From positions 1 to 37,377 of the forward strand of contig CAIYUC010000153.1 of the NCBI GenBank assembly GCA_903929315.1: a stretch of DNA of 37,377 nucleotides. The letters are read 5' to 3'. Each line of letters begins with the position of its first letter. Within the stretch, counting starts at the first letter, position 1. Source of the DNA: an uncultured Bacteroidales bacterium. Lineage in GTDB: Bacteria; Bacteroidota; Bacteroidia; Bacteroidales; FEN-979. Below the pieces are notes generated by a model. The model had not been told where the DNA came from. It was given only the letters and a program-made list of their open reading frames with translations, and did not search any database. Shown here in pieces: positions 1-37,377 of this stretch. Both the position numbers and the translations under genes were made by a program.

Positions 1-1479
1 AACGGAATTATTGTGGGAGGCAATAATCCTGTTTATTCCTATGTTCCGGTCAATGGAGATGTGATCATTTGCATACTGACTTCAAATGCTATGTGCGCCA
101 GTGGAAACCCTGCTACTTCTAATTCTGTATCTATGACCGTCAATCCAAATCTTCAGGTTAGCATTTCCATCAATGCCTCTGCAAATCCCGTTTGTTCGGG
201 AACATCTGTAATATTTCTCGCAAGTGCAATCAACGGGGGAACGAATCCTTTCTATCAGTGGAAAGTGAATGGTATTAATGTGGGGATCAGCACCAATTCA
301 TACAGCTATGTTCCACTGACGGGTGATCCTATTACATGTGTGGTTACATCCGATGCAATCTGTCCTACCGGGAATCCTGCAACCTCGAATCAGATCACTA
401 TGACCGTCAACCCGAATCTTCCTGTCAGTATTACTATTACCGCATCTGCAAACCCGGTCTGTTCCGGGATATCGGTAACATACAGTAGTGCCACCATAAA
501 TGGTGGCACTACACCATTTTACCAGTGGAAGGTCAATGGTGTCAATGCCGGGACAAATTCACCCACATACACTTATAATCCGGCATCCGGTGACCAGATC
601 TTATGCATCCTGACATCAAACATTGTCTGTCCCATTGGAAACCCTGCAACATCCAATATCATCACAATGAACGTTGCAACTTCGCCGGTTGTCACTTACA
701 CCCTTTGTAACGATTCCATCACCACAACCAATGCTCAACCATTTAAATTAAAAGGAGGAATCCCGCTTGGTGGAACGTATTCGGGTCCAGGTGTAACCAA
801 CGGCATCTTTTACCCTGCTACATCAGGTATTGGTACACACATTATACATTACACTTATACAAATGCTGCCCTCTGCTCTGTCAGCGCGTCCGTGACAATC
901 GTAACAGTCGTGACACCCGTGACAAGTTGTGGCCAACCATTTACTGATATTAGAGATGGTAAAACTTATCAGACTGTACAGATTGGCAGCCAATGCTGGA
1001 TGGCAGAGGACCTGAATTACGGAACAGAAATATCTTCAAATCTTGATCAGCGGGATAATTGTATTGCCGAGAAATATCACAATCCAGCATCCAGTATCCA
1101 GCATCCAGCATCTGTCTATCAATGGGACGAGATCATGAATTACGACGAAGTCGTCTCCACCCAGGGCCTTTGCCCACCGGGATGGCACGTTCCCACAGAA
1201 ACAGATTGGAATACATTGTTTGCAACTTACATCAACAATGGTTTTGCAGCAAGCCCACTGAAATATTCAGGATTTTCAGGCTTCAACGCTCTTCTTTCCG
1301 GTACTCGCCACCTTAACAAAACCTGGGATTTCCAGGGTTTTGCAACATTCTTCTGGTCATCGACTTCGTATGGTGCTTACAAGGCTTGGGCGCATGGGAT
1401 GAACGATGCTGATCCGAGTGTTTCACTTTATCCGGCATTGAGGAGTAATGCTTTCTCTGTCCGGTGTCTCATGGATTAA
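1..1479 (+). CDS. Ig-like repeat protein with C-terminal FISUMP (Fibrobacter succinogenes major paralogous) domain; 5' end truncated by the window
   Basis: Frame is open from base 1 (NGIIVGGNNPVYS...), so the listed GTG at 13 is not a real start. Repeat units ASANPVCSGTSV...FYQWKVNG...; C-terminal DGKTYQTVQIGSQCWMAEDLNY...GWHVPTETDWNTL...FWSSTSYG...SVRCLMD is FISUMP-like. Confidence 0.85.
   Translation, partial: NGIIVGGNNPVYSYVPVNGDVIICILTSNAMCASGNPATSNSVSMTVNPNLQVSISINASANPVCSGTSVIFLASAINGGTNPFYQWKVNGINVGISTNSYSYVPLTGDPITCVVTSDAICPTGNPATSNQITMTVNPNLPVSITITASANPVCSGISVTYSSATINGGTTPFYQWKVNGVNAGTNSPTYTYNPASGDQILCILTSNIVCPIGNPATSNIITMNVATSPVVTYTLCNDSITTTNAQPFKLKGGIPLGGTYSGPGVTNGIFYPATSGIGTHIIHYTYTNAALCSVSASVTIVTVVTPVTSCGQPFTDIRDGKTYQTVQIGSQCWMAEDLNYGTEISSNLDQRDNCIAEKYHNPASSIQHPASVYQWDEIMNYDEVVSTQGLCPPGWHVPTETDWNTLFATYINNGFAASPLKYSGFSGFNALLSGTRHLNKTWDFQGFATFFWSSTSYGAYKAWAHGMNDADPSVSLYPALRSNAFSVRCLMD
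133..670 (+). repeat. Tandem Ig-like coding repeats, period about 267 nt (89 aa)
   Basis: atgaccgtcaa(t/c)cc(a/g)aatctt occurs at 133 and 400; NPNLxVSIxIxASANPVCSG...GNPATSN recurs in the protein. Confidence 0.75.
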
Positions 1480-1480
1480 T

Positions 1481-1541
1481 AGCGAAATAGCGAAAAATAA
1501 TAAATTTCGCTATTTCACTACTTCGCTATTTCGCTATTTAA
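1481..1541. terminator. Octamer-based hairpin (tagcgaaa)2 ... (tttcgcta)n; possible bidirectional terminator between convergent genes
   Basis: tagcgaaatagcgaaa-aataataaa-tttcgctatttcacta gives a 16-bp stem with one mismatch, followed by further tttcgcta units. It lies between the convergent FISUMP (+) and ChaN-like (-) genes. Confidence 0.55.
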
Positions 1542-1607
1542 TTTTAACTCGCCACTTCACCATCCATCGCGGCAGACACCAGTTCACCAGTTTTTATCTG
1601 GCATCTG

Positions 1608-2621
1608 TCAGTCGTCATCATCATCCCCGCCGGAATCATCATCCGATGTGGAATCCGCCTTTGCTGTGTCTGCCTTCATTACAGGAAGAGGTGGCATGGT
1701 TTTCAGGGAAGGCATTTCGGATGCGGAAGGCGCTTGTGTTTTCGTCATATCATCGGGAATACATATGATGAAGTCACCTTTATTCAAATTGTCTTTTGAG
1801 AATTCCTCCATTGAAGATTGCTCAACGCTTGAAATTGTCATGATCTTTATTGGAGTGGCCGTTCTTTTATTGTATTCGTTCAGGTACCATACGATACCTT
1901 CATGATTTTCGCTGTGATAGCTGCCATTATAATGAAGGAAAGTCTGCCCGATCTGTAAATTTTTAAAAATGAACCATGCCATGGTGGCATCTTTGATCGC
2001 CTGTGCCTTCGGCAGATTATCCATCATGTGGCTCGCAGCCGCTTCAGGTCCCATCATTGCCAGCATATTTTTATAACAACCCAGTTCCGGATTGTATTTT
2101 ATCGGTAAAGGCGCAATCAATCCCCGTTCATTCGCATAGATACTATCCAGACCTTCAAAACCTTTAAGATTCACGATGGCTGCAAACCTGCGCGGGATAT
2201 TCGTAGCAATGAATTTAATACCGTTGTCATGAGCAAAATCTACTATCGGCGCATAATCGGTCTTGTAATTCCCCCAAAGCTTTGCCTCACCTTCAAAATC
2301 TTTCTTCCGGATAAATTTTGTGGTATACTCCTTTAGCAACAACTGATTGTCTGTTTCAAACATCTCAGCTCCCAGGACTAGTTTTCGTTGTTTAAACTGG
2401 AAAAGGTCTTTGGCCAATTCGAGTTCAAGCCAATGGCAGATCGGATTATCATGCATCTCACCGAAAAAGATCACATCGCTTTTTTTTGCCTCTTCCAATA
2501 ACGTAGCATATTTAACTGCTTTACCTTTTGCATTGAAGATACGGTACGCTGGTTTATCTGCTTTCGACGAAACCAGGAAAATTAAAAGTGTAAAATACAA
2601 GAAAACTCTTTTCATATTCAT
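1608..2621 (-). CDS. ChaN-like haem-binding uptake protein (DUF399/Cofac_haem_bdg-like), signal peptide, acidic C-terminus
   Basis: VIFFGEMHDNPICHWLELELAKDL motif, secretion signal MKRVFLYFTLLIFLVSSKA, C-terminal DDDSGGDDDDD. Confidence 0.75.
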   Translation of the reverse strand: MNMKRVFLYFTLLIFLVSSKADKPAYRIFNAKGKAVKYATLLEEAKKSDVIFFGEMHDNPICHWLELELAKDLFQFKQRKLVLGAEMFETDNQLLLKEYTTKFIRKKDFEGEAKLWGNYKTDYAPIVDFAHDNGIKFIATNIPRRFAAIVNLKGFEGLDSIYANERGLIAPLPIKYNPELGCYKNMLAMMGPEAAASHMMDNLPKAQAIKDATMAWFIFKNLQIGQTFLHYNGSYHSENHEGIVWYLNEYNKRTATPIKIMTISSVEQSSMEEFSKDNLNKGDFIICIPDDMTKTQAPSASEMPSLKTMPPLPVMKADTAKADSTSDDDSGGDDDDD

Positions 2622-2635
2622 ATTTTGGGAATAGG

Positions 2636-4357
2636 TTAATTATCGTCTTTATCCTGATTGGCGGGTTCTTTATCCTCTTGTGGTACCGTCTGTTGCTTAT
2701 AGGTCCCTGCCAGTATTGATTTATATAGTGCAGGATCGTTAATTGTTTTTATGGCTTCGGCAAGGTCCGAATCATTTTCCAGGGATGATTTCACCTTCCC
2801 TTTCTGGTAATAATACCGTCCAACAATTTCGATCCTCAGTAAATCCCCGATCTGATTTTTAAATTTCTTAAGATCTCCTTTTTTATCATTGATCATTTGA
2901 GCATTGAGGGCATCATATTCCGCCTTTATCGCGTTAAAATAATGTTCCTGCTGGGCATTTTTCTTAAGATCTTCCAACGCCTGCTCACTTTTCGTTGAAT
3001 ACTCATAATTTTTCCCTGCAATGAACTTCTGAAAATCGCTGAAAACCGAATCAGTGATCTCAAACTCACCTGCCGGAGGTATGCTTGGATGTTCTCTCTT
3101 GAATTTGGTAGCATAATCAAAGATCAGGTATTTTGTATATAAAGACATTGCAATATTACTGTAACTGACGGGACTGGTGATAACATCCGGTTTTATACCC
3201 CGTCCTTCGTAAACCGTCCGCCCGTTCTTTGTTTTAAATGCATGGATCAGCGAGTCCGGGATCAGTGAAAAGGATCCTTCTTTATTTTTATGCGAATAAT
3301 CAATGGCCTGAATACAACGCCCCGAAGGGATATAATATTTGGCGACAGTGACCTTCATCTGTGCATTGAAACTAAGCGGAATGACATTCTGAACCAATCC
3401 CTTACCATACGTCCGTTGACCGATGATAACACCTCTGTCAAGGTCCTGGACAGAACCTGCAAGGATCTCACTGGCAGAAGCGCTTTGCTTGTCAACTAAA
3501 ATGGCCAGGGGAATATTCATATCCACCGGGGGAGATTGGGTACGGTGAGTGAAGTTTTTATCGGGCATTTTCCCTTTTGTCGAGACCACTTCCTGTCCTT
3601 TATCGATAAAAATATTGGTAATATTAACTGCTTCGTCAAGTAAACCGCCTCCATTACCGCGAAGATCTATGATCACACCTTGAAGATCATTGCCTTCCTT
3701 CAGTTTCAGGAATGCCTTTTTCACTTCCTGACCGGCATTTTGCGTAAAGCTGTTAAGCTTGATATAACCGATATTTTTATTGACAATTCCGGAATAGGGA
3801 ATGTTGTCAACCTTGATTATTTCCCGTGTGATACTCTTCTCGACCGGTTTATCTTCTCCTTCCCTCAGAAGTTTTATGGTAAGGGATGTTCCGGCCTGTC
3901 CCTTCAGAATAGTACTTACATCAGAATAGGATTTACCCTTTGCTGATTGACCATTGATTTCAACGATCTTGTCTCCTGCCCGGATATCATCTTTTTGGGC
4001 AGGTGATCCCTCATATGGCTCAGAGATGATGACATATTCTCCCTGTTGATGGATCAATGCACCGATTCCCCCATATTCACCGGTTGTGATGAACTTATAA
4101 TCTTCGATCTCCGACTCGGGAATATAGTTCGTATAGGGATCCAGAGATTCCAGCATGGCATCAATCCCCGTTTTCGTCAATTCACCCGGGTTGATGTCAT
4201 CTACATAATGCTCATTTAATTCTTTGATAAGAGTTGCATAAATATCAAGATTCTTCAGGATCTCAAAACTATTGTTAACAGGAGGTTGAGCAATTGTAAT
4301 TCGAAATCCTGAGAAGAAAAAAACAAGTATTATTAATATTCCACTAACCTTTTTCAT
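2636..4357 (-). CDS. S41 family carboxy-terminal processing peptidase with PDZ domain
   Basis: PDZ region GIGALIHQQGEYVIISEPYEGSPAQKDDIRAGDKIVEINGQ; catalytic region DKQSASASEILAGSVQDLDRGVIIGQRTYGKGLVQ. Confidence 0.95.
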   Translation of the reverse strand: MKKVSGILIILVFFFSGFRITIAQPPVNNSFEILKNLDIYATLIKELNEHYVDDINPGELTKTGIDAMLESLDPYTNYIPESEIEDYKFITTGEYGGIGALIHQQGEYVIISEPYEGSPAQKDDIRAGDKIVEINGQSAKGKSYSDVSTILKGQAGTSLTIKLLREGEDKPVEKSITREIIKVDNIPYSGIVNKNIGYIKLNSFTQNAGQEVKKAFLKLKEGNDLQGVIIDLRGNGGGLLDEAVNITNIFIDKGQEVVSTKGKMPDKNFTHRTQSPPVDMNIPLAILVDKQSASASEILAGSVQDLDRGVIIGQRTYGKGLVQNVIPLSFNAQMKVTVAKYYIPSGRCIQAIDYSHKNKEGSFSLIPDSLIHAFKTKNGRTVYEGRGIKPDVITSPVSYSNIAMSLYTKYLIFDYATKFKREHPSIPPAGEFEITDSVFSDFQKFIAGKNYEYSTKSEQALEDLKKNAQQEHYFNAIKAEYDALNAQMINDKKGDLKKFKNQIGDLLRIEIVGRYYYQKGKVKSSLENDSDLAEAIKTINDPALYKSILAGTYKQQTVPQEDKEPANQDKDDN

Positions 4358-4390
4358 GTTGTTATAATTATCAGTTGTTTATATAAATGA

Positions 4391-4612
4391 CTAGGGAACC
4401 GGATCAAACCCGCTTCCACCCCAGGGATTGCATCGGACCAGTCTTTTCAGGGTCAGCCATCCTCCTTTCAATGCTCCGTATTTCTGAATAGCCTCTATAC
4501 CGTACGCTGAACACGAAGGAGTATATCTGCATGAAGGCATAAAGTAAGGAGAAATAGCTGCCTGGTAGAACCGGATCAAAAGAATGAAAAGTTTACCCGG
4601 GAGTTTTCTCAT
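4391..4612 (-). CDS. yidD: Membrane protein insertion efficiency factor YidD
   Basis: [62 protein letters not shown] is diagnostic; lies next to rnpA. Confidence 0.95.
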
Positions 4613-4985
4613 TTTCCTCCATTAAACGTTGTAAAAGTATAATTATTTTGTCCTGAATAACGCTATATGGCAGGATTGTTTTTGCGGTATAGGTGAAACA
4701 AACGAGCATTTTTACATGCTTTTCCAGCAGGGACTTATACTGTATCTGTTTATTCTTCCTGTAAGCCTCACGGATCCGGCGTTTGAGGAGATTACGATCA
4801 ACCGCATTTTTAATAACTTGCTTGGGAACGCTGATCAGTATTTGGATTGGGGCAACAGAAGAAAGATCGGTTTGCAAGGCAGTCACCCGGAAAGGATAGA
4901 CATAAAATGAAGCTCCTTCGGTAAAGAGCTTCTTTATAAGGATTTTTTTGTGCAACCTTTCATCTTTTCCGAAAGTTTGCCTCAT
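4593..4985 (-). CDS. rnpA: Ribonuclease P protein component
   Basis: Small basic protein with ...[20 protein letters not shown]...; 20-nt overlap with yidD. Confidence 0.9.
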
Positions 4986-4986
4986 A

Positions 4987-5739
4987 TTACTTTTTCTTCA
5001 TCTCATTCTGAAGGTACAGCTCAATAGCCATTGTCATGGACGGGGCAACTTGGGAAGGAGCGGAAATATTCAGATGAAGACCGGCATCGGTCACCGCTTT
5101 GGCAGTTGTCGGGCCAAATGCTCCGATGACAGTGTTATTTTGCTTGAATTTGGGAAAATTCTTCTTCAGCGATGCAATTCCTGAAGGACTGAAAAAGATG
5201 AACATGTCGTAATGACTGATATCGATGCGGGACAGATCACTTGCAAGAGTCCTGTATATGACTGCTTTTTTATATGGGATTTTATTATCTTCCAGCATCT
5301 TAGGGATATCAAGTTTGTGAATATCCGAACAGGGGAGAAGGAACTTTTCACCTTTATGCTTTTTCACAAGCTCCAGCAGATTGGCAGAATTTTCCTTACT
5401 GTGGAAGACTTTCCGTTTGCGGTACTGGACATATTTTTGAAGGTAATAAGCAGTAGATTCCGAGATGCTGAAATATTTCATGGAATCGGGAACTTCAACC
5501 CGCATTTCTTTGCATATCCTGAAAAAATGATCTACGGCATTGCGGGATGTAAAAATAACAGCAGAATAATCCAGGATATTGATCCGGTCTTTCCTGAATT
5601 CCTTAGCCTGGATCCCTTCAATTTTTATAAATTCATGGAAATCAATGCTTACATTAAATTTCCTGGCGAGTTCACCATAAGGGGATTTTTCAAATTCTAC
5701 AGGCTTTGGCTGGGTTATGAGTATATTTTTTATTTTCAA
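4987..5739 (-). CDS. hemD: Uroporphyrinogen-III synthase
   Basis: ILITQPKP...; DYSAVIFTSRNAVDHFF; MFIFFSPSGIASLKKNFP...IGAFGPTTAKAVTDAGL. Confidence 0.85.
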   Translation of the reverse strand: MKIKNILITQPKPVEFEKSPYGELARKFNVSIDFHEFIKIEGIQAKEFRKDRINILDYSAVIFTSRNAVDHFFRICKEMRVEVPDSMKYFSISESTAYYLQKYVQYRKRKVFHSKENSANLLELVKKHKGEKFLLPCSDIHKLDIPKMLEDNKIPYKKAVIYRTLASDLSRIDISHYDMFIFFSPSGIASLKKNFPKFKQNNTVIGAFGPTTAKAVTDAGLHLNISAPSQVAPSMTMAIELYLQNEMKKK

Positions 5740-5793
5740 ACTTGAATGTTTTTGATGTGCAATCCCGGGGTTAATCTCTATGTATTGTAATCT

Positions 5794-6600
5794 TTAGTAA
5801 GACAGAATGAGCTTTGCCAAAATGATCACAGGTAGAATTTCAAGGCTGCAAAGATACACAAATAATAGCACATAGGAAAATTTTGAAAGGGAAATTCCAA
5901 TGATAAAGCCCCGGATGAATCTGAATAGAAACAATAATATAAAGAAAATCATGCAAATATGCAGTAGAAAAACCGATTTCAGGTAAACGGTCAAAACCAA
6001 TAATGGCAAAAGGAGAATTCCGGAAACAAAGATCAGGATTAATATGTTTAAAATATATTCATGTGTTGCCTGGTAAGTTTTAAAGATTTTTCCAAGGAAA
6101 CGGATCAGCAGGATTTTAACAAGCCAGTAAATAAGTAAACTCACCATGATCAATAGATAGAGTTGGAACCCGGTCACATTATATATCGTATGATGGTAAA
6201 GTAAAATGTTAATCTGATACAGGAACAAGGATATCCCAATAGCATACACTATCACAAGTGCAACAGAAATTCTTTCTTTTATAACATTGCCATCCCTGAT
6301 CATCTGGTTCAAAAACCTTTTAGAATAAGGAGCTAAAAGAATCTGTTTGAGACGTTTGGAATAAGATACCTGGATCCATGCCAGCAAAACGAAAGATAAC
6401 AGGAACAATACCAGGATCCAATCGGGCTGGAATTTTATAAAGTAAACCGGGTTAATCTGACCGGGTTTCATCTGGTGTGAAGTAAAGAATGAAGTTTTAA
6501 CCGTGTTCACCGGAAACACAATACTTTGCATATCGGAGGTTGTATCGCGACTATAACCGGGGAAAGAAGAAAGACCAAAAATTTCCTGAGAAGAAGGCAT
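5794..6600 (-). CDS. DUF4271-like multi-pass membrane protein
   Basis: Several hydrophobic segments; position next to hemD in Bacteroidetes; LYLLIMVSLLIYWLVKILLIRFLGKIFKT. Confidence 0.65.
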   Translation of the reverse strand: MPSSQEIFGLSSFPGYSRDTTSDMQSIVFPVNTVKTSFFTSHQMKPGQINPVYFIKFQPDWILVLFLLSFVLLAWIQVSYSKRLKQILLAPYSKRFLNQMIRDGNVIKERISVALVIVYAIGISLFLYQINILLYHHTIYNVTGFQLYLLIMVSLLIYWLVKILLIRFLGKIFKTYQATHEYILNILILIFVSGILLLPLLVLTVYLKSVFLLHICMIFFILLFLFRFIRGFIIGISLSKFSYVLLFVYLCSLEILPVIILAKLILSY

Positions 6601-6615
6601 CTGGATCGTTTTGGA

Positions 6616-7323
6616 TCAATTTAGAAGTTGAATTTGGGCTAAAAAGAAATTCCATAACGTTTCTGAGGGCGGATTTGCAATAACTTTGATCATCTCTTGT
6701 TTGACAGGGTGTATAAATTCAACACTCCTGGCATGAAGATGTATCGAGCCATCGGGATTTGACCTGTCGAACCCGTATTTTAAATCACCTTTGACAGGAC
6801 AGCCGATTTTTGCCAATTGTGCCCTGATCTGGTGATGCCGTCCTGTAATTAATTGTACCTGTAAAAGGAAATATTGATCGCTTTGACCGATCAATTCATA
6901 AGTAAGTTCAGCTTTTTGTGTATTCGCGACCGGATGATCGTAAGCAAAGGCTTTATTTTTTTGTTCATCTCTTCGCAGGAAATTGATCAGACAGCCCTTT
7001 TCGGGGTATGGTTTGTTTTTCACCACGACCCAATAGGTTTTATGGATTTCTCCTTTCTTAAGCATGTTATTAAGCCTTGTGAGCGCTTTGCCGGTTTTCG
7101 CAAAGATCACAATTCCGCTGACCGGGCGATCAATACGATGCACCACTCCAAGGAAAACATTTCCCGGTTTATGATCACGTTCTTTAATAAAGTCTTTTAG
7201 CTGTTCACTTAAGGGTTTATCCCCAGTTTTATCGCCCTGTATGATCTGTGAGGGCTTTTTATTAATGATTAGAAGATGGTTATCCTCATAAAGGATTTCA
7301 TTCACCATCGCTGACATGTTCAT
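6616..7323 (-). CDS. RluA-family RNA pseudouridine synthase
   Basis: GVVHRIDRPVSGIVIFAKTGKALTRLN (catalytic HRxD motif) and TGRHHQIRAQLA; ATG overlaps the panB stop (TAATG). Confidence 0.92.
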   Translation of the reverse strand: MNMSAMVNEILYEDNHLLIINKKPSQIIQGDKTGDKPLSEQLKDFIKERDHKPGNVFLGVVHRIDRPVSGIVIFAKTGKALTRLNNMLKKGEIHKTYWVVVKNKPYPEKGCLINFLRRDEQKNKAFAYDHPVANTQKAELTYELIGQSDQYFLLQVQLITGRHHQIRAQLAKIGCPVKGDLKYGFDRSNPDGSIHLHARSVEFIHPVKQEMIKVIANPPSETLWNFFLAQIQLLN

Positions 7324-8141
7324 TAGTACTGTTCCCGTTCATTCGGGAAATCAAGCGATTTGACATCATTGATATAAGTTGAAACCGAACCTTTGATCTC
7401 TTCGTACAAATTATGATAGCGACGAAGGAACCTTGGAGAAAACTCCTGGGTAATGCCAAGCATATCGTGAAGGACAAGTACCTGTCCGTCAACTTCCCGT
7501 CCTGCACCAATTCCGATAATCGGGATCTTGATTTCCTTTGTAACCTGTGCCGCGAGCTTGGCAGGGATCTTTTCCAGGACGATCCCGAAACACCCGGCAT
7601 CGCTAAGAATATGTGCATCCGCTATCAGCCTGGTAGCTTCAGCATCTGTTGTAGCCCTGACAACATATGTTCCGAATTTATGGATGGACTGTGGTGTCAA
7701 TCCCAGGTGACCCATAATCGGGATCCCTGCTGAAAGGATACGGTCAATGGATTCCTGCACTTCCTTTCCCCCTTCGAGTTTCACTGCATCAGCGCCACTT
7801 TCCTTCATGATCCGGATGGCAGAAGAAAGTGCCTCCTTGGAATTTCCCTGGTACGTTCCAAAAGGCATATCCACGATGACCAGTGCCCGCTTAACTGCAC
7901 GGGCAACGGATGAGGCATGATAGATCATTTCATTTAATGTTATGGGCAGGGTGGAAGTATGCCCGGCCATTACATTTGATGCGGAATCCCCGACAAGTAT
8001 CACATCTATGCCGGCACCATCAAGGATCTTTGCAAACGAATAATCATAGGCCGTCAACATGGCGATTTTCTCGCCCTGCAGCTTCATCTCCTGAAGAACA
8101 TGTGTGGTGACTTTCTGGATATTTCTGGTTAATGGTGTCAT
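7323..8141 (-). CDS. panB: 3-methyl-2-oxobutanoate hydroxymethyltransferase
   Basis: [55 protein letters not shown]...[10 protein letters not shown]...[20 protein letters not shown]. Confidence 0.97.
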
Positions 8142-8234
8142 TCGCTCTTGGATTTAATGACAAATCTACAATATTATTTAAAAAATCTTTACTTTTGTCC
8201 TTTCTTTTTAACTTATTACCAGCCACCGAAGTCA

Positions 8235-8255
8235 CCCTCCCTTCCAGGGGGAGGG
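8235..8255. repeat. Short GC-rich hairpin CCCTCCC-ttccagg-GGGAGGG
   Basis: Direct inspection: ccctcccttccagggggaggg. Confidence 0.6.
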
Positions 8256-8297
8256 CAGAAGAGGGGTTACCTTGAGAGAAAAGTAAGCATATTTGCT

Positions 8298-9302
8298 ATG
8301 AACAAAAAATATTTCTATTTTCTTTTCATGTTTGCATTCCTTGTTTCCTGTTCCAATAAACTGAATGTAAATGCAGATTGGAAGGACATTACCGTCGTAT
8401 ATGGGTTGTTGAACCAAAATGACAGTATTCATTACTTACGGATCACAAAAGCTTTTCTTGGTCCGGGTGATGCCTTACAATTTGCGAGGATCCCCGATTC
8501 CAGCAACTATCCCAATAAACTTGATGTCCGCCTGGAAGAATGGGATATTTCAGGGGGGGACTCAACCCCAAAAAACACTTACTCGTTCGACACTACACGC
8601 GTCAAAAAAGATACCGGGAGTTTCATCTTTAATTATCCTTACCAAAAGGTTTATCGTACTATTGGTAAGTTGAATGAAAATTACACCTATAAATTATTCA
8701 TCACTCTACCGAAAACCGGTAAATTGGTTACCGGCCGGACAGTCCTGATCAGCCGAATGACGATCAAGACTCCCAGGAGCGGAAGCAAAGCAAGCATTTT
8801 ACCTCAAACCTCTATCCCGCTTGAATTCTTATCCTCAATAAATGGCCGGAGATATCAGCTGGTGTTACGCTTCAACTATACGGAATACACCAGTAAAGAC
8901 ACTGCTAAAATTGCTAAATATGTGGACTGGCAGGTATTTAACGATGAAGTATCCCCCGATCTGACCGGTGGAAAAGATTTACAGCCATATTACCTGGGAG
9001 ACGGGCTCTATTCGGCACTCAAAAGCAAGATTCCTGTTGACCCGACCGTAACACGACACGCCACGTCCATTGATTATATATTATCCGTTGGATCCGACGA
9101 TCTTAATACCTATATGAATGTCACAGCCCCTTCTATGACGATTGTCCAGGAAAGGCCGTCATACACCGATATTACCAATGGTATCGGACTCTTTTCAAGC
9201 ATTTATGATAATACCAAAGAAGACCCCCGGCACCTTACTATTGGCCCCGTCATGCTGGATTCCCTGAGAACAAATCATAATACTTTTAACCTGGGCTTCT
9301 GA
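8298..9302 (+). CDS. Lipoprotein, DUF4249-like
   Basis: Lipobox MNKKYFYFLFMFAFLVSCSNK; ITVVYGLLNQNDSIHYLRITKAFLGPGDA resembles DUF4249 N-termini. The listed start at 8148 is too early because it reads through the hairpin repeat. Confidence 0.6.
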   Translation: MNKKYFYFLFMFAFLVSCSNKLNVNADWKDITVVYGLLNQNDSIHYLRITKAFLGPGDALQFARIPDSSNYPNKLDVRLEEWDISGGDSTPKNTYSFDTTRVKKDTGSFIFNYPYQKVYRTIGKLNENYTYKLFITLPKTGKLVTGRTVLISRMTIKTPRSGSKASILPQTSIPLEFLSSINGRRYQLVLRFNYTEYTSKDTAKIAKYVDWQVFNDEVSPDLTGGKDLQPYYLGDGLYSALKSKIPVDPTVTRHATSIDYILSVGSDDLNTYMNVTAPSMTIVQERPSYTDITNGIGLFSSIYDNTKEDPRHLTIGPVMLDSLRTNHNTFNLGF

Positions 9303-9429
9303 CCTTCCATAATCTTTCATTCATTGCTGTCTTTTTGTCACAAAGATGACAGGATTCTTATTTTGGCATAATGATTGACTTCTGTGAGTAACTTTTAACA
9401 TAGTACTCACTACAAAAATCAGTATTGAA

Positions 9430-11349
9430 ATGGGTAAAATAATCGGAATAGATCTCGGAACCACTAACTCATGTGTTGCGGTTATGGAGGGGAATGAACC
9501 TGTCGTAATTCCTAACAGTGAAGGAAGGCGGACTACTCCTTCCATTGTAGCTTTTGTCGATAACGGGGAACGTAAAGTCGGTGATCCGGCCAAGCGCCAG
9601 GCTATCACCAACTCTAAAAATACGGTCTTCTCGATCAAACGGTTTATGGGAGAGTCATGGGACCAGGTTCAAAAGGAAATTAAACGGGTTTCTTATAAGG
9701 TTGACCGTGGCGATAATAATATGCCGCGTGTGAATATTAACGGGAAATTATATTCCCCGCAGGAAATTTCTGCTATGATCCTGCAGAAAATGAGAAAAAC
9801 AGCAGAAGATTATCTTGGCCAGGAGATCAAGGAAGCCGTTATAACGGTTCCAGCATATTTCAGTGATTCTCAGCGACAGGCAACAAAAGAAGCAGGTGAA
9901 ATAGCCGGGCTGGTAGTGAAAAGGATCATCAATGAACCTACGGCTGCCGCTTTGGCATATGGCCTCGATAAAAAGCATAAAGATATCAAAGTTGCAGTAT
10001 ACGACCTCGGAGGAGGCACTTTCGATATTTCTATCCTCGAACTCGGTGAAGGGGTTTTTGAAGTAAAATCCACCAATGGAAATACCCATTTAGGTGGGGA
10101 TGACTTCGATCATTTGGTCATCGATTGGCTCGCCGATGAGTTTTTAAAAGATGAAGGTATTGACTTGCGTAAGGATCCGATGGCGCTTCAGCGTTTAAAG
10201 GAAGCCGCTGAAAAAGCTAAAATTGAGTTGTCCAGTTCTGTTGAGACCGAAATCAATCTTCCTTATATCATGCCGGTGGATGGAATTCCCAAGCATCTTG
10301 TTAGGAAACTGACCAGGGCAAAATTTGAACAATTGATCGATCAGCTGATGCAATCGACTATCGGGCCTTGTGAAAGCGCACTAAAAGATGCAGGTCTGAA
10401 ACCTTCTGAAATCGATGAAGTCATTTTAGTGGGCGGTTCAACAAGGATCCCGGCTGTACAGAAACTGGTAAAAGATTTATTCGGCAGGGAGCCTTCCAAA
10501 GGTGTCAATCCTGATGAAGTAGTAGCTGTTGGCGCTGCAATTCAGGGCGGTGTCTTAACCGGTGAAGTAAAGGATGTTCTTTTACTCGATGTAACACCAT
10601 TATCGTTGGGTATTGAAACATTAGGGAGTGTTATGACCCGTCTGATCGAGGCCAATACCACGATACCGACAAAAAAATCAGAAGTATTTTCAACAGCTGC
10701 GGATAGTCAAACCACTGTAGAAATCCATGTCCTGCAGGGTGAACGGCCGCTGGCCGACCAGAATAAAAGTATCGGACGTTTCCATCTTGATGGAATTCCA
10801 CCGGCCCAAAGAGGAATACCTCAAATCGAGGTTACTTTTGATATCGATGCCAATGGAATCCTGCATGTCACTGCCAAAGACAAGGCAACCGGTAAATCGC
10901 AACAGATCCGGATCGAAGCTTCTTCCGGGTTGTCGGATAAGGATATCAAACGCATGAAAGAGGAAGCACAGGCTTTCGCCGATTCCGACAAGAAGCTCAA
11001 GGAAGAGATCGATAAGTTAAATACTGCAGATTCATTGATTTTCCAAACCGAAAAACAACTGAAAGAATACGGGGATAAAATTCCGGCTGATAAACGGGAT
11101 AACATCCAGAAAGCGTTAGATGAACTCAAACTCGCTCATAAGAATAAAGATATTCCCGGAATTGACAAGACTATGGCCGGTCTCAATTCAATCTGGCAAT
11201 CTGCAAGTGAAGAGATGTACAAGCATACGCAAAACGGTCCCCAAAGTGGTCCCCAACAAGGTCCCGACCCCTCAACAGGCGAATCAAAAGGTCCTTCGGC
11301 AAATGATGAAGTGACAGACGTCGACTTTGAGGAAGTGAAAGACAAATAA
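9430..11349 (+). CDS. dnaK: Molecular chaperone DnaK (Hsp70)
   Basis: [50 protein letters not shown]-terminal [10 protein letters not shown]. Confidence 0.99.
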
Positions 11350-11390
11350 AGTCGGCGTTCGCAGTCGGCAGTCAGCAGTTCCCAATCCCC
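11346..11390. repeat. Degenerate heptamer array (gtcggca-like)
   Basis: agtcggc gttcgca gtcggca gtcagca gttccca: period 7. Confidence 0.6.
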
Positions 11391-11401
11391 ACACTCACAC
11401 A

Positions 11402-11458
11402 TCAAATATCGAGTATCCAGTATTGAGAATCGAGAATCAATTATTGAGTATCAAAAAA
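11402..11458. repeat. Degenerate heptamer array (atcgagt-like), about 8 units
   Basis: atcaaat atcgagt atccagt attgaga atcgaga atcaatt attgagt atcaaaa: period 7. Confidence 0.75.
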
Positions 11459-11519
11459 TAATTGAATAAAAGGTATCACCTTTTGATGATTAAACCGATA
11501 AAGAGAAAATTTTCTGCAG

Positions 11520-13706
11520 ATGAAAAAAATTTTCTTTTCTTCGGTTTTTTTTTCTTTCCTTTTCCTGACGGTTTCTTCACAAACCCTGACAGAGCTTGTC
11601 GTTCCGGAATATATGGGAAGTAAAACATCAGGTACGACCAATAATGCCCGTACTCCGTTTGTTGTATGTCTAAGGATTGACGGTCTTTTACCAAATACTT
11701 CCTATGATCTGAAAGCAGGGATAGGCCTTGTTTCTGATCCGGCCACCAGTTATGGAGCAGGCAATGTTTGGACAGGTGTGTCTTTTCAGGCTGCGAGTCT
11801 TATCAATGTCTTTACAACAAGTATTTCCGGGAGCAGCGCTCCTTTTTGGCTGTTTTTTCAACCCACAGGGAATGCTTCGCGCTTTGATGCAGGCCAGGTG
11901 CATAATTTGAGAATCGGGTATGCAGTAAGCGGCAATTCTTTGCCTGGTCAACCGGTTTTTGTCGGAACCAAGACAATTACTGCATTGGATATTGCCAATA
12001 CTCCAAGAACCTCTTCAACAACAGATGACGGAGCATTTGTGAAAGGTTCCGCATTGGCTGCTGCCGGGGGGAAATATGTCCTTTTGTTTGACAATACCGG
12101 CGGCACCGGAGATCCGTTGTTTGCATATATGATCCGGCAGGCAGTCCCGTCACAGAGTACCTATCCGGAGCTTCCTGAAGCCATAAATGATATTTATATG
12201 CAAACCGGGACCAGCGCTGTCGGTGATTATCCTGCCGTTATTCCAATTGGCGCCAATAACCTTAATGGAGTGCGCAGGATAGAGTCGAGAAACCCCGACA
12301 ATACGATCTATGGATCTGCCACCGATACGGATGGTATCTGGCCCGCTGGAGGAAATACTACCACCGCATTGCGGAGAGAGGTCGTGATCATCACCAATAC
12401 CGATGCATCATTAGTGCCATGCGACTCTTCCGCACCGGATCCTGAATTCTGGTCAGACAAAACCACTATCACGGTAGGGGATTCCATTGACTTTTTTGAT
12501 TCCACCCTGTATTGCCCGGCAACCTGGAATTGGTCATTTGTGGGGGGGATACCCATGAGTTCCGTAGCTCAGAATCCTACCGGAATTCATTATTATTATC
12601 CCGGGATTTATAATGTATGCCTTACCACTACAAATATCTACGGGACACGATCAAAATGCCGGATGGAATACATTCATGTTAATACTCCTCTTGACGTTAA
12701 GATCGTGATCACAGAGATAAGCTACAACCCTCCTGAACATGGTTCAGATTCCCTCGAGTATATTGAACTATATAATAATGACACGGTTTCTGTTGATATG
12801 GAAAACTTCCATTTTTCCGACGGAGTTCAATATGCTTTTCATTCCTATGTGGCTGAACCACATTCTTATACACTTGTCGCAAAGAGTGCTGCAGCCATGT
12901 TGCTCACATTCGGGGTAACAGCATTGCAATGGACATCCGGAACTCTATCCAACAACGGCGAATTGATCCGGTTGAAAGACGCAGATAATATTACGATTGA
13001 TTCGGTTTTCTATGATAATTCTGCGCCCTGGGATCCCCTGGCCAATGGGAACGGTCCTTCGCTTGAACTGTGTGACCCGGATGCAGATAATGCAGATGGT
13101 TCAAACTGGAGACATGCCATAGAATTCCAGTCAGTCAATGCGGATGGAGATTCCATTTGGGGTTCACCCGGACAAGGTTGTTCCTACCTTCCGGTTGCAA
13201 ATTTTGAAGCCGATGATACTGTCGTCAATACCGGGGATTTTGTCGCTTTTACCGATTCCTCTGAAGGGTTTCCTGCTTCCTGGAACTGGACCTTCGCCGG
13301 GGGAATACCGGGGGAATTTTCCGGAGAGAATCCACCACCCATTCAATATAATTCCACGGGAATTTATAGTGTTACACTTGAGGTTTCAAATAGTATTGGA
13401 TATAATACCCGGATCAGAGATAATTATATTGAAGTGGGTTCAACCAGTATAAGTAAAACCGGTCATAAACCCTTATTCGTCATCTATCCCAATCCAAATG
13501 AAGGGATATTTTCATTGATCCTGAAATCCTGTCCGGCTTGCCAGGTGAAGGTTCTTTCTCTTTTGGGCAAAGTGTTGGATCAGAAGATCATGGAGCAGGA
13601 ATCAATGACCCTGGATCTATCAACAAATCCCGCCGGGGTCTATTTTATCCAGGTAAACGGGTTAACACCGGACAAGCAATTAACCGGTAAAATCCTGATA
13701 AAATAA
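11520..13706 (+). CDS. Secreted protein with lamin-tail domain, two PKD-like segments and T9SS type A sorting domain
   Basis: VITEISYNPPEHGSDSLEYIELYNNDTVSVDMENFHFSDG (LTD); WNWSFVGGIP and WNWTFAGGIP; C-terminal FVIYPNPNEGIFSLIL...GVYFIQVNG...KILIK. Confidence 0.85.
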   Translation: MKKIFFSSVFFSFLFLTVSSQTLTELVVPEYMGSKTSGTTNNARTPFVVCLRIDGLLPNTSYDLKAGIGLVSDPATSYGAGNVWTGVSFQAASLINVFTTSISGSSAPFWLFFQPTGNASRFDAGQVHNLRIGYAVSGNSLPGQPVFVGTKTITALDIANTPRTSSTTDDGAFVKGSALAAAGGKYVLLFDNTGGTGDPLFAYMIRQAVPSQSTYPELPEAINDIYMQTGTSAVGDYPAVIPIGANNLNGVRRIESRNPDNTIYGSATDTDGIWPAGGNTTTALRREVVIITNTDASLVPCDSSAPDPEFWSDKTTITVGDSIDFFDSTLYCPATWNWSFVGGIPMSSVAQNPTGIHYYYPGIYNVCLTTTNIYGTRSKCRMEYIHVNTPLDVKIVITEISYNPPEHGSDSLEYIELYNNDTVSVDMENFHFSDGVQYAFHSYVAEPHSYTLVAKSAAAMLLTFGVTALQWTSGTLSNNGELIRLKDADNITIDSVFYDNSAPWDPLANGNGPSLELCDPDADNADGSNWRHAIEFQSVNADGDSIWGSPGQGCSYLPVANFEADDTVVNTGDFVAFTDSSEGFPASWNWTFAGGIPGEFSGENPPPIQYNSTGIYSVTLEVSNSIGYNTRIRDNYIEVGSTSISKTGHKPLFVIYPNPNEGIFSLILKSCPACQVKVLSLLGKVLDQKIMEQESMTLDLSTNPAGVYFIQVNGLTPDKQLTGKILIK

Positions 13707-13742
13707 GTATCAACTAAAATAAATAACCACAAAGATCACAAC

Positions 13743-13764
13743 GCCTGCCTGCCGGTAGGCAGGC
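13743..13764. repeat. Palindromic repeat copy 1
   Basis: gcctgcctgccggtaggcaggc; related copies at 35626 and 35950. Confidence 0.8.
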
Positions 13765-14025
13765 TTTACACTAAGTCCACAATCAATATTTTCTTTGTGT
13801 TCATAGTGGTTAAAGAATTAGTTAGATCTTCAGCTTTTCTGTTAAATTTTTTTTTCTACCATCACATCAAAATATGATGTAACCCAGAAGAACCTCTTTT
13901 ATTACCAACCGTTAAAGCAACCATTAAATAAAAAACGTGTCTGCAATATAAAGGCAGGTTTTACAATAATGGTACAAAAGGTGATAATAAATTTCTCTAT
14001 CTTTGTTTTTAGGAACCAACCTTAT

Positions 14026-15597
14026 ATGAGAAGGAGTACACTTTTTTTAATTAGTGGGATTGTATTTTTTACGACAAAATCACCCGGCCAGGTAAAACCA
14101 CAATCATATAGTGATGATAAGCCATTAAGGGTAGAATTCAAAGTCAAATCAGACAATGAAACCTACAGGGTAATCCCTTGCGGGGCATCAGGAGCCCTGC
14201 TGTTTTTTAAGAGCCTTGAAACGATTGATAATTTAAAGACTAAATGGTATTTTTCGCTGTATGATAGAAATCTTCAGCAATTATGGGTTAAAAGCCTTCC
14301 GGTATTAAATGAACTGGAATATAAGATCTTTTCATTAAAGCACGATACGCTTGCCCTCTTGTTTCAATTACCGGGAAAGGAAAAAGGGGGGGAATATAAC
14401 TTTTTGATTGCACGGGTGCTGCTTTCCAAAGCCAATTTCATAATAAACACTGGCCGGTTTCCGGAAAACAGCATGACCGACCATTTTGATTTAATGGGCC
14501 AAAAAGCCTTTTTTGCTTTGAATGTAAAAGATGAACCATCCCGGATGATGGTGGCGGATTTAGTGTCCGGTGTTGCGAAAACTTTTTCATTGAGTGGAAA
14601 AATAGCGTCCATGGTGTCAGCATTTTTTATTGATTCATCAAGCTTTCAGATAATGGCAACCATTAAGAAGCAATTGCCAAAAAACAGAAATGAATGTTAT
14701 CTGGTTAAATATGACTTTTCCGGGAATCTTCTGACAGAAATCCTGATCAGTACTATTACGGATGACCGTTATTTACAGGAAGTAGAATTTATCCCTTTAA
14801 AACCGGATGAAATCCTTCTTTTTGGTTCTTATAGCTCCTCATCAGGCAAGCGTGAGTCCAGCCCGAATAAAGTACAGGGAGAATCTACCGGGTTTTTTTA
14901 TAGTAAAGTTGAGACCAACCAGCAAAAAACAATTGAATTTTTTAACTTCCTCGAATTAAAAAATGCAAAATCGTTACTTGATGAGAAAGAAATTGCTATG
15001 CTTCGGAAAAAAGCGCTAAAAAAAAACCGGGAATTAAGAGATTTTTCGATTGATTTTAAACTTCTTTTACATCCCATCATCAGGGAGAAGGATAAATTCA
15101 TCGTCTTCTCTGAAGTTTATCATCCGCAATATCATTCGGAAAATTTTACAGATTTTGATTTTTACGGACAACCGTTTACAAATTCCTATACCGTGTTCGA
15201 CGGATACCGGTTCACGAACGCAATTCTTGCTACATTTGATAAGGACGGTAAACTGTTATGGGATAACAACATGGAAATCCGCAATTTGATAACATTTGAG
15301 CTGAGTCCTAAAGTGAATATCTACTTCTCAGACGGGAATGTCGTGTTAACCTATTTAAGTGATGGAAAAATTGCCTCAAAAATCATCAATGGAGATAATG
15401 TCGTTGAAAAGTTGGATTTTTCCTCATACGACCTCTCTTATCCCGATGATAAGCTTCTTTCGGAAACAAAGAGCAGAATGGCTTATTGGTATGGGAATTA
15501 TTTCCTTTGCTATGGTTATGAAGACATAAAAAATGTAGCTCTTGAAGGAAATAATAAAAGGTTGGTATATTATTTTTCCAAAATAAAATTTGAGTAG
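14026..15597 (+). CDS. Secreted protein of unknown function
   Basis: Signal-peptide-like MRRSTLFLISGIVFFTTKSPGQVKPQ; no family recognised. The ORF track start is 13969; ATG 14026 fits a signal peptide better. Confidence 0.6.
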   Translation: MRRSTLFLISGIVFFTTKSPGQVKPQSYSDDKPLRVEFKVKSDNETYRVIPCGASGALLFFKSLETIDNLKTKWYFSLYDRNLQQLWVKSLPVLNELEYKIFSLKHDTLALLFQLPGKEKGGEYNFLIARVLLSKANFIINTGRFPENSMTDHFDLMGQKAFFALNVKDEPSRMMVADLVSGVAKTFSLSGKIASMVSAFFIDSSSFQIMATIKKQLPKNRNECYLVKYDFSGNLLTEILISTITDDRYLQEVEFIPLKPDEILLFGSYSSSSGKRESSPNKVQGESTGFFYSKVETNQQKTIEFFNFLELKNAKSLLDEKEIAMLRKKALKKNRELRDFSIDFKLLLHPIIREKDKFIVFSEVYHPQYHSENFTDFDFYGQPFTNSYTVFDGYRFTNAILATFDKDGKLLWDNNMEIRNLITFELSPKVNIYFSDGNVVLTYLSDGKIASKIINGDNVVEKLDFSSYDLSYPDDKLLSETKSRMAYWYGNYFLCYGYEDIKNVALEGNNKRLVYYFSKIKFE

Positions 15598-15634
15598 AAG
15601 ACAAGGATTAAAATAAAAAGTTGCAGGGAAAGTA

Positions 15635-15952
15635 TTATTGCTTAACAATCAGTGATTTTCTATCACAAATGCTAATAAATACAGTAGTGTCCAAATGATA
15701 ATTCAAAGAAGAAATACTAATGGTATAGGCCTGGTCACCGTTCAGATCGACGCATTGCATATAATCTTTATGAATCGTCAAAGTTTGGTGCAATTCTGTT
15801 ATAAATACTGTCAAAACAGTATCCAATTTATTTTCTATGCAAATATTGCCTTTATTATCACAAGGTTGAACAGAACTTTTGGTCTTACAACCCAGGAAGA
15901 TAAAAAAACCACTTAGTAAAAAAAATGTTAGGATTATAAAGATTTTTTTCAT
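15635..15952 (-). CDS. Small putative lipoprotein of unknown function
   Basis: MKKIFIILTFFLLSGFFIFLGCKTK lipobox; no family recognised. Confidence 0.55.
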   Translation of the reverse strand: MKKIFIILTFFLLSGFFIFLGCKTKSSVQPCDNKGNICIENKLDTVLTVFITELHQTLTIHKDYMQCVDLNGDQAYTISISSLNYHLDTTVFISICDRKSLIVKQ

Positions 15953-16051
15953 AATATTGTGATTAATTTATGCAAAAATAAATGGATTAATTGAATTAAC
16001 AAACTATTTTATTGTTTTTGGGTTATTAAAAACTTTTTTGTTAGGTATATT

Positions 16052-16085
16052 TTTGATGATTATAACAAAATATTACTTAATTTTG
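16052..16085 (+). promoter_or_regulatory. Candidate Bacteroidetes-type promoter (TTTG, 22-nt spacer, TAATTTTG)
   Basis: tttg-atgattataacaaaatattact-taattttg matches the TTTG / TAnnTTTG layout; about 118 nt upstream of the giant PKD ORF. Confidence 0.4.
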
Positions 16086-16202
16086 TGAAGTAAACAGTTT
16101 AGGATAGAAAATTCGCCCAATTCTGATGAAAATGTGTAACATTTAATTGAATAAAAAGTATAAACGTTTAGGTAGGAATCGGTTCATTAAAAATCCACAT
16201 AT

Positions 16203-19200
16203 ATGTATCAAAGAGTAATACGCCATTTTACCTGCATCGCCATCATTTTCGCATTAGCAGCAGTCCGTGTTCTGGCTTCGCCATGTGCGGATACCCAACC
16301 GGTTATTACCGGAGCTCAGGTGGTCAGTAACAACCAACAGTTAGTCCTCTATTCAACGCCCAATATTCCCGGGCATACCTATTCATGGACAGTTACTGGC
16401 GGAACCATTGCTTCCGGTACGGGTACAAGCCAGATTTCGGTGAATTGGGGGAATGTCGGAACAGGAACAATATCCCTGCAGGAGACCAATCCTGCGGTCC
16501 CTTGTTCTACAACGGTGAATAAAAGTATCGCTATACAACCGCTGCTGATAGCCTATTTTTATTACACCAACACCTCCTGCTACGGAGATATCATTACTTT
16601 CCACGATACATCAGTATTCGATGTTGCCATGCCTATCACCAATTGGTATTGGACATTCGGAGATGGGGGTACCTCCAATCTCCAAAATCCTCTACACCAG
16701 TATCTTCCTCCTTTTAATATCACTTATACGGTCATGCTGGTAGTCAAGAATTCACTAAACTATACCGATACTATTTACGATGCCGTTTATGTTAATCCCG
16801 ATCAGTACATTCCTCATGCGGTTTTTACTGAAACCATTCCTAATTGCACTTATCAGCCCGTTCAGTTCGACGCCTCTGCCTCAACAACACCAATTACACC
16901 CCCTGTAACTAAAATCATACACTACTATTGGGATTTTGGTGATCCCGCTTCAGGAACCAGTAACATTATAAATGATCCTACTGAAAATCCACCACAAAAC
17001 ACAATAACTCCAACGCACATCTTTTCAGCTCCCGGAACCTATAATGTTTATCTGGAGATCACCAATAAGCCCTATTGCAAGGGCTTCGTAACTCATCAGG
17101 TCGTAATAGCTCAATCCGTACCCACTGCAAAGTTTACTTATTCAACTCCCACCTGCCTCGGGAATCCTGTCTATTTTACCGACCAATCCATTTTTCCGGC
17201 AGGGAAGGACATTGTTAAATGGGAATGGAATTTCGGCGACGGCACATTTCCTGTAACCATCAATTCTCCTGCAACTCCCTCCATGGCGCATACCTTTCCT
17301 GGTCTCGGCCCCTATCATGTTCAGTTAATGGTTACCAATAACCTGGGATGTGTGGATACTACTTTTAAGAATGTTTCGCTCGATCCTTCTCCTCTTTCTG
17401 CATTCACACAGGATTCACAATGTTTTGGAGATACTGTGAAATTTACTGACGAATCTCTCCTTAACGGAGGGCCCCCCATCGTTTCCTATTACTGGAATTT
17501 CGGAGACATCGGTTCCGGATTTTTTAATACCTCTGTCCTGCAAAATCCGACACATAAGTTCAGCGCTCCAGGCACTTTCACCATTACCATGGTAACAACA
17601 AATTCCAGCGGTTGCCCGGATACATTGAAAAAAGATGTAGAGATCCACGCCTCCCCTTTTGTTAACTTTACCTGGAATTTCGGAGGTCAGAACAACGAAG
17701 TACATTTTCATATTGATTCTGCATCAATGAACATGAACATTATCGGGAATATGATTTTATGGAATTTCGGAGATGGTAACTATGGCTATGGATGGGACCC
17801 TATATGGATTTACCCGGCTCCCGGCACCTATAATGTTACCTGTTCAGTCACCGATACTTTGGGATGCAAAGGAGCAATCACCAAAGTCATTCTGGTTCCT
17901 TCCATACCTGTAGCTTTCTTCAGTTCAAATTCGCCGGTTTGCGACGGCGATTCGGTATGCTTTACCAATCTCTCCTCTGTTCCGTCTCCACCTTTCGGAT
18001 TTATCAAAACCTGGATATGGGACTTTGGAGATGGATCGCCTCAGGATACTATCCATTTTCCCAATAACCCCAATGTCTGCCATTTATATGCGACTGTCGA
18101 TACGTTTTCAGTGACACTGAAAGTCATAGATAATAATGGTTTCACGGATCCTTATTCCGCTAATGTAATCGTTATGCCTGACCCGGTTGCCAATTTCCAG
18201 GCCTCAATTGCCTGCGAGAATATGATCGTTAATTTCACCGATGCTTCTACAGCAAACGGCGGAGGGAATATCATTTCCAGGTACTGGGATTTTGGGGATC
18301 CTTTATCAGGGACAGATAATACTTCACAATTATTGAATCCAACGCACATCTTTCACAATGGTTGCAACAAGAATTACAATGTCCGGTTGATCATCGTGAA
18401 CTTCAATAATTGCAGGGATACTATGATAAAACCTGTTTGGGTTCATTGTCCGCCACCTGTCGATTTTATTTTTGATACAGCTTGTTTGAATCAGCTTGTT
18501 CACTTTAATGCGAATTCGGGAATTACCCAGGTCGATTCAATCGTTTCCTGGTCATGGTATTTTGGTGATGGTAGTCCTATTGTTAACGATCCGATCGCCA
18601 CCTCCCATTTATATATGAATGTTGGAACATATATCGTCACTCTGACCGTGATTGACCATCACGGATGTGTGCATGATACCAGCCATACGGTGAGAGTTAA
18701 TCCTTTACCGGTGCCGGGATTTACATGGGCAACTCCAAACTGCCAGGGCTCGCCCCTTCAGTTTACCGACCAATCCTACGTACCCTCCCAATATACCGGT
18801 TATATAGCAAAATGGAGATGGCATTTTGACGACGGTACTCCGGACACCACGATCACGATACCGAATTCTGCCAATGTGATTCATACTTTTGCCAATCCTT
18901 CTGCCTTAAACCATACCGTTCGCTTAACAGTATGGACCGGTGATAGCTGCACTGCTTTTATTGTTCAAACGATCACCAGTCTCCCGCATCCCATAGCCCT
19001 GTTCCATGCATTACCGACTCATTGTCAGGGCCAGGCAGTTCAGTTTTGGGATGATTCGCAAACCAATGGCGGAGGCAATATAACATCATGGTTATGGAAT
19101 TTTGGCGATCCTGGTTCAGCTAGTGATAATATCTCACCACTGCCTGATCCTCTTCATACCTTTAACACCGGGAATGCCTGGTATAAGGTCAGCCTGTTGG

Positions 19201-22200
19201 TCACCAACGGCAATACATGTCACGACACCATCAGCCACTTGATTTTCATACACGGATTACCGCCGGTTGATTTCACCTATGATACCGCTTGTTTGAACCA
19301 GATGGTACATTTCAATGGGAATTCAGGCGTAACGATGATCGATTCCATCGTTACCTGGAACTGGTATTTCGGCGATGGCTCTCCTTCGGTGCCGGATCCG
19401 GTGACCACTTCACACCTTTATACAACTACCGGAACCTTTACCACTGTCCTGACAGTAACCGATATCCACGGCTGCATCGGTACGAAATCGCATACGATCC
19501 ATGTCAATCCTCTTCCGGTTTCAAATTTCACCTGGAATACGCCGATATGTGAAGGCAAGCTCGTTCATTTTACCGATCAGTCGTCAGTACCACAGGGTTA
19601 TCTGGCCAAATGGCAATGGGATTTTAACGATGGCACCGCGCCAGTAACGATCATCATGCCAAATCCACCAAATGTTACCCACCTGTTCCCAATAACTTCA
19701 AACACCTTTACTGTAAGATTAACAGTGTGGACCAATGATAGCTGTACGTCATTTATTGATAAGACGGTTAACCTGGTTCCTGCCCCGATCGCTAGTTTCA
19801 TAGTCTTACCCACAACTTGTGCTGATCAAACGGTTCAGTTCCAGGATAACTCCCAAACGAATGGAGGCGGGCTCATTACTACATGGTTATGGGACTTCGG
19901 TGATCCGGGATCAGGTGGACCGAACAATACCTCAACCCTTCCAAATCCGACCCATACTTACGGGAGTCCAGGACCTTACATAGTGCACATGACTGTGACA
20001 AATGCCACAGGTTGTGACAGTACCGTAAGCCAGACAGTCAATATTAATCAGTTACCCGTAGCTAAATTCACTGCTGATACAGCTTGTTTGGGTAATCCCA
20101 CCCAGTTCACGGATATTTCCATTCCAAATTCACCAGGCGGGATTGTTTCCTATTCATGGAATTTTGGCGACAACTCAACACCACCGGGCACATTACCCGA
20201 TCCTCCTCATACTTATACTCAAGCGGGTGTATTCAATGTCACATTAACAATTGTCAATTCCAATGGTTGTATTAAAGATACGACAGAAGCGATTCTTGTC
20301 AATCCTTTACCCATCCCCGGATTCACTTATACCACTCCGAATTGTGTAGGAGCCCCGGTTTTTTATACCAATACCTCAACGACACCTAGCGGTTATCTAG
20401 GCCACATTGCAAAATGGATTTGGCATTTCGGTGACGGGTCAGGTGATCAAACAATATTATGGCCGGCCAGCGCAAACACCTCGCATGTTTTCAACGCGGG
20501 AGGTAATATACATACTGTCCGTCTGACTGTTTACACAAGCGATAGCTGCCATGCCTATATTGAACATACACTGACCAGTATTCCTTCACCGCTTGCGAAT
20601 TTTTCATTCCCGACATCGAACTGTGCCTCACTACCCACACAGTTCATGGATGGGTCGGCACCCAATGGTGGTGGCCCTATTATCACCTGGTGGTGGGATT
20701 TCGGAGATCCTACTTCGGGCAATCTGAATAATTCGTCCGCACAGAATCCGATTCATATCTGGATGGGTGGTCTCACATCCTATGATGTAACACTCATTGT
20801 GACAAACGGGAGCAATTGCTCTGATACAATCGCCTATACCGTCAGCGTGGATGCATTGCCGGTGGCCAGCTTTACCGCCGATACTGTATGTTTTGGCAAC
20901 CCGACGACTTTTACAAATGCATCCACAGGTGGTACCATTACAACATATTTGTGGCAATTTGGAGACGGAAGTACCTCACCCAATGCAAATCCGACCTATC
21001 AATATGCACAACCGGGTACTTTCAACGTTACACTCACTGTCACAACAGACCATGGATGTCATAAGGATACTACCAGGCAGGTACTGGTGATCCCGACACC
21101 TACAGCGAATTTCAGTGCGTCCTCACCGACATGTGCCGGTACTGATTCAGTGCATTTTACCGACTTGTCATCTGCACCCTACGGGTCGATCAAACGCTGG
21201 TACTGGGATTTTGGCGACGGTTCGAACATGAATATTCTCTGGCCTGGTAATCCTAATGTATATCATAAATATACTCAGGGTGGAACATTTAATGTGAGCC
21301 TGACGGTGCATACCGGAGATAGTTGTACCAACACGAAAATCAATCCGGTTGTTGTCCAATGGGCTCCGTTACCCAATTTCGATTTTGACCCTGTACGTTG
21401 CGAGCATACGCCGGTTCAGTTTACAGACCTGTCGCAGCCAAACGGTGGTGCACCCCTTGCTGACTGGTCCTGGGATTTCGGAGATCCCAGTTCAGGAAAC
21501 CTGAATACTTCCGGGATGCAGAATCCAACCCATCCATTCAGCACCTTTGGTAATTTCACGGTAAAACTGACAGTGACTAATGCGAATGGTTGTCATGATA
21601 CTATTTCCAAACCTGTATCAATAGCCCAGGCGCCTAATGCCGCATTCACTGCAGATACGGCATGTGCCGGGAATATCACAACTTTTACAGATCAATCCGT
21701 CGCAAACGTGGGAACGATCACTTCATGGCTCTGGAATTTCGGCGATCCTTCCTCCAACAGTAACACTTCGACACTCCAGGATCCTACTCATATGTTTAGC
21801 GGTGTAGGTAACTACCTGGTTTCGTTACATGTTACCAATACCAATACTTGTGGGGCTGATACTTCGATGTGGGTCCTGGTGAATCCAAAACCGGTAGCAA
21901 TGTTCCAGTTTGGTTCTGTGTGTGTCCATGATTCCACACTGTTTACCGATCTTTCCATTGCTCCGGGGAGCACTGTTATTGGATGGCACTGGAATTTCGG
22001 TGATGGAGATACCTCCAATATTCAAAATCCATATCATACTTACCAGGCATCTGGCACATATCCTGTCACAGAAACCGTAACAAACCTTGAAGGGTGTAAG
22101 GACTCTATTACGATTCCGGTTGTTGCACGGCCGACCCCGGTAGCAGCTTTCACCTATACCAATTTCTTCTGTCCTGCAGGACAAGTGAATTTTCAGGATG

Positions 22201-24269
22201 AATCGCATGGTATGGGGGCAGCAATTGTTAGTCACTTATGGATTTTTGAACCCGGTCAAACGTCACCTTGGGTGAATCCTACGCATGTGTTTACCATCAC
22301 GGATACGACCTATGCGGTGATGGAAATTGTAACAGACAATTTTGGCTGCCAGGATACGGTTGTTGACAGTGTTTTTGTCAAACCCGGCTTTTTGTTCACG
22401 TTTAATGCCGATACGGTCTGCTATAAACAAACCTCCCATTTCACTCCTGTTGACCTGGCCCGCGGCGACTCACTTTACTCAGTAAAATGGAATTTCGGAG
22501 ATCCGTTATCAGGACCCAGCAATATCGTATATGGATACAATGTTATACATGACTTCTCTCATTCCGGAACATTTGTCGTTATGATGAAAGCATGGGATGC
22601 TGACAATTGTGTGGACAGTCTCCTTCAGGATGTGATCGTATATGCACTTCCACAACCGGTATTCCATTATAACAGAGTCCCCTGTGACAGTAATTTATAC
22701 TTCCACGACAGTACTACGATTGCCGGCAGCGGGAATATAGCCAGTTGGACCTGGACCTGGGGTGACGGATCTGCCCCAACCGTTATCAATGCGCCGGGAC
22801 CCGGGGATGCATCCCATCTCTATGTCAATGTGGGATTCTACAAAGTAGTATTAATGGTGACCAACACACATGGATGTTCCGATACTACTTCCATGTGGGT
22901 TCAACGAATCCCATGTATACAGGCCGCTTTTGTCCATCCCGATACATTGCTTTGTGCCCGTTATCCGGTCGCATTCTCAGATAGTTCATTACCCATCGCT
23001 CTGATCAACAGGTGGCAATGGAAATGGGGCGACGGGACACCGGATACCATATACTTCGCTCATGATCCTGTATTGCATCACACATTTCCTAATGGAGGAA
23101 CATTCCCTGTACGACTGATAATCAATGCAACAGTCAGCGGAACATCCATTGCTGACAGCAATACGCAGGCTCTTGTGATCCATCCGACACCTTTGACCTA
23201 TTTTTCCAATCCACCTGTTTGTCTTAACCAGATCACCCTGTTCGGCGATACCTCAAAAACATTTGGAGTAAAAACGAGCAAATGGAACTGGAACTTCGGT
23301 GAATCTTATTCTGCGCCAAATGATACATCCACCTTTAAGAATCCGACACATAAATACGATTCTGCAGGCCTGTTTGATGTTAAACTGGTGCTAATGAATA
23401 AATATGGATGTATGGACTCCCTGACCAAAACAACAAGAGTATACGGGATCCCGGTGGCTAAATTCTCAAATTCCGTTGCCTGTAGTGATAACCCGACCTA
23501 TTTCTATGATAAATCCATCATCGGAGATACAGTACTCGGATATTGGTATTGGAGATTCGGGGATCCTACATCAAAAACCGACTCTTCCCTTCTTCAAAAT
23601 CCAAATCACATATATGACTCTACTGGACTTTACAGTGTAAAGTTTATGATCAGGGATCGTAATGGATGTATCGATACCACTGATACGGTAGTGACTGTCA
23701 ATGTAACCCCGACAAGCTCCTTTACATTTACCGATAATTATACAGGTATGCCAGGCAAACTTCTGATGGACAATTTATCTACAGGGGCGAGCGCTTACTT
23801 CTGGGATTTCGGGAATGGCCAGACCTCAACAGATGAGAATCCGATCGTCACCTATTCACAGGATGGTACCTATATTATAAAACTCATCTCAAATAACCAG
23901 TTCAACTGTTCCGACACTACATATTATAAATATGAGGTGCTCTTCAGGGGGTTATTCATACCCAATGCATTTTCTCCATCGAATTCAAACCTTGCCGTAA
24001 GGTTGTTCAAACCGGTTGGAATAAATATCAAGGAATATCATATCCAGGTCTTTGACAATTGGGGTCACCTGGTTTGGGAATCCATCAAATTAGACTCACA
24101 GGGTAAACCTGAAGAAGGCTGGGATGGTACATACAATGGACAACTAATGCCTATGGGAGTGTATATGTGGAAAGCCAGCGCTATTTTTATAGATGATACT
24201 ATCTGGCAAGGTTCTGATATCGGTAAGGGGGAATTCAAGACTTTTGGAACTGTGACATTATTAAGGTAA
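16203..24269 (+). CDS. Giant PKD-repeat surface protein (2688 aa) with gliding-motility-associated C-terminal (CHU_C / T9SS type B) domain
   Basis: About 28 W-x-W-x-FGD type PKD cores counted by eye; C-terminal LFIPNAFSPSNSNLAVRLFKPVGINIKEYHIQVFDNWGHLVWES...GWDGTYNGQLMPMGVYMWKA. Confidence 0.95.
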   Translation: MYQRVIRHFTCIAIIFALAAVRVLASPCADTQPVITGAQVVSNNQQLVLYSTPNIPGHTYSWTVTGGTIASGTGTSQISVNWGNVGTGTISLQETNPAVPCSTTVNKSIAIQPLLIAYFYYTNTSCYGDIITFHDTSVFDVAMPITNWYWTFGDGGTSNLQNPLHQYLPPFNITYTVMLVVKNSLNYTDTIYDAVYVNPDQYIPHAVFTETIPNCTYQPVQFDASASTTPITPPVTKIIHYYWDFGDPASGTSNIINDPTENPPQNTITPTHIFSAPGTYNVYLEITNKPYCKGFVTHQVVIAQSVPTAKFTYSTPTCLGNPVYFTDQSIFPAGKDIVKWEWNFGDGTFPVTINSPATPSMAHTFPGLGPYHVQLMVTNNLGCVDTTFKNVSLDPSPLSAFTQDSQCFGDTVKFTDESLLNGGPPIVSYYWNFGDIGSGFFNTSVLQNPTHKFSAPGTFTITMVTTNSSGCPDTLKKDVEIHASPFVNFTWNFGGQNNEVHFHIDSASMNMNIIGNMILWNFGDGNYGYGWDPIWIYPAPGTYNVTCSVTDTLGCKGAITKVILVPSIPVAFFSSNSPVCDGDSVCFTNLSSVPSPPFGFIKTWIWDFGDGSPQDTIHFPNNPNVCHLYATVDTFSVTLKVIDNNGFTDPYSANVIVMPDPVANFQASIACENMIVNFTDASTANGGGNIISRYWDFGDPLSGTDNTSQLLNPTHIFHNGCNKNYNVRLIIVNFNNCRDTMIKPVWVHCPPPVDFIFDTACLNQLVHFNANSGITQVDSIVSWSWYFGDGSPIVNDPIATSHLYMNVGTYIVTLTVIDHHGCVHDTSHTVRVNPLPVPGFTWATPNCQGSPLQFTDQSYVPSQYTGYIAKWRWHFDDGTPDTTITIPNSANVIHTFANPSALNHTVRLTVWTGDSCTAFIVQTITSLPHPIALFHALPTHCQGQAVQFWDDSQTNGGGNITSWLWNFGDPGSASDNISPLPDPLHTFNTGNAWYKVSLLVTNGNTCHDTISHLIFIHGLPPVDFTYDTACLNQMVHFNGNSGVTMIDSIVTWNWYFGDGSPSVPDPVTTSHLYTTTGTFTTVLTVTDIHGCIGTKSHTIHVNPLPVSNFTWNTPICEGKLVHFTDQSSVPQGYLAKWQWDFNDGTAPVTIIMPNPPNVTHLFPITSNTFTVRLTVWTNDSCTSFIDKTVNLVPAPIASFIVLPTTCADQTVQFQDNSQTNGGGLITTWLWDFGDPGSGGPNNTSTLPNPTHTYGSPGPYIVHMTVTNATGCDSTVSQTVNINQLPVAKFTADTACLGNPTQFTDISIPNSPGGIVSYSWNFGDNSTPPGTLPDPPHTYTQAGVFNVTLTIVNSNGCIKDTTEAILVNPLPIPGFTYTTPNCVGAPVFYTNTSTTPSGYLGHIAKWIWHFGDGSGDQTILWPASANTSHVFNAGGNIHTVRLTVYTSDSCHAYIEHTLTSIPSPLANFSFPTSNCASLPTQFMDGSAPNGGGPIITWWWDFGDPTSGNLNNSSAQNPIHIWMGGLTSYDVTLIVTNGSNCSDTIAYTVSVDALPVASFTADTVCFGNPTTFTNASTGGTITTYLWQFGDGSTSPNANPTYQYAQPGTFNVTLTVTTDHGCHKDTTRQVLVIPTPTANFSASSPTCAGTDSVHFTDLSSAPYGSIKRWYWDFGDGSNMNILWPGNPNVYHKYTQGGTFNVSLTVHTGDSCTNTKINPVVVQWAPLPNFDFDPVRCEHTPVQFTDLSQPNGGAPLADWSWDFGDPSSGNLNTSGMQNPTHPFSTFGNFTVKLTVTNANGCHDTISKPVSIAQAPNAAFTADTACAGNITTFTDQSVANVGTITSWLWNFGDPSSNSNTSTLQDPTHMFSGVGNYLVSLHVTNTNTCGADTSMWVLVNPKPVAMFQFGSVCVHDSTLFTDLSIAPGSTVIGWHWNFGDGDTSNIQNPYHTYQASGTYPVTETVTNLEGCKDSITIPVVARPTPVAAFTYTNFFCPAGQVNFQDESHGMGAAIVSHLWIFEPGQTSPWVNPTHVFTITDTTYAVMEIVTDNFGCQDTVVDSVFVKPGFLFTFNADTVCYKQTSHFTPVDLARGDSLYSVKWNFGDPLSGPSNIVYGYNVIHDFSHSGTFVVMMKAWDADNCVDSLLQDVIVYALPQPVFHYNRVPCDSNLYFHDSTTIAGSGNIASWTWTWGDGSAPTVINAPGPGDASHLYVNVGFYKVVLMVTNTHGCSDTTSMWVQRIPCIQAAFVHPDTLLCARYPVAFSDSSLPIALINRWQWKWGDGTPDTIYFAHDPVLHHTFPNGGTFPVRLIINATVSGTSIADSNTQALVIHPTPLTYFSNPPVCLNQITLFGDTSKTFGVKTSKWNWNFGESYSAPNDTSTFKNPTHKYDSAGLFDVKLVLMNKYGCMDSLTKTTRVYGIPVAKFSNSVACSDNPTYFYDKSIIGDTVLGYWYWRFGDPTSKTDSSLLQNPNHIYDSTGLYSVKFMIRDRNGCIDTTDTVVTVNVTPTSSFTFTDNYTGMPGKLLMDNLSTGASAYFWDFGNGQTSTDENPIVTYSQDGTYIIKLISNNQFNCSDTTYYKYEVLFRGLFIPNAFSPSNSNLAVRLFKPVGINIKEYHIQVFDNWGHLVWESIKLDSQGKPEEGWDGTYNGQLMPMGVYMWKASAIFIDDTIWQGSDIGKGEFKTFGTVTLLR
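18474..21654 (+). repeat. Higher-order coding repeat: roughly 800-bp units of three PKD domains, about four tandem units
   Basis: gatac(a/c)gcttgtttgaa-type unit starts at 18474, 19281, 20076, 20880 and 21654 (intervals 807, 795, 804, 774). Internal order is DTACLxN unit, TPxCxG..VWTxDSC unit, then CxxxxVQFxDxSxxNGGG..FGDPxSG unit. Confidence 0.8.
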
Positions 24270-24286
24270 TCATAAATATCTCTCAG

Positions 24287-25399
24287 ATGAAAAAACAGCT
24301 GAATTTTTTCGCGGTTATTTTTGGAATGTTATTGGCGGTTATTTCGGTTCATGGCCAGGATCCAAACTTCTCCCAGTGGTTCAGTACACCGTTATATTAT
24401 AACCCTGCTTATGCAGGGATAAATACCGGTTTACGCGCCCGGTTTTTATTCAGGGATCAATGGCCCAATCTTCCTGTAGATTTTAAATCCTATTATTTCT
24501 CTGCAGATTTGGGTGACAGGAGACTCCCCGGATCCGGTGGACTTGGTCTGGTGGTGGAATCGGATAATCAGGGAATTGCCTTTATCCATGACCTTTCCAT
24601 TGGGTTAAACATATCCGTCAGGATCCCTATAACCGCGAATGTTGTGAGCCAGGTGGGGATCAAAGCTGCCGTAGTGCAAAAGAGTGTCAATTATGATGAA
24701 TTGGTATTCACGGATGCACTCAGTGCACAATACGGGAATATCTATCAGACCTCTTTTGTTCCGCCTGATGCGGGCAAAAAAGTTTTCCCCGATTTCGGTG
24801 CCGGAGGCATCCTGCAATTTTCCAACGAACCGGGTAACATTGCCGGAACTCTTGGTTTTGGAGTAGACCATATCTTTAAACCGGATGAATCATTTTTATC
24901 CATGGGATCCGCTCCATTACCAAGGAAATACGTGGCTCATGCAGATTTTGTGATCTCTGCCGGGGGAGGCACTTCGTCAGGTTATTATGGAAGTAATAAT
25001 GACGAAGAACTTAAGATCAACCCTGGAATTATCTATCAGAACCAATCTAACCTGAACGCTTTGCAAGCCGGGTTAAATCTTTTAAAATACAACATTTACC
25101 TGGGTGCGTGGTATAAAAGTACCATGAAAGATATTCCGTCAAGCGCTATAACTCTTCTTGCCGGTTATCGTTACTCCTTTGCCCCTGATATGAATATAAA
25201 ATTTATGTACAGCTATGATTTGCAGATCTCAGGAGCATTGCAGGGTATGGGTGGAGCACATGAAATCAGCCTGATCCTTGAATTCGATAAATTATCATTA
25301 TTCGGCGGTGGCGGCGGTGGCGGCGGTTTTTCCGTACCGGGTGCTGCCCATAGCCGTGGTGGGGGATATACACCATTGGAATGCCCATCCTTCTATTAG
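24287..25399 (+). CDS. PorP/SprF family type IX secretion membrane protein
   Basis: QDPNFSQWFSTPLYYNPAYAGINTGLRARFLFRDQWPNLP; SVNYDELVFTDAL; immediately downstream of the CHU_C protein. Confidence 0.92.
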   Translation: MKKQLNFFAVIFGMLLAVISVHGQDPNFSQWFSTPLYYNPAYAGINTGLRARFLFRDQWPNLPVDFKSYYFSADLGDRRLPGSGGLGLVVESDNQGIAFIHDLSIGLNISVRIPITANVVSQVGIKAAVVQKSVNYDELVFTDALSAQYGNIYQTSFVPPDAGKKVFPDFGAGGILQFSNEPGNIAGTLGFGVDHIFKPDESFLSMGSAPLPRKYVAHADFVISAGGGTSSGYYGSNNDEELKINPGIIYQNQSNLNALQAGLNLLKYNIYLGAWYKSTMKDIPSSAITLLAGYRYSFAPDMNIKFMYSYDLQISGALQGMGGAHEISLILEFDKLSLFGGGGGGGGFSVPGAAHSRGGGYTPLECPSFY

Positions 25400-25585
25400 T
25401 ATTGATTAGAGTCCAATTCCTATAGTCCCTATAGTCTTGATAGCTATCGGAATCGGAATTTCCCTGAGGTTCATAACCGTGATTGATTCTGTTCGGTTAA
25501 AGTTCCGTGGTATTGTCTTATTTTCTGCAGCTATTTATAAATACCTATCTTTGGTCATTGTTTATTCGATCAAAAACCTTAGATC

Positions 25586-26632
25586 ATGATACCAGTCAAA
25601 GGATATGCAGTTCAGTCTGCCCGATCACCCCTTGCTCCTTTTCATTTCGAACGCAGGGACCCGGGACCCCATGATGTTCAGTTTGATATACTTTATTGCG
25701 GTGTTTGTCATTCGGATATCCACCAGGCACGGGATGAATGGCATGGTTCAATCTTCCCAATGGTGCCCGGGCATGAAATTGTCGGACGTGTGACAAAAAC
25801 AGGCAATAAGGTGAAAAGATTCAGTCCGGGTGCCCTCGCAGCAGTAGGATGTATGGTCGATTCCTGCAGGACCTGCGAGAACTGTAAAGAAGGTCTCGAA
25901 CAGTATTGTCTCAATGGCAATGTCCTCACTTATAATTCTTATGAGAGAATGAGCCGGATACCGACTTACGGTGGTTATTCAAAACTGATCGTAGTGGATG
26001 AGGACTTTGTCCTCAGGATATCGGATCGCTTCTCCCTTGAAGCCGTTGCACCATTATTGTGTGCCGGTATTACCACCTATTCGCCATTACGTCACTGGAA
26101 AGTGGGAAAAGGAGACAAGATCGGTATCTTAGGCCTGGGCGGCTTAGGGCATATGGCAGTGAAGATAGCTGCTTCCTTTGGTGCTGAAGTGACCATCCTT
26201 AGCAGGTCACAAAAAAAGGAAGCAGATGCGAAAAGGCTAGGTGCCCACAATTTTATTCTAACCACCAACTCTGACAGGATAAAAACAATGAAAGGCTATT
26301 TTAATTTTATTCTCGATACCGTTTCGGCGGAGCATGATTATAATATGTATTTAAGGTTGCTGAAGACCAATGGTGTGCATATCTGCGTGGGCGCCCCACC
26401 CAACCCCTCTGAAATTGCCGCATTCAACCTGATAGAGGGGCGAAAAAGCCTGGCAGGTTCGCTGATCGGAGGGATCCGGGAAACCCAGGAGATGCTCGAT
26501 CATTGTTCAGAGCATAACATTGTCTCCGATGTGGAAGTGATAAATATCAGTTACATCAATAAGGCCTATGAGCGAATGTTAAAAGGTGATGTCAGGTACA
26601 GGTTTGTGATAGATATGGCAAGCTTGAAATAA
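25586..26632 (+). CDS. Zinc-dependent NAD(P) alcohol dehydrogenase (CAD/YahK-like MDR family)
   Basis: CGVCHSDIHQARDEW; PMVPGHEIVGRV; CRTCENCKEGLEQYC; GILGLGGLGHMAVKIA. Confidence 0.95.
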   Translation: MIPVKGYAVQSARSPLAPFHFERRDPGPHDVQFDILYCGVCHSDIHQARDEWHGSIFPMVPGHEIVGRVTKTGNKVKRFSPGALAAVGCMVDSCRTCENCKEGLEQYCLNGNVLTYNSYERMSRIPTYGGYSKLIVVDEDFVLRISDRFSLEAVAPLLCAGITTYSPLRHWKVGKGDKIGILGLGGLGHMAVKIAASFGAEVTILSRSQKKEADAKRLGAHNFILTTNSDRIKTMKGYFNFILDTVSAEHDYNMYLRLLKTNGVHICVGAPPNPSEIAAFNLIEGRKSLAGSLIGGIRETQEMLDHCSEHNIVSDVEVINISYINKAYERMLKGDVRYRFVIDMASLK

Positions 26633-26648
26633 TGTCAGGTTGAAATGA

Positions 26649-26777
26649 GATTTTGTAAAATCGATAAACAGTTCTGACTTTACGCCGGCTGATCAACCGA
26701 ATAAAGTATTGCGTGAGACTCATTCAATAGATAATGTAGGGCTGGCTTTCGGTGTGAAGTTCAGTTTAGGGAAATGA
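26649..26777 (+). pseudogene. Orphan 3' fragment of a gene, possibly the last strand of an outer-membrane barrel protein
   Basis: Manual translation of an uncalled frame: DFVKSINSSDFTPADQPNKVLRETHSIDNVGLAFGVKFSLGK*; no start codon, preceded by an in-frame tga. Confidence 0.4.
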
Positions 26778-26838
26778 TCAGATAGCAATAAGTGAGCTAT
26801 TAAAAATTTTGTTACTTTTGCTTATTCTTTAGGTTTTT

Positions 26839-26912
26839 CGGGGCGTGGCGCAGTTGGCTAGCGCACTTGCATGGGGTGCAAGGGGTCGGAAGTTCAAGTC
26901 TTCTCGCCCCGA
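26839..26912 (+). tRNA. tRNA-Pro (anticodon GGG), no encoded CCA
   Basis: Acceptor CGGGGCG/CGCCCCG with C1-G72; D arm GCGC..GCGC; anticodon arm CTTGC-ATGGGGT-GCAAG; T arm GGAAG-TTCAAGT-CTTCT. Confidence 0.95.
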
Positions 26913-26920
26913 CTAAAACA

Positions 26921-26947
26921 AAAAGCAGTCATTCGGCTGCTTTTTTT
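26921..26947 (+). terminator. Intrinsic terminator after tRNA-Pro
   Basis: AGCAGTC-attc-GGCTGCT stem followed by a T run. Confidence 0.85.
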
Positions 26948-27308
26948 ATATGTACACTGTGTATATATTAATTAGGAGACGAAAGAAAAGGTATTATTCA
27001 GGTCACGGTGAAGATTTTTCCATAAAATTAATATAACATAACTTTGGTAGAAATAAATCAACAAAAACAGGCATAATTTGGGGAACTTTGTTTATAAGGC
27101 AATTTACCTCAAGTTACCTCAAGAACAGAATCAATGGGATTGGAATCAAAAATTAAAAAGAAAGGTGCAAAAAGATTTTCTTTTTATTTATCAAAATTAT
27201 TCTCTATATTTATGCTTTTGTTATTTACAAACAATATATTTGCATTTATTCTTTTAACCGGGCCACCGATATTTTATCCCTTAGAGGACAATAGAATATT
27301 CGTATATT

Positions 27309-29156
27309 ATGCGTGTAATGAAATTGATACGTATTGTACAATTTGGCCTTTTTCTGGTTTTGTTAAGCTCTGTGTCTGCCAAAGCTGAAAAACAGGGCAA
27401 GGAGCTGATCGATTCACTTGAACATATATTAAAACAGCATAACCAGGAGGATACCGGGAAAGTGATCCTATTATACCGATTAGCCTTTGAATGGCATTCA
27501 ATTGCTCCCGTAAAGAGCATTGAATTCGGTGAGAAAGCCTTAGCGCTCGCGGAGCGACTTACTTATACAAGCGGAATTATCTCGTCTCTTTTATGCACCG
27601 GTACCGGATATTGGGAATTTCCGGACTATCCGAAAGCACTTGAATATTTTTTCAGGGCATTGAAGATTTCAGAGCAGGTTGATAACAAACAATTTATCGC
27701 GATATCATATAATAATATCGGTAACATCTATGCTGAGCAGAATGAAGAAGATCAAGCCCTGAAGTATTACCTGAAAGCCTTGTCGATCAATGAAATGCTG
27801 AAGTCAAGGATCAGGATAGCCCGAAACCTCGGTAACATTGGTACGATCTATCATGGTAAACAGGATTTCCTAAAAGCCCTTGATTTTCATACCAGGGCAT
27901 TAAAGATTTATGAAGAGCTCGGGGAGAAAAGAGGAATTGCCATCACCTTGCTTAACATTGGAGATGTCTATCTTATCACGGCTGACTATGACCGTGCATT
28001 TGAATATTTTACCAGGTCTATTGAGATCTCTAAGGATGCAGGTGAAGATATTTCGCTGATGAATGCATATGGCGAAATCGGGAAATTATTTTATCAACTT
28101 GCAATGGATAAAACCGGGCCAATTATCCACTATCCATTACCAGTTGCCGGTAATAAAAACAGTTACCTGCAAAAATCAATCGATTATTCCCTGACAGCAT
28201 ACCGGCTTGGGAAACAAATCCCGGCATTGGATGAAGTAAGATCATGGACCAAGTCGCTTTCGGATGCTTACCGTGAGTTGAATGATTTCAAAATGTCATA
28301 TTATTATCTGGATTCAAACAGGATCTTTAAAGATTCGGTATTTACTATCGATAAAGAAAAGTTGATCAATAACATGTCAACCAGGAGGGAAATGGATCTC
28401 AAGGAGAAGGAGATCCAGATCAAAAATGTGAGCCTTGAAAAAGCTAAAATCCAGCGAATCGCCCTGGCAGGAGGATTGATAGGCCTTATCATTATCCTTT
28501 TTGTAATTTACAGGTCACGCCGGAAATCAGAAAGGTTATTGCTGAATATGCTCCCTGAAAAAATTGCGCGTCGCTTAAAACATAAGGAAAAACCGATAGC
28601 GGATCTTTTCAGGGATGCGTCTGTTGTTTTTATTGATATCGTGGAATTCACCTCATTTTCAAAGAACAAAGAACCGGACTACCTGGTCAGTGTGTTGACG
28701 GATTTCTTTACAAAACTGGATGAATTATCCGGCAAGCATGGGATGGAAAAGATCAAGACGATTGGAGATTGCTATATGGCTGTCTGCGGATTGCCGCAAC
28801 CGGTGCCCGACAGCATTGAAAGAACTGCCCGTTTTGCCCTTGATTCGCGTGACCTTATGCGCAGTTATAAAACGGCCGATGGGTACGACATCCGTGTCAG
28901 GATAGGAATTGATACCGGAAAGGTAGTAGCCGGTGTGATCGGGGAGAAAAAATTCAGTTATGATCTCTGGGGAGATGTGGTAAATACCGCATTCCATATG
29001 GAATCACACGGGATTGCCGGAGAGATACAGATCACTGAAAATGTATTTCATAAGCTGGACGGCAAGTTCAAAATGAAAGAACGCGGGGAAGTGGAAATAA
29101 AAGGTAAAGGAAAAATGAGAACCTGGATACTGGAGGGTTTGCTTTCCGATAAATAA
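27309..29156 (+). CDS. TPR-repeat class III nucleotide (predicted adenylate) cyclase with one transmembrane segment
   Basis: Signal/TM N-terminus; TPRs (ALKYYLKALSINEML, ALDFHTRALKIYEEL, AFEYFTRSIEISKDA); TM IALAGGLIGLIIILFVIY; cyclase DASVVFIDIVEFTSFSK...EKIKTIGDCYMAVCGLP...YDLWGDVVNTAFHMES. Confidence 0.92.
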   Translation: MRVMKLIRIVQFGLFLVLLSSVSAKAEKQGKELIDSLEHILKQHNQEDTGKVILLYRLAFEWHSIAPVKSIEFGEKALALAERLTYTSGIISSLLCTGTGYWEFPDYPKALEYFFRALKISEQVDNKQFIAISYNNIGNIYAEQNEEDQALKYYLKALSINEMLKSRIRIARNLGNIGTIYHGKQDFLKALDFHTRALKIYEELGEKRGIAITLLNIGDVYLITADYDRAFEYFTRSIEISKDAGEDISLMNAYGEIGKLFYQLAMDKTGPIIHYPLPVAGNKNSYLQKSIDYSLTAYRLGKQIPALDEVRSWTKSLSDAYRELNDFKMSYYYLDSNRIFKDSVFTIDKEKLINNMSTRREMDLKEKEIQIKNVSLEKAKIQRIALAGGLIGLIIILFVIYRSRRKSERLLLNMLPEKIARRLKHKEKPIADLFRDASVVFIDIVEFTSFSKNKEPDYLVSVLTDFFTKLDELSGKHGMEKIKTIGDCYMAVCGLPQPVPDSIERTARFALDSRDLMRSYKTADGYDIRVRIGIDTGKVVAGVIGEKKFSYDLWGDVVNTAFHMESHGIAGEIQITENVFHKLDGKFKMKERGEVEIKGKGKMRTWILEGLLSDK

Positions 29157-29191
29157 TATCTCTGTCCTTGCGGCCTCTCTGTAATTTTTTT

Positions 29192-29754
29192 ACCTCAATC
29201 CCCGGCCCCTTCTCCTTAAGACTACTCTTTATACATATTTTATTCAATAAATTATTTCTTATAAGTTCCTTTCTTTTGCAACTACCAAAAGAAAGGAACC
29301 GAAAGAAAAGTCACCGCTCTGGAAAATTTTCTAAAAAACTGCGAACACGCTAAAAAATCCGGGGCTTGGGTTTTCGGGCTTCGCTGTGAAAACCTCAGCC
29401 TGATCCGGATTTTTCCTGACGTGTGTTCTTGTTTTTTTTTACGAAAATTTTCCAATGCGGTTTTAAGGCCTTCGGATTTTTTGCGGGGACCCACCCAGTG
29501 AAGATTCCGTTAAAAGCCAGGCAGAGAAGTGAGGCACGGATTTATTTGGTAAAAATTATTTTTGTGTAGTATACCGTGACGAACGGCTTGACTGGCTTAG
29601 GAATCGAACCGAAGGTGGGTCGCAAAAAAGACGAGGCTGTCTTTTTCTTTCGTTCTTTCTTTTGGACAAGCAAAAGAAAGAACAGAAAAGAATGGAAATG
29701 TAAAAGATGTATACAAAGAGTAGTCTTAAGGAGAAGGGGTGCAGGGGATGAGGT
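29192..29754. repeat. Nested inverted-repeat element with about 110-120-bp imperfect terminal inverted repeats
   Basis: Left acctcaatccccggccccttctccttaagactactctttatacat... matches the reverse complement of the right end acctcatcccctgcaccccttctccttaagactactctttgtatacat...; further inverted pairs inside. Confidence 0.75.
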
Positions 29755-29852
29755 GCTTGGTAAATTCACCGGGGCTTGCCCCGGAATTCGGGTCCAGGGC
29801 TCTGCCTTGGGGTTCATACCATTTAATTCAATCCTTATTAAAATTACCGGTT

Positions 29853-31112
29853 TCAATTTTTCAAACACCGGACACTATACCCGTTTGTCTTAGTATAGGC
29901 GCGGCGGACCACATAGTCGTAATTGAACTGAAGAAGCCGGTACCATGCATTGGATGAAAGGCTTTCTGAAGATGACCAAAAGGTAGCATAGTCTGTCATG
30001 AAAAGGGTGCCGCTGTAATACCTGTAACCGCCGGGAAGAGCAGTAAACCCGCTTTCATTGGTGGCACTGGTATTGGGTGGTGCCCAGTGAGTCCAGCCTG
30101 TTTCTTTCATCTTCCCCCCGGCAATACTATCTCCGCCTAACGCGGTCATAAGCGTTGTCCATTCAGCATCCGTCGGAATATGCCATCCCGATGGACATAT
30201 TCCCTGGATCCCGGGCGTAGTGTCGTATTTCATCATCTCACCCCATTGGTATAACCCGCCATATATATCACAATCTGAAACTTTGTTTTCATAACAGTAT
30301 TTCTCGGTTATACCATTATCATTTTGATTAAAAGTATCAATAGTCAGGGTTCCCACATTCAGATTTTCCGCCATCCATGTTTGTGAACCTATCCGCACTG
30401 TCGCGTATGTATGGTTCTCCTCATCCCTGCAACCGGCAAACTGAAAAGTTACGGTTTTACTGGCTATGGGCACATCAGTAACAATCGTGCGGTAGGGCCC
30501 TGATATGCTTTTATAAAGCAGGAGATCTCCCTGGGTATATTGCATATCAACCGTTGAATTCGTGCTTTTCGGTTGTTTTGTTGTCTTGATAAATTGAACT
30601 TTTTCATTTGAAACATATTCAATTCTTGCCTCGCTTCGCGAAATGCTTTGGCTTATCAGTTTTGCGGAATAATTATAATTTTGTCCGGTAGCTTTCAGCA
30701 TATACATCCCTGGGTTAATACCGGAAATATCAAATTCATTCGTCCCCTGGGACAAAAAAGCGCTGATCTGAGTGACTATTTTCCCGGATATATCTGAGAT
30801 ACTTATATCTACATTACCGGTACATGGTGCGAAGAGTGTCAGAACTGATTTTTCTCTCATTGGATTTGGATAAACCTGGAAAGGGCTTTTATCATTGTTC
30901 AGTATTTCAATTCCTGCTGTCACCTTTAAATTCAGGATATCTCCCCCGTGTAGGGTGACAGAAGCTCCGCTTGTTAAATTATAAACCTTTATGGAGTCAA
31001 TTGCGGTAGTATCACCGGTACCCGCAAAACTAATCAGGAAGTTTTGTGCCTGGGTCTGAAGCATCCCTAACATTATTAACATGATAATGGTAAAGTTTTT
31101 CATAATTCCCAA
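29853..31112 (-). CDS. FISUMP-domain protein with an internal T9SS-sorting-like domain
   Basis: FQVYPNPMREKSVLTLFAPCTGNVDISISDISGKIV (internal); HTYATVRIGSQTWMAENLNVGT...GGLYQWGEMMKYDTTPGIQGICPSGWHIPTDAEWTTL...FWSSSE...YSVRCLKN. Start may be the ATG of MKNFTII. Confidence 0.88.
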   Translation of the reverse strand: MGIMKNFTIIMLIMLGMLQTQAQNFLISFAGTGDTTAIDSIKVYNLTSGASVTLHGGDILNLKVTAGIEILNNDKSPFQVYPNPMREKSVLTLFAPCTGNVDISISDISGKIVTQISAFLSQGTNEFDISGINPGMYMLKATGQNYNYSAKLISQSISRSEARIEYVSNEKVQFIKTTKQPKSTNSTVDMQYTQGDLLLYKSISGPYRTIVTDVPIASKTVTFQFAGCRDEENHTYATVRIGSQTWMAENLNVGTLTIDTFNQNDNGITEKYCYENKVSDCDIYGGLYQWGEMMKYDTTPGIQGICPSGWHIPTDAEWTTLMTALGGDSIAGGKMKETGWTHWAPPNTSATNESGFTALPGGYRYYSGTLFMTDYATFWSSSESLSSNAWYRLLQFNYDYVVRRAYTKTNGYSVRCLKN

Positions 31113-31293
31113 TTTTAAAGGTTCATGATTATCTGTTTGTTTTATCTCTTATTGTCAGGACAAATCTAAACTAATGTCGTCCTCCTTGATACCTGGCAAA
31201 GGAGACAATCGTCCGATAAAAATACAAAATATTTAGTGACTATCGATACGAGGGAAATTTTTATTAAAAATATTCAGTTGAAAGGAGAAGATA

Positions 31294-31763
31294 TTATTGC
31301 AACAGCTTATAATAATAGTTAAAGTTTTTAATCCGGTCATCCAAACCAATGGTCCCGGCATTTACACGTTTCGTTACAGGGTAACAACATCTTCAGTATC
31401 TCCCTGGTCGCAAATAGTCCAGAGGTTATTTGAATCAAAAAAGAAGGCGGCTGAAGACAACGGGTATTTTGTGGCAACCAGGTCAGGATCGGTAACGGTA
31501 TCCTCCCCGATATAGGTGGTGAAACGGGTGTAATTGTCTTTACCGGCCAGTTGGATATATCCCCTGCCCCTGAATTTATACCCATCAGCGCTTGCGTCAT
31601 CGCCATTTCCCATACGGTTGGCATATACTCTTGAAGCGATTTTTACAGGACCATAGGCGTAGGATTCACTTAAGTCATCAGGCGTCACACCTAATTTGGT
31701 TTGAAGTTTTTTAACAGTATCACCAATTGATCCGATTTTTAATAGTTTAGCTTTTTGAATAGG
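31294..31763 (-). pseudogene. Decayed PG-binding + GH19 (chitinase/endolysin-like) gene, frameshifted and internally deleted
   Basis: Frame 1: IQKAKLLKIGSIGDTVKKLQTKLGVTPDDLSESYAYGPVKIASRVYANRMGNGDDASADGYKFRGRGYIQLAGKDNYTRF...DQGDTEDVVTL*; the next frame continues KRVNAGTIGLDDRIKNFNYYYKLLQ*. Confidence 0.8.
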
Positions 31764-31828
31764 TTAATATTCCACAAATATAAATACATTTAATTGCATC
31801 TTAACCTTTGTGTTACATTGTGTGTTCT

Positions 31829-31900
31829 TTGTGAGCTTTGTGGTAAAAAAAATTAACCACAAAGGGCACTAAGGCTTGCACAAAGGTACACGAAGGATTT
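31829..31900. repeat. ACCACAAAG/CTTTGTGGT word-repeat hairpin
   Basis: ctttgtggt-aaaaaaaatta-accacaaag plus degenerate cacaaagg/cactaagg/cacgaagg words. Confidence 0.6.
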
Positions 31901-32076
31901 TTAACCAGTTTCAATTGCGTAACACCTGCTTTTTTCATTATCATACTTGTTACAAAAGCATAAAAATCAGAGACTCCGGGGTAGGTTGAATTTATCTGGA
32001 TTTCGTAATTTTGATTTTTCTTTTGATAATTTATTGAAACGATTACAAGAAACATTCGATCAATAACCCTTTTATA

Positions 32077-32526
32077 ATGATAACGAAATCGGAAAATGCC
32101 ATCTATTACTTCAGCAATGGATTTAATTGTTCCCAGGCCGTACTGGCGTCATTCGGCCAGGATTACGGCTTATCGGAAGATGAATGCCTGAAATTAGCCT
32201 GTACCTTTGGCGGTGGAATGGCGAGGCGCCAAATGACCTGTGGTACTGTTACCGGTGCTTTAATGGTGCTGGGATTAAAATTCGGACGGGCACGGAATGA
32301 TGACATCTCAAAAAAGACAGAGACCTATGAAAAGGCCAATGATTTTATCAAAGAATTCATAAAGAGGAACGGATCAGTAAACTGCAGGGAACTTTTGCGC
32401 GGGCTTGACATGAATGATCCTGAAGACCGGAAAGTGATCGAAAAACTGGAATTGTTCCAAACGGTTTGTGTAAAGTATGTCAGGGATGCAGTGGAAATAA
32501 CGCAGGGGATTACCGGGAGTGACTGA
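32077..32526 (+). CDS. C_GCAxxG_C_C family (putative redox) protein
   Basis: FNCSQAVLASFGQDYGLSEDECLKLACTFGGGMARRQMTCGTVTGALMVLGLKFG. Confidence 0.88.
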   Translation: MITKSENAIYYFSNGFNCSQAVLASFGQDYGLSEDECLKLACTFGGGMARRQMTCGTVTGALMVLGLKFGRARNDDISKKTETYEKANDFIKEFIKRNGSVNCRELLRGLDMNDPEDRKVIEKLELFQTVCVKYVRDAVEITQGITGSD

Positions 32527-32670
32527 GCCCGGCATGATGCCGGAAATAGCGCAGAACCCTATGTAGCGGGAACACTTATGGCAGTACGAAAAGTAAAATC
32601 CTTCACCGGACTTAAAAGAGGGTTGGATTCCATTATGGAAATATGAAACTCTTACTATTTCCTGAATTTT

Positions 32671-32695
32671 CCCCCTCTCTTTTTTCAAGAGGGGG
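32671..32695. terminator. Hairpin between convergent genes, possible bidirectional terminator
   Basis: ccccctct-cttttttca-agaggggg, between the C_GCAxxG_C_C gene (+) and the C10 peptidase gene (-). Confidence 0.5.
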
Positions 32696-32713
32696 ATTAA
32701 AGGGGTGAGTTTT

Positions 32714-35620
32714 TTATTCGATCACCAACTTTGTATTGATAGTTCCTTTGCCAGTGGTCACTTTCAAAAAGTATAACCCTGCCGGTAAAGCTGATACCGG
32801 GATTGTCTCAACTGAATTGTTTCCTGTTTTACGATAGACTTGTCTGCCCGAATAGTCATACAGGCTGATCTCTGTGATGCGGCTTGGGGCCTGCAGGGTC
32901 ACCCAATCCTTTGCCGGGTTCGGATAGATCATCAGATGTGCATCACCATTGGATAGGGGAACCGAAACCGCCACATCCAATAACTGGCAATCACCCGAGG
33001 ATTCACCGAGGTTATAGAGCGCCTTGACACAATAATTATATTCTCCCGGGGGCAGACCCATGTCGTCATAGGTCAGACCGACGATGACAGGTGTATTAAG
33101 CTTCAGACCATCACGGTATACATTATAACCGAGGAGTGTTTCAGAAGTAGGGTCATAATTGGGTGTTTGCCAGGATAAGTGAGCGTCATGACCGTTCGCT
33201 ATAGCCTGGAGGTCCAATGGTGGCGGCAAAGAAGGTATCAGGACCCCGATGTATTTGTAAGCTCCGTTTTCTGTGGAATCGGTATTAACGCCGCCGGCCC
33301 ATCCGCAATGATTGTTGATCCATGACATTTGCATATAGCGAGCGCCCTGTGTTCCCTGGAAATCGGTCCAGGTATGTCCGCCATTAAATGAATAGGAAGA
33401 TCCGTTGGTGCCGCTAGAGCCAGTACTTACCCATGTATTGGGGGTGTTCGGCACATAGGCAAGGTCGGTTGCATAAATGGTACCTGTGGTGGTGACCTGT
33501 GTCCATGTTTGACCACCGTCAAACGTCTCGCAAATCGTCCCTGTGGTTCCGGCATCTTTGTCCTGGACCAGCCCGTGTATTCCGGTCCGGAAAGAAGGTT
33601 TGATATATTTACCACTGAGAGCGGCCACCGTTGCGACCGTCCATGTGTGACCTTTGTCGGGGGAATGGTAAACACGGCCCATGTTCGTCCCAAACCAGAG
33701 GGTGTCATGAACCGCTGAATAATAACCCACAATCCCGAATTCACCCGACAATGGATTCGGGATGTTGGAGCCCTGTACCGCTACCCAGTTGTTTCCACCG
33801 TCGGTCGTGGTGTAAATCTCGAATTCCCCGTTAATGGGATCACCCAGCGCCCATCCCTCATTTGCGCTGAAGAAATGGACACAGTCAGGGAAGGAAGCGG
33901 AATTACTGAACAAAGCGGTTGTCTGACGCGTCCAGGTTAACCCTCCGTCAGTGGTCACGTAGATCCCTTGCGGCTTGGTTCCCGACACTTTGTACATGGC
34001 AATATAAGCTTTGCTTGCACTCATTCCAAAGATCATTGCGGAAGCTAATCCCTGAGTGTTATTGACAACCCCCGGCGACCAGGTATTTCCCCCGTCGGTA
34101 GTCATGGTAAAATCAGAGCATGCCCCGGTAGGAAGGTTGTCATCGTATGCAGAAGCCCACACGATATTACTGTCGACAGCTGACATATAGTTAATACCTC
34201 TTGAAGGTATCTTGAAACCACTTGCCTGGGAGATCCATTCAGCTACATTCAGGTTGATCTTGTAATAGACAGTATCTGTTCCATTGTAAGCGTAAGCTTT
34301 TACCTCATGGCTCCCCAGGTCGTCGGAGGAGGTATTCCAGGTATAAGTCAGGGTATCATTAGCAGTCGAAAACCTCTCCACGCTATCAATAAAAAGTTTC
34401 ATTACTGTCGGTATTCCCCTTACAGTAACGGCTTGGATCTCCACTGAATAGCCTTCGCCGATAACGGCATTATTTACGGGATGAATGATCCTGACGATAA
34501 GGTTCGGATTATAAGGTTTGATATGAAGCACTGCTGAGTTGGTCTGGTTAAAATTTTCCCCTCCGGGGTTAAGACCCCCAATGGCAAACCAGCCGTTACT
34601 GGAACCTGACCATCCCCAGTTAATATGGAATTTCCCATCGCTCATCCGGTATCCGTCAAAGACAAAAGCATGTCCGGCAGACCCGGAACCACTATAATAG
34701 ATAGGTAATTGCTGATCAAGATCAGCCCGCAGCAGATTCCTCCAGTCTTCGACATTGGGGTAGTCACTTAAGTATTTTATTGTAATATCCGGATGATAAT
34801 TGAAATAATTCAATAGCGCCGGTGGAACATCTTCACTATATGCTCCTGACCCGCTTGTAGCATATTGCATATTTACCGAGACACCGGCATGATACATGAG
34901 GGTAGCTACGGAAATGTTGCTGCTGACCACACTGTTAGGCATGGCTGCCCAATTATAGGTTGTGGCTCCAAAATCAGCTGTCTGATCACCGTAAGGAGGA
35001 TCCGAATAAGTATGCGATCCGACTCCCTGGGGAGGGTAATTATGGTATTTCATGATCTGTGCCATAGCTGTTGCCACACATCCGGTCCAGACATGCCCGC
35101 AGTTGCCTCCGGCATCTGCCGGACAAAGGGCATTGTAAAAACAGCCCTGATCCCATAAGGTCGACAGCAACGGATTCACATCCTGCATCATGGAAGGGTA
35201 CCGCCCGGTCTCTAAAGCATCCCATTCCTTCATTGTTTCCTTATTGCTCAGCTTGTTCTGTATGATCAGATAGATCTGCCTGCTATATCCATCCAGCCAT
35301 TCTTTTGTGGCAGGATTGTCGATCTCACGGGGCATTGAACCCTCAAATGAATAGCCAAGGATTGGGATAGAGGCATCATCCGCTGCGACCAGGATAAATC
35401 CTCCGGACGCCAAATTAAAGGTATAAAAGGTTGTAATGTTTTTATATTCCGTAGCGGTAGCATCCGTAATTACGGGATGACCGACGCTGCCGGGTGAGTT
35501 ATGGCTATAAAAACCGATCGCAAGTTGTTGTGCCTCATTAAGAGGAACATGTGCTGCAAATAAGGTGATGGTCATGAAAAGCATCGCCAGTAAAGAATAA
35601 ATTTTTTTCATATTTTTCAA
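32714..35620 (-). CDS. Secreted C10 (streptopain-like) cysteine peptidase with Ycf48/BNR-like repeats, Fn3-like segment and T9SS type A sorting domain
   Basis: HVWTGCVATAMAQIMKYHNYPPQGVGSHTY; GHAFVFDGYRMSDGKFHINWGWSG; repeated TTDGGxxW motifs; C-terminal LMIYPNPAKDWVTLQAPSRITEISLYDYSGRQV...LPAGLYFLKVTTGKGTINTKLVIE. Confidence 0.93.
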   Translation of the reverse strand: MKNMKKIYSLLAMLFMTITLFAAHVPLNEAQQLAIGFYSHNSPGSVGHPVITDATATEYKNITTFYTFNLASGGFILVAADDASIPILGYSFEGSMPREIDNPATKEWLDGYSRQIYLIIQNKLSNKETMKEWDALETGRYPSMMQDVNPLLSTLWDQGCFYNALCPADAGGNCGHVWTGCVATAMAQIMKYHNYPPQGVGSHTYSDPPYGDQTADFGATTYNWAAMPNSVVSSNISVATLMYHAGVSVNMQYATSGSGAYSEDVPPALLNYFNYHPDITIKYLSDYPNVEDWRNLLRADLDQQLPIYYSGSGSAGHAFVFDGYRMSDGKFHINWGWSGSSNGWFAIGGLNPGGENFNQTNSAVLHIKPYNPNLIVRIIHPVNNAVIGEGYSVEIQAVTVRGIPTVMKLFIDSVERFSTANDTLTYTWNTSSDDLGSHEVKAYAYNGTDTVYYKINLNVAEWISQASGFKIPSRGINYMSAVDSNIVWASAYDDNLPTGACSDFTMTTDGGNTWSPGVVNNTQGLASAMIFGMSASKAYIAMYKVSGTKPQGIYVTTDGGLTWTRQTTALFSNSASFPDCVHFFSANEGWALGDPINGEFEIYTTTDGGNNWVAVQGSNIPNPLSGEFGIVGYYSAVHDTLWFGTNMGRVYHSPDKGHTWTVATVAALSGKYIKPSFRTGIHGLVQDKDAGTTGTICETFDGGQTWTQVTTTGTIYATDLAYVPNTPNTWVSTGSSGTNGSSYSFNGGHTWTDFQGTQGARYMQMSWINNHCGWAGGVNTDSTENGAYKYIGVLIPSLPPPLDLQAIANGHDAHLSWQTPNYDPTSETLLGYNVYRDGLKLNTPVIVGLTYDDMGLPPGEYNYCVKALYNLGESSGDCQLLDVAVSVPLSNGDAHLMIYPNPAKDWVTLQAPSRITEISLYDYSGRQVYRKTGNNSVETIPVSALPAGLYFLKVTTGKGTINTKLVIE

Positions 35621-35625
35621 TTATG

Positions 35626-35645
35626 CCTGCCTACCGTCAGGCAGG
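35626..35645. repeat. Palindromic repeat copy 2
   Basis: cctgcctaccgtcaggcagg. Confidence 0.75.
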
Positions 35646-35731
35646 GATTTTAGGTGCTGTAAAGGTATGATTTTATTTAAATATACATTTGGATTCGTTC
35701 TTAATTACGGGCTAAGGTTTGAAGAAATGCA

Positions 35732-35775
35732 GGAATTCAGAATGCAGTAATGCAGTAATGCAGTAATGCAGGAAT
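35732..35775. repeat. Octamer array (aatgcagt)n
   Basis: aatgcagt aatgcagt aatgcagt aatgcagg. Confidence 0.8.
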
Positions 35776-35949
35776 TGCCATATTTGGCGCGCGTCTCTGA
35801 CGCGTGACAACATTCATTTGCCGTATGTCTCCAAACACTTAATCCCCTTCTGACCTCATCCCTCAAAGTTAAGGAGCAACATTTTTCTCTGCGTCTCTGA
35901 GCTGCGGTGATTTTACAATTAAGAATCGGATATCGAATATTGATTAACG

Positions 35950-35969
35950 CCTGCCTACCGGCAGGTAGG
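35950..35969. repeat. Palindromic repeat copy 3
   Basis: cctgcctaccggcaggtagg. Confidence 0.75.
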
Positions 35970-36078
35970 ATTTTTGAAATTTGAACTGAAGTTAGAAGTT
36001 GATCTGATTTATTGACATAAGTAAGATAAAAAATTAATTCTTACTTCAAAATTCGTTGATCGATATTCGAAATTCATC

Positions 36079-36457
36079 TTAGTCCTTTAAGCACCTGACC
36101 GAAAACGCATTACTCCTAAAAGCCGGATACAACGACACTGAAGGATCAGTATCATTCATCCCATGCGCCCAGGCTTTCGTTGCACCATGTGATGTTGATG
36201 ACCAGAAGAACGTCGCAAACCCTTGGTAATCCCAGGTTTTGTTCATGTGTTTGGCACCGGATAGAAGAGCATTGAAGCCTGAAAATCCTGAATATTTCAA
36301 CGGACTGGCTGCAAAGGCATTACTGATATAATTTGCAAACAACGTATTCCAGTCGGCTTCGGTTGGTATATGCCATCCGGGGGGACAAAGTCCTTGTAAC
36401 CCCTGTGTGACATCATATTGCATTAATTCGTCCCATTGGTAAACAGATGCTGGATGC
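36079..36457 (-). pseudogene. C-terminal half of a FISUMP gene, broken at its 5' side
   Basis: HPASVYQWDELMQYDVTQGLQGLCPPGWHIPTEADWNTLF...SVRCLKD closely matches the FISUMP end at 1102-1479. Upstream residues of the called ORF are only the antisense of the beta-helix ORF. Confidence 0.8.
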
Positions 36458-37187
36458 TTCAACTTCTGGTGCAGGCATTCAGACTTCTGGTGCTGATATA
36501 CAGCAGAGAGTGGATTATGACAGTGTGAGTGTTGATGGCTTCTGGATTGACATTGATGTTCAGGTCGGTGCAACGTGGACAGGAAGAAGTCTATTCATTG
36601 CAAATCCTCAAAAATACGGAATCAAAATCCAGAACACAGTAAACAATGATGCTGGTGACTGGGCGATTTCAGATTCTGATTTCTATGCTTACAGTTACGC
36701 TGCCGATGCTGCCATTAGAATTGAATCATCAGGCGGTGGCAAAATTACAAACTGCAAGGTGAATTGCGGATGGAACGGAGGCACACCAACAAGCAGATTC
36801 GGTATTGGAATTGACGTGAACAATTCAAGTTCCAATGCACCAACAATGATCTTGCACATTCAAAACACGTCTATTGAGAACTTTTCGGTCACAGGAATCA
36901 ATTTCACAATAGCAACTTATTTTTACAAAAACATTCAAATTGTTGGAGTTGGAATTGGTGTGCCAACAGATGCAAGCGGAGATGCAATTACAATGCTTTC
37001 AGATAATGTCACCCATTTGCTGAATGTTATTATCAGCGATTGTATATTCTATGGCAAAACAAGTGGCTATGCAATTTCACTCACAAAGGTGAATATGGTA
37101 AAGGGATCAGACAATATAGTGGAGACAGGAAGTTTTGGAAGCGGATTATACACAGCCTCAAATTGCACAAATGTTACCTTGTCATAG
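36447..37187 (+). CDS. Right-handed beta-helix-like protein, N-terminus probably missing
   Basis: Repeating short strands (AIRIESSGGGKITNCKVNCGWN; ILHIQNTSIENFSVTGINF; VIISDCIFYGKTSGYAISL). The reading frame runs back into FISUMP antisense, so the start is unreliable. Confidence 0.6.
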   Translation: MLDASTSGAGIQTSGADIQQRVDYDSVSVDGFWIDIDVQVGATWTGRSLFIANPQKYGIKIQNTVNNDAGDWAISDSDFYAYSYAADAAIRIESSGGGKITNCKVNCGWNGGTPTSRFGIGIDVNNSSSNAPTMILHIQNTSIENFSVTGINFTIATYFYKNIQIVGVGIGVPTDASGDAITMLSDNVTHLLNVIISDCIFYGKTSGYAISLTKVNMVKGSDNIVETGSFGSGLYTASNCTNVTLS

Positions 37188-37197
37188 GAGAAATGAA

Positions 37198-37377
37198 ATG
37201 AAGAAATATTTGTTTGCTTTGATGTTTTTAATAACTGCAATTTGTCAGGCACAGCCTTACAGAGATGTGATTTTTCAATATAACACAAAAGATTCCCTTG
37301 TCCATATTTTTCCGAGCTATGTCAAGTTCAATTTCTCTGTTATAGTTGATTCCACCTCTGATCCGGGATATTCTTCA
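37198..37377 (+). CDS. Secreted protein of unknown function, 3' end truncated by the window
   Basis: aggag upstream of the ATG; manual translation MKKYLFALMFLITAICQAQPYRDVIFQYNTKDSLVHIFPSYVKFNFSVIVDSTSDPGYSS with a clear signal peptide; open to the window end. Confidence 0.65.
   Translation, partial: MKKYLFALMFLITAICQAQPYRDVIFQYNTKDSLVHIFPSYVKFNFSVIVDSTSDPGYSS

Follow-up and report, generated by a model that had tools for sequence, protein, structure and literature searches.

Our analysis of the window, by which we mean the whole 37,377-nt stretch of DNA studied here, centred on a gap between two convergent genes, a TPR/adenylate-cyclase gene on one side and a Fib_succ_major gene on the other. 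The plus-strand gene ends at 29156 and the minus-strand gene at 29853, so that their 3' ends converge on an interval built in three layers: an outer palindromic repeat (29185-29221 plus 29725-29835), an IS50-type insertion within it (29222-29724), and a set of hairpins, named H1, A, B and H2, inside the insertion. Elsewhere in the window, 26839-26912 is a tRNA gene, the sole Rfam match at the gathering threshold within the window. The features of the interval are as follows.

29185..29221, no strand: outer repeat, left half, ...ACCTCAATCCCCGGCCCCTTCTCCTTAAG + A; from the joined-flank alignment
29222..29724, no strand: IS50-type MITE, whole insertion of 503 bp, with a 94%-identical full copy that has a 10-bp target-site duplication (TSD)
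29222..29243, plus strand: left terminal inverted repeat (TIR), CTACTCTTTATACATATTTTAT; first 14 nt identical at other elements and at the complete ISs L160 and L165
29265..29299, plus strand: hairpin H1, GTTCCTTTCTTTTG...CAAAAGAAAGGAAC, a perfect 14-bp stem, conserved in alignment A6 across two families
29313..29461, plus strand: hairpin A, long imperfect palindrome ACCGCTCTGGAAAATTTTC...GAAAATTTTCCAATGCGGT; z -9.5
29474..29633, plus strand: hairpin B, covarying structured core of about 160 nt; 44 pairs, with matches of covariance model R1
29652..29683, plus strand: hairpin H2, GTTCTTTCTTTTG...CAAAAGAAAGAAC, 16-19 nt downstream of B
29703..29724, minus strand: right TIR, CTACTCTTTGTATACATCTTTT read on the minus strand; slightly degenerate
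29725..29835, no strand: outer repeat, right half, CTTAAGGAGAAGGGGTGCAGGGGATGAGGT...GGGGTTCATACC; from the joined-flank alignment

An insertion nested in an older palindromic repeat

The original prediction described long terminal inverted repeats around this interval, and these are real: 29192-29309 matches the inverse of 29643-29754 with 78% identity over ~118 nt (E 3e-14), and a repeat search of the arms returned a 41-nt core at 85%. The arms are composite, their outer parts (29192-29221 and 29725-29754) being palindrome halves and their inner parts (29222-29243 and 29703-29724) transposon TIRs. The outer repeat is a palindromic intergenic repeat of ~140 bp, in which 29192-29220 and 29725-29754 match a solo ~52-bp palindrome as overlapping halves that share CTTAAG or CTGAAG. 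This solo palindrome is present in the same genome (contigs C18, C100, C2 and C132) and recurs in the family, the sister species G001 included. When the two flanks were joined in silico without the insert, the resulting 141-bp query aligned uninterrupted to L032 of the host genome, at 91% over 134 bp, and to L036 of the sister species, at 92% over 133 bp, which shows that the insert interrupts an older, pre-existing repeat. The original prediction proposed a search for other full-length copies and for empty sites; the search yielded a second full-length copy (see below) but no exact empty site at the orthologous locus in the cyclase-gene contexts of G001, G003 and G017, where, by inspection, the downstream regions differ.

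Ends, copies and complete relatives of the insertion

The ends of the 503-bp insertion are of the 14-nt form CTACTCTTTATACA, although the right TIR of the window copy has two mismatches to the common form, with C13 changed to T relative to the IS50 consensus. The second copy, in the same genome at G000:C176:10993-11495, is 94% identical, lacks the outer palindrome and is bordered on both sides by CCCAATTACC, an exact 10-bp TSD; the joined, insert-free sequence expected at that site is ...CCCAATTACCGGAAGG.... The genome thus holds two full copies, together with partial interior relatives on C205 and C56. CTACTCTTTATACA also bounds a 982-bp element on C75 and occurs on C3 and C21. Among public genome contigs, 50 stretches contain CTACTCTTTATACA(CATCTTTT); judging by the record titles, almost all are from Bacteroidota. 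There was no match to this end in viral contigs, nor any match to the element in plasmids. Among the TIR-bounded elements listed, 11, the C176 copy included, have exact TSDs of 9-11 bp.

The window copy has no direct TSD; instead, CTCCTTAAGA on one side is the inverse complement of TCTTAAGGAG on the other, a pattern also seen at L153 (CTCCTTCAGG and CCTGAAGGAG). Arm-to-arm correction within the enlarged palindrome would produce such flanks, and we infer that it accounts for the missing direct duplication. As for the targets themselves, TSD sequences are slightly more palindromic than their shuffled counterparts (mean 0.476 versus 0.427), a tendency that is weak as scored, with 195 of 5000 shuffles reaching the observed value; a bias towards pyrimidines on the left and purines on the right was seen by inspection only.

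The 982-bp element on C75 (G000:C75:23503-24484, L050:1501-2482) has the same TIRs and an ORF of 131 aa belonging to the PD-(D/E)XK nuclease superfamily (PF13366, E 9.5e-40). The flanks of this element are unlike on its two sides and match those at C21 and C3, which suggests recombination or an assembly switch.

Two complete ISs share the TIRs, L160 (1553 bp) and L165 (1524 bp). Their transposases, of 475 and 452 aa, match the IS4-family model NF033590 of NCBIfam (IS4_3; E 6e-102 and 4e-98), and that of L160 also matches Tn5 transposase structures (E 4.6e-27) and carries, by inspection, the Y-2-R-3-E-6-K signature as YSQRWFIEELFRVLK. The last five residues of both proteins, DVYKE, are read from AAAAGATGTGTATAAAGAGTAG or its variant, which puts the transposase stop codon inside the TIR. 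Since the same TIRs are found on ISs of ~1.5 kb with a Tn5-related transposase, the 503-bp element is an IS50-type MITE. It is also of MITE size (503 bp, below ~1 kb), and, in line with the original prediction that no credible protein is encoded, the four ORFs tested in or overlapping the interval gave no Pfam match.

The source of L160 is a MAG labelled as a delta-proteobacterium and that of L165 a Bacteroidales MAG from the rumen; neither IS is the direct parent of the window element. An IS50-type transposase was not found in the 244-contig assembly of the host genome; family-mates hold fragments of one (G017) and a near-complete, interrupted copy (G022). A 450-codon open frame in another genome (G229:C51, with a PF01609 match), considered as a possible partner, belongs to a different IS with ends AGGCATATGCGTCAACTTAA that lies near an IS50-type TIR, and was set aside for that reason.

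The Tn5 mosaic end is CTGTCTCTTATACACATCT, which the ends of the window element resemble. The end consensus of the IS50 subgroup is CW------Y---CA-A--W- (PMC2266710), and the element end CTACTCTTTATACACATCTT fits every fixed position of it. The same survey lists direct repeats of 8-9 bp in IS50, as against about 10 bp across the IS4 family (PMC2266710); the 9-11 bp of the related elements here differ from the former and are in keeping with the latter. Unlike IS50 and its own complete relatives of ~1.5 kb with their Tn5-like transposase, the window element has no transposase gene. In this it is like BrickBuilt and other MITEs of Porphyromonas gingivalis (PMC4596501), which are likewise short, non-coding and bounded by TIRs that they have in common with full ISs. 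BrickBuilt, however, has ends of the ISPg1/ISPg9 type and an internal 23-nt tandem repeat (PMC4596501), whereas the window element has IS50-type ends and a covarying core of several hairpins, and this core is also found without those ends.

The hairpin interior and the distribution of its core

For the complete 503-nt insert, the folding energy is -194.4 kcal/mol, as compared with -121.9 +/- 7.3 for shuffled controls (z -9.9), and the prediction places A and B together inside an inner stem, AAAGAAAAG/CTTTTTCTTT. The hairpins that had been placed inside each terminal arm turned out to be the separate hairpins H1 and H2. The long palindrome held up as hairpin A (-66.9 kcal/mol, a stability reached by 0 of 200 shuffles), and its arms change in concert between copies, as judged by inspection. 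The third inverted pair of the original prediction (about 29478-29497 and 29614-29630) forms the basal part of hairpin B, a larger structure that folds at -53.5 kcal/mol (z -4.5).

In an alignment of 12 copies of hairpin B, 18 of the 44 pairs had changed on both sides and 94.6% of the cells were paired, as opposed to 24-45% when the partners were slid by 1-3 columns; the covariation score was 0.308, versus 0.125 for shuffled data. Comparison of the copies' sequences therefore supports a conserved structure of the core. With a second full copy and 18 compensated pairs, the element is not a single-copy sequence devoid of compensatory changes, the finding that would have spoken against the original prediction. 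Of 29 B loci, 13 have a purine-rich hairpin of the H2 type 16-19 nt downstream of B and one more has it at 72 nt (2 of 131 control windows), with stem sequences that differ between loci.

The covariance model finds hairpin B in 11 of 43 genomes of the family (5 of 8 genera, 1-4 matches each) and in 8 of 295 genomes of the order, including families f20, f76 and f116, while a phylum-wide search of 396 genomes returned the host genome only. These copies mostly lack IS50-type ends. The H1-A part is conserved between the family of the window and G111 (family f70), there likewise within IS50-type ends; the H1-A junction pattern applied across the phylum was too stringent for copy counting and missed even the host genome. 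At about ten other loci, B has TTTGCCCTCAGGCCGGGCGG on its left and/or CCGCCCGGCCTGAGGGCAAA on its right, always in this orientation. B units with TTTGCCCTCAGGCCGGGCGG upstream and/or its inverse complement downstream were seen at L188, L185, L191, L186, L200 and others, and represent a second type of terminal repeat.

A divergent B (E 2.8e-5) occurs at L187:1501-1636 (G029:C377:6319-6454), in frame within an uninterrupted 453-codon reading frame that is mutY-like by inspection. Rickettsia palindromic elements are mobile palindromes able to insert in frame within protein-coding genes, and the likeness lies in this in-frame copy; at the same time, host, sequence and size are different, and the copy at L187 is the one in-gene case in this analysis.

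Origin of the element and competing readings

We consider it highly probable (roughly 0.88) that 29222-29724 is a non-autonomous MITE mobilised in trans by an IS50/Tn5-type transposase, with an interior formed by a conserved hairpin array. The MITE-like candidate of the original prediction is borne out by the TIRs, by the second full-length copy with its 10-bp TSD, by uninterrupted copies of the target repeat, and by autonomous relatives that share these TIRs and encode a transposase like that of Tn5; the nested anatomy of the locus is observed directly. Mobilisation in trans and target preference are our reading of these observations. The transposase would bind the ~14-22-bp ends, CTACTCTTTATACA(CATCTTTT), excise the element and reinsert it through a staggered cut of ~10 bp, presumably by cut-and-paste. 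Preferred targets would combine a left-hand run of pyrimidines with a right-hand run of purines, as in the centres of CCCCTTCTCCTTAAGGAGAAGGGG repeats; the window copy landed in the centre of such a repeat between two convergent genes.

The interior could instead be primarily a functional structured non-coding RNA, with the transposon ends incidental, and the strong covariation in B and the constant distance from B to H2 in several families both argue for this. So does the excess of G-U wobbles over A-C mismatches on the modelled strand of B (21 versus 8, one constant G-T pair excluded), as expected of RNA rather than DNA; this ratio leans towards RNA, but the count rests on an alignment that was fitted to the structure. 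On the other hand, copies of B sit in unrelated contexts, one of them inside a gene, their distribution among the genomes of family and order is patchy, and Rfam has no family that matches the element at the gathering threshold, a permissive search giving sub-threshold matches only. We regard this explanation as rather unlikely; for the structured-RNA candidate in the original prediction, the support is at the level of a conserved structure.

A compound bidirectional terminator would suit the position between two 3' ends and the hairpins with T-rich stretches nearby, but the same element also occurs at C176, the B core is found in varied contexts including the inside of an open reading frame, and a TIR-bounded, TSD-flanked unit of ~500 bp would be superfluous for a terminator, all of which makes this very improbable. 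Least credible, in our view, is a BIME/REPIN-type array of extragenic palindromes moved by a REP-associated tyrosine transposase. The many hairpins and the multi-copy intergenic location recall such arrays, but REPs are short hairpins of 20-40 bp whose ends have no TSD, whereas here the unit is long, with long TIRs as its boundaries, related elements have TSDs of ~10 bp, and the transposase of the relatives matches the DDE (IS4-family) type. Neither BIME nor terminator is thus supported as the primary explanation, and the BIME-like candidate is not supported for the inserted element. The original interpretation as a whole is partly supported.

Returning to the MITE, we see its interior most readily as a selfish passenger with a structure of its own, or as a structured RNA/DNA element, that has been carried between terminal repeats of more than one kind. 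We tentatively raise a stronger version, which is possible though short of an even chance: H1-A-B-H2 may be a hitherto undescribed structured Bacteroidales element that moves by being lodged between terminal repeats of unrelated kinds, IS50-type ones in the host genome and TTTGCCCTCAGGCCGGGCGG/CCGCCCGGCCTGAGGGCAAA in family f116 and in other genera. It would then exploit several transposition systems as a parasite and might act as an RNA. The MITE itself is of a known kind; the structured core beside different terminal repeats is the new part. The case dissects three repeat layers nested within a single intergenic region, for whose target repeat naturally empty copies exist, and places IS50/Tn5-type MITEs in Bacteroidales, for which we found no earlier report in the literature searched. 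A covarying core without an Rfam match, set between different terminal repeats, also bears on how non-coding sequences hitchhike on transposases.

As a separate observation, L217, from a genome of the same class but another family (G709), shows by inspection a similar H1-A-...-H2 layout with unrelated arms, in two copies side by side.
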